A stretch of 64,000 nt of DNA, taken from NCBI GenBank assembly GCA_002600635.1, contig CP021373.1, positions 1 through 64,000 on the forward strand. The letters are read 5' to 3'. Below the pieces are notes generated by a model, which saw nothing but the letters and a program-made list of their open reading frames with translations, did not search any database and was not told where the DNA came from. A program made the position numbers and the translations under genes. This document shows, piece after piece, positions 1-64,000 of the stretch. The stretch's first letter is position 1. Each line of letters opens with the position of its first letter. This DNA comes from Rhizobium sp. ACO-34A (GTDB taxonomy: Bacteria; Pseudomonadota; Alphaproteobacteria; Rhizobiales; Rhizobiaceae).

Positions 1-92
1 GGGAGCGGGTGCGAGCCGAGGCGGGCAGGGGCCACGGGTTGCTCCCGAGGAATTTCCCTGCCGTATCGTCCGGAAGCTTTCGGATCCCGGTA

Positions 93-830
93 TCAGTACA
101 TGATCAGTCCGCCATCGACGGCATACTGGCTGCCGGTCACATAGGAGGCATCGGCCGAAAGAAGGAAGAGGGCGACGGCTGCTGCCTCATCTGCCGTGCC
201 GGCCCGTCCGAGCGGAACCTGATCGACGACGAAGGTTTCAAACCCCTGACGGGCTTCTTCAGGGAGGAAGCCGCGAAAATTGGTTTCGATCGGTCCCGGG
301 ACGAGCGTATTGACCCGGATGCCTCGCGGAGCCAGCGCCGAAGCCCAGGATCTGGCCATGGCGATGACAGCGCCCTTGGTCGCGGCGTAAAGGCTGGTTG
401 CCGCCGCACCTTCGTAAGTCGAGCTGGAGGACGTGACCACGACCGAAGCTCCGGCCGCAAGATGGGGTGAAAGAGCCGCAAGCTGCAGCATCGGCCCGCG
501 CACATTCGTCGCCATCATGCGATCGAACTGCGTGGCGTCCAGTTCCTCGGGAGAACCGAGCGTCGCGAAGGCGGCATTGAGCCACAGGCCGTCGAGTGGT
601 CCGACGGATGCCACGATTTCAGCAAGAGCGGTCGCCGTCGGATTGGCGGCGTCATTGTTGACGACAAGCGCCCTGTCGCCAAATTCCTGCCGAGCCGATT
701 GCAGCCTGCTTTCGTTCAGGCCGGTCAAGATCACCGTACCGCCTTCCGCGACGATGCGGCGCGCACCAGCAAGCCCCATTCCGCTCGTACCGCCGGTGAT
801 CAGGATGCGTTTGTTGTCGAACCTGGCCAT
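93..830 (-). CDS. SDR family NAD(P)-dependent oxidoreductase
   Basis: Classical short-chain dehydrogenase/reductase of 245 residues, the usual family size, cytosolic. The start is placed at 830 because AGGAGA lies just upstream and the protein then opens directly with the Rossmann strand. Visible motifs: cofactor loop TGGTSGMG (residues 12-19), NAA at 85-87 in place of the usual NAG, structural Asn109, Ser around 135, and the catalytic pair Tyr148 and Lys152 (YAATK). The C-terminus ends with the typical YVTGSQYAVDGG segment. The substrate cannot be read from sequence. The gene lies 126 bases downstream of the GNAT gene on the same strand; the gap leaves co-transcription open. Confidence 0.88.
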   Translation of the reverse strand: MARFDNKRILITGGTSGMGLAGARRIVAEGGTVILTGLNESRLQSARQEFGDRALVVNNDAANPTATALAEIVASVGPLDGLWLNAAFATLGSPEELDATQFDRMMATNVRGPMLQLAALSPHLAAGASVVVTSSSSTYEGAAATSLYAATKGAVIAMARSWASALAPRGIRVNTLVPGPIETNFRGFLPEEARQGFETFVVDQVPLGRAGTADEAAAVALFLLSADASYVTGSQYAVDGGLIMY

Positions 831-956
831 GGATTGGTCTCCTTGCACAAAATCGTTTTCGAAACCGCCCGTTACTACGCTCGCCATCGTGGCCGACGCA
901 ACCGAGGGCGATGATTGGCCGGGCTGCACCTCATGAGGCTACAGCCCGGCCCGTTG

Positions 957-1457
957 TCATGCCTGCGGATCGAGACCGAAGGCCGGGTGATGGATCAGTT
1001 CCCCATGGGGAGCGTTGCCATCGAAGGGCAGGGCCTGAACCACCTCGGGCGGGCAGCCGGGAACGACCAGTCCGGGGAAGGACCGAAAGCCGAACCGGCT
1101 GTAATAGGCTGGATCGCCCACCAGCGCCGCACCCCGGCTCGTCAGTCGCAACCGGCGTAGCGCTTCCGCCATCAGGGCGGAGCCGATGCCCTGTCGATGT
1201 CTTGCCGGTAGGACGACGAGCGGGCCGATCAGGGCCCAGCCATCCCGGCTGCCGATCCGGGCGGCCGATGCAGCCAGATGGCCGATCACCTCGTCCCGCT
1301 CCTCGGCGACGAGGGAGAGGGAAAGCGCACCGTCTGCCCTGAGGCGCTCGACGATACGCGCTTCCGTTCCCGTGGCCTGGGGAAGAAGCTGCATGGCTTC
1401 CGTGACAAGGCGGCCGATGGCCGGGATATCGCCGGCGGTTTCATCGCGGATCAGCAT
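957..1457 (-). CDS. GNAT family N-acetyltransferase (possible YjhQ-like antitoxin partner)
   Basis: A 166-residue GNAT acetyltransferase of the YhbS/COG3153 type. The acetyl-CoA binding region is seen as GPLVVLPARHRQGIGSALM in the middle of the protein, followed by the typical ALVGDPAYYSRFGF segment. An AGGGG ribosome site lies just upstream of the ATG and overlaps the end of the preceding yjhX-like gene, whose stop is only four bases away, so the two are almost certainly translated together. In E. coli the toxin YjhX (TopAI) is paired with YjhQ, which is also a GNAT protein; by context this could be its counterpart. It may instead be an ordinary small-molecule acetyltransferase. Confidence 0.85.
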   Translation of the reverse strand: MLIRDETAGDIPAIGRLVTEAMQLLPQATGTEARIVERLRADGALSLSLVAEERDEVIGHLAASAARIGSRDGWALIGPLVVLPARHRQGIGSALMAEALRRLRLTSRGAALVGDPAYYSRFGFRSFPGLVVPGCPPEVVQALPFDGNAPHGELIHHPAFGLDPQA

Positions 1458-1461
1458 GTCG

Positions 1462-1722
1462 TTACCCCTGGTTGTCGAGTTGCGCGCGGACAGCGAGGCG
1501 GCCGCGTTGCGATATCCGGTATGGACTTCCCGAACGGGATTCGATCAGCCTCCAGCGCCGCAAGCGGTTGAAAACCTTCATATCGAAGTCTGCGAGAATA
1601 AGGCCGTCGCGCGTGACGCAGGTGACGGTCGTGATCTTCTTGCCGTCTTCCCGTTCGTGAAGGATGCGCCCGCCGAGCGCCAGCACGTGCAAGGCACGTT
1701 GTTCATTGCGTGAGATGTTCAT
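1462..1722 (-). CDS. yjhX: YjhX/UPF0386 family protein (TopAI-like toxin candidate)
   Basis: Small 86-residue protein of the UPF0386/YjhX family. The pattern starting NISRNEQRALHVLALGGRI and ending RGRLAVRAQLDNQG matches the E. coli YjhX family over its full length, which fixes the start at 1722 rather than at the longer upstream frame (1791). E. coli YjhX, also called TopAI, is reported to inhibit topoisomerase I and to be neutralised by the GNAT protein YjhQ. Here it is followed four bases later by a GNAT gene, the same gene order. Family membership is clear; toxin activity in this organism is inference. Confidence 0.8.
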   Translation of the reverse strand: MNISRNEQRALHVLALGGRILHEREDGKKITTVTCVTRDGLILADFDMKVFNRLRRWRLIESRSGSPYRISQRGRLAVRAQLDNQG

Positions 1723-2096
1723 GGAAAGTCTCGTGTGACAGACGTGAAAAATGACCCGGCGGCATGGCCACCCGGCGATTTTGGAAATCACGCGGCTCTC
1801 TGACGATCAGAGAGCCTGTTCACACAAGCTCAGACATCCAGTCTCCAACGATCACGCAACGAAGCAATTCATCGCGTGCATACCAGATATATCGGCTGCG
1901 TCCGGCTGAAACAAGGGCGATAAGTTGCGCGGGCGAGGGGGTCCCGTGCCGGTCACTCTCCAGCTTCGAACACAGGGCAAGGCGGGAGTTCAGGGGCTCG
2001 GTCCTTCCTGATTTTCGCCCGCGTTAAGCACCTTTGACCGGTTGCATGGCTAAAAACGGGAGTATAGCAATTGGTGTATTGCTTCCGGGGGATTTC
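1723..2096. other. Intergenic region without a supported gene
   Basis: A 374-base stretch between the divergent yjhX-like gene and the secreted ClpP-like gene; it must hold both promoters. A minus-strand open frame (about 1820-2011) gives protein-like sequence but has no ATG or GTG start and is preceded by a TAA, so I do not call it. No RNA gene or terminator was seen. Confidence 0.5.
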
Positions 2097-2933
2097 ATGT
2101 CGATCCGATTTCGTTTTCTGTCAAAACTCTACTTGATGACCGCCGCCTTTTTCCTGTCTCTGGGCATTTTTATATCGGCGGATGCAGCCCAGAAGGAGCC
2201 TGTTGCACCTGAGGAGCGGCCGATGGATTTCATCCTGGTTCGTAATGGGGACTGCAACGTCAGCTGCATTCAATGGATATCGGCCCAGGGTGCGATAACG
2301 CCCGGCACACCGAAACGATTGAAGGCCATGCTGAAGAGCCTCAAGGGTCGAAAGTTGCCGATCGTGCTTCAGTCCGTCGGCGGTAATGTGGACGCAGCGC
2401 TTGCAATGGGACGTATGATCCGAGCGGCCGGTTTCGACACGGCGGTCGGGAGGACGCAGCTGAAAGACTGCCCCATGCTGGATGTTCGTTGCGTGGAAAA
2501 GATGGTCAGGAATGGCTGGTCGGAAGGCGAGGTGAGGTCAGTGAGTGCTTACTGTTACTCGGCCTGTCCGTTCATTCTGGCGGGAGGCGCGGTCCGTGCT
2601 GCAGAAAGCGGGGCCATCGGTCTCCATCAGGTGACCAACGGCGAGAAAAGCAGGGAATATGGGACGGAGGCGCGCAGAAACCTGGATGCCATCTCGACAC
2701 GGTTCGATCCGGCCTTGAAGCGCCAGCTTTCTGAGTACTTCAAGGAAATGGGCCTGAATGCGGAAGACATGTTCGTGATGATTGGAATGGCCGCGCCGGA
2801 TGGCATGTACCGGCCCGGGAGGAGAGAAATCCTGAAGGCCGGCATGGTTACCAAGTTCAGCTCTTATTCCGACGAGCCCGGTTATGTCTTTACCCCGACA
2901 GCTCAGGAACGGCCTATCGCGGCGGCCGAGTGA
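2097..2933 (+). CDS. Secreted ClpP/crotonase-like periplasmic protein (COG3904-like)
   Basis: A 278-residue protein with an N-terminal hydrophobic segment (about residues 10-32, ending ISADAA) that should direct it to the periplasm. The start at 2097 follows a GGGGGA ribosome site and gives a normal signal peptide; an upstream frame would add 21 residues. The body has the fold signature of ClpP-like serine hydrolases: the SVGGNVDAALAMG loop, the nucleophile-type Ser155 in YCYSACPF, and His177 in IGLHQV. The Cys-rich middle (DCPMLDVRC, YCYSAC) suggests disulfides. Rhizobial genomes carry many such predicted periplasmic proteins; no substrate is known to me. It stands alone. Confidence 0.7.
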   Translation: MSIRFRFLSKLYLMTAAFFLSLGIFISADAAQKEPVAPEERPMDFILVRNGDCNVSCIQWISAQGAITPGTPKRLKAMLKSLKGRKLPIVLQSVGGNVDAALAMGRMIRAAGFDTAVGRTQLKDCPMLDVRCVEKMVRNGWSEGEVRSVSAYCYSACPFILAGGAVRAAESGAIGLHQVTNGEKSREYGTEARRNLDAISTRFDPALKRQLSEYFKEMGLNAEDMFVMIGMAAPDGMYRPGRREILKAGMVTKFSSYSDEPGYVFTPTAQERPIAAAE

Positions 2934-3466
2934 CACATTTTAGGCGGTCTGGTTGGCATTTGCAGCCGAAAGTCGGACCGATAGGGAAGGGTGAGCGCGG
3001 CCGGTCAAGGATCAATCGCGCATTCTTCACACTCCTGCAAGCGCGACCTGCAGGAGATGTTCTTCTCTGTTCGGCTGGCCCGAATGGGGCTCGGCAGAGA
3101 TGATTTTTGTCATGTCCGGAGCGGAGTGGATTTGCGCCGCAGCGGTTTTCCACTTGCGTCATGTGCCCGTAATTGAAGATGCTTTCTCATTGAAAATAAA
3201 TGGAAAATTCTGATAACCGAGGTGACGGTTCCGGCGCGCGATCACCGCCGGAAGCATGTTTTCCCCGGGTTCCTGAACGCCTTGACATAAGAATGAACTA
3301 ACTGGTACAAACAATCCTGTACCGGGGACCGGAGCGCTGGAGGAGACCGCGTTTCGGGCATCGCCGGGACAAATGGAATGGGAGTGTTCCGTGGGTTTTC
3401 AGGAGCCCCGGAATGGAGGGAGCGGGCAAGGCCCGTTCAGGCCCGCATGGCGGGTCCGGAGGAACA
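2934..3466. other. Intergenic region upstream of the ABC operon
   Basis: A 533-base gap. Its last 190 bases hold a candidate promoter and operator for the following transporter operon (listed separately). The rest shows no convincing coding frame; short open frames here lack ribosome sites and protein-like composition. Confidence 0.5.
3282..3309 (+). promoter_or_regulatory. Promoter and TetR-type operator of the ABC operon
   Basis: A perfect -35 box TTGACA (3282-3287) is followed at 18 bases by TACAAA as a weak -10. The sequence AACTAACTGGTACA (3296-3309) covers the spacer and -10. The same 14-base string, with A for G at one position, lies in the promoter of the tetR/quiC1 divergent pair at 8717-8730. 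A regulator bound here would block the polymerase, so I read it as the operator of the linked TetR protein. Binding is inferred. Confidence 0.5.
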
Positions 3467-4135
3467 ATGTCGTACAGCCTCGATTTCTCGGTGGTCGTGG
3501 ATCGCCTGCCGGAACTGCTTCTGGCCAGCCTCGCGACCATAGGTCTGGCGATTGCCGGCATGTCGCTGGCAACGGTGATCGGCGTTCTCGGCGTCGTCGC
3601 CCGGCGCTCGCGGTCCAAGCTGCTGCGCGGTCTGGTGATCGGCTTTGTCGAGGTGATCCGCAACACGCCTTTCCTCGTGCAGATCTTCTTCATCTTCTTC
3701 GCGCTGCCGCAGATCGGCATCAGGCTCAACCCGACGGTGACCGCGATCATCGCGCTGGCGCTGAACGGCGGGGCCTATGCCATCGAGATCATTCGCGGCG
3801 GGGTCGATTCCGTTCCCAAGGGACAGGTGGAGGCGGGACTGGCGCTCGGCCTGCACCGCGCCCAGATCTTCCGCTACATCATCCTGAAGCCGGCTCTGCG
3901 GGCGGTCTATCCGTCGCTCACCAGCCAGTTCATCATGCTGACGCTGACGACCTCGGTCTGTACGTCGATCGCGGCCTACGAGCTGACTTCGGTCGCCCAG
4001 AAGATCGAGGCGGATACCTTCCGCTCCTTCGAGGTCTATTTCTCCATCACCTTGATGTACCTCGCCATTTCCGCGTTGATGATGGGCGTCTTCGCTCTCA
4101 TCTCCCGCGTTTCCTTCAGCTATCCGGTCAAGTGA
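3467..4135 (+). CDS. Polar amino acid-type ABC transporter permease
   Basis: Inner-membrane permease of 222 residues from the HisM/GlnP family. Several hydrophobic helices are visible, and the cytoplasmic coupling loop reads EAGLALGLHRAQIFRYIILKPAL, the EAA signature of the family; the periplasmic entry segment EVIRNTPFLVQIFF is also typical. The start at 3467 is preceded by GGAGGAAC; the longer frame from 3413 would add 18 non-hydrophobic residues. It is the first gene of an operon with a second permease, a binding protein and an ATPase, and precedes quinate/shikimate genes, so the cargo is probably a cyclic carboxylate rather than an amino acid. Confidence 0.88.
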   Translation: MSYSLDFSVVVDRLPELLLASLATIGLAIAGMSLATVIGVLGVVARRSRSKLLRGLVIGFVEVIRNTPFLVQIFFIFFALPQIGIRLNPTVTAIIALALNGGAYAIEIIRGGVDSVPKGQVEAGLALGLHRAQIFRYIILKPALRAVYPSLTSQFIMLTLTTSVCTSIAAYELTSVAQKIEADTFRSFEVYFSITLMYLAISALMMGVFALISRVSFSYPVK

Positions 4136-4145
4136 GGCGACGATC

Positions 4146-4796
4146 ATGGCATCCATCGGTCCCAATGAATTGTTCTTCCTGCTGCAGGGCCTGAAATGGA
4201 CGCTGGCGCTGACCGTGATCGGCTTCATCGGCGGTGGCGTGTTCGGTCTCTGCGTCGCGCTTGCCCGTGTCTCGGAGAGCGCGCTGGTCCAGCGTGCCAC
4301 GGCCGGCTACATCGCCGTGTTCCAGGGCACGCCGCTCCTGATGCAGCTTTTCGTGGTCTATTACGGCGTGGCGCTTCTCGGGCTGAATGTTGACGCCTGG
4401 ATCGCGGTCGCCATCGCCTTTACGCTGCATGCCAGCGCCTTTCTCGGCGAGATCTGGCGCGGTGGCATCCAGGCCGTGCCGAAGGGCCAGACCGAAGCCG
4501 CCAATGCGCTCAGCCTGCATTACATCTCGCGGATGAAGGACGTGGTTCTGCCGCAAGCCTTCAAGATCGCCCTTCCCGCGACCATCGGCTTTCTGGTGCA
4601 GCTCATCAAGGGCACCTCGCTTGCAGCCATCGTCGGCTTCGTCGAGCTGTCGCGCGCCGGCCAGATCGTGTCGAACCAGACCTTCCGCCCGCTCACCGTC
4701 TTCGCGCTGGTCGGCCTCATCTACTTCCTGATCTGCTGGCCGCTTTCGCTCTGGGGCGCTGGCGTCGAGAAAAGGCTGCAGACCGCAACCCGTTGA
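4146..4796 (+). CDS. Polar amino acid-type ABC transporter permease (second subunit)
   Basis: Second inner-membrane permease, 216 residues, same HisM/GlnP family as its upstream neighbour, ten bases away. The coupling loop is EAANALSLHYISRMKDVVLPQAFKIALP and the entry helix reads VFQGTPLLMQLFVVYYG. The two permeases presumably form the heterodimeric channel. No oddity seen. Confidence 0.88.
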   Translation: MASIGPNELFFLLQGLKWTLALTVIGFIGGGVFGLCVALARVSESALVQRATAGYIAVFQGTPLLMQLFVVYYGVALLGLNVDAWIAVAIAFTLHASAFLGEIWRGGIQAVPKGQTEAANALSLHYISRMKDVVLPQAFKIALPATIGFLVQLIKGTSLAAIVGFVELSRAGQIVSNQTFRPLTVFALVGLIYFLICWPLSLWGAGVEKRLQTATR

Positions 4797-4890
4797 TACC
4801 TCTCCGTTTTACCGCATTTCCAAACGGAGAACCGATTACAGCTTTGCCCGGAAATGCATTTTTCATCAGCTTTGTAAGGAGGAGCAAAAG

Positions 4891-5730
4891 ATGAAATCCA
4901 CAACAGACAAGAAGATCGCGCGCCGCACCGTGCTCGCCCTCATGGCGGCAGCCGCCCTGCCGCTTTCGCTTCCTGCCGTCGCCCATGCCGGCACGGTCGA
5001 GGAAGCCAAGGCCAAGGGCAAGGTGGTGATCGGCATTCAGGGCGACAACTCGCCCTGGGGCTTCGTCAATTCGAGCGGCGTGCAGGATGGCCTCGACGCC
5101 GATATCGGCAAGGCATTTGCGGAATCGCTCGGTGTGCAAGTGGAATTCGTGCCGCTCGCCGTCGCAAACCGCATTCCCGCACTGGTCACCGGCAAGGTCG
5201 ACGTGCTCTTCGCCACCATGGGCATGACCGCCGAACGCGCCAAGACCATCCAGTATTCCAAGCCCTATGCAGGCAACGTTCTCTCGGTTTACGGCCCGAA
5301 GGACAAGAAGATCGCCGGCTATGACGATCTCGCGGGCGTCGCCGTCGGCGTGCCGAAGTCGAGCGCCATGGACACCGCGATCACCGCCGGCGCCGGCGAC
5401 AAGGCCAACATCCTGCGCTTCGATGACGATGCCGCCAACATTCAGGCCCTGCTGTCCGGCCAGGTCGAGGCCGTGGGCGGCAACCAGTTCTACGGCGACC
5501 GCCTGAACGCCGCCGCCGCCGACAAGTACGAGCCGAAGTTCGATCTCGTCACCCTCTACAACGGCGCGGGCACGCGTCCGGGCGAGAAGGACTGGAACGA
5601 GACCATCAACACCTTCATCGACAAGATCAAGGCGGATGGCACGCTCGCCAAGATCTACGACAAGTGGATGAAGCGCGAAGTTCCGGCCTTCCCGGACTCC
5701 CTGCCCGATATCCCCTTCACCGTGAAGTAA
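4891..5730 (+). CDS. Periplasmic solute-binding protein of the ABC transporter
   Basis: A 279-residue family 3 (amino acid-type) binding protein. Residues 1-33 form an export signal with a twin-arginine-like IARRTVLALM stretch and an AHA cleavage site, so export may go through Tat or Sec. The ligand lobe has the family pattern GMTAERAKTIQYSKPY, whose Arg grips a carboxylate in the known amino acid receptors. Quinate and shikimate also carry a carboxylate, so the motif fits a cargo suggested by the downstream genes. An AAGGAGG ribosome site precedes the ATG. The 94-base gap before it, rich in alternating stem sequence, is normal ahead of highly expressed binding proteins. Confidence 0.88.
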   Translation: MKSTTDKKIARRTVLALMAAAALPLSLPAVAHAGTVEEAKAKGKVVIGIQGDNSPWGFVNSSGVQDGLDADIGKAFAESLGVQVEFVPLAVANRIPALVTGKVDVLFATMGMTAERAKTIQYSKPYAGNVLSVYGPKDKKIAGYDDLAGVAVGVPKSSAMDTAITAGAGDKANILRFDDDAANIQALLSGQVEAVGGNQFYGDRLNAAAADKYEPKFDLVTLYNGAGTRPGEKDWNETINTFIDKIKADGTLAKIYDKWMKREVPAFPDSLPDIPFTVK

Positions 5731-5742
5731 CCGGAGGTTTCC

Positions 5743-6504
5743 ATGCCGCAATCCGCCACCCAACAGGTTCCGCTGATCGCCCTCGAAGGGGTGGGAAAGT
5801 GGTATGGAGCCTATCACGCGCTGAAGAACGTCAATCTCACGGTTCGCAGGGGCGAGAAGATCGTCCTCTGCGGCCCGTCGGGTTCGGGCAAATCGACCCT
5901 GATCCGCTGCATCAACCATCTGGAGGAAATCCAGGAGGGACAGATCGTCGTCGAGGGCACGAAGCTCACCGATAGCAGCCGCGCCATCGACGCGGTGCGC
6001 CGCGAGGTGGGCATGGTGTTCCAGAGCTTCAACCTCTTCCCGCACAAGACCATCCTCGAAAACTGCACCCTCGCGCCGATGCGGGTGAAGGGTCTGGACA
6101 AGGCCGCCGCCGAGGCCGTCGCCCGCAAATATCTCGAGCGGGTGCGCATTCTCGATCAGGCCGACAAGTACCCGGCCCAGCTTTCCGGCGGCCAGCAGCA
6201 GCGCGCGGCGATTGCGCGGGCGCTCTGCATGGAGCCGAAGGCGATGCTGTTCGACGAGCCCACCTCGGCGCTCGATCCGGAAATGGTCAAGGAGGTGCTG
6301 GACACGATGATCGGCCTTGCCCGCGACGGCATGACGATGATCTGCGTGACCCACGAAATGGGCTTTGCCCGGCAGGTGGCGGACCGTGTGGTGTTCATGG
6401 CCTCCGGCGAAATCATCGAGGAGGGACCGCCGGAGGAATTCTTCCGCGACCCGAAGCACCAGCGCACGCGCACCTTCCTCGGCGAAATCCTCGCCCATCA
6501 TTAG
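5743..6504 (+). CDS. ABC transporter ATP-binding protein
   Basis: ATPase of the GlnQ/HisP type, 253 residues. Walker A is GPSGSGKST, the Q-loop is [10 protein letters not shown], the signature is LSGGQQQR and Walker B is AMLFDEP, followed by SALDPEM and the switch His in CVTHEM, so it is complete. It lies 12 bases after the binding protein with a CGGAGG ribosome site, and drives the two permeases upstream. It closes the transporter part of the operon; a palindromic intergenic element follows. Confidence 0.93.
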
Positions 6505-6607
6505 AGCATAATCCGACCGGAGTGAAACGAGGATCGATAGAATTATGCTTCAAATTAAAGAGCTTAGAGTGCCGATCTGATTCAGTCGGATCGAGCTGCG
6601 CTCTAAG
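6504..6607. repeat. Rhizobial-type intergenic palindromic element
   Basis: About 104 bases bounded by TTAGAGC and GCTCTAA, with a second inner pair around ATCCGACCGGAGTG and CAGTCGGATCGA. Such TAGAGCATAATCCGA elements are typical of intergenic regions in Rhizobiaceae (RIME-like repeats, from general knowledge). It overlaps the stop of the ATPase gene and may act as a partial terminator or an mRNA-stabilising hairpin between the transporter and enzyme genes. A related element lies at 47834-47940. Confidence 0.6.
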
Positions 6608-6687
6608 GCCGGGACCCGACCCCGGACCATGAAACCCGGCGGGGATACCCCCCGCCCTTCTCCACGCCGAACGAACGGTTCTGGACC

Positions 6688-7557
6688 ATGACAGAGAAAA
6701 CATCCTTTCGCGTCGGCCTGATCGGCGCCGGCATTCAGCGTTCCAAATCACCGGCGCTGCACATGCGCGAAGGTGCGGCCCACGGGCTCGACTATATCTA
6801 CGAGATCGTCGACGTGACTGCGCGTAAACTGCCCGACAGCGCCCTTCCCGACCTTCTGGACGAGCTGGAGGCGCGCGGCTTTGCCGGCACCAACATCACC
6901 CATCCGTTCAAGCAGGCGGTCATTCCCTTCCTGACCGAGCTTTCGGACGATGCCCGCATGCTCGGCGCGGTCAACACCGTCGTCTTCAGCGATGGCAGGC
7001 GCATCGGCCACAACACCGACTGGTACGGTTTCCATGAGAATTTCGTGCGCGGCCTGCCGGATGCGAAGCTCGACCGCGCGCTGCTGGTCGGCGCCGGCGG
7101 CGCCGGCGTCGCGGTGGCCCATGCGGCGCTGAAGCTCGGGATCAAGCGGCTCGACATCTTCGACCGGGACCGGACGCGGGCCGGAAAGCTGGCCGGCGAT
7201 CTCAATGGGCGCTTCGGTGCTGGGAGGGCCTTCGCCGTCGACGATCCCGCCTCCTCCCTGCCCCATGCCGACGGTCTCATCAACGCCACCCCCATCGGCA
7301 TGCTCGCCCATCCCGGCATTCCGGTTTCGCCCGATCTTCTCGAGCCTCGCCACTGGGTGGCCGATATCGTCTACGTGCCGCTCGTCACCGAGCTTCTGGC
7401 GACGGCGAAGGCGAAGGGATGCCGCACGCTGCAGGGCGGCGGCATGACGGTGTTCCAGGCGGTCGAGGCGTTTCGCCTGTTTTGCGGCCGCGAGCCGGAT
7501 GCGGAGCGCATGACCGCCCATTTCAACGAAATCTGTGCCGCGGAGGGCAATGCATGA
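6688..7557 (+). CDS. Shikimate/quinate dehydrogenase family protein (AroE-like, probably NAD-dependent)
   Basis: A 289-residue member of the shikimate dehydrogenase family that interconverts shikimate and 3-dehydroshikimate, or quinate and 3-dehydroquinate. Substrate motifs are present: SKSPALH near residue 18, NITHPFKQ with the catalytic Lys, and HNTDWYGF with the catalytic Asp. The Rossmann loop is GAGGAGVA. The strand that binds the cofactor ribose ends [12 protein letters not shown]; an acidic residue here, instead of the NRT of biosynthetic NADP-enzymes, points to NAD and a catabolic role as in the Corynebacterium QsuD-type enzymes. It overlaps aroQ by four bases (ATGA), so the two are translationally coupled. 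Confidence 0.85.
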
Positions 7558-7991
7558 GCCTTTTCACCATCCTGAACGGTCCGAACCTGAACCTGCTGGG
7601 ACAGCGCCAGCCGGAAATCTATGGCCGGGAGACACTGGCGGATGTGGAGGCGGCCTGCCGGGAGATCGCCGAGACTGCGGGCCATGAAATCTTCTTTGCC
7701 CAGAGCAACCGCGAATATGAGCTGATCGACTGGATCCACGATGCGCGCGGCAGGTCCGCCGGCATCGTCATCAATCCGGGTGCCTTTACCCACACCTCGG
7801 TCGCGATCCTCGATGCGCTCAATACCTTCGAAGCGCCGGTGATCGAGGTGCATATCTCCAACATTCACAAGCGGGAGGTTTTCCGCCACCATTCCTATGT
7901 GTCGACGCGGGCGGAAGGGGTGATCGCCGGTCTCGGCGTGGAAGGCTACGAGATGGCGCTTCGCCACCTCATCGGCCGTCTTTCTCGATAG
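7554..7991 (+). CDS. aroQ: Type II 3-dehydroquinate dehydratase
   Basis: A 145-residue dehydratase that interconverts 3-dehydroquinate and 3-dehydroshikimate; the type II enzyme is a cytosolic dodecamer. Motifs span the protein: [11 protein letters not shown] at the N-terminus, the PEIYG segment with the catalytic Tyr, [22 protein letters not shown], and [17 protein letters not shown] with the active-site His and Arg. The start at 7554 is the ATG that overlaps the dehydrogenase stop. With the dehydrogenase upstream and the dehydratase QuiC1 nearby it most likely works in the catabolic direction. The last 23 bases overlap the convergent tetR gene. Confidence 0.92.
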
Positions 7992-8673
7992 CGCCGATAT
8001 GTTCGGCCTTCAGCACATAGCGCAACACCATGTCGGCGGCGTGGCGCGACAGCGTTTCCTGACCCTCGGGGGTGAACAGGCCGTCGCCGAAGATGAAGGC
8101 GAAGGTGGCGGCGTTCGACACGTTGAAGAAGGACAGCGCGCTGATCTGCCAGTGCAGCTCCAGCGGATCGACGCCGTCGCGGAAGACGCCGCTCTCCTGC
8201 CCGCGCCGCAGCACGCCTTCCAGAGCCTCGATCGCCGGGCGGTTCAGCCCGCGAATGGTCTCGGAAAGCTGCATGTGGCGGCCGTGATGGATGTTCTCGA
8301 TCATCACCATACGGATGAAATCCGGGTTGCGCCGGTGGTGCTCGAAGGTGAAGCGACAGAGCTTGTCGAGGGCGGCGACCGGCTCCAGCCCGTCCAGCTC
8401 CAGATCGCTCTCGCCGCCGCGCACCTTGCCATAGGCCTCGTCCAGAACGTGCTGGTAAAGCCCCTCCTTGTCGCCGAAATAATAGTAGATCATGCGCTTG
8501 GACGTGCGCGTGCGGGCCGCGATCTCGTCGATCCGCGCGCCGGAAAGGCCGTTCTGGGAGAATTCCTCCATGGCGACCGACAGGATATCGCGGCGAACGC
8601 CTTCGGGATCGCGTTTCGCCTGCCGGGGTTCCCGGGCTTGCCTGCCGTCGCTCGCCGCAGCGTTCGCTTTCAT
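7969..8673 (-). CDS. TetR family transcriptional regulator of the quinate/shikimate locus
   Basis: A 234-residue TetR repressor. The N-terminal helix-turn-helix is clear ([23 protein letters not shown] and [17 protein letters not shown], about residues 28-70); the C-terminal ligand domain is the long type with a [20 protein letters not shown] stretch. It is divergent from quiC1, with a shared promoter gap carrying the AACTAACTAGTACA element, and tail-to-tail with aroQ. Position and motif suggest it represses both the ABC-aroE-aroQ operon and quiC1 and is released by a pathway intermediate. Confidence 0.87.
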
Positions 8674-8716
8674 CGTCCATCCATCGCCGGGCTGGCCACG
8701 GGCCTGCCTTTGTATT

Positions 8717-8730
8717 AACTAACTAGTACA
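8717..8730. promoter_or_regulatory. TetR-type operator between tetR and quiC1
   Basis: AACTAACTAGTACA sits centrally in the 79-base gap between the divergent tetR and quiC1 starts. It matches 13 of 14 bases of the element in the ABC operon promoter at 3296-3309. The core ACTAACTAGT is close to a two-fold symmetric site (ACTAAC-TA-GTTAGT). Placement in the intergenic gap of a divergent regulator is the classic arrangement for autoregulation. Confidence 0.55.
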
Positions 8731-8752
8731 TAAAGCCGGAAAGGAAGGCAAT

Positions 8753-10687
8753 ATGGCCAGCTACGAGACAGGCAGACAGCGCGTGAAGATGCGGACCTCG
8801 ATAGCGACCGTATCGATCAGCGGGGATTTCCCGGAAAAGCTTGCGGCGATCGCCAGGGCGGGGTTTACCGGCGTCGAGATCTTCGAGAACGATTTCCTCA
8901 CCCATGACGCCTCGCCGCGGGAAGTCGCGGGCATGGCGCGCGACCAGGGGCTGGAGATCACCCTGTTCCAGCCCTTCCGCGATTTCGAGGGCATGCCGGA
9001 GCCGCAGCGCGCCCGCGTCTTCGACCGGGCCGAGCGCAAGTTCGACATCATGGGCGAGCTGGGCACCGACCTGATGCTGATCTGCTCCAACGTCTCGCCG
9101 ATCTCGCTCGGCGGCATCGACCGGGCGGCGGCCGATTTCTACGAGCTTGGCGAGCGGGCGGCAAGGCACGGCGTGCGCGTCGGCTACGAGGCGCTGGCCT
9201 GGGGCCGCCACATCAGCGACCACCGCGACGCCTGGGAGATCGTGCGCCGCGCCGGGCACGACAATATCGGCATCATCCTCGACAGCTTCCACACGCTGTC
9301 GCGCAAGATCGACGTCAACAGCATCCGGGCGATCCCCGGCGACAAGATCTTCATCGTGCAGCTTGCCGATGCGCCGCTGATCGACATGGACCTGCTCTAC
9401 TGGAGCCGCCACTTCCGCAACATGCCCGGCGAAGGCGACCTGCCGGTGGTGGATTTCATGCGGGCCGTCGCCGCGACCGGCTATGACGGGCCGCTGTCGC
9501 TGGAGATCTTCAACGATCAGTTTCGCGGCGGCTCGGCCCGGGCGATTGCCGAGGACGGCCATCGCTCGCTCGTCTACATCATGGATCAGGTGAAGCGGCT
9601 CGAACCCGACATCCGCATCGAGGTGCCGGACATGCCGGCGCGTGTGGCGGCCAGGGGCGTGGAGTTCGTGGAATTCGTCGCGGGCCCCTCGGAAAAGACC
9701 AATCTGGAGGAGCTTCTTGCCAGCCTCGGCTTTGCCCGTACCGGCGGCCATCGCAACCGCAAGGTCGATCTCTACACCCAGGGCGATATCCGCATCGTCA
9801 TCAACAGCGATATCGGCAGCGACAGCTTTGCCGGCGCTTCCTATTCGGTGCACGGGGCCAATGCCTATGCCTTCGGCATGAAGGTGGAGGATGCCGAGGC
9901 CACGGTACTGAGGGCCGCAGCCCTCGGTGCGCCGGTCTTTGCCGAACCGCGCCATGAAGGCGAGGTGGCGGTTCCCGCGATCCAGGGCGTGGGCAATGGC
10001 GTCATCTATTTCCTCGACGACACGCCGGCGCTCGCCTCGATCTGGACGAACGAGTTTACCCCGGTGGACGAGAAGCCCGCCGGAAACGCAGGCCTGACCC
10101 GCATCGACCATCTCGCTCAGACCACGCGCTATGACGAGATGCTGACCTGGCTTCTGTTCTACACCTCGATCTTCGAGACGCGGCGGACCCCGATGGTCGA
10201 CGTGGTCGATCCGGGCGGGCTGGTGCGCAGCCAGGCGGTGGAAAGCCTCGACGGCCACGGCTTCCGCCTGACGATGAACGGCGCCGACAGCCGCAAGACC
10301 TTCGCCGGCAAGTTCCTGGCGGAAAGCTTCGGCACCAGCATCCAGCACATCGCATTCGCCACCGACGACATCTTCGTGACCGCGCGCAACCTCACTACGC
10401 TCGGCTTCCAGGCGCTGCCGATCTCGCGCAACTACTATGATGATCTGGAGGCCCGGTTCGGGCTGGAACCCGATTTCTCCGACGCGCTGAGGGCGGCGAG
10501 CATCCTTTACGACCGCGACGAGGGCGGCGAGTACTTCCAGATCTACAGCCGCACCTTCGGCGAGGGCTTCTTCTTCGAAATCGTCGAGCGGCGCGGCAAT
10601 TACGGCGGCTACGGCGCGATGAACGCCCCCTTCCGCATCGCGGCCCAGCGCCGTCTGTTCCGGCCCGAGGGCATGCCGAGGGAATGA
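8753..10687 (+). CDS. quiC1: 3-dehydroshikimate dehydratase, QuiC1-type fusion with HPPD-like domain
   Basis: A 644-residue two-domain enzyme converting 3-dehydroshikimate to protocatechuate. The N-terminal TIM barrel (about 13-285) has metal ligands Glu146, Asp177, Gln203 and Glu251; counted from Met13 these are 134, 165, 191 and 239, which is the numbering I recall for the Pseudomonas QuiC1 enzyme. The C-terminal half (about 305-635) is an HPPD-like VOC fold keeping an intact 2-His-1-carboxylate set: His453 (RIDHLA), His532 (IQHIAF) and Glu609 (FFFEIVER). The start at 8753 has a strong AAGGAAGG site; a start at Met13 (8789) would match the recalled numbering but has a poor ribosome site. 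No protocatechuate ring-cleavage genes lie in this window. Confidence 0.9.
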   Translation: MASYETGRQRVKMRTSIATVSISGDFPEKLAAIARAGFTGVEIFENDFLTHDASPREVAGMARDQGLEITLFQPFRDFEGMPEPQRARVFDRAERKFDIMGELGTDLMLICSNVSPISLGGIDRAAADFYELGERAARHGVRVGYEALAWGRHISDHRDAWEIVRRAGHDNIGIILDSFHTLSRKIDVNSIRAIPGDKIFIVQLADAPLIDMDLLYWSRHFRNMPGEGDLPVVDFMRAVAATGYDGPLSLEIFNDQFRGGSARAIAEDGHRSLVYIMDQVKRLEPDIRIEVPDMPARVAARGVEFVEFVAGPSEKTNLEELLASLGFARTGGHRNRKVDLYTQGDIRIVINSDIGSDSFAGASYSVHGANAYAFGMKVEDAEATVLRAAALGAPVFAEPRHEGEVAVPAIQGVGNGVIYFLDDTPALASIWTNEFTPVDEKPAGNAGLTRIDHLAQTTRYDEMLTWLLFYTSIFETRRTPMVDVVDPGGLVRSQAVESLDGHGFRLTMNGADSRKTFAGKFLAESFGTSIQHIAFATDDIFVTARNLTTLGFQALPISRNYYDDLEARFGLEPDFSDALRAASILYDRDEGGEYFQIYSRTFGEGFFFEIVERRGNYGGYGAMNAPFRIAAQRRLFRPEGMPRE

Positions 10688-10752
10688 GGCCGGGCCGATG
10701 ACAGCCTGTCCGTAAAGGCCTGCGAGCCTTCCGGGCGGGTTGCCGGGACAAC

Positions 10753-11190
10753 TCAGACCGAACTGAGCAGCAGGCTCGTCTCGCTGTTCGAAACGCCGTC
10801 GATCATGCGCACCTCGCGCAGCACCCGGTCGAAATCGGAGAGGCTGCCGGCGCGGATATTGGCGATCAGGTCCCAGTTGCCGTTGGTGGTGTGCAGCGAG
10901 GAAATCTCGGGAATGCCGTGCAGCTTGCGGATGACCTGCGTCGTCGACTTGCCGATCACCTCGATCATCATCACTGCATGCACCGAGCGGTCGTCGTAAT
11001 CCTCCCGCACCCGGACCGTGAAACCCAGAAGCGTGCCGGTTCCCGTCAGCCGGTCCAGCCGGTTCTGCACCGTGCCGCGCGCCACGCCGAGCGCATCGGA
11101 CAGCTTTGCCAGCGAGGCGCGGCCGTCGATGCGCAGATGGGCGATGATGCGGCGGTCGAGTTCGTCGGGAATGTATTTGGCGACGTTCAT
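10753..11190 (-). CDS. Lrp/AsnC family transcriptional regulator
   Basis: A 145-residue Lrp/AsnC regulator: N-terminal winged helix with ELDRRIIAHLRIDGRASLAKLSDALGVARGTVQNRLDRL (about 10-50) and a C-terminal RAM domain (about 65-145) with IEVIGKSTTQVIRKL and GNWDLIANIR. It is divergent from the ornithine cyclodeaminase gene, so it probably controls that operon in response to an amino acid such as arginine or ornithine. An imperfect inverted repeat in the shared gap could be its site. Confidence 0.88.
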   Translation of the reverse strand: MNVAKYIPDELDRRIIAHLRIDGRASLAKLSDALGVARGTVQNRLDRLTGTGTLLGFTVRVREDYDDRSVHAVMMIEVIGKSTTQVIRKLHGIPEISSLHTTNGNWDLIANIRAGSLSDFDRVLREVRMIDGVSNSETSLLLSSV

Positions 11191-11262
11191 GGCTTCTCTC
11201 CCGGCTTCACCGCCGGATTAGCGATAATGACAATCAAGCTATACAATTTGCGCAGATTTCTG

Positions 11263-11284
11263 GCGAAAACAACATGGTTTTGCG
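11263..11284. promoter_or_regulatory. Candidate Lrp-type operator
   Basis: GCGAAAAC-N6-GTTTTGCG, an imperfect inverted repeat with AT-rich core, in the 153-base gap between the divergent lrp-like and ornithine cyclodeaminase genes. Lrp-family sites are typically AT-rich and weakly symmetric; the assignment rests only on position and symmetry. Confidence 0.35.
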
Positions 11285-11343
11285 ATTTCGGTTAGACGGT
11301 GCACCTTGCTAGCCTGAGCTTTGACCAAGCCAAGGAATCGTCC

Positions 11344-12390
11344 ATGCCGCAATCGCCCTCCGAAAAGGCTCTCATTCCCTTCGTCAGCGTCGAGAACATG
11401 ATGCGCCTCGTGCATCACGTCGGCATCGAGACGATGCTTGCGGAACTGACGGATGCGGTCGAGGAGGATTTTCGCCGCTGGGAGAGTTTCGACAAGACGC
11501 CGCGCGTCGCCTCCCATTCGCGCGAGGGCGTGATCGAGCTGATGCCGACCTCCGACGGCGATCTCTATGGCTTCAAATATGTCAACGGTCATCCGCGCAA
11601 CATGGCGGAAGGGCTGCAGACGGTGACCGCCTTCGGCCTGCTGGCCAAGGTTTCCACCGGCTATCCGGTGCTCCTGACGGAAATGACCCTGCTGACGGCG
11701 CTGCGCACCGCCGCGACCTCGGCGATGGCGGCCCGCCATCTCGCGCCCAAGGGCGCGAAGGTCATGGCGATGATCGGAAACGGGGCGCAGGCCGAATTCC
11801 AGGCGCTGGCGATGAAGGTCGTGCTCGGCATCGAGGAAGTCAGGCTCTATGACATCGACCGCCGGGCAACGGAAAAGACGGTTCGCAATCTTGAGGGAAC
11901 CGGCCTGCGGGTCACCGCCTGCACGTCGGCGCAGTCGGCGATCGAGGGCGCTGCGATCATCACCACCTGCACCGCCGACAAGCAGTTCGCCACCATCCTC
12001 ACCGACAACATGGTCGGCGCCGGCGTGCATATCAACGCCATCGGCGGCGACTGCCCCGGCAAGACGGAACTGCACCGCGATATCCTCCTGCGCGCCGACA
12101 CCTTCGTCGAATATCCGCCGCAGACCCGCATCGAGGGCGAGATCCAGCAGATGGCGCCGGATTATCCGGTGACCGAACTCTGGCGCGTGGTGCGCGGCGA
12201 GGCCGAGGGCCGGCGCGACGCCGGCCAGATCACCCTTTTCGACTCGGTCGGCTTCGCCACCGAGGATTTCTCCGCCCTGCGCTACGTCCGCGAAAAGCTC
12301 AAGGGCACGGATTTCTATCAGGAAATCGACATCATCGCCGACCCCGACGACCCGCGCGATCTGTTCGGCATGCTGCAGCGGGCGCGTTGA
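11344..12390 (+). CDS. ocd: Ornithine cyclodeaminase family protein
   Basis: A 348-residue member of the ornithine cyclodeaminase/mu-crystallin family, which deaminates L-ornithine to L-proline with bound NAD. The NAD loop is MIGNGAQAEFQALAM, followed by YDIDRRATEKTV where Asp ends the ribose-binding strand. The N-terminal part has SREGVIELMPTSDGDLYGFKYVNGHPRN with the substrate-binding Lys and Arg, and INAIGGDCPGKTEL carries the conserved Asp. The start at 11344 follows an AAGGAA site; an upstream in-frame start would add 15 residues. The next gene, ctlX, supplies ornithine from citrulline. Confidence 0.88.
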   Translation: MPQSPSEKALIPFVSVENMMRLVHHVGIETMLAELTDAVEEDFRRWESFDKTPRVASHSREGVIELMPTSDGDLYGFKYVNGHPRNMAEGLQTVTAFGLLAKVSTGYPVLLTEMTLLTALRTAATSAMAARHLAPKGAKVMAMIGNGAQAEFQALAMKVVLGIEEVRLYDIDRRATEKTVRNLEGTGLRVTACTSAQSAIEGAAIITTCTADKQFATILTDNMVGAGVHINAIGGDCPGKTELHRDILLRADTFVEYPPQTRIEGEIQQMAPDYPVTELWRVVRGEAEGRRDAGQITLFDSVGFATEDFSALRYVREKLKGTDFYQEIDIIADPDDPRDLFGMLQRAR

Positions 12391-12406
12391 CCCCAAGGAA
12401 GAGCCG

Positions 12407-13351
12407 ATGCCCCTCGCCTCCTATTCCGCCCAGGCGCCGGAAGCCGTCGTCATGGTCCGGCCGCACCATTTCACCGTCAACACCGAGACTGCGGCCGACA
12501 ACCGATTTCAGGCGATGTCCGGGAGCGATGAGGGTCTGGCCGACATGGCTTATCGCGAGATCACCAGGGCCGCCGAGATCCTCGCGGGGCATGGCGTCGG
12601 TGTTCACCTTTTCGAGGACGAGGACAGGCAGACGCCGGATTCCGTCTTTCCCAACAACTGGTTTTCAACCCATGCCGGCGGCCATGTGGCGATCTTTCCG
12701 ATGAAGGCCGAAAGCCGCAGGCGCGAGCGCCGGGCCGACGTCATCGAGATGCTGAAACAGCACTATCGCGTTCAGGACATCATCGACTATTCCGGTCTCG
12801 AGCCGGACGGCCTCTTCCTCGAGGGGACCGGGGCGATGGTGCTCGACCATATCGACCGGGTAGCCTATGCCGTTTGCTCCGACCGCACTGACCCGATCGC
12901 GCTCGAACGCTTCTCCACCCATTTCAACTTCGAGCCGATGGTTTTCGACGCCCGCGACGAGGATGGCGTGCCAGTCTACCATACGAATGTGCTGATGTGC
13001 GTGGCGACGGACTTCGCCATGATCGGGCTCGACATGATCGCCGATCCCGGCCGGCGCGAGGAGATCGTCGCAAGGCTGGAACGGTCGGGACGCCGGGTGA
13101 TCGCCCTTTCCAACGCGCAGATCCGCCGCTTCGCCGGCAATGCGCTGGAACTGCAGGCAAAGGGCAAGCGCATCCTCGCGCTCTCGACGACGGCGCTTGC
13201 AGCACTCGATGCCCATCAGGCCGAGGTTATCCGCCGGAGCGCCGAACCCGTGGCGCTGGACATCCCGACCATCGAAAAGGCCGGCGGCTCCGTGCGCTGC
13301 ACGCTGGCGGGAATTCATCTCGCTCCACGGCCTCACAAGGCTGCGGCCTGA
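12407..13351 (+). CDS. ctlX: Citrulline hydrolase CtlX (arginine deiminase-related)
   Basis: A 314-residue amidinotransferase-superfamily protein of the citrulline utilisation hydrolase group, expected to release ornithine from citrulline. Family motifs in order: VRPHHFTVN (N-terminus), FPNNWFSTH, FLEGTGAMVLDH with the catalytic acid, HTNVLMCV with the catalytic His, and GGSVRCTLAGIHL near the C-terminus with the nucleophile Cys. It sits 16 bases after ornithine cyclodeaminase, giving a direct citrulline to ornithine to proline route. Tail-to-tail with the arginase-like gene. Confidence 0.85.
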   Translation: MPLASYSAQAPEAVVMVRPHHFTVNTETAADNRFQAMSGSDEGLADMAYREITRAAEILAGHGVGVHLFEDEDRQTPDSVFPNNWFSTHAGGHVAIFPMKAESRRRERRADVIEMLKQHYRVQDIIDYSGLEPDGLFLEGTGAMVLDHIDRVAYAVCSDRTDPIALERFSTHFNFEPMVFDARDEDGVPVYHTNVLMCVATDFAMIGLDMIADPGRREEIVARLERSGRRVIALSNAQIRRFAGNALELQAKGKRILALSTTALAALDAHQAEVIRRSAEPVALDIPTIEKAGGSVRCTLAGIHLAPRPHKAAA

Positions 13352-13394
13352 TCTTGCGTCAGGAAATCGCGGTTGCCGAAACCCGGTCCCCGGT

Positions 13395-14219
13395 TCAGGT
13401 GGAGGCAAGCTTCAGGACCGGCTCCAGCGCATCGAGCAGGGCGCCGGGCGATACCGGCGGGCCGCCGGGTTCCCAGACATTCTGGAATTCGGCAATTTCG
13501 ATGCCGATGAAGTCATGTTCCGCGATCACTTCGCAGCATGCGCGCAAATCGTCGAGATCCAGGCCTCCCTCGTGCCTGTAATCGGTCGGGACGATGCCGG
13601 GTTGGAGAACATCGCAATCCAGATGCACATAGACCGGCCGGCCGGCGATGGCGGCCCCGAGTTCGGCGGCAAGATTTCCTCCGGGCCTGATGTGCGGTAT
13701 CCGGTGTCCGGCGATCAGGTCCACCTCGTAAGGATCGAGGTCGCGCTGGCCGACGAGAACGATCTTGTCCGGTGTCAGACCTGCGCCGAGGCCCGAATCC
13801 CAGAGGCCGAGCGGCCCCGCAAGCGCCAGCCCGCCGAGATATCCCGTCGTGCTCGCCTCCGGCGGATTGAGGTCGCCATGAGCATCGAACCATACGATGC
13901 ATGCCGTGGAATGGTGCCGCGCGACCGCCGGCAATGTCGCCAGCGAGACGGCGCACCGGCTGGTGGCGGCGATGGATATCGCGCCGGCCGACAGCACCTC
14001 ATCGAAACGCGACTGCACCTGCCTGAGCGCCGGCAAGGCCGCATCCAGTTCCGTGCGCCATCCGGTATTCAAGGCAGGTTCCGGGGCGCCGATCACGGTC
14101 GGGGAAATGCCGGTTCGGCGCTCCAGTTCCTCCCCGATCGCTTTCGCACCTGGCATCGCCAGATCGTTGTGATCGCCTGCGCGTCCGCAAAACACGGTGT
14201 AGCCTGCATTTCCCGTCAC
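13395..14219 (-). CDS. Arginase/ureohydrolase family protein with altered metal site
   Basis: A 274-residue member of the arginase superfamily. Two of the three manganese-binding motifs are intact: WFDAHGDLN (Asp112, His114, Asp116) and HLDCDVLQP (Asp201, Asp203), together with the late GIEIAEF segment. The third motif, normally GGDHS, here reads TSRCA, so the usual His is replaced by Cys89. Five of six ligands remain. It may hydrolyse arginine or another guanidino or ureido compound; the neighbouring ctlX and ornithine cyclodeaminase genes favour an ornithine-releasing role. It is transcribed from its own promoter, convergent with ctlX. Confidence 0.78.
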   Translation of the reverse strand: MTGNAGYTVFCGRAGDHNDLAMPGAKAIGEELERRTGISPTVIGAPEPALNTGWRTELDAALPALRQVQSRFDEVLSAGAISIAATSRCAVSLATLPAVARHHSTACIVWFDAHGDLNPPEASTTGYLGGLALAGPLGLWDSGLGAGLTPDKIVLVGQRDLDPYEVDLIAGHRIPHIRPGGNLAAELGAAIAGRPVYVHLDCDVLQPGIVPTDYRHEGGLDLDDLRACCEVIAEHDFIGIEIAEFQNVWEPGGPPVSPGALLDALEPVLKLAST

Positions 14220-14528
14220 GATCGGCTCCCTCCGTTATCCTGACGCCAAGCAGTAGCGGGTTCGAAGGGGGAAAGCGAGCATGACCGCGGCCGGGTGGGC
14301 GCTGCCTCGTCGGGCCGGCTCCCGTAAGATCATCAAGGTGGCGTGACCGCACGAGTTATCACGCAATGATTGCATGTTGAGAATTTCCAGCAAGATCAGA
14401 ACAAAAATTGTGCATTGAGATGCATGTTTTGCATCGAAAATAGACAATAAATAACTTGATTCATTTACTCATGTATTTTACTGCCCTGCCTGTTCGCGTC
14501 GGTTGTCACCGGCGCATATGGGGTGATT
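14220..14528. other. AT-rich regulatory gap between the arginase-like and surface-protein genes
   Basis: A 309-base gap between divergent genes. The half next to the surface protein (about 14340-14510) is distinctly AT-rich and carries repeated TGCAT boxes, including one exact inverted repeat (listed separately). No gene was found. Confidence 0.5.
14419..14435. promoter_or_regulatory. Inverted repeat upstream of the surface-protein gene
   Basis: GATGCA-N5-TGCATC, an exact 6-base inverted repeat, about 94 bases before the ATG. Further TGCAT boxes occur just upstream (near 14369 and 14411), as expected of a multi-site regulator binding region. The regulator is unknown. Confidence 0.4.
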
Positions 14529-16709
14529 ATGAAAAATCTATTGTTTGTAACTGCACCGGCAACAGCGGCGGCGGCCCTGACACTTGCCTCCGCGCAGGCC
14601 TCTGATTTACCGGCATACATGGACTTCGACGCCCGCTGGAACAGCGAGCAGTCGCAGGCCGGCTTCGGCATGATGGTGCCGTTCCGCATCGACCGGGGGC
14701 AGATGTTCTTCATCGACCTTGGCGGATCGACCATCGAGGGCGGCGTCAGGCGCGGCGCTTTCGGCGCGGGCTACCGTTTCGAGACGAACGGCGGTCCGGT
14801 GATCGGCTTCAACGGATATTACGACTACCTGAACTCCGATCTCGACAATGATTTCCACCAGCTTTCCTTCGGCGCGGAGGTTCTGGGATCGGTGTTCGAG
14901 ACGCGGGCGAATGTCTATATCCCGCTCGGGGATGGTCATGCCGTGGACGGGATCGGCCGCGGCGTGATCAGCGACGGTGCCCTGCGTTTCCGCGAGGGCC
15001 GCGAACAGGCGCGTCCGGGCGCCGATGCCGAGGTGGGCTTCAAGGTCCCCGGCATCTTCGAGGACGACAAGGCGCAGCTGAAGGTCTTTGCCGGCAGCTA
15101 CTGGTATGGCGGCAAGAATGTCAGCGACATGTTCGGGGGCAAGCTGCGCGCCGAACTTGCCTTTGCCGATATCCCCGGCCTGCCGACGGGCTCGACCGTC
15201 TCCTTCGGCGCGAGCGCAAGCTATGACAACGAGGAAAAGCTCGGCGGCGAGATCATGGCCCGGCTGCGCATTCCGTTCGGCGGCGCGAAGGATGGCGAGC
15301 CGGTCGACGCCTTCGATCCGGCGCTGCAGAGCGTGCGGCGCGCGGCGTCGATCAAGACCCATGTCGGCGCCACCGGCAGCCTGGAAGACGCGGTCCTTGC
15401 CATCAACGACACGGTCGCCGGCAATGTGGTGACGATTTCCGCCGCTGACGGCACGGCGGCAAGCATCAATGCGCGACTGGCGGCGGCCGGAAGCGGGGCG
15501 ATCGTTCTTGCCGATGGCAGCATCGTGCTCGACGGTTCGCTGATGCTGGGCGATGGCCAGACGTTGTTTGGCGGCGGCACGACGATTGCGCTGCGTGGCG
15601 CCAGGAGCGGCGCTACCGGCAGCTTCGTCAACACCGGCGTAGAGACCACGCTGACCGGCTATGACGTCGCTCAGGACGTCGTCACCATGGCGTCGAACAG
15701 CACCGTTTCATCCCTCTCGATCAATGGCGGTCTGGCGGCCATCGGCAGCACGGGCACATCCAACCTGCTGATCGACAACGTGGATGTTTCGGGAACCGCC
15801 CATGACGGCATCCGGCTTTCCAGCGTGGATGGCGCGGTGATCCAGAACAGCAGCATCCACGATCTCTACATTTGCGAAAGCAGCACGCTTTGCGAATTCT
15901 CGATCTTTGATCCGAACACCGCGCCCTATGCCGCGGTGAGCGCGCATGGCACCAGCAACCTCACGGTTCGCGACACGGTGATCGACAACGTCACCTATGG
16001 CGTCTTCGCCGGCAGCGCCATCGATGACAGCGGCTGGCCGCCGGTCATTACCGACCTCGCCAGCAATATCGTGCTGGATAACGTGACCATCTCGCGGTCG
16101 CGTCGCGAGGGCGTGCTGCTGGTCGCCGCCGACGAGGTCACTATGAACAAGGTGACGATCGACAACTCCGCCCAGGACCGCGACATGGACCTCGTCGTCC
16201 TGCAGGGCACCTCGAATGTCACGATCACGGACATGACGCTGAAGGGCGGCATCAACGGCCTGATGCTGGTCAGCTCGACCTCGCTGCCGGATGAAGCCAG
16301 GACCACCAATGTCGATGTCGACGGTCTGGTGATCGACGGCACGAGCAATGCCGGCATCTTCTTCAACCCGGTATCGGGCATCAGCCTGAAGAACGTGACG
16401 ATCAGCAATGCCGGCACCTACGGCATGTTCATCTATGGCGATGAATGGGGCTTCCTCGGCGGTCCGGTCGCCGACATCTCCTTCGAGAATGTCGTGATCG
16501 ACAACGCCGCGACCGCGGGCCTCTACTTCATGGGACCGTCCGAAGACCTGACAGGGGACATCACGGTCGTGAACACCCCGCGCGATTGCAAATCCGATCC
16601 GTCATGGATGGGTGGCCTGAGCGGCTCGATCACCCAGTCGGCCGGCTCGGTGCTCACCGTCAACGGAACCGAGCTCAACGCGGCGACCTTCGACGGGCGT
16701 TGCGGCTAA
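14529..16709 (+). CDS. Outer-membrane protein: inverse autotransporter-like barrel with beta-helix passenger
   Basis: A 726-residue secreted protein. Residues 1-24 are a signal peptide ending AQA. Residues about 25-255 alternate like membrane strands; the segment GFNGYYDYLNSD then GAEVLGSVFETRANVYIPLG resembles the intimin/invasin inverse-autotransporter barrel. Residues about 280-700 are a right-handed beta-helix of Asn/Val/Asp-rich coils (LTVRDTVIDNVTYG, ITDMTLKGGINGLML), as in pectate-lyase-type folds; paired Cys residues (YICESSTLCEF, and DCKSD with GRCG at the end) may lock loops. I chose the ATG at 14529 behind GGGGTG; a GTG two codons earlier is possible. Likely a surface adhesin or polysaccharide-acting protein; it is not an intimin orthologue. 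A strong terminator follows. Confidence 0.75.
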   Translation: MKNLLFVTAPATAAAALTLASAQASDLPAYMDFDARWNSEQSQAGFGMMVPFRIDRGQMFFIDLGGSTIEGGVRRGAFGAGYRFETNGGPVIGFNGYYDYLNSDLDNDFHQLSFGAEVLGSVFETRANVYIPLGDGHAVDGIGRGVISDGALRFREGREQARPGADAEVGFKVPGIFEDDKAQLKVFAGSYWYGGKNVSDMFGGKLRAELAFADIPGLPTGSTVSFGASASYDNEEKLGGEIMARLRIPFGGAKDGEPVDAFDPALQSVRRAASIKTHVGATGSLEDAVLAINDTVAGNVVTISAADGTAASINARLAAAGSGAIVLADGSIVLDGSLMLGDGQTLFGGGTTIALRGARSGATGSFVNTGVETTLTGYDVAQDVVTMASNSTVSSLSINGGLAAIGSTGTSNLLIDNVDVSGTAHDGIRLSSVDGAVIQNSSIHDLYICESSTLCEFSIFDPNTAPYAAVSAHGTSNLTVRDTVIDNVTYGVFAGSAIDDSGWPPVITDLASNIVLDNVTISRSRREGVLLVAADEVTMNKVTIDNSAQDRDMDLVVLQGTSNVTITDMTLKGGINGLMLVSSTSLPDEARTTNVDVDGLVIDGTSNAGIFFNPVSGISLKNVTISNAGTYGMFIYGDEWGFLGGPVADISFENVVIDNAATAGLYFMGPSEDLTGDITVVNTPRDCKSDPSWMGGLSGSITQSAGSVLTVNGTELNAATFDGRCG

Positions 16710-16741
16710 TCCAAGGTCCGGGAAACCGGAAGCGATCCACG

Positions 16742-16775
16742 AAAAGCCCGCGGCGAGAGATCGCCGCGGGCTTTT
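16742..16775 (+). terminator. Rho-independent terminator
   Basis: GCCCGCGGCGA and TCGCCGCGGGC form a perfect 11-base stem around a GAGA loop, followed by TTTTT and preceded by AAAA. The A-run on the left lets it work in both directions, ending the surface-protein gene and the convergent pha operon. Confidence 0.93.
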
Positions 16776-16804
16776 TGCCGGTGATAAGGATGTCGCGAGC
16801 CCCC

Positions 16805-17206
16805 TCAGGGCTTCTCCGCGGCCTGCGTCTCGGCGTCGTTTCCGGCGGCGGCGGCCTTGATGGTCGAGCCGGGCACGTCGTTCTTGCCTTCGGTGCGGTC
16901 GCGGTAAAGGGCTGCGCGGGCGAGCAGCAGGAAGGTGACCGGGGTGGTGACGGTGACGAACAGGCCGATCAGGATTTCGTGCAGCACCGGCTTCTGCAGG
17001 GAGAAGCTGAAATAGAGCATGGATGCGACCATCACGCCGCCGATGCCCCAGCTGGTGCCGAGGGTGGGCGCGTGGATGCGTTCGTAGAAGCTTTGAAGCC
17101 GCAGGAAGCCGATGGCGCCAATCAGCGCCAGCGATGCGCCGAGCAGCAGGAAGAAGGCGACGCCGATGGCGACGGCAAGCGGTATATCCGATGCGGGCTG
17201 TATCAT
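16805..17206 (-). CDS. phaG: Na+/H+ or K+/H+ antiporter subunit G
   Basis: A 133-residue MnhG/PhaG membrane subunit with three hydrophobic helices and the family segment GAIGFLRLQSFYERIHAPTLG. The last about 30 residues are a hydrophilic tail rich in Ala, Glu and Lys. It is the final gene of the pha operon, overlapping phaF by four bases. In Sinorhizobium meliloti the Pha complex exports K+ and is needed for pH adaptation and nodule invasion. Confidence 0.92.
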   Translation of the reverse strand: MIQPASDIPLAVAIGVAFFLLLGASLALIGAIGFLRLQSFYERIHAPTLGTSWGIGGVMVASMLYFSFSLQKPVLHEILIGLFVTVTTPVTFLLLARAALYRDRTEGKNDVPGSTIKAAAAGNDAETQAAEKP

Positions 17207-17484
17207 TCGATCACCTCCCCGCGCATCAGGAACTTGGCGAGCGCCACCGTGGCGACGAAGCCGAGCATGCCGATGACCAGTGCGGCCTCGAAATAGATCA
17301 CCCGTCCCGTTCCGATCCCGAAGGTCACGAGCAGCAGCATGGCGTTGATATAGAGCGCATCAAGGCCGATGATCCGGTCCTGCGCGCGCGGCCCGCGGAA
17401 CATGCGCACCGAGACGATCGCCATGGACGCCGCCAGCATCAGCTGGGCGATGGCGACCGCGGTGAAGATAATGATGGCGCTCAT
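17203..17484 (-). CDS. phaF: Na+/H+ or K+/H+ antiporter subunit F
   Basis: A 93-residue MrpF/PhaF subunit with three membrane helices and the family core VRMFRGPRAQDRIIGLDALYINAMLLLV. Overlaps phaE and phaG by four bases each, so the operon is translationally coupled. Confidence 0.92.
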   Translation of the reverse strand: MSAIIIFTAVAIAQLMLAASMAIVSVRMFRGPRAQDRIIGLDALYINAMLLLVTFGIGTGRVIYFEAALVIGMLGFVATVALAKFLMRGEVIE

Positions 17485-17957
17485 GCGAAAATCTCCATCA
17501 GCAGCTTTTCGTAGCGGTTCTTGATCGTATTCACCCAGGCCGCCTCGTCGATGACGTCGAGAACGTGCAGGAGCACCGTGCGGTCATTGGAATTGTATTC
17601 GAGCCATGCGGAGCCCGGCGTGCTGGTGAGGATGACGGCCAGGAACGCCAGCGCCGTGCGGTCTTCCAGCTCCAGCGGAACGGTGATGAAGCAGGAGGTG
17701 TGTCCCTCCGAGCGGCCTCTCAGGATGACGCTTGCGACACCGATATTGGAACGGATGATATCGTATAGGACGATGAAGAGCAGCTTGAACAGGAGGTGCC
17801 ACTTCTTCAGCTTCGGCCGGTCGGGGCGAAGCGACGCCATGCCCCAGGAGGCGAAGGTGGCGACGATCAGGCCGAGAATGAAGTGGCCGAGCGTGAAGCC
17901 GTTGAGCAGCAGCCACATGACGACGAGAAAGAGGGTGAGAACGGGATAGGGAAACAT
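17481..17957 (-). CDS. phaE: Na+/H+ or K+/H+ antiporter subunit E
   Basis: A 158-residue MrpE/PhaE subunit: two N-terminal membrane helices, then the cytosolic domain with DIIRSNIGVASVIL and the TPGSAWLEYNSNDRTVLLHVLD segment typical of the family. It shares one base with the end of phaD. Confidence 0.92.
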   Translation of the reverse strand: MFPYPVLTLFLVVMWLLLNGFTLGHFILGLIVATFASWGMASLRPDRPKLKKWHLLFKLLFIVLYDIIRSNIGVASVILRGRSEGHTSCFITVPLELEDRTALAFLAVILTSTPGSAWLEYNSNDRTVLLHVLDVIDEAAWVNTIKNRYEKLLMEIFA

Positions 17958-19585
17958 TACTTGCCCTCCTCCGTTGCCGACCGCTTGCCGACCCCCGGCA
18001 CCACGGCGGCATTGGTCACGGCGTCGATATAGATGCCGGGATTGCTCAGCGTGCGGATCGTCGTGTCCATGTATTGCATGGCAGGACCGGCGCGCACCGT
18101 CAGCGCAAGGGTCAGCGCCAGCAGGAACATCACCGGCACGATCTCGATCACCAGCACGCGCGGCACGGTGCCCTCGATCGACGTCCAGAAGGTGCGGATG
18201 CCGGCGCGGGTCATGGAAATCAGCGCCGCGAGGCCCGAGAGGATGACGAGGATCGAAAGCGTCCAGACGGCGGCGGTCGGCGGTATGCCGATGGCGCCCG
18301 TTCCCATCATGGCCGAGAGCATGGCGAACTTGGCGACGAAACCCGACAGTGGTGGCAGGCCCGAAAGCAGGATGGCGCAGGCCGCAAAACAGGTGCCGAG
18401 GATCGCCATGGTGCCCGGCATGGTCACCCCTTCCTCCGGTTCCGGTTCACCCTCCTCGCCTTCGCCGAAGGCTTCCATGGTGACGGCGAGAACGATGGCG
18501 CCCGCATCCTGTCCGCGCTCGACAAGTTCGATCAGCATGAAGAAGGCGGCGATCGTCAGTGTGGAGGAGACGAGATAGAGAAGCGCGCCCGAGGACACCG
18601 CGCCGTCATTGATGCCGAGAACCATCAGCAGCGTGCCGGAAGAGACGAGCACCGAGAAGCCGGCGACGCGGCCGAGCGCCTGGGAGGCGAGCACGCCGAT
18701 GATGCCGAAGACCAGCGTCGCTATGCCGCCGAAGACAAGGAAGCTCGCGCCGAAGCCGGCCGACGGCCCCTCGCCGAACAAGAGCATGGTGAGCCTGAGG
18801 ATGACATAGATGCCGAGCTTGCTGAGGATGGCGAAGACGCCGGCGACGGGCGCCGATGCGGCGCTATAGGCGGTCGGCAGCCAGAAGCAGAGCGGCCACA
18901 TGCCGGCCTTGATGAGGAAGGCGATGCCGAGCACGGCCGCGCCCGCTTCCATCAGCATGCGGCGGTCCGGCTCGATCTGCGGAATGCGGGCGGCGAGATC
19001 GGCCATGTTGAGCGTGCCGGCGGTGCCGTAGATCAGGCTGACGCCGATCAGGAAGAGCAGCGCGGCCGCAAGGTTGACCGCGATGTAGTGCAGGCCGGCC
19101 TTCACCCTCAGCGGTCCCGATCCATGCAGCAGCAGGCCGTAGGAGGCCGCCAGCATCACCTCGAAGAAGACGAAGAGGTTGAACAGGTCGCCGGTCAGGA
19201 AGGCGCCGTTGATGCCCATCAGCAGCAGCTGGAACATGGTGTGGAAATGCGCGCCCACGCCATGCCAGCGGGCCAGCGAATAGACCAGCGAGGCGATGGC
19301 GACCACCGCCGTCAGCAGCAGCATCAGGGCGGAGAGCGCATCCAGCACCAGCACGATGCCGAAGGGCGAGGCCCAGTTGCCGAGCAGATAGACGCCCTCG
19401 AAACCGTTCGACCGGTTTTCGATCTCGAACAGGGCGATGGCGACGGCGACGAGAATGATCGTCGCGACGAGGCTGATCATCGCCTTCGTCACGCGCTGGC
19501 GCTCGTTGACGAAGAGCAGGATGGCCGCGGCGATCAGCGGAATGAGGATCGGCGCGATGATGAGGTGATGGGCCCAGCCGGTCAT
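17957..19585 (-). CDS. phaD: Na+/H+ or K+/H+ antiporter subunit D
   Basis: A 542-residue MrpD/PhaD subunit of the complex I NuoL/M/N-like family with about 14 membrane helices. The proton-channel core includes SYGLLLHGSGPLRVKAGLHYIAVN and IKAGMWPLCFWLPTAYSAASAPVAGVF, where the Lys residues of the translocation path lie. A Glu-rich hydrophilic insert (EAFGEGEEGEPEPEEG, about residues 370-385) is a longer loop than in most homologues I know. Overlaps phaC by four bases. Confidence 0.93.
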   Translation of the reverse strand: MTGWAHHLIIAPILIPLIAAAILLFVNERQRVTKAMISLVATIILVAVAIALFEIENRSNGFEGVYLLGNWASPFGIVLVLDALSALMLLLTAVVAIASLVYSLARWHGVGAHFHTMFQLLLMGINGAFLTGDLFNLFVFFEVMLAASYGLLLHGSGPLRVKAGLHYIAVNLAAALLFLIGVSLIYGTAGTLNMADLAARIPQIEPDRRMLMEAGAAVLGIAFLIKAGMWPLCFWLPTAYSAASAPVAGVFAILSKLGIYVILRLTMLLFGEGPSAGFGASFLVFGGIATLVFGIIGVLASQALGRVAGFSVLVSSGTLLMVLGINDGAVSSGALLYLVSSTLTIAAFFMLIELVERGQDAGAIVLAVTMEAFGEGEEGEPEPEEGVTMPGTMAILGTCFAACAILLSGLPPLSGFVAKFAMLSAMMGTGAIGIPPTAAVWTLSILVILSGLAALISMTRAGIRTFWTSIEGTVPRVLVIEIVPVMFLLALTLALTVRAGPAMQYMDTTIRTLSNPGIYIDAVTNAAVVPGVGKRSATEEGK

Positions 19586-19920
19586 CTGGAGCCGCCCCTG
19601 CCGTCGACATGGTCGGTGCCGGTGAGCCCGCGCGAGGCGAGCAGCACGACGAGGAAGAGCGCGGTGGTGGCGAAACCGATGACGATTGCGGTGAGCACCA
19701 GCGCCTGCGGCACGGGATCGGCGATCATCGTGGTCGAGGCGCTGTCATCGAGAATGGGCGGCAGGTTGGACTTCACCCCGCCCACCCCGAAGATGAACAG
19801 GTTCACCGCATAGGAGAGCAGCGAGAGGCCGATGATGACCTGATAGGTGCGCGGGCGCAGGATCAGCCAGACGCCGCAGCTGGTCATGACGCCGATTGCG
19901 ATCGAAAGGATGATTTCCAT
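19582..19920 (-). CDS. phaC: Na+/H+ or K+/H+ antiporter subunit C
   Basis: A 112-residue MrpC/PhaC subunit, a NuoK homologue with three helices and the family core GLSLLSYAVNLFIFGVGG and DPVPQALVLTAIVIGFATTALFLV. Its start shares a base with the phaAB stop. Confidence 0.93.
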   Translation of the reverse strand: MEIILSIAIGVMTSCGVWLILRPRTYQVIIGLSLLSYAVNLFIFGVGGVKSNLPPILDDSASTTMIADPVPQALVLTAIVIGFATTALFLVVLLASRGLTGTDHVDGRGGSR

Positions 19921-22835
19921 CAGGCCTCCTTCGCCTTTTCCATTTCAGCCGCGTGAAGGCGGTTGATACGGATGGACTGGTGAGCGAGTGCCACGAGGAT
20001 GAGGACGGTGGAACCGACGACCAGCGTGAATACGCCGAGGTCGAACAGCAGCGCGGTCGCTGCCGGAACCTTGCCTATGAGCGGAATCTCGAGATAGCGG
20101 AAATGCGAGGTCAGGAACGGATAGCCGAGCAGCCATGCGCCCGCGCCGGTGGCGGTTGCGGTCAAAAGGCCGACGCCCATCCAGCGAAGCGGCAGGATGC
20201 GCAGGCGATCCTCCGCCCAGCGCGTGCCGCCGGCGAGATATTGCAGCAGGAAGGCGATCGACAGCGTGAGCCCGGCCGAGAAGCCGCCGCCCGGCAGGTC
20301 GTGGCCGCGCATGAAGATGTAGACGGAAAAGGTGATGATGACCGGGAACAGCCACTGCATGATGACCGAGGGCACGAACAGGTAGTCCTTGACCGTATCG
20401 CCCGCCGAACGGCCCTCACGCTCCTCGTCCAGACGGTTCTGGATCTGCTGCTGCTCCGGCATTTCCATGCTGTCCGCGGCCGGACGGAAACGTCTGAGCA
20501 GGGCGAAGACGGTGAGCGCCACGACGCCGAGGACGGTGATTTCGCCGAGCGTGTCGAAACCGCGGAAATCCACCAGGATGACGTTGACGACATTGCGTCC
20601 GCCGCCCTGCGAATAGGCGTTTTCGAGGAAGTAGTTGGCGATGGCGTCGGGCACCGGCATCGTCATCGAGGCATAGGCGATGAAGGTCATGCCGATGCCG
20701 CAGGCGACCGCGAGCGCCAGGTCGCGGAAGCGGCGGAAACGGGCGCGCAGCGTGATCGTCTCGTCGAAATCCTCCGAGCGCTTCGGCAGCCAGCGCAGGC
20801 CGAGCAGGATGAGAACCGTGGTGACGATCTCGACGAGGAGCTGGGTGATCGCCAGATCCGGCGCCGACAGCCAGACGAAGGAGACGCAGACGATCAACCC
20901 GACGCCGCCGAGCATGACCAGCGCCGCGAGACGGTGATACTTGGCCAGAAAGGCGGTGCCGATCGCAAGGCAGATGCCGATCAGCCAGAGCGCGCCGAAG
21001 GTGGGATCGACGCCGGTGAAGACGAAAGGGCGCGGCTCGAAGGAGGAAAGGTAGAGCGGCAGGAGGCCGGCGAGAAAGCCCATGGCCACCACCCAGCGCA
21101 GCTGCGGCTGCAGATTGCGGGTGCCGATGCGCTTTTCCGCCTGACGCGCCCAGTGCCAGGACACCTCGACGAGAACGCGCTCGAAGATGCGCTGGCCCTT
21201 GAGCTGGCGCAGGAAGGGCGGTCCGTCCTCGCAGCGCGCCAGATAGTTGCGGAAGGCGAAGTAAAGCGCGGTGCCGCCGACCAGCGCGATGATGCTCATC
21301 ACCAGCGGCAGGTTGAAGCCGTGCCAGACCGCAAGGTCGTATTCCGGCGTCAGCGGTCCGAGCACGCTGGTGACGGCGGTCAGAAGGAACGGCCCGACGG
21401 AGATGGCGGGCGCGATGCCGACCACGAGGCAGATCAGCACCAGAAGCTCGATCGGGAAGCGCATCCAGCGCGGCGGCTCATGCGGCGTTGCCTTGGGCAG
21501 GCCAACCGGCGGCGGGCCGAAGAAGACCGTGTGGATGAAGCGCAGCGAATAGGCGACCGAAAACGCGCTCGCCAGCGTCGCCACATAGGGAAGGATGGTG
21601 TCGAGAACGGAATCGGCATGGGTCTGCACGGCTTCCGCGAAGAACATTTCCTTGGACAGGAAGCCGTTGAGCAACGGCACGCCCGCCATCGCGGCGCTCG
21701 CCACCATGGCGAGCCGCGCCGTCATCGGCATGAAGCGATAGAGACCGGAGAGTTTTCGGATGTCGCGCGTTCCGGTCTCGTGGTCGATGATGCCGGCGGC
21801 CATGAACAGCGAGGCCTTGAAGGTCGCGTGGTTCAGCATGTGGAAGATCGCCGCGACGGTCGCAAGCGGGCTTCCGAGGCTGAGAAGCGTGGTGATCAGG
21901 CCGAGATGGCTGATGGTCGAATAGGCGAGCAGGCCTTTGAGGTCCTGCTGGAACATGGCGAAATAGGCGCCGAGCAGCAGCGTGATGATGCCGGCGCTGC
22001 CGACGAGCCAGAACCATTCCTCGGTTCCCGCCAGCGCCGGCCAGAAGCGTGCGAGCAGGAAGACCCCGGCCTTCACCATGGTCGCCGAATGCAGATAGGC
22101 GGAGACCGGCGTCGGCGCCGCCATGGCGTTGGGCAGCCAGAAATGGAACGGGAACTGCGCGCTCTTGGTCAAGGCGCCAAGCAGGATGAACACCAGCGCC
22201 GGCACATAGAGCGAGTGACCGCGGATCAGGTCGCCGGATTCGAGGATCTTGTCGAGATCGTAGCTGCCGACGATGTTGCCGAGGATCAACAGGCCGATCA
22301 GCAGGCAGAAGCCGCCGATGCCGGTGATCGTCAGCGCCATGCGGGCGCCGTCGCGGGCGGCGGCCGTGTTGTGCCAGTAGCTGATCAGCAGGAAGGAGAA
22401 GATGCTGGTCAGTTCCCAGAAGACCGACAGCAGGATGACATTGCCCGAGATGACGATGCCGAGCATCGCGCCCATGAAGGCAAGCAGGAAGGAGAAGAAC
22501 CGCGGAACCGGGTCCTCCTCTGACATGTAGTATCGCGCATAGACGATGACGAGGAAGCCGATGCCGGTGATCAGCACGGAAAACATCCATGCGAAACCGT
22601 CCATCCTCAGCTTGAAGGCAAGTCCGAGCTGGGGAACCCATTCCGCCTCGTAGCGCAGCGGCTCGCCGCCGGAGATGGCGGGATAGGCGAGAACCACGAT
22701 CAGCAGGGAGGACAGCGCGACCGCGCCCGCAACCCAGGAGGGCAGGACCCGTGACGGCGTATTCAGAAGAAAGACCGAGGCAAGGCTTCCGGCGAAAGGC
22801 AGGATCAACAGGACCAGCAGGAAATATGGTTCCAA
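19920..22835 (-). CDS. phaAB: Na+/H+ or K+/H+ antiporter fused subunit AB
   Basis: A 971-residue fusion of MrpA (NuoL-like, about residues 1-780) with MrpB (about 830-960), the arrangement of rhizobial Pha1 systems. The translocation core is seen in GALTKSAQFPFHFWLPNAMAAPTPVSAYLHSATMVKAG-type sequence around residues 220-260, and the MrpB end in MRGHDLPGGGFSAGL. The start is a TTG at 22835 with GGGA upstream; no ATG lies in frame close by. It is the first gene of the six-gene pha operon and is divergent from the small XRE gene. Confidence 0.93.
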   Translation of the reverse strand: MEPYFLLVLLILPFAGSLASVFLLNTPSRVLPSWVAGAVALSSLLIVVLAYPAISGGEPLRYEAEWVPQLGLAFKLRMDGFAWMFSVLITGIGFLVIVYARYYMSEEDPVPRFFSFLLAFMGAMLGIVISGNVILLSVFWELTSIFSFLLISYWHNTAAARDGARMALTITGIGGFCLLIGLLILGNIVGSYDLDKILESGDLIRGHSLYVPALVFILLGALTKSAQFPFHFWLPNAMAAPTPVSAYLHSATMVKAGVFLLARFWPALAGTEEWFWLVGSAGIITLLLGAYFAMFQQDLKGLLAYSTISHLGLITTLLSLGSPLATVAAIFHMLNHATFKASLFMAAGIIDHETGTRDIRKLSGLYRFMPMTARLAMVASAAMAGVPLLNGFLSKEMFFAEAVQTHADSVLDTILPYVATLASAFSVAYSLRFIHTVFFGPPPVGLPKATPHEPPRWMRFPIELLVLICLVVGIAPAISVGPFLLTAVTSVLGPLTPEYDLAVWHGFNLPLVMSIIALVGGTALYFAFRNYLARCEDGPPFLRQLKGQRIFERVLVEVSWHWARQAEKRIGTRNLQPQLRWVVAMGFLAGLLPLYLSSFEPRPFVFTGVDPTFGALWLIGICLAIGTAFLAKYHRLAALVMLGGVGLIVCVSFVWLSAPDLAITQLLVEIVTTVLILLGLRWLPKRSEDFDETITLRARFRRFRDLALAVACGIGMTFIAYASMTMPVPDAIANYFLENAYSQGGGRNVVNVILVDFRGFDTLGEITVLGVVALTVFALLRRFRPAADSMEMPEQQQIQNRLDEEREGRSAGDTVKDYLFVPSVIMQWLFPVIITFSVYIFMRGHDLPGGGFSAGLTLSIAFLLQYLAGGTRWAEDRLRILPLRWMGVGLLTATATGAGAWLLGYPFLTSHFRYLEIPLIGKVPAATALLFDLGVFTLVVGSTVLILVALAHQSIRINRLHAAEMEKAKEA

Positions 22836-22971
22836 CGTTATCCCAATGCCCCGGTTCCTTTACTTTTGAAGGGCCCGCGCGTGCCCGAGGAGGGTATGTC
22901 CTGCGCCTCTAGCCATGCGAACAAAAATGCCATATATGATCTATATTGACCATTATGGGCAGAATCGGACG

Positions 22972-23235
22972 ATGGGTCAAGCAGATCACCAGAAGTTTTT
23001 GACACCTGCCCTCTGTCGTGCGGCGCGGGGTTTCCTCGACTGGACGCAGAGCGATCTGGCGGATCGCTCGGGCGTTTCCCGAGGCACGATCCGCGACTAC
23101 GAGGGCGAGCGTCACAACGTTCACCGCTCCACGGAAGCACAACTGCGCCTCGCCTTCGAAAACGGCGGCCTCTCCTTCGTCTGCCTCGAAGGCGACAATG
23201 TCGGGATTTGCCCGAAGGGCGGGGCGGAAGGGTAA
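22972..23235 (+). CDS. Small XRE-type helix-turn-helix protein
   Basis: An 87-residue DNA-binding protein with a single Cro/CI-type helix-turn-helix (ARGFLDWTQSDLADRSGVSRGTIRDYE, about residues 18-44). The start is uncertain: ATG at 22972 gives the compact form, while an in-frame ATG at 22930 or the start at 22915 would add a short N-terminus. Similar short single-domain regulators are common in rhizobia as solitary genes. It is divergent from the pha operon, and an effect on it is possible but unproven. Confidence 0.7.
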   Translation: MGQADHQKFLTPALCRAARGFLDWTQSDLADRSGVSRGTIRDYEGERHNVHRSTEAQLRLAFENGGLSFVCLEGDNVGICPKGGAEG

Positions 23236-23751
23236 GGACCGGGGCAGTTTGGCTGGTGAGGGGCCGGGTGCGGACTGGCGGGTTTGGCACTTGGATCCGC
23301 TAAAGCGGACGTGGCCATGAAGACATCACCCAGTAAATGCAGCAGATTTTTGGTGGTCTTGGAAGGAGCACCTACTATCGCGCAAAAGCCTTGGAAGCCC
23401 GGCTCTCAGGGATGGCAAGGGGGATGCGATGTCCTCCTTTGTATCTTTGAACTGTATATTCCAACAGGATTGGCAAAGGGTTCCGGAACTTCTTTTTCCT
23501 TGGATTGCGAAGAGTTGGATTCAAATTCAATTATTTCAATATGTTAGTCGAATATTTTTTTACAGAAATTGCCTTCAAAAACGTCTTTAGAAATCAATGA
23601 CTTAGGAAGTCGGCGTAGATCAGAAATTGCAGGTGGGAGCGCCTAAGATAGCTTACAAACCTTAGAACGGGGCTTTAGGATCATGAAAGGACGCAATGTC
23701 TGACTCAACCCCTTGGTCATGTTGATGAATAAATCTTGACAATTTAAAAAC
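23236..23751. other. AT-rich accessory region without a supported gene
   Basis: About 515 bases in which composition shifts from GC-rich to AT-rich. Short frames exist but none has a ribosome site and protein-like sequence. The region looks like the border of an acquired segment that continues to about 25.6 kb. No tRNA or flanking direct repeat was recognised. Confidence 0.45.
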
Positions 23752-23780
23752 TTGACCGAATCATTTCGGCCTTCTATATA
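23752..23780 (+). promoter_or_regulatory. Sigma-70-type promoter of a candidate small RNA
   Basis: TTGACC (23752-23757), a spacer of exactly 17 bases, then TATATA (23775-23780). This is one of the best promoter matches in the window, yet no coding frame follows; a short hairpin-rich stretch and a terminator do. Confidence 0.6.
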
Positions 23781-23785
23781 AGGGG

Positions 23786-23849
23786 TGTTCATCTGCCAAA
23801 GGCAGAAGGAGCTCGAAAGCCGTCCATCTCCAGTAGAGGGCGGCTTTTG
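23786..23849 (+). ncRNA. Candidate small RNA, about 60 nucleotides
   Basis: From the expected start about six bases after the -10 to a terminator-like hairpin. The transcript would hold a small hairpin (CTGCC-AAA-GGCAG), a single-stranded AAGGAGCTCG stretch resembling a Shine-Dalgarno sequence, and a terminal stem AAAGCCGTCC/GGGCGGCTTT (one G-U pair) ending in TTTT. Its 3' end meets the stop of the minus-strand gene at 23853, so read-through would be antisense to that gene. It may be a regulatory RNA or part of the adjacent two-gene system. Confidence 0.4.
23815..23848. terminator. Bidirectional terminator hairpin
   Basis: Stem AAAGCCGTCC with GGGCGGCTTT around a 13-base loop, T-run on the plus strand and AAAAGCC/GGCTTT on the minus strand. 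It can end both the candidate small RNA and the minus-strand DUF3800 operon. Confidence 0.65.
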
Positions 23850-23852
23850 CCG

Positions 23853-24326
23853 TTAAAATGCAATTCCTTTTTTCTCTCTCTTTTCAAGATCCTTTAGTGT
23901 CCAGGTTTGGTCAATGTAAAAGGCCGTAACTAGCGATACAATTTTTGGCTTCTCAGCGAGAATAAGGACATATTTTTCGCTTTTAAGCCAGTAATACAGT
24001 TTTACTGTTCCGTCGCCTTCGGTGTAGCTGAATCGAGATACTCCGGGGGCCGTACCGTTTAGCAGCGCGGAAATCCAAGTGATTCTACGTGCGCGCGGTG
24101 GATCGAATAACCTATCCTCGCCCTTCCCTTTGGTGACGACGTGCCAGAACCCCTCCTCCTTGTCGTTGTCTATAAGGCGGGCGTCAAATACCAGCGTCTT
24201 TCCCCGCACAACAGGCGATGGAATACATTTGAATGTTGCCGTGAAGTGACCATAGAGAGAAGCGCAAACGTCATCCCAATTGCCGTCTGTTTGAGCTTGT
24301 TGTGGCAGCACCAGTTGATTGCACAT
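23853..24326 (-). CDS. Protein of unknown function coupled to DUF3800 gene
   Basis: A 157-residue protein I do not recognise. The start at 24326 lies two bases after the DUF3800 stop, so translation is coupled; an upstream start at 24347 would overlap it. The first about 45 residues contain WDDVCASLYGHFTATFKC; the second half reads FWHVVTKG, RLFDPPRARRITWISALLNG, and KLYYWLKSEKYVLILAEKPKIVSLVTAFYID in order. A conserved-looking His, a basic ARR helix and a final strand pair of YVLIL/IVSLVTAFYI resemble the layout of small BECR-fold nucleases (RelE, colicin D, barnase-like), but this is a guess from pattern only. AT-rich relative to the rest of the window. Confidence 0.6.
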   Translation of the reverse strand: MCNQLVLPQQAQTDGNWDDVCASLYGHFTATFKCIPSPVVRGKTLVFDARLIDNDKEEGFWHVVTKGKGEDRLFDPPRARRITWISALLNGTAPGVSRFSYTEGDGTVKLYYWLKSEKYVLILAEKPKIVSLVTAFYIDQTWTLKDLEKREKKGIAF

Positions 24327-24328
24327 GG

Positions 24329-25021
24329 CTATACCTGTGCCCGCCAAACAAAAATATTGAATTTCTGATACGACAACGGCGAAGAGTTGAGCATACTCCG
24401 CCCAATGTTCTCTTCGATGCGATGTACCATGTGCAGTTTGGTGGCGTTGGTAGTGAGGCCTCTATGCTTGTAAGTAAGAGCGCCGAGTAAAAAATCAGCA
24501 AGCTGCATAAGCTCGAGCTCATGAGAGCGCGCATGCTGAACTCGTGATATGAGTTCTCCGGTGAAATCGTACATGTTGTTGCAGAGAACATCACGAAGCT
24601 TCTGAACTTTAAACCGGCTTCGTGTATCCTTTATATCTAAGTATATCTCATTGCTTTCAGTAGTAGAGAGAATCTTATTCAGGAGCGAAAAATACATTTT
24701 GTAATAGAAGTCGTCGTGGCTTCCTTGATTAAATTTCGCATGGTCGAGTCCGCGCTTATTTGGAACCACCAAAGCTCGGAAATTCAGCGTATCATTTCCA
24801 AAGAACCAATCGATCAGTTCGGTATAGAATGAGATTTTGGAGTGTGAGACTTTCGTCCACTTCAGCTCGCCTGTCGCAGAATGTCGCCTTTTTATGTCGC
24901 GAATCTGCATAGAGAGTAGCTTCGTACTCGCTCTGGGAGCCCAAATCGCTCCGAAACTCATCACATTAGAATCGTCATTTTGCAAATGACACGATTCATC
25001 GCAGTAAATCGCTATGCTCAT
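24329..25021 (-). CDS. DUF3800 domain protein
   Basis: A 230-residue DUF3800 protein, a family with a predicted RNase H-like fold seen in mobile elements and defence islands. Family marks: the N-terminal strand IAIYCDESCH with Asp8, Glu9 and Ser10, the middle DIKDTRSRF strand with acidic residues, and the C-terminal LELMQLADFLLGAL helix whose Gln and Asp are typical. These acidic residues would bind metal. Composition is unlike the neighbours: the 60 bases from 24601 are 35% G+C (21/60) against 63% (38/60) from 30001, a sign of transfer. It is first in a two-gene operon. Function is unproven. Confidence 0.82.
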   Translation of the reverse strand: MSIAIYCDESCHLQNDDSNVMSFGAIWAPRASTKLLSMQIRDIKRRHSATGELKWTKVSHSKISFYTELIDWFFGNDTLNFRALVVPNKRGLDHAKFNQGSHDDFYYKMYFSLLNKILSTTESNEIYLDIKDTRSRFKVQKLRDVLCNNMYDFTGELISRVQHARSHELELMQLADFLLGALTYKHRGLTTNATKLHMVHRIEENIGRSMLNSSPLSYQKFNIFVWRAQV

Positions 25022-25624
25022 TGTCTACGCCCTATTTAGTTGCAGGGTTGCGATACAAGGCGTGATTGTCAAGGAAATCAACGGATCAGTGGCGTTGAGC
25101 CGGGCCATGGTGACCTCCATGAAAAACAATTTCCGCCGATAACCGTTATCTGCTTAAAAAAACTAGAAATTTTTACGAGGGGGTATCAAAGGCATTGTGC
25201 GCAATCACCTCCCCCAAGGGGTGCGTCCGGTAAACGGCATCGAATTAACTCACAGCGTTACGTGGGGCATTTCCATACAAAGCCTCGCCTTGACTGAAGA
25301 GACATAAGGGGGAGACATAGGTTGTGTCCGTAAGAGTATACCCTTATGGATATTGAGGTTCCCGAAGTTACTTGCGCTCGCAAGGCTCGAAAATTTCAAT
25401 CGGACAGAAAAATCAACGGACACTGCACTTACGAACGTTCACTCCGCTGCTTGGAATAGCCTTTTCTGAGCAAGGAGTTTCGAAGCGTGAACGTCGAACT
25501 TGGAGGCGCGTAATCGCCACTACGTATTTTGACTCGAATGTCAGCGTTCGTCGCAACGGCAGCGCCGCAGCGAGAAAACCCATGGGGCTGTTCCGCGGCC
25601 GGCTTTCGGTATCGGTGGCGGAGA
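25022..25624. other. AT-rich intergenic region with degenerate repeats
   Basis: About 600 bases between the DUF3800 operon and ialB. It must contain the DUF3800 promoter. Near 25300 there is a short tandem (GAGACATAAGGG, GGAGACATAGG) and a spaced inverted pair GTGTCCG/CGGACAC, which could be remnants of a transposable element, but no transposase fragment can be read. No gene supported. Confidence 0.4.
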
Positions 25625-25655
25625 AACGGCGGCCTTGAGCCGCCGTTGGTCTTTT
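25625..25655. terminator. Terminator hairpin downstream of ialB
   Basis: AACGGCGGC and GCCGCCGTT form a perfect nine-base stem around CTTGA; TTTT follows on the plus strand and TTTCTC on the minus. It lies 37 bases past the ialB stop and marks the end of the AT-rich patch. Confidence 0.75.
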
Positions 25656-25691
25656 CCGGGATGGTCTGCCCTTGGGGCTATAAGCGGGCTA

Positions 25692-26228
25692 TCAGCTCTT
25701 TGCGAGCTCTGTCAGGCGGTCGAGGGCGGCCTTGAAGCCCTTCAGCGAGATCGCGAGGTTGACCGGCTGGTTCGGCTGCATCGAGGTGGCGGTCACATTG
25801 AGAGCGGCGGCGGTGGAGAGAGCGGTGACGTTCGCGGTGGTGAAGGTCACGGGCACAAGGCAGCCGGCCGGCAGGCAGGTGGAGAACTTCAGCGCCGGGA
25901 GCGGCGGATTGCTGTCGATCTTCAGCGTGGCGCCGGCATCGAGCTTGAGGCCGAAGGGCAGCGCCAGAACGCCGGCCACGCCGCCATCCTTGGCCGGCTG
26001 CAGCTCGATGGCGAGCACGCGCTGGCCGTCCTGTTGCTGCTGGACCTGGGCCATGGAGCAGATCTTGCCGTTCTGCACGACGCCGCAGGTCACGCGCCAG
26101 TCCTGATAGGTTTCCTGCAGCGAGCTTGCGCCGCCCGGCAGGGTGGCCGGCGCTGCTTCCTGCGCGAGGGCGGGAGCGGCGGCGAGGAGCGGCAGCAGGG
26201 CCATGGCCGCGGTGGTGGGCTTATACAT
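25692..26228 (-). CDS. ialB: Invasion-associated locus B (IalB) family protein
   Basis: A 178-residue exported protein. Residues 1-22 are a signal peptide ending ALA. The mature part has the family core YQDWRVTCGVVQNGKICSMAQVQQQQDGQRVLAIEL and the paired-Cys STCLPAGCLVPVTF, four Cys that probably form disulfides. In Bartonella IalB supports erythrocyte entry; in soil rhizobia the role is unknown and probably concerns the envelope. A GGAAGAG site precedes the ATG. The small secreted protein gene lies 46 bases upstream on the same strand. Confidence 0.88.
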   Translation of the reverse strand: MYKPTTAAMALLPLLAAAPALAQEAAPATLPGGASSLQETYQDWRVTCGVVQNGKICSMAQVQQQQDGQRVLAIELQPAKDGGVAGVLALPFGLKLDAGATLKIDSNPPLPALKFSTCLPAGCLVPVTFTTANVTALSTAAALNVTATSMQPNQPVNLAISLKGFKAALDRLTELAKS

Positions 26229-26274
26229 TTTCGATACTCTTCCGTTGTCGATTGGTTTTCAGTAAGGCCGCGTG

Positions 26275-26445
26275 TCAGTAACGCGCGGAAAGCCGGGTCT
26301 TGAAATCGATGTCGCCGGCTTCGCGGTCTCCCTCGTCGACCTGTGAAAAAGCGGGAAGCGGAAGTGAAACGGTGGCGAGAAGAACTGCCGTGTAGTACCG
26401 GAAACCCCGGCTCCGCATCCTCGTGCCCACTATGCCCTCTCCCAT
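26275..26445 (-). CDS. Small secreted protein, 56 residues, unknown
   Basis: A short frame giving a signal-peptide-like N-terminus: basic RMRSRGFRYY, then the hydrophobic TAVLLATVSLPLPAFS, then a charged tail VDEGDREAGDIDFKTRLSARY. The ATG at 26445 gives 56 residues; the internal ATG at 26418 gives 47 and a cleaner signal peptide. It ends 46 bases before ialB on the same strand and could share its transcript. Ribosome sites are weak. I do not recognise the tail; the call rests on signal-peptide character and position. Confidence 0.45.
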   Translation of the reverse strand: MGEGIVGTRMRSRGFRYYTAVLLATVSLPLPAFSQVDEGDREAGDIDFKTRLSARY

Positions 26446-26665
26446 GAATTTCAGGATTTAACAGTAAAATCAAAGTAGCGCCAAATAATTGCGGCGCAGG
26501 GACGAACAATAACCATGCCGACGATTATGAATCACCTGCTTTGCTGTCAAGGACGATCTCTGGGTGGAGCTTACGCGGTTCGGGACGGCTGGAGACCCAT
26601 CGAAATCCTGCCGAATACGTGTGGCCGTGTGGCAACTTTGCCTATCTCGCGGGCAGGTTGTCCGC

Positions 26666-26711
26666 TTGACACATTTTTGAGCGGGTCATAGAGAATTTCG
26701 ACCAACTGGTA
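26666..26711 (+). promoter_or_regulatory. Promoter and possible operator of the BMP transporter operon
   Basis: TTGACA (26666-26671), 17 bases, then TAGAGA (26689-26694). The sequence ACCAACTGGTAAAA starts at about 26701, just at the expected transcription start, and fits the pattern ACYAACTRGTAMA that also describes the two operators of the quinate locus. The match may reflect a related TetR protein or chance. Confidence 0.4.
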
Positions 26712-26731
26712 AAATAGAGGGGATCGCTGCA

Positions 26732-27718
26732 ATGACGAAAGACATCATGTTTACGCGCCGGAGCCTGATGGCCACCGGTCTTGTTCTCGGTTCGGGCATC
26801 ATCGCTCCTTCCGTCCGCGCCGCTGCTCCCGTCAAGGTCGCCGGCATCCATGGTTCGCCGGTGGAAAACGCCTGGAACTCGGTGCTGCACAAGGCGCTGC
26901 AGGATGCGGCCGCCGAAGGCGTCATCGAATATGTCTTCTCCGAAGGCGTGTCTGGCACCGACTATCCCCGCGCCATGCGCGAATATGCCGAACAGGGCGC
27001 AAGGCTGATCATCGGCGAAGCCTATGCCGTTGAAAGCGAAGCCCGCGAAGTGGCTGCCGACTATCCGGATACCGCCTTCGTGCTCGGTTCGAGCGGCAAG
27101 GAATCCGGCGACAATTTCGGCGTCTTCGGCACCTGGAACCATGACGGCGCCTATCTCGCCGGCATGCTGGCCGGCAAGATGACCAAGAGCAACGTCGTCG
27201 GCTCCGTCGGCGCCATGCCGATCCCGGAAGTCAACATGCTGATCAACGCCTTCGGCGAAGGCGTGAAGGCCGTCAACCCGGATGCCAAGCTGCTCGTTTC
27301 CTTCATCGGCACCTTCTTCGACCCGCCGAAGGCCCGCGAAGCCGGTCTCGCCCAGATCGACGCCGGCGCCGACATCCTGTTCGGCGAGCGCATCGGCACG
27401 GCGGATGCCGCCAAGGAACGTGGCATCAAGTCCGTCGGCTCGCTGATCGACTACACCCCGCGCTATCCGGAAACCGTGTTCGCCAATGCCCTCTGGGGCT
27501 TCCGTCCGATCCTCAACGCGGCGCTGGCCGACGTTGCTGCCGGCAAGCCGGTGGGCAAGGACTACACCGCCTTCGGTCTTCTGAAGGAAGGCGGCAGCGA
27601 CATCGCCTATGTGAAGGGCGTCGCTCCCGCAGAAGCGGAAGCCGCCATGGAAGCCAAGCGCGCCGAGATCAAGTCCGGCGCCTTCGAGGTTCCGCGCAAC
27701 ATGGAAGAGCCGAAGTAA
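26732..27718 (+). CDS. BMP family ABC transporter substrate-binding protein
   Basis: A 328-residue binding protein of the Bmp/PnrA family, which in known cases binds nucleosides or related bases. The N-terminus has a twin-arginine motif (TRRSLMATG, residues 10-18), so export is likely by Tat; cleavage after VRA around residue 30. Family segments include GIHGSPVENAWNSVLHKAL, EGVSGTDYPRAMREYAEQGA and FGTWNHDGAYLAGMLAGKMT. It heads an operon with an amidase, a double-domain ATPase, two permeases and cytosine deaminase, which suggests import of a pyrimidine- or amide-containing base. Confidence 0.88.
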   Translation: MTKDIMFTRRSLMATGLVLGSGIIAPSVRAAAPVKVAGIHGSPVENAWNSVLHKALQDAAAEGVIEYVFSEGVSGTDYPRAMREYAEQGARLIIGEAYAVESEAREVAADYPDTAFVLGSSGKESGDNFGVFGTWNHDGAYLAGMLAGKMTKSNVVGSVGAMPIPEVNMLINAFGEGVKAVNPDAKLLVSFIGTFFDPPKAREAGLAQIDAGADILFGERIGTADAAKERGIKSVGSLIDYTPRYPETVFANALWGFRPILNAALADVAAGKPVGKDYTAFGLLKEGGSDIAYVKGVAPAEAEAAMEAKRAEIKSGAFEVPRNMEEPK

Positions 27719-27730
27719 CCGGCGTTTCCC

Positions 27731-29191
27731 ATGACGAATGACGCAACGTCGCTGGCCGAGGCGATCCGCAAGGGTCGCCTCACCGCTGGCGAGGCGATGC
27801 AGGCCGCACTGGAACGCGCCGACCGGTTTTCCGGCCTCGGCGCGATTTCGCATGTCGACGCCACGCTTGGCGAGGCTGCCGCAAGGGCCGCGGACGAACG
27901 GCTGGCCCAGAGTATCAAGGCAAGGGGCGATGAAGGCTCTGCGCGCGCCGCCTTTGCCCACGCGCCCTTTATCGGCGTTCCGAGCCTTGCCAAGGATCTC
28001 GGCGGCCCCTTTGCCGGCCTTCCCGTTGCCGCCGGTTCCCGTATGCTGAATCGTGACGGCGAAGGCGCGCCGGATTCGGATCTTGCCGCCCGGATGCGTG
28101 CTTCGGGCCTCTGTTTCTTTGGGCTGACCACGGTGCCGGAAATGGGGCTTTCCCTTTCCTCCGAACCCGCGACCGGCCCTGTCTGTCGCAATCCGCTCGA
28201 TCCGACGCGCACGGCTGGCGGTTCCTCCGGTGGTGCGGCGGCGGCCGTCGCCGCGGGGATCGTTTCGATTGCACATGCCACCGATGCCGGTGGTTCCATC
28301 CGCGTTCCCGCCGCCTGCTGCGGCCTTTTCGGCATCAAGGCGACGCGCGGCGTCATGCCGGCTGGCCCCGGCTTCGGCAATCATCTCGGCGGCATTGCCA
28401 GCGAGCTTGCCATCTGCCGCTCCGCCCGCGATCTCCAGACGATCTTCGAGGCGGTGAAAGGCAAAGCGCGCGGCCCCTTCGCCGACCCCGAACTGGCAAC
28501 CCCTGACGACAGGAAGCTGCGGATCGGCCTGCTTGCCGAAACCGGCTCCGACCATCCGACCGATCCCGCCCGCAGCGAGGCTGTCGAGGCGGCGGCGCTG
28601 GCGCTCGAAGCGGACGGCCACACCCTTATCCGGCTCAACTGGTCTGTGTTCGCCGGTCCGGTCGAAGCGAGCGGTATTGCGTTCCGTGACATGATCGCCG
28701 TCAACCTCGCCAATTTCACGGCCGCTCTTGGTCTCGATGCCGGTAAGGCCGAGCCGCTGACACGGGCCTTCATCTGTCATGGCGCGGCGGTGACGGGCGG
28801 CGAGCTGTGGTCGGCGATGGACGGCACGGTGCATGCGAGCCGCGCGCTCTGGGATCTCTTTGCCGGCTTCGACATTCTGATCGCTCCGATGCTTTCGACC
28901 GCCCCGCCCGCGCTCGGCTCGTTTCCCTTCGATCATGGCGACATCGACCTGCAGATCCGTCGCATGACGGATTTTGCGCCGCTTGCCGCCCTTTGCAACA
29001 TGACCGGTTTTCCCGCCCTGACGCTGCCTTTCGGCGCGGATGGCGACGGGCTTCCGATGCCGGTGCAGATCATCGCGCCGATGGGCGGGGATCGCCTTCT
29101 TCTGAAGCTTGCGGAACGACTGGAAAAGCAGGGGCGCTGGCAACATCGTCATGGCGTGGCAGGACTGGATGTGAGAGGACTGGATGCATGA
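27731..29191 (+). CDS. Amidase (amidase signature family)
   Basis: A 486-residue amidase of the Ser-cisSer-Lys class. The catalytic Lys is in PSLAKDLGGPFAGLP, the cis-Ser in TAGGSSGGAAAAVAAG and the nucleophile Ser in ATDAGGSIRVPAACCGLFG, so all three are present. It lies between the binding protein and the transporter ATPase and overlaps the latter by ATGA, so it is made together with the transporter. It probably hydrolyses an amide formed from the imported compound; the exact substrate is unknown. Confidence 0.87.
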   Translation: MTNDATSLAEAIRKGRLTAGEAMQAALERADRFSGLGAISHVDATLGEAAARAADERLAQSIKARGDEGSARAAFAHAPFIGVPSLAKDLGGPFAGLPVAAGSRMLNRDGEGAPDSDLAARMRASGLCFFGLTTVPEMGLSLSSEPATGPVCRNPLDPTRTAGGSSGGAAAAVAAGIVSIAHATDAGGSIRVPAACCGLFGIKATRGVMPAGPGFGNHLGGIASELAICRSARDLQTIFEAVKGKARGPFADPELATPDDRKLRIGLLAETGSDHPTDPARSEAVEAAALALEADGHTLIRLNWSVFAGPVEASGIAFRDMIAVNLANFTAALGLDAGKAEPLTRAFICHGAAVTGGELWSAMDGTVHASRALWDLFAGFDILIAPMLSTAPPALGSFPFDHGDIDLQIRRMTDFAPLAALCNMTGFPALTLPFGADGDGLPMPVQIIAPMGGDRLLLKLAERLEKQGRWQHRHGVAGLDVRGLDA

Positions 29192-30732
29192 AACCTCCCG
29201 TTCTCGAACTCTCCGGCATATCCAAACGCTTCGGCGACAACCTCGCCAATGACGACATCTCGCTGACGCTTGCCGAGGGCGAGATCGTGGCGCTGCTCGG
29301 CGAGAACGGCGCGGGCAAGACCACGCTGATGAGCATTCTCTTCGGCCATTACGTGCCCGACAGCGGCAAGGTGACGGTGATGGGCGAAGACCTGCCGCCG
29401 GGACGGCCGCGCGCCGCCATTCGCGCTGGTATCGGCATGGTGCACCAGCACTTCGCGCTGGCGCCCAACCTCACCGTGCTCGAAAACGTCATGACCGGCA
29501 CGGAAAGCCTGTGGTCGCCCGCCTCCAACGTTTCGGCCGGACGGCGCAAGCTGATCGACATTTCCGAGCGCTTCGGCCTGAAGGTCGATCCCGATGCGCG
29601 GCTCGGCGATCTCTCGGTCGGCGAGCAGCAGCGCGTCGAGATCCTCAAGGCGCTCTACAACGATGCCCGCATTCTCGTGCTCGACGAGCCGACGGCGGTC
29701 CTGACCCGGATCGAGGCGGAGAAGCTCTTCTCGACGCTGAAGGACATGGCGCGTCAGGGCCTGTCGCTGATCTTCATTTCCCACAAGCTGGACGAGGTGA
29801 TGGCGACCGCAGACCGCATCGTCGTGCTGCGCGGCGGCCGGCTGGTGGCGGAACGCAACGCCGCCGACACCAGCAAGGCGGAACTGGCCGAACTGATGGT
29901 CGGACGCGCCGTGACGCGGCCGGTGCGCGACGCCGCCACGCCCGGCGAAGTCGTGCTGGAAGCGGTTGGCGTCACCGTGCGTCAGGGCGGCGTCGAGCGG
30001 CTGAAATCCGTGGATTTCCGGCTGCGCGCCGGCGAAGTCCTCGGCATCATCGGCGTTTCGGGCAATGGCCAGGCGACCCTTGCGCAACTTTTGAGTGGCA
30101 CGGCCGAGCGCAGCGCCGGAGACCTGATCCTCTTCGGTGAGGGCATCGGCGACCTGACGGTGGCGGATGCGGTGGAAAAGGGCATTGGCCGCATTCCCGA
30201 AGACCGCAACCGCGAGGGTGTCATCGGCGAAATGGCGATCTGGGAAAACGCAGTGCTGGAACGCCTGCCGCGCTATTCGCGGGGCGGGCTGATCGACCGC
30301 AAGGCGGGGATCGCCTTCGCGCGGAAGATCATCGAGGCCTTCGACGTGCGCGGCGGCTCCCCGACGAGCCGTATCCGGCTTCTTTCCGGCGGCAACATGC
30401 AGAAGCTCATTCTCGGGCGAAACCTGATCGAGCATCCGCGCATCCTTCTCGCCGCCCAGCCGGCGCGCGGGCTGGACGAAGGTGCGGTCGCAGCCGTGCA
30501 CGAGCGCATTCTGGAAGCGCGCCGGGCGGGCACCGCCGTATTGCTGATTTCCGAAGACCTCGACGAGATCATGGCGCTCGCCGACCGCATCCAGGCCATC
30601 GTCGGCGGCCGGCTTTCTCCGCCAGTTGCGGCCGATGACGCCGATGCGCGCCGGCTCGGGCTGATGATGGCCGGGGAATGGGAACAGAAAGGCAGCGAAG
30701 GAAAAGGCGGGGAGATGAACGATGCGGTTTGA
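29188..30732 (+). CDS. ABC transporter ATP-binding protein, two ABC domains
   Basis: A 514-residue tandem ATPase of the sugar/nucleoside (RbsA/NupA-like) type. The first domain has Walker A GENGAGKTT, signature LSVGEQQRVE and Walker B ILVLDEP. The second has VSGNGQAT in place of a canonical Walker A and LLSGGNMQKL, then ILLAAQPARGLD where Walker B loses its acidic pair; such a degenerate second domain is normal in the family. The start at 29188 overlaps the amidase stop by four bases. Confidence 0.9.
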   Translation: MKPPVLELSGISKRFGDNLANDDISLTLAEGEIVALLGENGAGKTTLMSILFGHYVPDSGKVTVMGEDLPPGRPRAAIRAGIGMVHQHFALAPNLTVLENVMTGTESLWSPASNVSAGRRKLIDISERFGLKVDPDARLGDLSVGEQQRVEILKALYNDARILVLDEPTAVLTRIEAEKLFSTLKDMARQGLSLIFISHKLDEVMATADRIVVLRGGRLVAERNAADTSKAELAELMVGRAVTRPVRDAATPGEVVLEAVGVTVRQGGVERLKSVDFRLRAGEVLGIIGVSGNGQATLAQLLSGTAERSAGDLILFGEGIGDLTVADAVEKGIGRIPEDRNREGVIGEMAIWENAVLERLPRYSRGGLIDRKAGIAFARKIIEAFDVRGGSPTSRIRLLSGGNMQKLILGRNLIEHPRILLAAQPARGLDEGAVAAVHERILEARRAGTAVLLISEDLDEIMALADRIQAIVGGRLSPPVAADDADARRLGLMMAGEWEQKGSEGKGGEMNDAV

Positions 30733-31771
30733 GCGACGCGAACACAGGTCGCCGGCGCTGGTGATCGCCACGCCGCTGATCGCGATTGCCGCCGCCATGG
30801 CGATTGCCGGCGTACTGATCGCGCTCGCCGGCGCGCCCGTCTTCACCGCCTATGGCAAGATCCTGACGAGCGCCTTCGGTTCGCGCCTTTCGGCGACGGA
30901 AACGCTGATGCGCGCCACGCCGCTGATCCTGACCGGGCTTGCCGCGGCCGTCGCCTTCCGGGCGAGGCTGTGGAATATCGGCGCCGAGGGGCAGTTCTAT
31001 ATCGGCGCCATCGCGGTTGCGGCGGCAAGCGCGCATCTTCTCTCGGGGCTGACGCCCATCCTGCAGATCCCGCTGCTGCTCGCCATCGGCGCTGTCGCCG
31101 GCATGGTCATGCTGCTCCTGCCGCTCTGGCTGCGTCTGCGCTTTTCCGTCGACGAGGTGGTGACGACGCTGCTTCTCAACTTCGTCATCATTCTCTTCGT
31201 CTCCATGCTGATCGACGGCGTGCTGAAGGACCCGACCGCCTTCGGCTGGCCGCAGTCGGAAGCGGTCGACAAGGCCGCGCGCCTGCCGAAGCTCATCGAC
31301 CGTTCGCGTCTGCATATCGGGCTGGCGATTGCCGTGGTCGTCGCGCTGGTGGTGCATTTCGTCCAGACGCGCACGGTGTTCGGCGTGCAGTCGCGCGCAG
31401 CCGGCCTCAATCCGGCGGGCGCGGTCTTCGCCGGCGTTCCGCTCGGGCGCACGCTGGTCCTCGTCGCGATGATATCGGGCGGGCTTGCCGGCCTTGCGGG
31501 CGCGATCGAGGTGCTTGGCGTCAAGGGTTACGTGACGACCGACCTTTCGCCCGGCTACGGCTATTCCGGCATCGTCGTCGCCATGCTCGCCAATCTCAAT
31601 CCTGTCGGCGTGGTGTTTGCAGCGCTGTTCACCGCCATGATGTTCGTCGGCGCCGACGGCATGAGCCGCAGCATGGGCATTCCGACCTATATCGCCGACG
31701 TCACCGTCGCGTTGTCGCTGCTCTCCATGCTGGTCGCTGTCTTCTTCACCCAGTACAGGATCCGCCGATGA
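30722..31771 (+). CDS. ABC transporter permease (BMP-type system)
   Basis: A 349-residue inner-membrane permease of the BPD_transp_2 family with about ten helices. Family segments: LIFTGLAAAVAFRARLWNIGAEGQFYIGA-type loop near residue 75 and the LPLWLRLRFSVDEVVTTLLLNFV stretch. It begins inside the 3' end of the ATPase gene (11-base overlap). Pairs with the next permease. Confidence 0.9.
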   Translation: MRFERREHRSPALVIATPLIAIAAAMAIAGVLIALAGAPVFTAYGKILTSAFGSRLSATETLMRATPLILTGLAAAVAFRARLWNIGAEGQFYIGAIAVAAASAHLLSGLTPILQIPLLLAIGAVAGMVMLLLPLWLRLRFSVDEVVTTLLLNFVIILFVSMLIDGVLKDPTAFGWPQSEAVDKAARLPKLIDRSRLHIGLAIAVVVALVVHFVQTRTVFGVQSRAAGLNPAGAVFAGVPLGRTLVLVAMISGGLAGLAGAIEVLGVKGYVTTDLSPGYGYSGIVVAMLANLNPVGVVFAALFTAMMFVGADGMSRSMGIPTYIADVTVALSLLSMLVAVFFTQYRIRR

Positions 31772-32712
31772 ACGCCCTGATCGACATCCTTGCTTCCGCC
31801 GGGCTCTGGGCCGCCGTGCTGCGCATTGCCACGCCGCTGATCCTCGGCACGCTCGGCGCGTTGCTCAGCGAACGTGCCGGTGTTCTGAACCTCGGCATCG
31901 AGGGCATCATGACCTTTGGCGCGATGATCGGCTGGGTGGCGGTCTATAACGGCGCGGACCTGTGGACCGGGCTTCTGGTGGCCGCACTCGGCGGCGCGGT
32001 GTTCGGCGCGCTGCATGCGGTGCTGACCGTGACGCTCGGCCTGTCGCAGCATGTCTCGGGCCTCGGCGTCACGCTGTTTGCCTCGAGCTTCGCCTATTAC
32101 GTCTTCCGCCTGATGGTGCCGGTTGCCGGCACGCCGCCGACCATCGAGCCGTTCCAGCCGATTGCCATTCCCGGCCTTTCCGACCTGCCCTTCTTCGGCC
32201 CGGCCTTCTTCACCCAGACCGCGCCGACCTATCTCGCCATCCTGCTGGCCGTCGCGCTCGCCTATCTCCTCTCGCGCACGCCGCTCGGGCTTGCGGTGCG
32301 CATGACCGGCGAAAACCCGCATGCGGCCGAGGCGCAGGGCATCAACCCGATGGCGGTGCGTTACGGCGCGGTGATCGCCGGCAGCGCGCTGATGGGCGTT
32401 GGCGGTGCGTTCCTGACCCTTTCGGCTTTCAACAGCTTCTTCCCGACCATGGTGCAGGGGCGCGGCTGGATCTGCATCGCGCTCGTGGTCTTCGCCTCGT
32501 GGCGGCCGGAAAGGGCGTTGTTCGGAGCGCTGCTCTTCGCCTTCTTCGACGCCTTCCAGCTGAGATTGCAGACCGTGCTGAGCGGTGTGGTGCCCTACCA
32601 GCTGTTCCTGATGATCCCCTATATCCTGTCCATCGTGGCGCTGGCCGTGATGGCGCGGCGCGCCCGCGTACCGCAGGCCCTGATGCAACCCTACAGGCGC
32701 GGCGAGCGCTGA
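31768..32712 (+). CDS. ABC transporter permease, second subunit (BMP-type system)
   Basis: A 314-residue BPD_transp_2 permease, start at 31768 overlapping the previous stop by four bases. It carries the family mark LLSERAGVLNLGIEGIMTFGAMIGW and the late MVQGRGWICIALVVFASWRPERALFGALLFAFFDAF segment split over several helices. Together with its neighbour it forms the channel. Confidence 0.9.
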   Translation: MNALIDILASAGLWAAVLRIATPLILGTLGALLSERAGVLNLGIEGIMTFGAMIGWVAVYNGADLWTGLLVAALGGAVFGALHAVLTVTLGLSQHVSGLGVTLFASSFAYYVFRLMVPVAGTPPTIEPFQPIAIPGLSDLPFFGPAFFTQTAPTYLAILLAVALAYLLSRTPLGLAVRMTGENPHAAEAQGINPMAVRYGAVIAGSALMGVGGAFLTLSAFNSFFPTMVQGRGWICIALVVFASWRPERALFGALLFAFFDAFQLRLQTVLSGVVPYQLFLMIPYILSIVALAVMARRARVPQALMQPYRRGER

Positions 32713-32749
32713 CGGCAGATCCCGGATACCGCAAGGCCCCGGACAGTAC

Positions 32750-32793
32750 GACAATACGAGGCCCCGGCCGATAAGAGGCCGGACAATACGAGG
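32750..32793 (+). repeat. Tandem 12-base repeat including the codA ribosome site
   Basis: GACAATACGAGG occurs twice (32750-32761 and 32782-32793), 32 bases apart, with GGCC-rich sequence between. The second copy supplies the GAGG ribosome site of the cytosine deaminase gene nine bases before its ATG, so the leader has been partly duplicated. Confidence 0.6.
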
Positions 32794-32801
32794 ACAAGAC
32801 C

Positions 32802-34088
32802 ATGTTCGATCTCATTATCCGCAATGCCAATCTGCCCGACGGCCGCAAGGGCATCGACATCGGCATCAGGGACGGCAGGATCGCGGCTATCGAGGCCAAT
32901 CTTGCCGGTGAAGCGGGCGAGACCATCGACGCCAGTCACCGCCTCGTCACCTCGCCCTTCGTCGATCCGCATTTCCACATGGACGCCACGCTGTCGCTCG
33001 GCCTGCCGCGCATGAACGTCTCCGGCACGCTGCTCGAAGGCATCGCGCTCTGGGGCGAACTGCGGCCGCTCCTGACGAGGCAAGCGCTGGTCGAGCGGGC
33101 GCTCGCCTATTGCGATCTCGCGGTGTCGCAGGGCCTCCTGCATATCCGCACCCATGTCGACACCTCCGATCCGCGCCTCGTCACCGTCGAGGCCATGCTC
33201 GAGGTAAAGGAAAAGATTGCGCCCTATATCGACCTGCAACTGGTCGCCTTCCCGCAGGATGGCTATTACCGCGCGGCGGACGGGGTGAAGTCGCTGGAGC
33301 GCGCGCTCGACATGGGCGTCGACGTGGTCGGCGGCATTCCGCATTTCGAGCGGACCATGCAGGAGGGTGCGGCCTCCGTCGAGGCGCTCTGCCGCATTGC
33401 CGCCGAGCGCGGCCTGCCGGTCGACATGCATTGCGACGAGACCGACGATCCGATGTCGCGCCACATCGAGACGCTGGCCGCCGAAACGATCCGCTTCGGG
33501 CTGAAGGGCCGCGTCGCCGGCTCGCACCTGACATCGATGCATTCGATGGACAATTACTACGTCTCCAAGCTCATTCCGCTGATGGCGGAGGCGGAAATCA
33601 ACGCCATTCCCAACCCGCTGATCAACATCATGCTGCAGGGCCGCCACGACACCTATCCGAAACGCCGCGGCATGACCCGCGTGCGCGAGCTGATGGCCGC
33701 CGGCATCAATGTCGCCTTCGGCCATGACTGCGTGATGGACCCCTGGTACTCCATGGGCTCCGGCGACATGCTGGAAGTCGGCCACATGGCGATCCATGTC
33801 GCGCAGATGTCGGGCGTCGAGGACAAGAAGAAGATCTTCGAGGCGCTGACGGTGAATTCCGCCAGGGCGCTCGGCATCGAAGGCTATGGCCTTGCCGTCG
33901 GCTGCAATGCCGACCTCGTCGTGCTGCAGGCCGAGGACGTGCTGGAGGCCCTGCGCCTCAAGCCCGCCCGCCTCGCCGTCCTGCGTCGCGGCAAGGTCAT
34001 TGCCCGCACCGCGCCGAAGGTCGCCGAACTCTCGCTGCCGGGCCGCCCCGTAAGCCTCGACGCCGGCCGCAATCCGACGGCGCGCTGA
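32802..34088 (+). CDS. codA: Cytosine deaminase (amidohydrolase family)
   Basis: A 428-residue CodA-type amidohydrolase that turns cytosine into uracil and ammonia in the cytosol. Metal and active-site motifs match the E. coli enzyme: DPHFHMD (His57, His59), MHCDETDD, HLTSMHSMDNYY and GHDCVMDPWYSMGSGDMLEVGHMAIHV split around the catalytic Asp. Position at the end of a BMP-type transporter operon supports a role in using imported pyrimidines; related substrates such as creatinine-like or triazine-like compounds are possible in this superfamily. Confidence 0.85.
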   Translation: MFDLIIRNANLPDGRKGIDIGIRDGRIAAIEANLAGEAGETIDASHRLVTSPFVDPHFHMDATLSLGLPRMNVSGTLLEGIALWGELRPLLTRQALVERALAYCDLAVSQGLLHIRTHVDTSDPRLVTVEAMLEVKEKIAPYIDLQLVAFPQDGYYRAADGVKSLERALDMGVDVVGGIPHFERTMQEGAASVEALCRIAAERGLPVDMHCDETDDPMSRHIETLAAETIRFGLKGRVAGSHLTSMHSMDNYYVSKLIPLMAEAEINAIPNPLINIMLQGRHDTYPKRRGMTRVRELMAAGINVAFGHDCVMDPWYSMGSGDMLEVGHMAIHVAQMSGVEDKKKIFEALTVNSARALGIEGYGLAVGCNADLVVLQAEDVLEALRLKPARLAVLRRGKVIARTAPKVAELSLPGRPVSLDAGRNPTAR

Positions 34089-34571
34089 GAGCGGGGCCCC
34101 GTTCCAATTACATGATGGCCTGAAACAGTCTGGGCGCTTCGCAATCGAGGGTGCCCAGACCGCTGACAAACCCTTTCCGATTGTCTTTTGTGATGGCAGT
34201 GCGGCATCCACTGCCGTCATTCCGGTCTTGAGCCGGGATCCAGCGCGATCAAGTCCTTGATCGCAAGAAAGTCTTTCGCGCGATGGACATCGCGCAGCTG
34301 GATGCCGGAACAAGTCCGGCATGACGGAGAAGGGGGCGTCAGCCCTCAATACGGACTTTGTCAGCAATCCGGGGGCGTTGCGCAATCGCGGGCGCTCCAT
34401 TTTTCGTTGTGCAACGACAATTGCAGGCGCTGTCGGAGTCTCGACCGCCGCCGTTACCCACCGTCTCAGGCAAACGTCATCAAAACTTCCCCCCAGCTTC
34501 ACGAAACTGTCGTGCAACGGGTCTAGAGGATGACGAGCGGGATGCAATTTCTTTTGCAAAGGAAAAGATTC
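34089..34571. other. Intergenic region with stem-loops and a repeat element
   Basis: A 483-base gap after codA. It holds a hairpin TCTGGGC/GCCCAGA near 34127, a long inverted-repeat element (listed separately), and the promoter of the Ugp-like operon. No gene supported. Confidence 0.5.
34216..34325. repeat. Inverted-repeat intergenic element
   Basis: About 110 bases with complementary ends: GTCATTCCGGTCTTGAGCC at the left and GGAACAAGTCCGGCATGAC at the right, with inner pairs GATCCAGC/GCTGGATG and GCGATC. Elements beginning TCATTCCGG..TTGA..CCGG..ATCCAGC are scattered through alphaproteobacterial genomes. It could fold into one long hairpin or be a miniature mobile repeat. Confidence 0.65.
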
Positions 34572-35831
34572 ATGTCACACAAATTGCACAAACTGGCCGG
34601 CGCCAGCCTCATCGCCCTTCTGGCCACGGTCGCTTCGGCTGAAGCCGCGACGGTGGTGAAGTTCTGGCACAGCTTCAACAAGGGCAACGGCGAGGCGCTG
34701 GACAAGATCATCGCGGGCTTCGAAGCGGCCAATCCGGATATCGACATTGAGGCCGAGTTCATCGGCAACTATAACGACATCGTCGCCAAGCTGCAGGCCG
34801 CCATTCCGGCCAAGCGCGCGCCCGATGCGGTCATTCTCGAGGTGACCCGTTACGGCCTTTTCGCCGACCGTGGCGTGCTGACCGACCTCACTCCCTATTT
34901 CGATGCCGATCCGCTGAAGGACGACCTTTACGACTACGCGCGTGAAGTCGGCATCTACAAGGGCAAGAACTATATCGTGCCCTTCAACTCCTCGACCCCG
35001 GTCCTTTACTACAACAGCGACATCTTCAAGCGCGCCGGCATCGAGGGCGAGCCTGCGCTGAAGACCTTCGACGACATCATGGCCGCGTCGAAGACGATCA
35101 CCGAAAAGCTCGGTTCGGAAGGCATCAGCGGTATCGCCGCGCCCGGCCAGTTTGCCCGCTGGGGCCTCGTCATGGCCAATGACAGCGAGCTGATGGATCC
35201 CAAGACCAACGAAGTGCTGCTCGACAGCCCCAACACCATCGAAGCCTATCAGTGGATGGCCTCGCTGGTGCACAAGGAGAAGGTTTCCTCGCCGGATGGC
35301 GTGACCGAGGAAGACAATGGCCGCGACGCGTTCCTCGCGGGCAAGGTCGGCATCATGCTGAACTCGACCGGCAATTACGGCGGCGCGAAGAAGGCGCTCG
35401 GCGACAAGCTCGAAACGCGCCCGATGCCCTGCAACAAGACCTGCTCGGTTCCGATCGGCGGCGCCGGCATCGGCATTCTCTCCACCTCCGAGAAGGCGGT
35501 TCAGGACGCCGCCTACAAGTTCGTGAGCTACGCCGCCTCGCCGGAAGCCAACGCCATCTGGTTCGCCGAAACCGGCTATCTGCCGATCAACAGGAAGAGC
35601 GCCGCCCTGCCGGTTGCGGTCGAAGCGCTCGCCACCCAGCCGGGCATCGACGTCGCCATCAAGCAGCTCGACTTCGCCCATGGCCGTTCGCGCGCGCCGG
35701 TCGTCACATGGATGCGCACCACCGAATACAAGATGTGGGAAGCCATGGCCTTCGGCCAGCGCGATGTCGCAGAGACCATGAAGGACTTCGCCGCCCAGAC
35801 CCGCAAGGAAGCGGAACGCACCGGCGAGTAA
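34572..35831 (+). CDS. ABC transporter binding protein (UgpB-like)
   Basis: A 419-residue family 1 binding protein with a signal peptide ending AEA around residue 26. The start at 34572 follows AGGAAAAG and removes a non-signal-like extension. Segments ATVVKFWHSFNKGNGEALDKIIAGF and YIVPFNSSTPVLYYNSDIFKRAGI resemble the glycerol-3-phosphate receptor UgpB. The operon holds a glycerophosphodiester phosphodiesterase-like gene, so glycerol-3-phosphate or a glycerophosphodiester is the likely cargo. Confidence 0.88.
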   Translation: MSHKLHKLAGASLIALLATVASAEAATVVKFWHSFNKGNGEALDKIIAGFEAANPDIDIEAEFIGNYNDIVAKLQAAIPAKRAPDAVILEVTRYGLFADRGVLTDLTPYFDADPLKDDLYDYAREVGIYKGKNYIVPFNSSTPVLYYNSDIFKRAGIEGEPALKTFDDIMAASKTITEKLGSEGISGIAAPGQFARWGLVMANDSELMDPKTNEVLLDSPNTIEAYQWMASLVHKEKVSSPDGVTEEDNGRDAFLAGKVGIMLNSTGNYGGAKKALGDKLETRPMPCNKTCSVPIGGAGIGILSTSEKAVQDAAYKFVSYAASPEANAIWFAETGYLPINRKSAALPVAVEALATQPGIDVAIKQLDFAHGRSRAPVVTWMRTTEYKMWEAMAFGQRDVAETMKDFAAQTRKEAERTGE

Positions 35832-35848
35832 GCCTCTGCCGAAACAGC

Positions 35849-35885
35849 GGGACCGGTGGTCTGCCTTCGGGTGGCCGCCGGTCCC
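35849..35885 (+). other. Stem-loop between binding protein and permease genes
   Basis: GGGACCGG and CCGGTCCC pair, extended by TGG/CCG positions, around a loop from CTGCCTTCGGG. There is no T-run, so it is more likely to stabilise the upstream binding-protein message or reduce read-through, as often seen between binding-protein and permease genes. Confidence 0.55.
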
Positions 35886-35916
35886 TCACCCTTTCTTTCG
35901 CTCGATTTGGGCTCCC

Positions 35917-36786
35917 ATGCTTCGCACCCTCACACCCTATCTGTTCGTCGGCCCGCTGATCGCCTTCATCGCGGTGTTCACCTATATCCCGATCGTGTCG
36001 AGCCTCAATCTGAGCTTCCGCCACTGGGATTTCCTGTCGCCGGACATGCCCTTCGTCGGCCTCGACAATTACCGCGCCCTTTTCGCCTCGCGCGACTTCT
36101 GGAACGCGCTGAAGGTGACCGCGCTGTTTGCAGTGCTCTCCGTGCCGCTGAGGCTGGCGCTGGCGCTTGCCATCGCCAGCTATCTGGTGCGCGAAACGCT
36201 GCCCTCGCGGCTCCTGCGCGGCGCGCTGTTCCTGCCCTCGGTTACCTCCACCGTCTCGATCGCGGTCGTCTTCTCCTGGGTGTTCGCCACCGACTACGGC
36301 ATGGTCAATGCGCTGCTGGTGAAGCTCGGTCTCGGCAAGGTGCCGTGGCTGCAGGACCCCTCGCTGGCGCTCTGGGTGCTGATCGCTGTCAATACGTGGA
36401 AGCAGCTCGGCTACGATATCGTCATCTATATCGCCGGCCTGCAGGCGGTGCCGCAGGAGCTTTACGATGCCGCCGCCGTCGATGGCGGCCGCCGGCTGCA
36501 TGTGTTCCGCCGGGTCACCGTGCCGCTGGTCATGCCCACCACCTATTTCCTCATGGTGATCTCGGTGATTGAGGCCTTCCAGGTCTTCACCATCGTCAAC
36601 GTCATGACCCATGGCGGACCGGCCGGCGCAACCGACATGCTGGTGAACATGCTCTACCGCGTCGGTTTCGTGCTGTTCGACATCGGCCAGGGCTCGGCGC
36701 TCGCCGTGCTGCTCTTCGTCCTTCTCATCGTGCTGGCGCTGGTCAAGTCCTTCGTCGTCGGCAGGAAGGTGCATTATGAAGCCTGA
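35917..36786 (+). CDS. ABC transporter permease (UgpA-like)
   Basis: A 289-residue MalF/UgpA-type permease with six helices. Coupling loop: ELYDAAAVDGGRRLHVFRRVTVPLVMPT, the EAA signature. The N-terminal segment LFVGPLIAFIAVFTYIPIVSSLNLSF is typical. Overlaps the following permease by 11 bases. Confidence 0.9.
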   Translation: MLRTLTPYLFVGPLIAFIAVFTYIPIVSSLNLSFRHWDFLSPDMPFVGLDNYRALFASRDFWNALKVTALFAVLSVPLRLALALAIASYLVRETLPSRLLRGALFLPSVTSTVSIAVVFSWVFATDYGMVNALLVKLGLGKVPWLQDPSLALWVLIAVNTWKQLGYDIVIYIAGLQAVPQELYDAAAVDGGRRLHVFRRVTVPLVMPTTYFLMVISVIEAFQVFTIVNVMTHGGPAGATDMLVNMLYRVGFVLFDIGQGSALAVLLFVLLIVLALVKSFVVGRKVHYEA

Positions 36787-37585
36787 AAACCGCCTCCTCA
36801 CCCTGCTTGCGCTGGCTGCCGGAACGATCTTCCTCGTGCCGGTGCTCTATTCGATCTGGATGTCGTTCCAGACGGCCCATGCCTATTACACCGGCACGGT
36901 GGAGTTCACGCTCGGCAATTATGCCCGCGCGGTCGGGCAGTATAATTTCGCCCGTTACCTCATGAACAGCATTCTCGTCTCCGGGCTGGTGACCATACTC
37001 GGCCTCACCGTCGCCACCATGGCCGCCTTCGCCTTTGCCCGCTACGAGTTTCGCGGCGGCAACCTGCTGTTCGGCGCAACGGTCGCGACGCTGATGATCC
37101 CGAGCCATATCAGCCTCATTCCGAACTACCTGACGCTCGCCAAGGCGGGGTTGCTCGACACCTATGCGGGGTTGATCCTGCCGGCGATCTCCAACGGCTT
37201 CGCCGCCTTTTTCCTGCGGCAATACATCAAGGGCATTCCAAAGGCGCTGGACGAGGCCGCCTATATGGACGGCGCGACGCCGCTGCAGGTGCTCTGGCGG
37301 ATCATCGTGCCGATCTCGAAGCCCGCCATCTTCTCGATGGGGCTCTATATCTTCCTCACCGAGTGGAACAACTACATCTGGCCGCTGGTCGCCGTCGGCA
37401 AGGAAGATCTTTTCACGCTGCAGATCGGCCTGGCGCGGCTCTACCGCACCAATCCCGGCGAAGGCCTGATCGACTGGCCGCTGGTCATGGCCGCATCGAC
37501 CATCACCATCCTGCCGGTGCTTCTGGGCTTCCTGCTGGTCGAGCGGCATCTGGTGCGCGGCATCACCATGGGCGCGGTCAAGTAA
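36776..37585 (+). CDS. ABC transporter permease (UgpE-like)
   Basis: A 269-residue MalG/UgpE-type permease with six helices; coupling loop ALDEAAYMDGATPLQVLWRIIVPISKPA. The end of the protein (LVERHLVRGITMGAVK) is the normal family terminus. Works with the UgpA-like protein. Confidence 0.9.
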   Translation: MKPENRLLTLLALAAGTIFLVPVLYSIWMSFQTAHAYYTGTVEFTLGNYARAVGQYNFARYLMNSILVSGLVTILGLTVATMAAFAFARYEFRGGNLLFGATVATLMIPSHISLIPNYLTLAKAGLLDTYAGLILPAISNGFAAFFLRQYIKGIPKALDEAAYMDGATPLQVLWRIIVPISKPAIFSMGLYIFLTEWNNYIWPLVAVGKEDLFTLQIGLARLYRTNPGEGLIDWPLVMAASTITILPVLLGFLLVERHLVRGITMGAVK

Positions 37586-37591
37586 TTCAAC

Positions 37592-38353
37592 ATGGAACGG
37601 AAAATGACACATATCGCATCCCATCGCGGGGGAACGCTCGAATTCGGCGACAGCACGCCCCGCGGCTTTTCGGCCACCGCGCGGATGGCGCTGGAGGAAG
37701 TTGAGTTCGACCTTCACCCGACCGCAGACGGCGCCATCATCGTTCATCACGATGCCACGCTGGACGCCACCACCGACCGCACCGGCGCAATCGCCGGCAT
37801 GACGGAAGCAGAGGTTCGCGCCGCCACCATCAATTACGGCGAAGGCGGCCATCCTCTCACGCTGGACGAACTCTGCGCCATCTTCTCGGCAAGTCGCGTC
37901 GATTTCCGCTGCGAGATCAAGCCGGGTGCCGACGGCCGCCCCTACATGGATTTCGTGCCGCGCGTGGTCGAGACCCTTGCCCGCCACGGCATGCTGGAGC
38001 GCACCACCTTCTCCTCCTTCCTGATCGAGGCGCTGGACCAGATCACGACGGCGACGGACCGACCGAAACTCTGGCTGGTCAGCCCGCCGGTGCTCAGGCA
38101 GGTCGGCGCCTCGGCGGTGATCGAGCTTGCCCGCGCCCATCGCATCCCGGAAATCGGCGTCCATATCGACACGGCGGATGCCGCGCTGATGGCGGAAATC
38201 CGAGCCGCCGGCCTCGATTTCGGCTGCTGGGCCGCCCACACCGCCCCGCAGATCGAAAAGGCGCTTTCGCTCGGCGTCAAGGTCTTCACCACCGACCGGC
38301 CGAGCCTCGCCATCGCAATCCGTAACGAAAGAAACCGGGAGACAAACCGATGA
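37592..38353 (+). CDS. Glycerophosphodiester phosphodiesterase family protein
   Basis: A 253-residue GDPD-type TIM-barrel enzyme that would cleave glycerophosphodiesters to glycerol-3-phosphate and an alcohol. Catalytic features: HRG near residue 12, the metal pair VEFDLHP (Glu, Asp), the second His in VHHDATLD, and CEIKPG. The usual PENT motif after HRG is replaced by GDST, an unusual change in a metal-binding loop. It has no signal peptide, so it acts in the cytosol on imported substrate. A start at 37604 (THIASHRGG) is also possible. Overlaps the ATPase gene by four bases. Confidence 0.83.
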   Translation: MERKMTHIASHRGGTLEFGDSTPRGFSATARMALEEVEFDLHPTADGAIIVHHDATLDATTDRTGAIAGMTEAEVRAATINYGEGGHPLTLDELCAIFSASRVDFRCEIKPGADGRPYMDFVPRVVETLARHGMLERTTFSSFLIEALDQITTATDRPKLWLVSPPVLRQVGASAVIELARAHRIPEIGVHIDTADAALMAEIRAAGLDFGCWAAHTAPQIEKALSLGVKVFTTDRPSLAIAIRNERNRETNR

Positions 38354-39417
38354 GCGGCATTTCCCTTCGTGCCATCCGGAAATCCTATGCCAGCGGGCCG
38401 CAGATCCTGCATGGCGTTTCCATGGACATCCGGCCCGGCGAATTCGTCGTCATCGTCGGACCCTCCGGCTGCGGCAAGTCCACCCTGCTGCGCCTCATCG
38501 CCGGGCTGGAGCGCATCGACGAGGGCGAGATCGAGATCGACGGAAGGCGGGCGAACGATCTGGCGCCGCAGGATCGCGACATCGCCATGATCTTCCAGAA
38601 CTACGCGCTCTATCCGCATATGACGGTGCGCCAGAACATCGCCTTCGGGCTGGAGCTGCGCGGCATGCCGAAGGCGGAGCGCAATGCGCGGGCCGAAAGC
38701 GTGGCGAAGACGCTGCAGCTCGAGCCCTATCTCGACCGCAAGCCCGGCGCGCTCTCCGGCGGCCAGCGGCAGCGCGTGGCGATGGGTCGCGCCATGGCCC
38801 GCAATTCCTCGACCTTCCTGATGGACGAGCCGCTGTCGAACCTCGATAACGCCCTGCGCGTCGCCATGCGCACCGAGATCAAGGAGCTGCACCGGGCGCT
38901 CGGCGCCACCATCGTCTACGTCACCCACGACCAGACGGAGGCGCTGTCGCTTGCCGACCGCATCGCGGTGATGAAGGGCGGCCATCTCCAGCAGTTCGAT
39001 ACGCCCGAGGCGATCTACGACCGCCCGGCCAATCGCTTCGTCGCGGGTTTCCTCGGCGTGCCGGCAATGAACTTCCTGCCCGCGGCCAGGATGCCCGGCT
39101 GGCAGGGTCGGCAGGACATCACCATCGGCTTTCGCCCGGAGCATATCGCGGTGCAGGGGCAAGAGCCCGCGGGGCCGGCGCTGCCCATGCGGCTTCTGCT
39201 TTCCGAAATGACCGGCTCCGACATCATCCTGCATTGCGACAGCGATGCAGGCCGCCTGACGCTGACCTGCCCGCGCGAGAAGATGCCACAGAATACCGAA
39301 AGACTGTGGGCCGTCTGCGATTTCGGCCGGGCGCTCTATTTCGATGACAAGAGCGAGAACCGCATCGAGCTTGCGCCGGGCGAACCGACCGCGCATGCTG
39401 GCGTAAACGCGGGCTGA
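38350..39417 (+). CDS. ABC transporter ATP-binding protein (UgpC/MalK type)
   Basis: A 355-residue ATPase with the N-terminal ABC domain (Walker A GPSGCGKST near 38-46, signature LSGGQRQRVAMG, Walker B STFLMDEP, switch His VTHDQTEA) and a C-terminal TOBE regulatory domain (FRPEHIAV). It powers the Ugp-like transporter. The start is the ATG overlapping the phosphodiesterase stop. Confidence 0.92.
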   Translation: MSGISLRAIRKSYASGPQILHGVSMDIRPGEFVVIVGPSGCGKSTLLRLIAGLERIDEGEIEIDGRRANDLAPQDRDIAMIFQNYALYPHMTVRQNIAFGLELRGMPKAERNARAESVAKTLQLEPYLDRKPGALSGGQRQRVAMGRAMARNSSTFLMDEPLSNLDNALRVAMRTEIKELHRALGATIVYVTHDQTEALSLADRIAVMKGGHLQQFDTPEAIYDRPANRFVAGFLGVPAMNFLPAARMPGWQGRQDITIGFRPEHIAVQGQEPAGPALPMRLLLSEMTGSDIILHCDSDAGRLTLTCPREKMPQNTERLWAVCDFGRALYFDDKSENRIELAPGEPTAHAGVNAG

Positions 39418-39450
39418 AACAAGCAGATATCTCGAATCATACGGGAAACC

Positions 39451-40338
39451 ATGGACAGACAAGGTGAAGTTCCGCAGGCGCTGGGCGATCTCATCAGCCG
39501 CAATTCGACCCGGCTGACCGAGGCCGACACCCGCCTGCTCGGCGTTCTGATGGAAGATCCGATCCGTGCCGCGATGGACAACGGCCGGGAGGTTTCCTCC
39601 CGCGCCGGCGTGCACCCGGCCTCGGCGGTTCGGCTTGCCCGCCGCCTCGGCTTCAAGGGCTATCCCGAATTCCGCAGCTTCCTGCAGGCCAATCTGGTGG
39701 ATGGCGCCGGCGATTTCGAAAGCCCCGCCGCGCGCATGGCCGCCCGTCTGGTCAGGGCCGAGGACGGCGGCGTGCTCTCCTCCGTGCTCGACAGCGAGAT
39801 CGCCGCGCTGGAGCAGGTCCGCAACAGCGTTTCCGACGCCGATATCAGGGCCTTTTCCGAATGCCTGCGCGACAGCCGCCGCATCTTCCTGTTCGGACAG
39901 GGACATTCCTCGGCGCTATCAGCGCTGGTTTCCCTGCGCCTCAACCGCTCGGGTTATGAGACGGTCGATCTTGCCGCCCGGATGAACCAGTTGCCCGAGG
40001 CGCTGAACACGCTTGCCGCCGGTGATGTCATCTGGTTTCTCGCTTTCCGCAAGGTCTCGCCGCTCGTGCACGAGGTGCGCGCCATCGCCAGCGAGAGGAG
40101 GGCGAAGGTGCTGGTGCTGACCGATCTTCTCAACGCCCGCATCGATCCCGCGCCCGACCGCCAGATCCTCGTATCGCGCGGCAAGGCGGGCGAATCCCAG
40201 TCGCTGGTGGTGCCGATGACGGTCGCCAACGCCGTCATCCTCGATCTCGCCGCCATCGACGAGGGTAGGTCGCTTAGGGCGCTCAATGAATTCAGGGCCT
40301 TCCGGGCCGATAGCGGTCTATCGAAGGCGCTGTTGTAG
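39451..40338 (+). CDS. RpiR/MurR family transcriptional regulator
   Basis: A 295-residue regulator with an N-terminal RpiR helix-turn-helix (about 20-85, SSRAGVHPASAVRLARRLGFKGYPEFRSFLQ) and a C-terminal SIS domain (about 130-260, RIFLFGQGHSSALSALVSLRLN) that senses a phosphosugar-like ligand. It follows the Ugp-like operon by 33 bases on the same strand and most likely controls it; a sugar phosphate or glycerol phosphate is a reasonable effector. Confidence 0.87.
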   Translation: MDRQGEVPQALGDLISRNSTRLTEADTRLLGVLMEDPIRAAMDNGREVSSRAGVHPASAVRLARRLGFKGYPEFRSFLQANLVDGAGDFESPAARMAARLVRAEDGGVLSSVLDSEIAALEQVRNSVSDADIRAFSECLRDSRRIFLFGQGHSSALSALVSLRLNRSGYETVDLAARMNQLPEALNTLAAGDVIWFLAFRKVSPLVHEVRAIASERRAKVLVLTDLLNARIDPAPDRQILVSRGKAGESQSLVVPMTVANAVILDLAAIDEGRSLRALNEFRAFRADSGLSKALL

Positions 40339-40374
40339 GGCGCCGGCGCGGATTTCCCGTTCCACCGGGCAACG

Positions 40375-41223
40375 TCAGGCGAGGAATGATCTCAAGCGAT
40401 CGGCCAGCGCCTGTGGTTGTTCCAGCGGAATGAGGTGGGCGCATTCCCCGATGACATCTTCCTGCAGATCGGCCGAGATGGGCCGCAGCTGGCCCGCGAG
40501 CGCGGTGCCGACCACCCCGCCGGCAATCGCGAGGATGGGCAGGCCGGAGCGACCGCCTTGGGCGATGGCATCGATCTGGCGGGCGTTTTCGGCAAAAGCC
40601 CGGTAGTGCGCGAAGCCACACCGCATCGCTTCCTTCGAGGAATAGGCCTGCACGAAGGCCTGCCGGAAAGCCTCGTCTACGCCGATCCGGTTTCTGGTTC
40701 CGGCCTTCAGGAACCAGTCGATATAGGCCGCTTCATTGCCCTGAAGAACCGTTTCGGCAAGACCCGCAACGCCGTGGAAGCCGAACCACCATGGCGGTCC
40801 CTTGCGCAGAAAGTCTTCCGCTCCCGGCAGCGTCCCGAGAAGCCCCTCCATCACGCAAAGCCTGCGCACCCGCGCCGGATGGCGCATTGCGAACATCCAG
40901 GCGATTGCGGTTCCGAGATCGATGCCGACGACATCCGCGGTTGCCACATCGAGGGCGTCGAGAATGGCCTCGGCGTCGTCTGCCAGGGTATGCAGGTCGT
41001 ATCCCGCATCCGCCCTGCCGCTTGCGCCGAGCCCGCGAAGATCCGGCGCAATCACGGTATGATCCGATCTCAGCCGCTCCATCACCGGCCTCCAGATTTC
41101 CCATGTATGCGGCCAGCCGTGGAGGAAGAGAATGGCGGGGCCGGAGCCCGCGAGAGCGACGTTGATCGAGGTTCCGTTGACATGCACATGACGGAGCGTG
41201 AAGGTATCGAGGTCCTGTTCCAT
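40375..41223 (-). CDS. Alpha/beta hydrolase (epoxide hydrolase/dehalogenase-like)
   Basis: A 282-residue alpha/beta-fold hydrolase. The oxyanion segment is FLHGWPHTWEIW, the nucleophile is Asp102 in VGIDLGTAIAW (an Asp nucleophile, as in epoxide hydrolases and fluoroacetate-type dehalogenases), and the catalytic His is in ECAHLIPLEQP near the end. It is divergent from the hxlR gene, which probably regulates it. The substrate cannot be fixed. Confidence 0.82.
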   Translation of the reverse strand: MEQDLDTFTLRHVHVNGTSINVALAGSGPAILFLHGWPHTWEIWRPVMERLRSDHTVIAPDLRGLGASGRADAGYDLHTLADDAEAILDALDVATADVVGIDLGTAIAWMFAMRHPARVRRLCVMEGLLGTLPGAEDFLRKGPPWWFGFHGVAGLAETVLQGNEAAYIDWFLKAGTRNRIGVDEAFRQAFVQAYSSKEAMRCGFAHYRAFAENARQIDAIAQGGRSGLPILAIAGGVVGTALAGQLRPISADLQEDVIGECAHLIPLEQPQALADRLRSFLA

Positions 41224-41283
41224 GGTTTTTTCCTTGCTGAAAGAGACGCGCGGAACTTGTCATTCGTCCCGATTGGTTTCAAG

Positions 41284-41318
41284 AAGATACCAACACGTCA
41301 CCTGGATACCTTGAGGTA
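41284..41318. promoter_or_regulatory. Candidate HxlR operator
   Basis: In the 102-base gap between the divergent hydrolase and hxlR genes. GATACC occurs twice (41286-41291, 41305-41310), starts 19 bases apart, and the second runs into the inverted repeat TACC-TTGA-GGTA (41307-41318), which ends eight bases before the hxlR ATG. HxlR-type regulators often bind GGTATC-like repeats; here autoregulation is likely. Confidence 0.45.
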
Positions 41319-41325
41319 ACCGATC

Positions 41326-41679
41326 ATGGATTTGCGCGGCCCCTTTTCGGCAACCTGCCCGACGCGGGAATTGCTCGACCAGCTGGCCGACAAATGGTCC
41401 CTGCTGGTTCTGATGGCGGTGGGGGCCGGGCCGATACGCTTCAATGCGCTGAAGCGGGCGGTCGAGGGGATCAGCCAGAAGGTGCTGACCCAGACCGTGC
41501 GCCGGCTGGAATATAACGGCCTGCTGTCCCGGCAGGTTTTCCCGACCGTTCCCGTCACGGTGGAGTACAGCATTACGCCATTGGGGGTGTCCCTTGTGAA
41601 ACTGATCGAACCGCTCAGGGAATGGTCCATCGACAACATTGCCGAGGTTCAGCGGGCGCGCCGTCTCGCCAACGAATGA
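41326..41679 (+). CDS. HxlR family transcriptional regulator
   Basis: A 117-residue winged-helix HxlR/MarR-like regulator. The conserved N-terminal Cys11 (ATCPTRELL) that senses electrophiles or oxidants in several HxlR proteins is present, followed by DKWSLLVLMAVGAGPIRFNALKRAVEGISQKVLTQTVRRLEYNGLL. Divergent from the alpha/beta hydrolase and 51 bases ahead of the amidohydrolase, either of which it may control. Confidence 0.88.
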   Translation: MDLRGPFSATCPTRELLDQLADKWSLLVLMAVGAGPIRFNALKRAVEGISQKVLTQTVRRLEYNGLLSRQVFPTVPVTVEYSITPLGVSLVKLIEPLREWSIDNIAEVQRARRLANE

Positions 41680-41730
41680 AGGCGGATATCGTCCGGTACA
41701 GCACTCCCAGACAAATCCACAGGACGGATC

Positions 41731-43092
41731 ATGAGCGACATCGATTTCCCGGCTTATCTCGCAGGCCAGCTGCAACAGCATCCACGCATCGTTCTGGCCA
41801 GTGCGCGCGTTCCCGTCAGCCTGCTTGGCGACGGCGCGCCGGAAGGTGCCGGCATCGACCGCGACGGAGCGGCGCTGGTGGACATTGTCATCGAGGCGGG
41901 CGTGGTGGCCAGCGTCAGTGCAAGTGAAGCGGCCGCTGCGGAACCCGATACGCCAGCGATCCGGCTCGAGGGCCGCCATGTCTGGCCGCTGCTGGTCGAT
42001 GCCCATGCCCATCTCGACAAGGCGCATATTCTCGGCCGCGCGCCCGAATCCGGCGGCACGCATCCCGGCGCGCGGGCCGCGACGACCGCCGACCGGCTCG
42101 CCCACTGGACCCGCGACGACATCCTGCGGCGCATGGAATTCGGCCTCGCGACGGCGGACGCCCATGGCGTCGCGGCGATCCGCACCCATCTCGACAGCCA
42201 TGAGGGACAGGCGGAGACCACCTGGGAAGCTTTTTCCGAGATGCGCAGCCGCTGGCGGGACCGGATAACCCTGCAGGCCGCGGGGCTGGTGCCGATCGAT
42301 GCCTATGGCACCCCCCATGGCGCGCGTCTTGCCGATATCGTCGCCGAGCATGGCGGGCTGATGGGCGGCGTCACCCGCGCCTCCGGCGGCACCCATGGCG
42401 CGGCGCTGGAGGATATCGACCTCCTGCTCGACCGCCTGTTCACGCTGGCGAGCGAACGCGGCCTCGACATCGACCTGCATGTCGACGAAGCCGCAAGCGC
42501 CGAGGCCCTGCCGCATGTGGCGCGGGCGACGATCCGGCATGGTTATGAGGGGCGCGTAACCTGCGGTCACTGCTGCTCGCTGGCGCTTCTGCCCGAGGAT
42601 GTGCTGCGTGAACGGATCGCGCTGATCGCCGATGCCGGGCTGTCGATCATCACGCTGCCGGCCGTGAACATGTATCTTCAGGGCCGCGAGGAAGGGCTGA
42701 CCCCGCGCTGGCGGGGCGTCGCCCCGGTCAAGGAACTTTCCGCCGCCGGCATCCGCGTCGCGACCGCCGGCGACAACTGCCGCGACCCCTTCTACGCCTA
42801 CGGCGACCACGACATGCTGGACACATGGCGGCAGTCGGTGCGCATCCTGCAGCTCGACCACCCCTATGCCGACGCCGCAGCCTATGCCGGCCCCTACCCC
42901 GCCGCGATCATGGGGATCGAACACGGCTCGATCCGCCCCGGCCGCCCTGCCGACCTGATGGTGCTGGAAGCCTGGACGCTCGACCAGGTCATCGCCCGCC
43001 CCCACTCCGACCGCACCATCCTGCGCAAGGGCGTCTTCGCTAACCGGGCTTTGCCTTCGTATAGGGGGCTGGAGGGATGTGATGGTGGGTAG
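41731..43092 (+). CDS. CodA-like amidohydrolase
   Basis: A 453-residue metal-dependent amidohydrolase related to cytosine deaminase. Metal motifs: LLVDAHAHLDKAHIL, IRTHLDSHEG, DIDLHVDEA, CGHCCSLALL and TAGDNCRDPFYAYGDHDMLDTW. The GHCCS segment is like that of triazine- and creatinine-type deaminases, whereas CodA carries HLTSMH there. So the substrate is probably an amino-heterocycle other than cytosine. A paralogue, codA itself, is at 32802. Weak ribosome site; the start is the first ATG with full N-terminal beta domain. Confidence 0.82.
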   Translation: MSDIDFPAYLAGQLQQHPRIVLASARVPVSLLGDGAPEGAGIDRDGAALVDIVIEAGVVASVSASEAAAAEPDTPAIRLEGRHVWPLLVDAHAHLDKAHILGRAPESGGTHPGARAATTADRLAHWTRDDILRRMEFGLATADAHGVAAIRTHLDSHEGQAETTWEAFSEMRSRWRDRITLQAAGLVPIDAYGTPHGARLADIVAEHGGLMGGVTRASGGTHGAALEDIDLLLDRLFTLASERGLDIDLHVDEAASAEALPHVARATIRHGYEGRVTCGHCCSLALLPEDVLRERIALIADAGLSIITLPAVNMYLQGREEGLTPRWRGVAPVKELSAAGIRVATAGDNCRDPFYAYGDHDMLDTWRQSVRILQLDHPYADAAAYAGPYPAAIMGIEHGSIRPGRPADLMVLEAWTLDQVIARPHSDRTILRKGVFANRALPSYRGLEGCDGG

Positions 43093-43561
43093 AGGCTTTG
43101 TGGCTGAGTGGACGTCGGCTCGGGTTGCGTGAATGAGGTTTGTGGGGTCGGGAGGGGACTGGCGGCTTTCAGTGAATGGTTGCGAAAAGCCGATATTCGC
43201 TTGGCGGATCGCAAATCGGCACCTTGGGCCAGGAGTGAACCGTCCTCTCAAGAAAGCCGATGATTACATAGCTGCCATTAAGCATGAGCGACCTCCATGT
43301 TAGCTTTTGTCCCAGTGTGGACGTTTAGGCCGAGACGGCTGGTTCTTGAAGCCAACGGCGAACGAAAAGAGGTAGCGAAGAATCGGTTCGATAGGTTCGG
43401 GGGTTGTGTTGGAACACGCCGAGATGTTTGGCTCGCGGCGCCATTCAAAACAATCGAAAATTATTCTACCTGCAGCACACGGATAAGCTGTTTACGATAG
43501 TCGTTTACGCGTGTAGTCCAATAGGAATATTGATGTATCCGCTCATTTTCGGTGATTACCC
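43093..43561. other. Upstream border of the helicase island
   Basis: A 469-base stretch in which composition drops from the GC-rich catabolic context. A few short frames (for example 43297-43500) lack ribosome sites and look random. It must hold the helicase promoter. No tRNA, integrase or clear direct repeats were seen. Confidence 0.45.
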
Positions 43562-46081
43562 ATGGTTGACTTCAAGAAAAAGCTTGGCGGCAAAGTCGTT
43601 GAGAAACAGACGGATCCCGTCAAACTCTATGACACATTGGATCGTGAAGCGGACAAAGGCCCCTTGCGTCCAGCCCAGATCGATGTCCTCAAGAAATGGT
43701 TTGAGATTGAAAGCGGCAAGCGAGACACAATCGTTAAGCTACATACCGGCCAAGGCAAGACGCTAATAGGCCTCCTTATGCTGCAATCGCGTCTAAACGC
43801 CGGCAATGGACCGGTGGTGTACATTTGCCCGAACAATTTCCTTGTCGACCAGACATGCGAGCAAGCACGCCAATTCGGAATAAGGACGTGTACGTCTGAA
43901 GGCGACCTGCCAGAGGATTTTATCGACGGTCGATCCATCTTCGTCACGTCGGTGCAAAAGGTTTTCAACGGCCAGACTAAGTTCGGACTTAACAAGCAGT
44001 CGTTATCGGTCGACACTATGTTGATGGACGACGCGCATGCTTGTTCTGACACGATCCGCAGCCAGTGCCGAATCCACATCCCCCGCAAAGAGGACGCCTA
44101 CAGCCTTTTGAAGGCGCTGTTTTCCGCCGATTTGGAACAGCAGGGCATGGGCACCTACGCCGACATAGAAAACGAGAAGCGAGACGCGTTCCTCCCGGTG
44201 CCTTACTGGGCGTGGATTCCCCGGGAAGCCGAGGTGGCTGGAATCCTTTCGAAAAACTCTGATCGCAAGGCAATTAAGTTCGCCTGGCCCCTGCTCAAAA
44301 ATCTTTTAACTCATTGCCAATGCGTCATTTCAGGGAATGCCGTCGAGATCGAGCCGTATATCGCACCGCTCGACGCCTTCGGTTCCTTCGACAAAGCCAA
44401 GCATCGCATCTTCATGTCAGCAACGGTCACCGACGACGCCTTCCTCGTCAAAGGCTTAAGGCTTTCGCCGGAGACGATCGCCAAACCGCTGACCTACGAA
44501 GGGGAGAAGTGGTCGGGCGAAAAAATGGTGCTGTTGCCGTCGCTCATTCACGAGGATCTGGACCATGGCTTGATTGTTGAGAAATTCGCAAAAAGCGGCA
44601 AGAAGCGAGCCTTCGGACGGGTGGCACTAGTACCTAGCTTCGATAAGGCAAAACCTTGGGAAAGCGGTGGAGCAGTGGTCCCGCAGACAGAGACTATCGG
44701 CGCGGTCATCGACGGGCTTTCACGAGGTGAGTTCGACGAGACCGTCGTCCTTGTCAACCGCTACGACGGGATCGACCTACCCGACAAGACATGCCGCGTC
44801 CTCATCTTCGACTCGAAACCTTACGCGGAGAGCCTTACGGACCTCTACGAGGAGCAATGCCGTCCGCACAGTGCCGCAACATTGATGCGTGCCGTCCGCA
44901 CCATAGAACAGGGCATGGGTAGAAGCGTGCGCGGCGAGAAGGATTACTCGGTCGTCATCGTCATCGGTTCGGACCTCGTCCGATTGCTTCGGGACAAGTC
45001 TTCTCGTCGGTTCCTGTCGTCGCAAATGGCTACGCAGATCGAGATCGGCTTGGAAATCACTGATATGGCTAGGCAGGACATCGAGGGCGGTGTAGAGCCT
45101 TGGCAGGCCTTTGTCGATCTAGCTAATAAATGTCTCAAACGCGATGATGATTGGAAGGCGTTCTATGCCGAGCAAATGGAGAAAGTTTTCGTCACCAGAT
45201 CCGATCAAACGGCTTTGAAGCTTTACAAATCTGAATTGGACGCTGAACTGGCGCATATAAGAGGCGACTACGCTGGGGCCGTTAAGCTAGTCCAGGCTAT
45301 CATCGACAAGGGCACGCTGGACGACGACGAGAAGGGTTGGCATCTGCAAAGCCAGGCACGGTACAACTTCCTGTCCAACCGTGCGGAAGCGGATATCTTG
45401 CAGATTGCTGCCCACAAGCGCAACCGGCTTCTCCTCAAACCGGCATCGGGAGTCACCGTCACAAAACTTACTGTGGTGAGCCAAGGCCGTGCCGAGCGCG
45501 TAAAGAAATGGATCAGAAATCACAACGACTATGCAGACCTCAATGTCGCTGTCACCGAGATGTTGGGCAGGCTGGTTTTCGGAACGCAGGCAGACAAGTT
45601 TGAGGCCGCTCTTAACGAGTTGAGTTTCGCTCTAGGTTTCGTCGGAGAACGGCCGGATGCGGAGTGGAAGGAAGGCCCGGACAACCTTTGGGCACTGGAT
45701 GACAGCCAGTACATTCTCTTCGAGTGCAAGAGCGAGGTCAGCATCACCCGTGCCGAGATAAACAAGCGCGAAGCGGAGCAGATGAACCGGTCGAGCGCGT
45801 GGTTTGAAAAGCATTACATGGGGATGAAGGTGGGGCGTCTCATCGTCCATCCAGCCGGAAAAATCGAAAGCGCTGCGGCGTTCACCCATGACGTGGAAGG
45901 CGTTCGAGAGTCAGACCTCAAGAAATTGGTCAAAGCAACGCGTGAATTCTTCAAATCGTTCGAAAACCAGAACCTCGACGATCTCACTGCTACATATATC
46001 CAAAAGGTCCTCGACTCGCACAAACTGTCGGTACCCGATCTTCTGTCGAACTACTCGCGCAAGCTCAAAGACATGAAATAA
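43562..46081 (+). CDS. SF2 helicase with C-terminal PD-(D/E)XK-like nuclease domain
   Basis: An 839-residue stand-alone protein. The N-terminal helicase has Walker A HTGQGKT (61-67), motif II MDDAHA (about 155-160), motif III FMSAT (283-287) and motif [12 protein letters not shown] (about 448-457). The C-terminal part, after a helical middle, carries [27 protein letters not shown] and ILFECKSEV, with Asp713/714, Glu721 and Lys723 as a PD-(D/E)XK-like site. Composition differs from the neighbours (60 bases from 45121 are 43% G+C, 26/60), and no partner gene adjoins it. Helicase-nuclease fusions of this kind are often phage defence genes; here that is inference. The ribosome site is weak. Confidence 0.8.
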
Positions 46082-46378
46082 GGTGAAACAGTGAAGTATC
46101 GATAAGTCTACAATCCTATACCAAGCAACCGGATTGTCTACGTTAGGGCATCCGGAATCAGCGGCTATTACGCAATCTATCTCAAGTTTGGAATGCACCT
46201 TATACATCCCTCCCGGCTGCTTTGGGGAATTGTTACGGCCCATTTGAACGACCGAAACGCAGGCGCAAAGCTGTCCGGAGGAAATCGAACTTCTGTGTCC
46301 GCTATGGCCAGACTGTGGGCGTAGCCGTTGGCCGGCATGAGCCCTCGCCACGCCCCAGTTGCCACACCCGCCCTCCAC
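46082..46378. other. Downstream border of the helicase island
   Basis: A 297-base gap between the helicase and the convergent 2-hydroxyacid dehydrogenase-like gene. No coding frame, hairpin or repeat that I could support. G+C rises again toward the right end. Confidence 0.45.
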
Positions 46379-47806
46379 TCAAGCCTTGGCCGGTGGTCCC
46401 TGCAGGCCGTTTTCACGGATGAGGGTGGAAAGGGTGTTGGTGTTGCGCAGCAGGGTTTCGAGGGCGGCGGTTGCGGCCTGGTCGAGGTGGCCTTCGGCGC
46501 AGGCCCTGGCGAGCGAGGCGGCGAGGTCGGCGATTTCGCGGGCGGCGGTTTCGAGGGATTTCAGTGCTGCTTCGTTGCCGGCGAAGCGGGCGAGGCCGCT
46601 GGCCGAGAGGCCGCCGATGCCGGTGGGCACCTGCGGGCCGGCGTCGGTGTAGCCTTCGGGAAGCGCGCCCTTGAGGTTGATGACGCGCTTTTCGACGATG
46701 GCCGCGAAGATCTGGTCGACCGCCTGCTTCGCGCCCGCGACGCGGGAGGGGTGATCGGTGTCGGCTGCGGCGTGGGGCAGAAGCTCCAGCCGGTCGCCAT
46801 GGGTCTCGACGAGCGCCAGATAGGGCAGCATAGGCCCGGAAAGCGCGCCGGTCTCCAGATTGCGGAAGAGATCGGCATCGATGGCCGCATGGCGCACCTT
46901 GCCAGAGGCGAGCGCGCGGCCGAGCGCCGGGACGTCGACCAGTTCGCCGCGGTCGTAGTTGATCAGCACCGCGCCGTCATTCAGCGCCGAGAGCACGGCG
47001 TCGCCGATCAGGCCGGAATTGCTCCAGCCGCCGGTTTCCGCAACGGGCTGGCCGAGGCCGACATGGACGCTGAGCGCATCCGCGCCGGTCGCAGCCTGAA
47101 CCGGATCTTCGGCATGGATGAAGCCTTCCGCCTCGATCCATTGCCGGTGGCGGGCGCGGGCATGGACCACGACATCCATGCCGAAGGCATGGCCGAGCTT
47201 TGCCACTTCGCGGCCGATATTGCCGTAGCCGATCACCGCGAGGCGCTTGCCTTCCAGCTTTTCGGTCGGAAAGTCGCGAAGCTGGCGGCCGGTGTCGAAA
47301 TCGCCCGCGGCGACGAGCGCATGCAGTTCGTCCACCGGCAGGTCGGGCACGACCTTCAGAAGCGCTTTCAGCACCATCTGCGCGGTGGCGCGGCTGTTGG
47401 TGCCCGGCGTGTTCATCAGCGGGACCGTTCCGCCCGCGCCGCTGCCGCCGCCCCAGGAGGCCGAGCCCATATTGCCGGTGCCGGCGCCGATCCTGACACC
47501 GCCGAGCGGAAACACGGTTTCCGCCGGCAGGAAGGTGGCGGCCGCGATCACCGCGTCATACTGGCCGTTTCCGGCGACGGCGAGAAGCTCTTCGCGGGTG
47601 CTGAGGTCGGGCAGGTAATGGAAATGCAGGCGACCGTCGGTGACGGCAGCCGGAGCGCTCATGTTGCCCCCCTTGTCGCCCTCATGGAAGACACCGCCCT
47701 TTTCCGCCACGTAACGCGCGATCTCGCTGTGATCCGGCTTGCCGTCAGCGAGCAGTTTCAGGCCCACCAGATCGCAGATCAGGATGTTGGCACCGTTCGT
47801 GGTCAT
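46379..47806 (-). CDS. D-isomer-specific 2-hydroxyacid dehydrogenase-like protein
   Basis: A 475-residue NAD(P)-dependent dehydrogenase of the phosphoglycerate dehydrogenase fold. The Rossmann loop is VIGYGNIGREVAKLGHAFG; the following strand ends VVVHARARHR, with Arg and His residues instead of Asp, which may favour NADP. The start at 47806 follows GGAGGATC, removing nine residues of the longest frame. The N-terminal part (GTGNMGSASWGGGSGAGG) is Gly-rich and unusual, and the C-terminal about 130 residues are helical without a readable ACT domain. Last gene of the catabolic operon; it probably reduces or oxidises a 2-oxo or 2-hydroxy intermediate. Confidence 0.75.
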   Translation of the reverse strand: MTTNGANILICDLVGLKLLADGKPDHSEIARYVAEKGGVFHEGDKGGNMSAPAAVTDGRLHFHYLPDLSTREELLAVAGNGQYDAVIAAATFLPAETVFPLGGVRIGAGTGNMGSASWGGGSGAGGTVPLMNTPGTNSRATAQMVLKALLKVVPDLPVDELHALVAAGDFDTGRQLRDFPTEKLEGKRLAVIGYGNIGREVAKLGHAFGMDVVVHARARHRQWIEAEGFIHAEDPVQAATGADALSVHVGLGQPVAETGGWSNSGLIGDAVLSALNDGAVLINYDRGELVDVPALGRALASGKVRHAAIDADLFRNLETGALSGPMLPYLALVETHGDRLELLPHAAADTDHPSRVAGAKQAVDQIFAAIVEKRVINLKGALPEGYTDAGPQVPTGIGGLSASGLARFAGNEAALKSLETAAREIADLAASLARACAEGHLDQAATAALETLLRNTNTLSTLIRENGLQGPPAKA

Positions 47807-47833
47807 GGGATGTGATCCTCCGGTTTTCTTCAT

Positions 47834-47940
47834 CTAGAGCATTTCCGGCGATAACGGAATCACCTCAAATGCTCTATCTCTTTGGTTTCACGCAATTCCG
47901 GACGCAAAACCGGTTCCCACTTTTGCTGGAATTGCTCTAG
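47834..47940. repeat. Rhizobial-type intergenic palindromic element
   Basis: About 107 bases bounded by CTAGAGCA and TGCTCTAG, with inner pairs such as AATTCCGG and CCGGTT and AATTGCG. It belongs to the same class as the element at 6504-6607. It fills most of the 176-base gap between the two operon genes and may form a long hairpin that limits transcription of the last gene. Confidence 0.65.
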
Positions 47941-47982
47941 GGCGGGCGGTCGTACGCCGCCCGTTGTCTTTATGCTGGCAGG

Positions 47983-49263
47983 TCAGAAACGGTTGACGCG
48001 GAAGGGCGTCAGGTCGACGGACGGGGTTTCGCCCCGCGCCATCTGGGAGACGAGCTTGCCGGTCACCGCGCCGGCGATCAAGCCCTGATGACCATGTCCG
48101 AAGGCGTAGATGACGTTGCGGGCCTTGCGCGCCCGGTCGATGACGGGAATGCTGTCCGGCGTGCCGGGGCGATGGCCCATCCAGCGGGAGACCTCGCCTT
48201 CCGGCAGATTGCGGAACATCGGCCGCGCCTGCTTCAAGAGCGCATCGGCGCGATGCATGTTCGGCGGGGCTTCCAGGCCGGAAAATTCGACATTGCCGGC
48301 GATCCGCAGGCCTTCTTCCATGGGCGAGGCCACGAACTTGCGGTCGTTGGAGATCGTCTGGATCTTGAGGCCGGTATCGGCGCCCTTGACCATGACGTGA
48401 TAGCCGCGCTCGGTCTCGAAGGGAATGCGGTCGCCGAGATCGGCGGCAAGCCGGGCCGACCATGCGCCGGCGGCGAGCACGACGGTTTCGACCGGCAGGC
48501 GCGAGCCGTCTTCCATCATCAGCGCGGTCGGGCCGGAAGGCCCCTGCTCGAAGCGGGAGACACGCCCACGAATGAAGCGCGCGCCGTTGCGGGTGGCAAG
48601 CTCGGCAAGGCTCGCGACCAGACGGCCGGGATTGGGGCACTGGCCCTGTTCGGGCAGGTAGACCGCGCTCTTGAAGATCGGCGCGAGCGCCGGTTCGAGC
48701 TGGCGGATCTCGTCGGCGTTCAGCACCTCGACGCGCACGCCGTGATGGCGGCGCAGGCCGATCGAGTAGGCGCTGGAAGAACCGGCGTCATCTTTTTCAT
48801 AGACGAACAGCTGTCCGCGCTTCTGCAGGAGTTCCTCGCAGCCGGCCTCCCTGATCAGCGGTTCGTAGCAATCGAAGGTGAAGCGGTGCAGAGACCGCAT
48901 CGCCGCCGATATCTCCTCGACGCGAGGCTTTCGGCTCGCGGCGAGGAAGCGCAACAGCCATGGCAATGCATGCGGCAGATAGGCGAGCCGCACATAGAGC
49001 GGTCCTTCCGGGTCCATCAGCCACTTCGGCACGTTCTTCAGAACGCCCGGCATCGAATTCGGGATGCAGGAGCCCGGGCAGATGCCCCCGGCATTGCCGT
49101 AGGAGCACTGATCGGGAGATCCCGGTATCGCGGGATCGACGACATCCACCGCAAAACCCGCCTTGAGCAGGTAGTTTGCGGAGCAGACCCCGACGATCCC
49201 CGAACCGATGACGGTGACTTTTGGCTTGGAGGAGCCGTTCTCTGGCATTGCCATGGCACTCAT
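47983..49263 (-). CDS. FAD-dependent D-amino acid dehydrogenase-like protein
   Basis: A 426-residue DadA-type flavoprotein. The FAD loop is VTVIGSGIVGVCSANYLLKAGFAVDVVD (about residues 15-42), and the C-terminal GHGHQGLIAGAVTGKLVSQM closes the cofactor site. Such enzymes oxidise D-amino acids to 2-oxo or imino acids; in hydroxyproline pathways they oxidise cis-4-hydroxy-D-proline made by the epimerase, and here an epimerase-family gene lies in the same operon. Several in-frame starts (49263, 49254, 49248) give similar N-termini. Confidence 0.85.
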   Translation of the reverse strand: MSAMAMPENGSSKPKVTVIGSGIVGVCSANYLLKAGFAVDVVDPAIPGSPDQCSYGNAGGICPGSCIPNSMPGVLKNVPKWLMDPEGPLYVRLAYLPHALPWLLRFLAASRKPRVEEISAAMRSLHRFTFDCYEPLIREAGCEELLQKRGQLFVYEKDDAGSSSAYSIGLRRHHGVRVEVLNADEIRQLEPALAPIFKSAVYLPEQGQCPNPGRLVASLAELATRNGARFIRGRVSRFEQGPSGPTALMMEDGSRLPVETVVLAAGAWSARLAADLGDRIPFETERGYHVMVKGADTGLKIQTISNDRKFVASPMEEGLRIAGNVEFSGLEAPPNMHRADALLKQARPMFRNLPEGEVSRWMGHRPGTPDSIPVIDRARKARNVIYAFGHGHQGLIAGAVTGKLVSQMARGETPSVDLTPFRVNRF

Positions 49264-49284
49264 TCCGACTGTTACGGCCGATTG

Positions 49285-50067
49285 TTACGGATTGATCTCA
49301 CTGACGGTACCGCTGCGGAAGGCTCCGAGCGAACGCGACACGGCCATCTGCAGCATGCGGAAATCCGACAGGTAGGCCATGAAGCGGTAGCCCATCGCGC
49401 GCATGTCGCGGCCATAGGCGACCGAGCCGCAATGGATGCCCGGGATGACGCCGGCTTCCTTGCACTTGGCGGCGATATATTCGATCGCCTCGTAGACGGC
49501 CGGGTAGCGCGGATCGAAGCCGGGTGCTTCGCCCATGGTGACGGCAAGGTCGGACGGGCCGACGAAGATGGCGTCGAGGTTCGGCGTCTTCAGGATCTCT
49601 TCGAGGTTCTTGACCGCCTGCTCGCTTTCGATCATCGCCATGGTGACGACGGTGTCGTTCGCGTGCTGGAAGTAATCAGAGCCGGCATAGAGCGAGGCGC
49701 GCAGCGGACCGACGCTGCGGCCGCCCTTGGGGAAGTAGCGGCAGGCCTTGACGAAGGCGTCGGCTTCTTCCGCGGTGTTGACCATCGGGCAAATGACGCC
49801 GTAAGCGCCGGCATCGAGCACCTTGCCGATGATCGCCGGGTCGTTCCACGGAACGCGCACGAAGGGGGTGGCGTCGGTGGTGGAGATCGCCTGCAGCATC
49901 GGAACGGCGTCGACATAGTCGGTTGCGCCGTGCTGCAGGTCGATGGTGACGGCGTCCCAGCCCTGCTGGGCCATCAGTTCGGCGGAGATGGACGAAGGAA
50001 TGCCGAGCCAGCCGGTGACGACTTCACCGCCGTTTGCCCAGATTTCCTTCACTTTGCTCTTGCGCAT
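49285..50067 (-). CDS. HpcH/HpaI family aldolase
   Basis: A 260-residue class II aldolase of the HpcH/HpaI (2-oxo-3-deoxy acid aldolase) family. Family marks: GWLGIPSSISAELMAQQGWDAVTIDLQHGATDY, FVRVPWNDPAIIGKVLDAGAYGVICPMVNTAEEA, ESEQAVKNLEEILKTPNLDAIFVGPSDL and the metal-binding Glu and Asp in them. It would split a 2-oxo-4-hydroxy acid to pyruvate (or a 2-oxo acid) and an aldehyde. The aldehyde and alcohol dehydrogenases next to it fit downstream handling. Confidence 0.87.
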   Translation of the reverse strand: MRKSKVKEIWANGGEVVTGWLGIPSSISAELMAQQGWDAVTIDLQHGATDYVDAVPMLQAISTTDATPFVRVPWNDPAIIGKVLDAGAYGVICPMVNTAEEADAFVKACRYFPKGGRSVGPLRASLYAGSDYFQHANDTVVTMAMIESEQAVKNLEEILKTPNLDAIFVGPSDLAVTMGEAPGFDPRYPAVYEAIEYIAAKCKEAGVIPGIHCGSVAYGRDMRAMGYRFMAYLSDFRMLQMAVSRSLGAFRSGTVSEINP

Positions 50068-50085
50068 GTCAGTTCCTTTCGAAGG

Positions 50086-51774
50086 TCAGTCGTTGAGAAT
50101 GAGATCGGCGGCCTTTTCGGCCATGGCGATCGTCGTGATGTTGGTGTTGGCGGCGATCATGGTCGGCATGATCGAGGCGTCGACGACGCGCAGTCCCTCG
50201 ACGCCGCGCACGCGGCACTTCTCGTCGAGAACGGACAGCGGATCATCCTGGGCGCCCATCTTGCAGGTGCCGGAGACATGCCAGCCGGACCACACCGACT
50301 GCTTGACCCAGTCGGTAATGAGATCCTCGTTCTGCATCATCCTGTGCATCCGCTCGGTCGTGCCGAACTTGTGCTTCAGCAGCGTCTCGCGGAAGAACGG
50401 CGCATAGTCGAACAGGTAGGCGGCGGATGCCGTCTTGATCCAGTTCGACGGCTTGCGAATGCTGAGCGCCCTCGCCTCGTCGCTGTAGCCGGCGAGGAAC
50501 CAGGTGTTGACGTGCTGCTGCACCTCGGGGCTCATCATGATGTTGTAGATGCGCTTGAAACCATCGACGAGACGCATCAGGTCGCGGTCGTCGGAGGCGA
50601 GGTTGAGGTCGACGATCGGCTCGTCGACCGCGGAGGCCGTCTTCAGCGTGACATTGCCGCGCGAATAGGACTTGTTGACGCAAACGTTCAACGCGCCCAT
50701 CGCCTTGCCGAGCGGATGCCAGCCGGCCCGGTTGACCGGCATCAGCAGCATGTCGCCGGGATGACAATCCGAGTAGCCGGAGGTGTAGCGCACACCGAGG
50801 AAGATGTGCCGCCGCTGGCCCGGACGGAGCCGCGCCGACTTCTTGAAGTGGGCGCCGACCGCCAGATGCGGATGGTCTGTGAGGTTTTCACCCACGCCGG
50901 GGCGGTCCGCCACGACATCGATGCCGAGCCGCTTCAACTGGTCGGCCGGACCGATGCCTGCCCTAAGCAGGATGGCCGGCGAATGCAGCGCGCCGGCACA
51001 GATGATGACCTCGCCCGCCTCGTAATCGGCGGTCCGGCCGTCGATGGTGACGCGGACGCCGGTGAAGCGGTTGCCCTCGTGAAGCAGCTTCTCGACGAAT
51101 GCGTTGGCGAAGATATGGAGGTTCTTGCGCGCCCGCACTTCCCGGGTGAGATAACCCATGGCGGTGGAGACGCGGTGGTCGTTCTCGTTGGTCAGCGGCA
51201 GGGGGAAGGAGCCGTCCTCGAAGCTGCCGTTATAGTCGGGCCGAAGCGGATAGTCCTTCTCGACCACCTTGAGCACCGAACGGGTGAAGCCCGCCCAGTC
51301 CTCCGGGAAGACGCGACGGATCGGCATCGGGCCGTGCTTGCCGTGCAGCTCGCCGTCGAAATCGAGGTCGCGCTCGAGCTTCTTGAAGTAGGGAAGCATG
51401 TCGTCCCAGCTCCAGCCGGGAAGACCGAGCGAGGCCCATTCGTCGTAATCGTGCGGTAGGCCGCGAACGGCGAACTGGCCGTTGATGGCCGAGCCGCCGC
51501 CCATGACCTTGGCCTGTTCCAGCTTGGCGGTCTTGACCGGCTGGTTACTGAGCCGCGGAGAGCGGTTGTAGACGCGCAGCTTCGTCCAGTGGAATCGCGG
51601 GTCGAAATACGACAGGCCGGGATAGCTGTCGGAAATCACATCCGGGACTTCGCCCGGAGGCGTGTCCGGGCCGGCCTCGAAGAGGGCGACCTGCCGGCGG
51701 CCGTTTTCCGACAGCCGGCCCGCAAGGGCAGCACCGGCGGATCCGCCGCCGACGATGATGAAATCGTATTTCAT
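50086..51774 (-). CDS. GMC family FAD-dependent oxidoreductase
   Basis: A 562-residue glucose-methanol-choline oxidoreductase, similar in size and motifs to choline dehydrogenases. The FAD loop is DFIIVGGGSAGAALAGRLSE; the middle has GGGSAINGQFAVRG; the catalytic region is WHVSGTCKMG. It oxidises a primary or secondary alcohol, passing electrons to the respiratory chain. Coupled with the aldehyde dehydrogenase 16 bases upstream, it would take an alcohol to an acid. Not necessarily choline; no bet genes are nearby. Confidence 0.87.
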   Translation of the reverse strand: MKYDFIIVGGGSAGAALAGRLSENGRRQVALFEAGPDTPPGEVPDVISDSYPGLSYFDPRFHWTKLRVYNRSPRLSNQPVKTAKLEQAKVMGGGSAINGQFAVRGLPHDYDEWASLGLPGWSWDDMLPYFKKLERDLDFDGELHGKHGPMPIRRVFPEDWAGFTRSVLKVVEKDYPLRPDYNGSFEDGSFPLPLTNENDHRVSTAMGYLTREVRARKNLHIFANAFVEKLLHEGNRFTGVRVTIDGRTADYEAGEVIICAGALHSPAILLRAGIGPADQLKRLGIDVVADRPGVGENLTDHPHLAVGAHFKKSARLRPGQRRHIFLGVRYTSGYSDCHPGDMLLMPVNRAGWHPLGKAMGALNVCVNKSYSRGNVTLKTASAVDEPIVDLNLASDDRDLMRLVDGFKRIYNIMMSPEVQQHVNTWFLAGYSDEARALSIRKPSNWIKTASAAYLFDYAPFFRETLLKHKFGTTERMHRMMQNEDLITDWVKQSVWSGWHVSGTCKMGAQDDPLSVLDEKCRVRGVEGLRVVDASIMPTMIAANTNITTIAMAEKAADLILND

Positions 51775-51790
51775 GGCGTGGCGCCCAATC

Positions 51791-53269
51791 CTAGAGGTAA
51801 TTGACCCAGACGGCCTTCTGGCGAAGGTAGGCTTCGATGCCGGCGCGGCCCATGTCCTTGCCGAAACCCGAGCCCTTGAAGCCGCCGGCGGTGTAGGAGA
51901 ATTCCGCGCTGCGGCCGTGCTGGTTGACCCAGACCATGCCCGCCTCGATGGAGTCGGCCGCCTTCAGCGCCTTCTTCACGTCGGTGGTGTGGACGCTGGC
52001 CGAGAGGCCGTAGGTCGGATGGGCCGAAAGCGCGATGCCTTCCTCGATGTCGGAGAAGGAGCGCACCGTCAGCACCGGGCCGAAGAACTCGTCGGTGAAG
52101 CCGATGTTTTCGTCGGAGACGTTGTCGAGGATGGTCGGTGCGAAGAAGTTGCCTTCGTTGCGGGTTTCCAGCATGCCGCCGCCGGTGATGACGCGGGCGC
52201 CCTGCGAGATCGAGGTGCGCACCATGCCGTCGATGCGGTCGGCCTGCTTGCGATTGATGATCGGGGCAAACGTGGTGGTTTCGTCCCAGGTCGGGCCGGC
52301 CTTGATCGCCTTGGTGCGGGCGACGAGCTTTTCGACCAGCTGATCGGCGATCTTGTCCTCGACGATGAGGCGCGAACCGGCGGTGCAGACCTGGCCGGCA
52401 TTGCCGATGAAGGCATTGGCGACGCGGGTGGCGACGGTGTCGAGATCGCCTGCGTCGGCGAACACGAGCTGCGGGCTCTTGCCGCCGAGCTCCAGCGTGA
52501 CCGGCTTGATGCCGGACTGCGCGGCAAGGCTCATGATCGCAGCACCGGTCTGGGTGGAGCCGGTGAACGAGACCATGCCGATGGCCGGATGACGGACGAT
52601 TTCAGCGCCGGTGGTGTGGCCGTAGCCGTTGACGACGTTGAGGAGACCGCCCGGAACGCCTGCCTTGGCGGCGAGATCGGCCAGCGCCAGCAGGCTGTGC
52701 GGCGTCAGCTCCGAGGTCTTCATCACGATGGCGTTGCCGGCGGCGAGCGCGGGAGCGAACTTCCATGCGGCGGTGATCATCGGGAAGTTCCACGGAACGA
52801 TCGCGCCGACGATGCCATAGGGCTCCTGCCGGACGAAGCTCAGCGTGTCGGCTTCCGTCGCGGTGACGATGCCTTCGATCTTGTCGCAGTATTCGGCGAA
52901 GTAGCGGACGACGCCCGCGGTGCGCACGGCGTCACCCGTGACCGTCATGGAAACGAGGCGGCTGGAGCCGAGCGCTTCGAGACGACCGAGATATTCGGCC
53001 GATTCCTCGATCAGCGCGGCAAAGTGCATCAGAACCTTGGCGCGTTCGCGCGGAGCGATCTTCGCCCAGCGGCTTTCGGCGAGTGCGCGGCGCGCTGCCG
53101 TTACCGCAAGCTCGACGGCTTCCTTGCCGCCGTCGCGGATCGGGGCGATCGCGACCTGGTCGGAAGGACGCAGGACCTGGATTTCCTCGCCCGGCAGTTC
53201 GACGAAACGTCCGCCGATGTGGTGGCCGGAAGGAATCGGAGTGGTGTTCGGATCAAAGCTCAGTGTCAT
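51791..53269 (-). CDS. Aldehyde dehydrogenase
   Basis: A 492-residue NAD(P)-dependent aldehyde dehydrogenase. Catalytic Glu in VTLELGGKSPQ, nucleophile Cys in NAGQVCTAGSRL, and cofactor motif FTGSTQTGAAI. The C-terminus (RQKAVWVNYL) is intact. Betaine-aldehyde-type enzymes look like this, but the operon suggests an unknown semialdehyde. Works in series with the GMC protein. Confidence 0.9.
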   Translation of the reverse strand: MTLSFDPNTTPIPSGHHIGGRFVELPGEEIQVLRPSDQVAIAPIRDGGKEAVELAVTAARRALAESRWAKIAPRERAKVLMHFAALIEESAEYLGRLEALGSSRLVSMTVTGDAVRTAGVVRYFAEYCDKIEGIVTATEADTLSFVRQEPYGIVGAIVPWNFPMITAAWKFAPALAAGNAIVMKTSELTPHSLLALADLAAKAGVPGGLLNVVNGYGHTTGAEIVRHPAIGMVSFTGSTQTGAAIMSLAAQSGIKPVTLELGGKSPQLVFADAGDLDTVATRVANAFIGNAGQVCTAGSRLIVEDKIADQLVEKLVARTKAIKAGPTWDETTTFAPIINRKQADRIDGMVRTSISQGARVITGGGMLETRNEGNFFAPTILDNVSDENIGFTDEFFGPVLTVRSFSDIEEGIALSAHPTYGLSASVHTTDVKKALKAADSIEAGMVWVNQHGRSAEFSYTAGGFKGSGFGKDMGRAGIEAYLRQKAVWVNYL

Positions 53270-53363
53270 TTCGGTGTATCCATGGGGCCGGCGTCGGGAG
53301 CCGCCGCCCTTAGTCGAGTTTCAGAGGAGAGCCTCGCTTGCGGGAGGCGTTTCAGTCGGCCTC

Positions 53364-54227
53364 TCAGCCGGCTTCTGCAGAGCCTTCCGCCTGTTTGGCT
53401 TCGAGGAAGGGACGCAGCAGGTCGGCGGATTCGTGGAAGCGGCCGACAAAGCTCTTCAGGCGCGGATGCGTCGGATGGAGCAGGACTTCGGAGGGCGGAC
53501 CCTGTTCGGCGACAAGGCCCTGGTCGAGGAAGACCACGCGGTCCGCGATCTCGAAGGCGAAGCCGAGTTCGTGGGTGACTATGACCATGGTCATGCCGCT
53601 CTTCGCCAGTTCCACCATGGCCTTCATGACTTCGCCGACCAGCTCGGGATCGAGAGCCGAGGTCGGCTCGTCGAACAGCATGACCTTCGGCTGCATCGCC
53701 ATGCCGCGGGCGATCGCCACGCGCTGCTGCTGGCCGCCGGAAAGCTGGCGCGGATATTTCTCGGCATGCTGGGCAAGTCCCATCATGTCGAGAAGGCGAA
53801 GCGCCTCCTTGCGGACCGCATCGGCGGGCTGCTTCTTGACGACGACAGGCCCTTCCATGACGTTCTGCAGCGCGGTCATGTGCGGGAAGAGGTTGAACTG
53901 CTGGAACACCATGCCGGTCTTCGAGCGGATGCGGTTCACCTCGGACTTGGAGATTTCCGTTCCGCCCTGGCCGTTGGCCTCGCGGTGAAAGATCACCTCT
54001 TCATCGATGACGATGCTGCCGCTGGTGGGCGTGTTGAGCAGGTTGATGCAGCGCAGGAGCGAGGTCTTGCCGGAGCCGCTGGCGCCGATGAGAACCACGA
54101 CCTCGCCTTCGGTCACCGAGAGGTTGACCCCTTTCAGGACCTGCTTGCCGCCGAACTGGAGGCAGATGTTGTCGAGGCGCAGAACCTGCTTCTGATCGGT
54201 GTCGGTGTTTGCCGGGGTGCTGTTCAT
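53364..54227 (-). CDS. Polar amino acid ABC transporter ATP-binding protein
   Basis: A 287-residue GlnQ/HisP-type ATPase: Walker [11 protein letters not shown]-loop VFQQFNLFP, signature [12 protein letters not shown], Walker B VMLFDEP, switch His VTHELG. The start at 54227 is the ATG that overlaps the permease stop; the much longer frame starting at 54839 is the shadow of the permease. The insert before the Q-loop ([23 protein letters not shown]) is about ten residues longer than in its relatives. Confidence 0.9.
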
Positions 54228-54883
54228 TTGTGGCTGGCTCCCGCTTTTTCGAGCCGCCGGGAAAGAACCGTCAGGGGCACGAGGATGATGAGGAAGATCG
54301 CGCCAACGGCCGTGTAGACTTCCATGGGACGGTAGGTGAAGCTGCTGATGTAGCTTGCCTGGTAGAGAAGATCGGGCACGGTGATCATCGACAGGAGCGT
54401 GGTGTTCTTCATCTGGATGATCGACTGGCCGGCGAGCGGCGGGATCATCTTGCGGAAGGCCTGCGGCAGGATGATGCGGCGCATGCGCTGGCCATAGGAC
54501 ATGCCGATGGCGGTTGCGGCGTCCGTCTGGCCGGGATCGACCGACTGCACGCCGGCGCGCAGGATTTCGGCATAGAATGAGCCGACATAACAGCTCAGCC
54601 CGATGAAGCCCGCCCAGAACTTGGTGACGCTGATGCCGGCAAAGATCGGAAATGCGTAGTAGATCCAGAGCAACGTCACCAGAAGCGGGATGTTGCGGAA
54701 GAATTCGACGTAGATCTGGCCGAGGAGAACGAGCGGCCGGAAGTTGCTGAGCTGGATCAGTCCGACGATGAGACCGATCACGAGCCCTGCGAGAATGGTG
54801 ATGACGGTGAAGTAGAGCGTCATCAGCAAGCCTTGCCACAGAAGGCCGGCATTGTTGGTGATGACCGAGAAATCAAACAGCAT
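54224..54883 (-). CDS. Polar amino acid ABC transporter permease
   Basis: A 219-residue HisM/GlnP permease. Coupling loop [29 protein letters not shown]; entry segment [21 protein letters not shown]. The start at 54883 has a GAGGGAC site; the long upstream frame adds 22 polar residues and is not used. Only one permease is present in this operon, so the channel should be a homodimer. Confidence 0.88.
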
Positions 54884-54977
54884 ATTCTGTCCCTCGCTCA
54901 CGAGGCCGCATGCGGCGCTGCGTATCGCTGGTAACGGGGGTCGCCGCACACGATGGCGCGGCGACCCGATGACGCAA

Positions 54978-55820
54978 TCAGAAGCTGAAGCCTTCCGGCA
55001 GGATCGAAAGATCGATGCCGCGGGCTTCCCAGGCGCGAGCCAGCTTGCCCTGTGCGAGGCCGAGCGAGCGTTCCTGCTGGATCCAGTTGGTCAGGAAGTT
55101 GATGTAGCCTGCGTTACCCGGCTTGCGGGCGACGGCGAGCGTTGCCGGATTGCGCAGGATCGGCTCCGGAAGGGAGACTTCGCCGATGTTCTTCTCGGTG
55201 ATCTGCAGGGCGTCGAAGACGGAGAACACGACGCCGTCGGCGCGGCCGGTCTGCAGTTCCATGAGGGCGAGACCGCGGTCTTCGACCGGGGTGACCTTTG
55301 CCTTCGGCAGCAGCGCTTCGGCAACGACCTGCATGGTCGAGCCCTTCTGGACGACGACGGTCTTGTCCGGGGCGTTCAGTTCTGCCCAGGTCTTGACCGG
55401 CTTGCCGGGAGGCGTCAGCACGGCCCATGCGTCGGTGAACAGCGGTTCCCAGAGATAGTCGACCACGAGGCCGCGCTTCGGGTTCGGGTTCACGCCGATG
55501 GCGATGTCGATCTTGTTGGACTGGAAGTCTGCGGCAAGGTTGCCCCAGGTGGTTTCGACCGGCTCGAGCTTGACGCCGAGCTGCGTGGCGATCTCGCCGA
55601 GGAATTCATAATAGAAGCCGCTCCACTGACCGGTGGCCGGGTCCTTGATGTAGCCGGGCTCTTCGCCGGTCATGACCGGAACCTTCAGGACGCCGGAAGA
55701 GCGGATCTGCTCGATGACGGTGGACGGATTGTCGTCCGCCACGGAAGCGGCGGGAGCCGACAGAAGGCTGATGCCGACGGCGGCCGCGGCCAGGATGGAT
55801 TTTACGCTGAACGATTTCAT
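54978..55820 (-). CDS. Polar amino acid ABC transporter binding protein
   Basis: A 280-residue family 3 binding protein; signal peptide 1-28 (ILAAAAVGISLLSAPAASVA). The core reads GQWSGFYYEFLGEIATQLGVKLEPVE and SNKIDIAIGVNPNPKRGLVVDYLWEPLF, with the Arg that usually binds the ligand carboxylate replaced in position by PKRG. By context the cargo is the same compound as that acted on by the racemase-family enzyme. Confidence 0.87.
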   Translation of the reverse strand: MKSFSVKSILAAAAVGISLLSAPAASVADDNPSTVIEQIRSSGVLKVPVMTGEEPGYIKDPATGQWSGFYYEFLGEIATQLGVKLEPVETTWGNLAADFQSNKIDIAIGVNPNPKRGLVVDYLWEPLFTDAWAVLTPPGKPVKTWAELNAPDKTVVVQKGSTMQVVAEALLPKAKVTPVEDRGLALMELQTGRADGVVFSVFDALQITEKNIGEVSLPEPILRNPATLAVARKPGNAGYINFLTNWIQQERSLGLAQGKLARAWEARGIDLSILPEGFSF

Positions 55821-55841
55821 GAGGTTCCCCTTTTTTGTGGT

Positions 55842-56834
55842 CTAGCGGCTAAGGAATCCCTTCGAGAGCGGGTCGCCCTTCTCGAAGAAGATGGTTTGGG
55901 TCGAGGTAATGAAAGCACTGCCCTCGATCTCGACCATGGCAGCGGCACGCCCGTCGATTTCCGTGCGGCCCGCGAGCCGCGCCTCGAAGGGAATGCCGAA
56001 GATGTTGCGCGCGTGATACGTCTGGTCGGGCGCCAGAACGCCCTTGGCGATGAGGTGGGTCATGCGCGCCGACGTGCCCGTTCCGCATGGCGAGCGGTCG
56101 AACTTGTTGGATTCGAGCACCAGGAAATGGGTGGCGCTGTCGGGCGCATCGGCATCGAAGAACAGCACGCTCGGCGCGGGCGATCCCTGGAAGATCGCGA
56201 TATCGGCGATCTTTTCCTTGAGCGTCGACTTGATGAGCGAGCCGAGCTGCATCAGGCGCGAGGCATTTTCCGGCACCAGCGGAATGCCGAGCGGACGGGC
56301 ATCGACCAGCGCATACCACATGCCGCCATAGACGATATCGGTGCGCACCTCGCCGACGCCGTCGACGTCGAAGGCGAAATCCTCAAGGCCGATATAGCTC
56401 GGAACGTTGGTGATCCTGACCTTGTCGAGCGATCCGTCGGCAGCCCAGCTGACGCCAACGGTGACCACGCCGGCCGGTGTCTCCATGGTGAAGTGGTCGC
56501 CGCTTTCGGGCGTCAGTGCGCCGGTGAAGGCGAGCGTCTTGGCAAAGCCGATCGACCCGTGGCCGCACATGTCGAGATAGACATAGGACGAGATGAAGAA
56601 GACGCCGTAATCGGCCACCGAGGACGGGACCTGAACGAGGCCGACCATCGCCGCATGGCCGCGCGGCTCATGCAGGAGTGCTGGCCGCAGGTGATCGAAG
56701 CGATTGCGGAAATCCTCGCGCTGCTCCAGCACGGTCTTTCCGACAAGCTTCGGAATGCCGCTCAGGATGACGCGGGTCGGATGCCCGGCGGTGTGGCTGT
56801 CGATGACGTTGAAGGACGAGGAAATCGTAAGCAT
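55842..56834 (-). CDS. Proline racemase / hydroxyproline 2-epimerase family protein
   Basis: A 330-residue enzyme of the proline racemase superfamily. Both catalytic bases are cysteines: Cys90 in DMCGHGSIGF and Cys250 in RSPCGTGTSA, which argues for racemase or epimerase activity and against trans-3-hydroxyproline dehydratase, which has Thr in the second place. The N-terminal DSHTAGHPTRV and GGMWYALVDAR segments are typical. In rhizobia such enzymes epimerise trans-4-hydroxy-L-proline. It overlaps the gntR gene by one base. Confidence 0.87.
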   Translation of the reverse strand: MLTISSSFNVIDSHTAGHPTRVILSGIPKLVGKTVLEQREDFRNRFDHLRPALLHEPRGHAAMVGLVQVPSSVADYGVFFISSYVYLDMCGHGSIGFAKTLAFTGALTPESGDHFTMETPAGVVTVGVSWAADGSLDKVRITNVPSYIGLEDFAFDVDGVGEVRTDIVYGGMWYALVDARPLGIPLVPENASRLMQLGSLIKSTLKEKIADIAIFQGSPAPSVLFFDADAPDSATHFLVLESNKFDRSPCGTGTSARMTHLIAKGVLAPDQTYHARNIFGIPFEARLAGRTEIDGRAAAMVEIEGSAFITSTQTIFFEKGDPLSKGFLSR

Positions 56835-57514
56835 CAGCCGTCTCCGAAGGCGGCCCGGATGCCGTCGCGCATGTTCTGCCAGATCTCGTGGATCAGCTTT
56901 TCGGTCATCGCCTTGGCGGCCTCGCCGTCGCCGGCAATGATCGCGTCGTAGATGCGCGCGGTGTCGTCGAGCGAAAGCTGAACGATCTCGGGACGCTGCT
57001 GGTAGGCATGGTAGCGATAGCGCAACGCCTGCTTTTCGAGGCCGGCGAGAAGACGCGTCAGCGTCCGGTTGCCGGCAAGCGAATAGGTCAGGAACGAGCC
57101 CTTGACGTCGACGATGAAGAACTGGCGCGCGTCGTTGCGCGACCGGGCTTCCTTCAGCTCCTTGAGGAGGACGCGGAATTCCTCCTTGGCGGCGACGTCG
57201 GGGTTTTCGGCGGCCTGCTTGGCGACCAGGCCTTCAAGCTCGATGCGGCACGTATAGACCTCATCGAAATCCCGCTGGGACATCGGGGAAACCCAGATGC
57301 CGCGACGGGCCTCGCGGATGACCAGGCCATCCCTCTCCAACAGCCGCAGCGCTTCCCGGACAGGGGAACGGCTGACGCCGTAACGCTCTGCGACCATCTC
57401 TTCGGTAAGCCGCTCGTTCGATTTCAACCGGCCGAAGATGATCTCTTCCTCGAGGATCTCGGCGAGGTTTTCAGGAATGGCGACGGACAATTTTTGAATT
57501 CGGGCTAAAATCAT
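56834..57514 (-). CDS. GntR/FadR (FCD) family transcriptional regulator
   Basis: A 226-residue GntR-type regulator: N-terminal winged helix (about 15-75, RLTEEMVAERYGVSRSPVREALRLLERDGLV) and a C-terminal FCD ligand domain. In most FCD proteins an Asp and three His bind a metal; aligned by eye the Asp is kept (IVDVKGSF) but the three His positions read Ser, Thr and Lys. So it probably binds its ligand without metal. First gene of the ten-gene operon and divergent from the semialdehyde dehydrogenase; a palindrome lies in the shared gap. Confidence 0.87.
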   Translation of the reverse strand: MILARIQKLSVAIPENLAEILEEEIIFGRLKSNERLTEEMVAERYGVSRSPVREALRLLERDGLVIREARRGIWVSPMSQRDFDEVYTCRIELEGLVAKQAAENPDVAAKEEFRVLLKELKEARSRNDARQFFIVDVKGSFLTYSLAGNRTLTRLLAGLEKQALRYRYHAYQQRPEIVQLSLDDTARIYDAIIAGDGEAAKAMTEKLIHEIWQNMRDGIRAAFGDG

Positions 57515-57526
57515 ATCGACACCATA

Positions 57527-57543
57527 CTGTATACAATGTACAG
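57527..57543. promoter_or_regulatory. Candidate GntR operator
   Basis: CTGTATACAATGTACAG contains the perfect eight-base palindrome TGTATACA and a wider CTGTA-N7-TACAG symmetry, the type of site bound by GntR/FCD regulators. It sits 12 bases upstream of the gntR ATG, between the divergent operons, so both could be controlled at once. Confidence 0.55.
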
Positions 57544-57628
57544 GTCAAGGGCGCTCTTGATAATTTTCAAGGCACGACATTGGCGCCCGCCGTAGCGGGC
57601 CATGGAAGGCCATAAGGAAGGAAAGACG

Positions 57629-59062
57629 ATGTATTCGGAAAAACTGGAACTTTTGATCGATGGCGTCTGGAGCGCCGGCTCCGAGGGCAAGGGCGAAGAC
57701 CTGATAAACCCGGCAACCGGCGAAGTGCTGGCCCGGCTTCCGCACGCTTCCGCCGCCGATCTCGACCGGGCGCTCGAAGCCTCGGCCAAGGGTTTCAAGG
57801 TATGGAAGGCGATGACCGCCCAGCAGCGCGCCGTCATCATGAACAAGGCCGCCGACCTTATCGAGGCGCGCAAGAACGAGATCGCCCGGACCCTCACCCA
57901 GGAAAACGGCAAGCCGCTCGCCGAAGCCACCGGCGAAGTGCAGTTCTCGGCCGACGCCACCCGCTGGTATGCCGAGGAAGGCAAGCGCGCCTATGGCCGC
58001 ATCGTGCCGGCCCGCCTGCCCGGCGTTCGCCAGATGGTCTTCAAGGAGCCGATCGGCCCGGTTGCCGCCTTCGCCGCGTGGAACTTCCCGGCCAGCAACG
58101 TCATCCGCAAGATCGCCGGCGCTCTCGGCGCGGGCTGCTCCATCATCCTGAAGCCGGCGGAAGAAACCCCCGGCACGGCGGTCGCCTTCGGCCGCTGCTT
58201 CCAGGAGGCCGGCGTTCCGGCCGGTGTCATCAACATCGTCTTCGGCGTTCCGGCGGAAGTTTCCAGCCACCTCCTGCGCTCGCCCATCACCAGGAAGGTG
58301 TCGCTCACCGGCTCGACCGCGGTCGGCAAGATCCTGCAGAAGCAGGCGGCCGATACGCTGAAGCGCTGCACCATGGAACTCGGCGGCCACGCGCCGGTGA
58401 TCGTGCATGCCGATGCCGATCTCGAAAAGACGCTCGACACGATCGTCGCTGCCAAGTTCCGCAATGCCGGCCAGGTCTGCACCTCGCCAACCCGCTTCTT
58501 CGTCCATGAAAGCCTCTACGAAACCTTCATCGACGGCTTCGCCGCCCGCGTTTCGCGCATCAGGATCGGCAACGGTCTCGATGAGGGCGTGCAGATGGGT
58601 CCGATGATCGCCGCCCGCCGCCTCGACGTCATGGACGGTCTGGTCGCGGACGCCAAGGCAAAGGGTGCCGGCGTGGTGACCGGTGGCGAGCGCCTCGGCA
58701 ACAAGGGCTACTTCTATGCCCCGACCCTGCTGCGCGACGTTCCGGAAGATGCCCGCATCATGTCCGAGGAGCCCTTCGGCCCGCTCGCCCCGACCACCCG
58801 CTTCTCGACCTTCGACGAGGTGATCGAGCGCGCCAACAGCCTGCCCTACGGCCTCGCTTCCTTCGTCTTCACCCGTGACATGGGCCTCGCCCAGAAGACC
58901 GAGATGGCGCTCGATGCCGGCCTCGTCGGCGTCAACCATACGATGGTTTCGACGCCCGAGACGCCGTTCGGCGGTGTCAACGAGTCCGGTTACGGCTCCG
59001 AAAGCGGCATCGAAGGCCTCGAGGCCTATATGCGCACCAAGTTCGTCACCGAACTCGGCTGA
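57629..59062 (+). CDS. NAD(P)-dependent (succinate/2-oxoglutarate) semialdehyde dehydrogenase
   Basis: A 477-residue aldehyde dehydrogenase of the GabD-like type. Catalytic Glu in CTMELGGHAPV, Cys in NAGQVCTSPTR, substrate segment IGPVAAFAAWNFPASNVIRK, cofactor motif LTGSTAVGK. The start at 57629 has GGAAGGAAAG upstream; a longer frame from 57602 lacks a site. Enzymes of this group oxidise succinate semialdehyde or 2-oxoglutarate semialdehyde, the latter being the last step of hydroxyproline breakdown. Divergent from the operon that holds the epimerase. Confidence 0.88.
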   Translation: MYSEKLELLIDGVWSAGSEGKGEDLINPATGEVLARLPHASAADLDRALEASAKGFKVWKAMTAQQRAVIMNKAADLIEARKNEIARTLTQENGKPLAEATGEVQFSADATRWYAEEGKRAYGRIVPARLPGVRQMVFKEPIGPVAAFAAWNFPASNVIRKIAGALGAGCSIILKPAEETPGTAVAFGRCFQEAGVPAGVINIVFGVPAEVSSHLLRSPITRKVSLTGSTAVGKILQKQAADTLKRCTMELGGHAPVIVHADADLEKTLDTIVAAKFRNAGQVCTSPTRFFVHESLYETFIDGFAARVSRIRIGNGLDEGVQMGPMIAARRLDVMDGLVADAKAKGAGVVTGGERLGNKGYFYAPTLLRDVPEDARIMSEEPFGPLAPTTRFSTFDEVIERANSLPYGLASFVFTRDMGLAQKTEMALDAGLVGVNHTMVSTPETPFGGVNESGYGSESGIEGLEAYMRTKFVTELG

Positions 59063-59156
59063 CGCTTTTTCGAAATCCCCCGAGAAGCGATCTCGCAGCG
59101 GAAGCTGCGGGGTCGCACCATCGCCCGTGTGGCGATCGAATGTGAGGAGGAGGACC

Positions 59157-60425
59157 ATGCCGATGATCGATGACCCGCGCGCTTTCCTGAGCGATCTGTT
59201 TCGCCGCGCCGTCGAGGCTGCCGATCCCGCAACGACGATTGCCCGCCACCTGCCGGCCCGACCGAAGGGCCGCACGATCGTGATCGGCGCCGGCAAGGCC
59301 GCCTGCCAGATGGCGAAGGCCTTTGAGGACCAATGGGGCAAACCGGTCGAGGGCCTTGTCGTCACCCGCCACGGCGCGGACGAACCCTGCCGCCATATCC
59401 GTGTGCTCACCGCCTCCCATCCATTGCCGGATGAGGCCGGCATCCATGCCGCCCGCGCTTTGCTCGATCAGGTCTCCGGCCTGACGCAGGACGATCTGGT
59501 GGTGGCGCTGATCTCGGGCGGCGGCTCGGCCCTCCTGCCCTCACCGCCCGAAGGTTTCACGCTTTCCGACGAGATCGAACTCAACCGCGCGCTCCTCCAT
59601 TCCGGCGCGCCGATCTCGGCCATGAATGTCATCCGCAAGCATTTTTCCGGCATCAAGGGCGGGCGGCTTGCCGCGGCCGCCGCCCCCGCCCGCGTGGTGA
59701 CGCTGGTGATTTCCGATGTACCGGGAGACCGGCCCGAACTCGTCGCCTCCGGCCCGACGCTCCCCGATGCCGAGGGCCGCAACGAGGCCCTTGCCGCGAT
59801 CCGCGACTACCGCATCGCCCTTCCCCCGGCCATTCTCGATGCCATCGCGAGGGCCGAAGCGCCCCGGCCCGACGATCCCGTCTTTGCCCGCAACGAAGTC
59901 CACATCATTTCATCCGCCCGCCAGTCGCTGGAGGCGGCGGCCGCCGAGGCCGCAAAGGCGGGGATCGAAACGGCGATCCTTTCGGATGCCATCGAGGGCG
60001 AGGCGCGTGACATCGGCCTGATGCATGCGGCCATCGCCCGCGAGATCGCCACCCGCAACGCGCCCTTTGCCAAGCCTGTCCTGCTGCTGTCGGGAGGGGA
60101 AACGACCGTGACCATCGGCGCGTCACCTGCCGGTCGCGGCGGGCGAAACTGCGAATTCCTTCTTTCCTTCGCGCTGGCGACCGAAGGGCTTTCCGGCCTC
60201 CATGCATTGGCGGCCGATACCGATGGCATCGATGGTACGGAAGACAATGCCGGCGCGATCAGCGATGGCGAGACCGCGCGCCGCATCCGCGAGCGCGGCG
60301 GCGATGGCCGCACGCTTCTCGCCAATCACGATGCATGGAACGCGTTTTCCTTAAGCGGCGACCTTTTCATCACCGGCCCGACCGGCACCAACGTCAACGA
60401 CTTCCGCGCCATTCTCATCACCTGA
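59157..60425 (+). CDS. MOFRL-family glycerate 2-kinase / hydroxypyruvate reductase-like
   Basis: A 422-residue glycerate kinase type 2 (MOFRL) protein. N-terminal GRTIVIGAGKAACQMAKAFE, ISGGGSALLPSPPEGFTL, then VISDVPGDRPELVASGPT; C-terminal MOFRL domain with LLLSGGETTVTIGASPAGRGGRN and ADTDGIDGTEDNAGA. These enzymes phosphorylate D-glycerate to 2-phosphoglycerate. The start at 59157 follows GAGGAGGA. Between it and the dehydrogenase upstream a small CGCAGC-GGAA-GCTGCG tetraloop hairpin is visible. It links the cluster to central metabolism through glycerate. Confidence 0.85.
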   Translation: MPMIDDPRAFLSDLFRRAVEAADPATTIARHLPARPKGRTIVIGAGKAACQMAKAFEDQWGKPVEGLVVTRHGADEPCRHIRVLTASHPLPDEAGIHAARALLDQVSGLTQDDLVVALISGGGSALLPSPPEGFTLSDEIELNRALLHSGAPISAMNVIRKHFSGIKGGRLAAAAAPARVVTLVISDVPGDRPELVASGPTLPDAEGRNEALAAIRDYRIALPPAILDAIARAEAPRPDDPVFARNEVHIISSARQSLEAAAAEAAKAGIETAILSDAIEGEARDIGLMHAAIAREIATRNAPFAKPVLLLSGGETTVTIGASPAGRGGRNCEFLLSFALATEGLSGLHALAADTDGIDGTEDNAGAISDGETARRIRERGGDGRTLLANHDAWNAFSLSGDLFITGPTGTNVNDFRAILIT

Positions 60426-60458
60426 ACCGGTGATCGAACCCCTTCAGCCGAAGGAGGT

Positions 60459-61709
60459 TCAGACGTCCACCGATGCCGTGAGCATCCGCACGGCCTGCAT
60501 CATCACCCGGCAGCCGGCGGTGGCGTGCTCCGGTTCCACGAATTCCGCCTCGTTATGGCTCAGGCCGTCGCGGCAGGGCACGAAGATCATCGCGGCGGGT
60601 GCGACGCGGTTGGCGAAGAGAGCATCGTGGAACGCGCCCGACAGCATGCGCCGGCTCGGCATTTGCAGGCTGGACGCGGCTTCCTCGATCTTGTCCTGCA
60701 GGCCGGCATCGAACACGCAAGGGGCCATGTCGAACAGGCGCCGGATCGTGGCCGTGCAGCCCTGCCTGCCCGCCTCCTTCGAAAAGGCGGCGGCAATCTT
60801 CGCTTCCAGCGCATCGAGGCTTGCGGGGTCGGGATGGCGGATATCGACCGTGCACCTGACATCTTCCGGAATGGCGTTCACCGAACCCGGCGAAAGCCGG
60901 AGGCTGCCGACGGTGAAGCGGGCATTCTCGTCTTCCGGCATGATCGTGTCGTAGAGGCCGGAAAGTGCTGCCGAAAGCGCCCGCATCGGGTCGCGGCGGT
61001 ATGAAAGGCCCGTCGTTCCGGCATGCGCCGTCTGGCCTGTCACCGTGACCTCCAGCCAGCGGGTGCCCTGAATGCCGGTGACGACGCCGATAGGAATGTT
61101 TTCCGCCTCCAGCGACGGACCCTGCTCGATATGGATCTCGATATAGGAATGGACCGGAAAGCCGAGAGGCCGCATTTCCGCTTCGGGAAGGCTTTCGATC
61201 GTTGCGGCAAGCTCTTCCGTAAACGATGCGCCGTCGGTCGCCTGCTTCTCCGCCCATTCCTCCGGTATCGCGCCTGCGGCAAAGGCCATCGAGCCCATGC
61301 AACCCGGCGCGAAGCGGCAGCCTTCCTCATTGGTCCATGCCACGACTTCCACCGGCCGGTCCGTTTCGGTGCCGGCGTCCTCGAGGCTTTCCAGCACCTC
61401 GAAGGCCGAGAGCGTGCCGAGCGCGCCGTCGTAGCGTCCGCCCGCCGGCTGGCTGTCGAGATGGCTGCCGATCATCAGCGGGGCCAGCGTCTCGTCGCGG
61501 CCGGGACGGCGGATAAAGAGGTTCGCCATGGGGTCCTGAAAGACCCGGAAGCCGCGGGCGAGCGCAAGGCCCGCCAGCATCCGCCGGGCCTGCCGGTCGC
61601 CTTCGGTCAGCGCCTGCCGGTTGACGCCGCCCTTGGGCAGCGCGCCGATTTCGGCGAATTCCGCAAGGCGGCGGTTCAGGCGGTTTCCGTCGATGGCGAA
61701 CATGGTCAT
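60459..61709 (-). CDS. M20 family N-carbamoyl amino acid hydrolase / allantoate amidohydrolase-like
   Basis: A 416-residue Zn-dependent hydrolase of the AllC/HyuC type. Metal motifs: GSHLDSQPAGGRYDGALGTLSAFE, WTNEEGCRFAPG, and YIEIHIEQGPSLEAENIPIG; late HNEAEF. Such enzymes release ammonia and CO2 from N-carbamoyl amino acids, beta-ureido acids or allantoate. Last gene of a three-gene operon with tenA and a BtpA protein, which points to breakdown of a nitrogen-rich heterocycle or its ring-opened product. Convergent with the glycerate kinase gene. Confidence 0.85.
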   Translation of the reverse strand: MTMFAIDGNRLNRRLAEFAEIGALPKGGVNRQALTEGDRQARRMLAGLALARGFRVFQDPMANLFIRRPGRDETLAPLMIGSHLDSQPAGGRYDGALGTLSAFEVLESLEDAGTETDRPVEVVAWTNEEGCRFAPGCMGSMAFAAGAIPEEWAEKQATDGASFTEELAATIESLPEAEMRPLGFPVHSYIEIHIEQGPSLEAENIPIGVVTGIQGTRWLEVTVTGQTAHAGTTGLSYRRDPMRALSAALSGLYDTIMPEDENARFTVGSLRLSPGSVNAIPEDVRCTVDIRHPDPASLDALEAKIAAAFSKEAGRQGCTATIRRLFDMAPCVFDAGLQDKIEEAASSLQMPSRRMLSGAFHDALFANRVAPAAMIFVPCRDGLSHNEAEFVEPEHATAGCRVMMQAVRMLTASVDV

Positions 61710-61719
61710 AGTAGTATCT

Positions 61720-62364
61720 CTATAGATAAGGTGCGTCGTGGAAGGTGATTTCGAGCGCCTGCGCCTTGCCGAAGATGGCGCTGAGCCGCGCGCGCTCCTC
61801 CGCCGGCATGTCCTTGCCGGCCTCGTCGAGTTCGGCCTTCAGCCACAGCGCCTGGGCGGCGAAATCCTCATGCGCGTGGAGATCGACCCATTCCTTCAGC
61901 AGCGGATCGCTGATCTTCGTGGCGGCGGCCTCCTTGGACCAGGTCCAGTACATCCATTCCGCCGCAAACATCGCCGCGACCGTGTCGAGATAGCCGCCGT
62001 CGCGGGCAATCGCCACCATGCCGTCGCGGAAGGCGGCGACTTCGGGAATGGCGGTGTCGAAGGTGGAGGGATCGATGCCGCGTTCCGCGAAAGTCTTCTC
62101 GAAATAGGCGATCTGCTGGTTGGCCAATGCATCGAGCACGCCGATCAGCCAGCGCTTGCGGGCGATGGTGTCGGCCCTGGCGGCGGCGAAGGCGAAGATC
62201 GAGATGGCGGCATCGACGAAATCGCCCTCGAATACGAGGTAGCGTTCGAACACCGCCTTGGGCAGCCGGTCGGCCTTGATGTCCTCGACGAAGCGGTGAT
62301 GCACCATGGCGTCGAACACCGGCTGGTTCTCGCGCAGGATCTGCTCGGAAAGCGTCTCGGTCAT
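61720..62364 (-). CDS. tenA: TenA family protein lacking the active-site cysteine
   Basis: A 214-residue TenA/thiaminase II-fold protein. Family features: LVFEGDFVDAAISIFAFAAARAD near residue 45 and the C-terminal LHAHEDFAAQALWLKAELDEAGKD. It contains no cysteine at all: where thiaminase-type TenA has the catalytic Cys, it reads AAEWMYWTW, with Glu instead. This is the TenA_E type thought to act on aminohydroxymethylpyrimidine precursors (thiamine salvage) or on other N-formyl or aminopyrimidine compounds. Its partners here are an M20 hydrolase and a BtpA protein. Confidence 0.83.
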   Translation of the reverse strand: MTETLSEQILRENQPVFDAMVHHRFVEDIKADRLPKAVFERYLVFEGDFVDAAISIFAFAAARADTIARKRWLIGVLDALANQQIAYFEKTFAERGIDPSTFDTAIPEVAAFRDGMVAIARDGGYLDTVAAMFAAEWMYWTWSKEAAATKISDPLLKEWVDLHAHEDFAAQALWLKAELDEAGKDMPAEERARLSAIFGKAQALEITFHDAPYL

Positions 62365-62365
62365 G

Positions 62366-63208
62366 TCAGGCCTCCAGAGCCGGGCGGGCAGCCTCGACGA
62401 AGGCCTTGACGCGGGCCGGCTCCACCGGGTTCCACCACACGCCGTCGACTTTCAGCGACGAGGCGACGATGACGCCGCTGGTGCGCTTGAGGATCTCCAC
62501 GACGTTGTCGTTGGTGACGCCGGAGCCGACCAGCAGCGGCAGGTGGGTCGCCTGGCCGATCTCCTCGATCTCCTCGATGGTGGCCGAATTGCCGGTGCGC
62601 TGGCCGGTGGCGATCACCGCGTCGGCGTCGAAGAAGGCGAGATCGCGGGTCAGTTCGCCGATGGTGCGGTCGGCGGTGATCGCATGCGCGCCATGCTTCA
62701 CATGGCTGTCGGCAAAGACCTTGATGTGCTCGGCGCGCAGCGCAGAACGGTAGCGCATGGCTTCCGCCGCGCGGCCTTCCATGAAGCCTTCATTGGCGAC
62801 ATAGGCGTTGGCCCACTGGTTGACGCGGATGAACTTCGCACCGCCGGCCATGGCGATGGCGAATGCCGGGATCGGCGCATTTGCGAGCACGTTGACGCCG
62901 AGCGGAACGCCGGTGGCGCGCGCGATGCGGTCCGTCACCACCGACATGAAGGCTGCGGTCTCAGGCCCGATATCCTCCGGCTTGGAGAAGGGGATGTCGC
63001 CGTGGTTTTCGACCATCAGGCCGTGCATGCCGCCTTCGACCAGAGCCTCGGCATCGCGCATGCAGGTATCGTAGATCGTGTCCATCGCCGCGCCGCGATA
63101 GCGCGGGGCGCCGGGAAAGGGCGGGCAATGGATCATGCCGATCAGCGCCTTGCCTGTGCCGAAGATTTCCCTTATGGCGCTCGAAATGTTGTCGGATATC
63201 TGTTGCAT
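62366..63208 (-). CDS. BtpA/SgcQ family TIM-barrel protein
   Basis: A 280-residue BtpA/SgcQ-like protein. Family marks: ALIGMIHCPPFPGAPRYRG at the N-terminus, GLMVENHGDIPF, LGVNVLANAPIPAFAIAMAGGAKFIRVNQW, and TGQRTGNSATIEEIEEIGQATHLPLLVGSGVTNDNV. Members are linked to photosystem assembly in cyanobacteria or to sugar phosphate/nucleoside metabolism; the activity is not established. It ends one base before tenA and is divergent from the PfkB kinase by 42 bases, so the two may act on one phosphorylated sugar. Confidence 0.85.
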   Translation of the reverse strand: MQQISDNISSAIREIFGTGKALIGMIHCPPFPGAPRYRGAAMDTIYDTCMRDAEALVEGGMHGLMVENHGDIPFSKPEDIGPETAAFMSVVTDRIARATGVPLGVNVLANAPIPAFAIAMAGGAKFIRVNQWANAYVANEGFMEGRAAEAMRYRSALRAEHIKVFADSHVKHGAHAITADRTIGELTRDLAFFDADAVIATGQRTGNSATIEEIEEIGQATHLPLLVGSGVTNDNVVEILKRTSGVIVASSLKVDGVWWNPVEPARVKAFVEAARPALEA

Positions 63209-63250
63209 TTCCGTCCCTTCTTAAATCTCTCTCGGTCGAGAAGTCCCGCC

Positions 63251-64000
63251 ATGCGAGCCTATGTCATCGGTAACGTCGCCGTAGACGAAACCATCTCCGT
63301 ATCGTCCATGCCGGAGGCCGGAGCCTCCATCCTCGGTCGCGAGGAAACGCGCGACCTTGGCGGCAAGGGTGCCAACCAGGCGGTGGTGATGAGCCGTACC
63401 GGCCTTGCCACCACGCTTGTTTCAGCCGTGGGCGAGGATTTCCGCGCCCGGACCATTCGCGATCAGCTTGCCGAAGAGCCCGTCGATGCGCATCTCGTCG
63501 CAGTTGCCGGCCGCTCCAGCGATTTCTCCATCATCTTCACCACGCCCGATGGCGAAAACGCCATCGTCACCACCACCGAATCCGCCGGCTCGCTGACGCT
63601 TGCCGATGCCCTGCCCGTGCTCGACGCAGCAGCCAAGGGCGATCTCGTCGTGCTGCAGGGCAATCTCGGCGAGGACGCCACCCGCGATATTCTCCGGGAA
63701 GCGAAGGGACGCGGTCTTGTCACCGCCTTCAACCCCTCGCCTCTCAGGCCTTATTTCGCCGGCTTCTGGCCCTTCGTCGACATCGCCTTCCTGAACCGTG
63801 GCGAGGCCGAAAGCCTTGCCGGTTCGTCGGATGCATCCGCCGCAACCCGCCTGATCGAGGCGGGTGTCCGGCATGTGGTTCTCACCCTCGGTGCCGACGG
63901 CGCGCTGCTGGCGAGCCACGACAAGGCTGTCGCCGCAATTCCCGCCGTCGCCGCAAGGGCGATCGACACCACCGGCGCGGGCGATACCTTCATGGCCGTC
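63251..64000 (+). CDS. PfkB-family sugar kinase, cut by the window end
   Basis: The first 250 residues of a ribokinase-like kinase; the frame is open at base 64000. It starts AYVIGNVAVDETISVSSMPEAGASILG and has LGGKGANQAVVMSRTG (substrate-binding GG) and the catalytic DTTGAGDTFMAV just before the cut. It phosphorylates a sugar or nucleoside. Divergent from btpA-tenA. Confidence 0.87.
   Translation, partial: MRAYVIGNVAVDETISVSSMPEAGASILGREETRDLGGKGANQAVVMSRTGLATTLVSAVGEDFRARTIRDQLAEEPVDAHLVAVAGRSSDFSIIFTTPDGENAIVTTTESAGSLTLADALPVLDAAAKGDLVVLQGNLGEDATRDILREAKGRGLVTAFNPSPLRPYFAGFWPFVDIAFLNRGEAESLAGSSDASAATRLIEAGVRHVVLTLGADGALLASHDKAVAAIPAVAARAIDTTGAGDTFMAV

Follow-up and report, generated by a model that had tools for sequence, protein, structure and literature searches.

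The window analysed here is the whole stretch comprising the first 64,000 nucleotides of contig CP021373.1 of Rhizobium sp. ACO-34A. A single intact open frame of 839 codons lies at positions 43562..46081 of its forward strand and encodes an SF2 helicase-nuclease, designated hna below. According to Pfam, its neighbors are an amidohydrolase gene on the left and genes for a 2-hydroxyacid dehydrogenase and an FAD-dependent oxidoreductase on the right. The gene, its motifs and the two segments defined by comparison with other genomes are as follows:

43562..46081, + strand: hna, 839-aa SF2 helicase-nuclease (PADLOC PDC-S28), identified from the open reading frame list, PADLOC, the PDB match and alignment
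43649..43678, + strand: HEL1, A30-D31-x-x-P34-x-R36-x-x-Q39, from alignment, with coordinates derived from residue numbers
43742..43762, + strand: Walker A HTGQGKT, residues 61-67 (K66), motif read
44027..44038, + strand: motif II DDAH, residues 156-159, motif read
44909..44932, + strand: QGMGRSVR motif, residues 450-457, motif read
45677..45730, + strand: PD-(D/E)XK-type active site, P706-D707 ... E721-x-K723, from alignment with the published equivalents P712/D713/E727/K729
43162..46368, no strand: hna-bearing segment; DNA similarity to one relative genome (G020) extends up to 43161 and starts again at 46369
43455..46154, no strand: DNA common to plasmid p2 of Rhizobium sp. NLR16a, 84.3% over 2705 columns, comprising hna with ~107 bp of upstream and 73 bp of downstream sequence

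The reading of this locus made from the sequence alone had placed the gene in a low-GC patch, and the base composition bears this out. GC content was 53.9% in the gene versus 63.1% in the window, and GC at third codon positions was 66.5% in hna compared to 81.5-87.0% in six genes located between 38350 and 53269. The flanks had GC contents of 51.8% (43093-43561) and 54.5% (46082-46378). Open reading frames of at least 90 aa that touch these flanks (43404-43766 on the + strand, 45911-46378 on the - strand, and a long antisense one over the left gene) overlap known genes and were judged not to be genes themselves. No tRNA was found in the window, there was no Rfam match at gathering thresholds, and mobile-element marks at hna were limited to short or imperfect repeats within 42900-46500.

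The best PADLOC model for the protein was PDC-S28 PDLC04986 (1015.2 bits, residues 1-836, E value printed as 0), and a second PDC-S28 model, PDLC04987, matched nearly the whole protein with 408.5 bits. PADLOC-DB 2.0.0 labels this family PDC-S28 only, where PDC stands for a defence candidate; the name Hna is absent there. Pfam recognized helicase parts only, namely ResIII, DEAD and Helicase_C_2 (PF13307, 35.5 bits). A search of PDB returned 10uj_A with 1226 bits, in which window residues 1-839 were aligned with residues 1-845 of 845 (E value printed as 0); 9yhn and 9ykj have the same sequence, and the next match after these three had an E value of 0.014. 10UJ and 9YKJ are the monomer and dimer of Hna from Sinorhizobium meliloti; the structure and the trigger of this protein were reported in Nat Commun in 2026 (PMC13381803), in a paper whose text does not name 9YHN. 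The hna gene of S. meliloti is located on pSymA under the locus tag SMa2245 (PMC12445080). The pSymA record of S. meliloti 1021 used here carried no annotation at this locus, and the 845-aa protein encoded there could be aligned with the PDB chain over all 845 residues with no mismatch.

The window protein and pSymA Hna were identical at 535 of 839 aligned positions (63.8%). The likeness is collinear over the full length, with the two proteins differing in size (839 versus 845 aa) by a six-residue gap after residue 52. Since S. meliloti Hna itself scored 1020 bits on the PDC-S28 model, PDC-S28 and Hna were equated as one family. The sequence-only reading had recognized no named system, and this does not hold: because the window protein matches the solved S. 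meliloti Hna over its whole length, the system is not an unnamed one, and its mechanism and structures have been published. Thus, the gene is an intact, divergent copy of the already published Hna, of which the protein is a clear relative, rather than a new system. Hna is said to have been first described by Sather et al. in 2023.

The helicase half was as had been proposed: HTGQGKT, DDAH, FMSAT (from residue 284) and QGMGRSVR were all in place in one 839-aa frame, and the protein thus has the SF2 motifs with the Walker A Lys as well as the ATP residues R36 and Q39. The nuclease site had been read correctly in part. E721 and K723, which lie in an FECKSE stretch starting at residue 720, were right, whereas Asp713/714 were not, since D707 is equivalent to the mutated D713 of S. 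meliloti Hna and is the catalytic Asp. Published mutants of S. meliloti Hna involve T30, D31 and P34 (dimer), R36 and Q39 (ATP), and P712, D713, E727 and K729 (nuclease) (PMC13381803). Eight of these nine residues are the same in the window protein (D31, P34, R36, Q39, P706, D707, E721 and K723); the exception is T30, which is replaced by A30, so that the dimer loop retains D31 and P34 and differs at the first position.

An alignment of 17 sequences, consisting of the window protein and 16 homologs chosen from the best 120 of 3531 matches, also supported this assignment of the active site: D707, E721 and K723 were conserved in 17/17 sequences, D713 in 16/17 and D714 in 13/17. In a second set of 39 homologs, the readable ones of 42 loci picked by hand out of 75, each of R36, Q39, D707, E721 and K723 occurred in 39/39, D31 in 35/39 and P34 in 36/39, while position 30 varied (His in 17, Ser in 17, Val in 2, Ala in 2 and Thr in 1). 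K66, D156, D157 and H159 were also present in 39/39, a result that is partly built in because the loci had been found by patterns derived from these two motifs. As for the C-terminal domain, which might have had a fold other than that of a nuclease, a PD-(D/E)XK fold is predicted by homology to the solved S. meliloti protein (63.8% identity), whose C-terminal domain is described as a PD-(D/E)XK nuclease (PMC13381803).

On these grounds we consider it highly probable (roughly 0.95) that the product of the gene is Hna and provides abortive-infection defence as a single protein, with a nuclease that would be restrained in an ATP-dependent dimer until a phage ssDNA-binding protein (SSB) sets it free. 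S. meliloti Hna is a Mg2+/Mn2+-dependent 3'-5' ssDNA exonuclease that is inhibited by ATP via homodimer formation, and the SSB of phage 5A breaks this dimer and releases the enzyme (PMC13381803). According to the same paper, DNA unwinding by S. meliloti Hna was not detected, and the word helicase therefore describes a fold. Conservation makes a shared mechanism the best reading for the window protein, and we infer by analogy that it would act in the same way. In the resting state, the protein would bind ATP and dimerize, with the nuclease domain disengaged; during infection, phage SSB would free the 3'-5' ssDNA exonuclease from the ATP-bound dimer; phage replication would then halt, and the cell would die with no phage released. 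In S. meliloti Rm5000 and Rm2011 strains cured of pSymA, hna by itself is enough to bring back complete phage resistance, and infected hna-bearing cells die without phage production (PMC12445080). This protection depends on the host, amounting to >10^6-fold in Rm5000 and <10-fold in Rm1021, where its weakness is attributed to a nolR frameshift (PMC12445080). Because protection varies with host background, a conserved hna need not protect the organism that carries it. Which phages the window protein would act against is likewise a matter of inference.

The protein could also be a member of the Hna family with a changed trigger or output, for example one that responds to a different phage protein signal, in which case the SSB-release model would be inapplicable as published. 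Such a change would be in line with the 36% of residues that differ from S. meliloti Hna and with the replacement of T30 by A30 in the dimer loop; however, the window protein retains D31, P34 and the ATP and nuclease residues that were mutated in S. meliloti Hna, and residue 30 is variable across the family. We regard this alternative as unlikely, and hold the same opinion of a related idea, that this branch of Hna, with Ala at position 30 of the autoinhibitory dimer loop, differs from S. meliloti Hna in its threshold or in its phage trigger, so that natural variation of the loop would tune self-inhibition. The value of the window protein is comparative: it is a natural Hna homolog in which one of the published dimer-loop residues is different, and it adds one divergent intact member to the family. 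Otherwise, the gene is an ordinary defence gene of a known kind.

A more distant reading is that the gene has a housekeeping function in DNA repair, as a helicase of the DinG/XPD or ExoDinG kind, and is not a defence gene. Hna is structurally similar to ExoDinG by the statement of the Hna paper itself (PMC13381803), and the window protein shares with ExoDinG, DinG and XPD an SF2 core with Helicase_C_2; weak DinG-type matches were also found (typeIV_DinG, 40.8 bits; dinG_rel, 20.8 bits). However, its scores on DinG/XPD-type NCBIfam models were only 13.5-20.8 bits against cut-offs of 247-789, compared to 1015 bits on PDC-S28, and the DinG/XPD assignment was rejected (bits/cut-off: YoaA, 17.3/680; DinG PRK08074, 14.5/789; dinG_rel, 20.8/547.7; rad3, 13.5/246.95). 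The Fe-S cluster of these helicases is absent from Hna, as stated in PMC13381803. In addition, the gene was detected in 6 of 200 relative genomes at E <= 1e-60, its own included, which is a poor fit to a housekeeping role. By orthology the protein is thus nearest to a defence protein, not to any repair helicase, and we consider the housekeeping reading extremely improbable. Two further candidates were also rejected: dnd_restrict_1, which was the best NCBIfam match (27.1 bits, cut-off 600), and Hef (23.0 bits, cut-off 610). Both matches reflect the common helicase core. Hachiman and Gabija are two-gene systems, and neither these nor Nhi occurred among the 10 PADLOC matches of the window protein at E <= 1, from which weak ones may have been filtered out. 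All three join helicase and nuclease parts for defence, as does Hna (PMC13381803).

The assignment to Hna is also consistent with the distribution of the gene. The five other matching relative genomes encode proteins 29-32% identical to the window protein, and the two that were scanned both gave PDC-S28. In a plasmid collection, 205 of 72,556 records had matches at E <= 1e-30, 200 of them with less than 60% identity. The nearest named relative in this collection, 91.5% identical, was found on plasmid p2 of Rhizobium sp. NLR16a. When window positions 42001-47500 were compared with this locus (L100), nothing beyond hna and its short flanks was common to both. A Gabija pair (L100 positions 7452-11743; PADLOC scores of 925.8 bits for GajA and 836.5 bits for GajB) is located directly upstream of the NLR16a gene on the same strand. 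The sporadic occurrence, the sharing of hna with short flanks only, and the adjacent Gabija genes fit a gene that may move between defence-rich places. A phage collection yielded one matching record out of 50,697 (44.3% identity); as this sole match is a 501-kb record named Salmonella, it was not taken as a case of carriage by a phage.

The absence of a partner, another feature suggested by the sequence-only reading, was confirmed across 75 homologous loci, in which clustering revealed no recurrent neighbor family: families other than hna occurred in at most 8 loci, the most frequent being one in 8/75 followed by two in 5/75. By eye, the family seen at 8 loci and one of the two seen at 5 were read as recombinases. 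This clustering used crude calls (ATG-started open reading frames of at least 80 aa), and many of the 75 loci were cut by contig ends. S. meliloti Hna is likewise published as a single gene (PMC12445080), and the earlier proposal of a stand-alone anti-phage helicase-nuclease proved right by orthology to it.

Among 60 genomes of the genus, G020 matched both flanking genes best, with 92% identity to the window for the left gene, whose copy reads with one stop, and 94% for the right gene. The 3.2-kb segment carrying hna was not found in this genome, and the two flanking genes are located ~330 kb apart in the coordinates of its contig (C26). Because of this distance, the comparison reveals a junction formed by rearrangement, which the hna segment marks, instead of a clean empty site. 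A clean empty site was not found among these genomes: G020 has both flanks but apart, and a second genome (G001) has the right flank only.

Given this separation of the flanks, the region may have been rearranged and hna might be carried along in it as a silent passenger. Such a view would also agree with the consensus promoter scan of 43050-46450, which found no site on the + strand and two on the - strand, compared to 1.9 in shuffled sequences; promoter- and terminator-like sites around hna were as many as in shuffles. However, sigma-70 consensus scans are weak evidence, the open frame is unbroken and keeps every nuclease residue, and ~107 bp upstream of the gene are common to the NLR16a copy. 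We therefore consider a silent passenger quite improbable.

Five flanking proteins examined with Pfam revealed no further named defence system adjoining hna. Elsewhere in the window, a DUF3800 protein is encoded at 24329-25021 on the - strand (PF12686, 54.4 bits; PADLOC PDC-M04A, 298.7 bits), within a low-GC patch at ~23000-25000, and is a possible second defence gene, ~18.5 kb from hna. A gene adjoining the same patch (22915-23235, + strand) codes for a small helix-turn-helix protein (HTH_3, 24.9 bits; PADLOC Control_protein, 44.1 bits).
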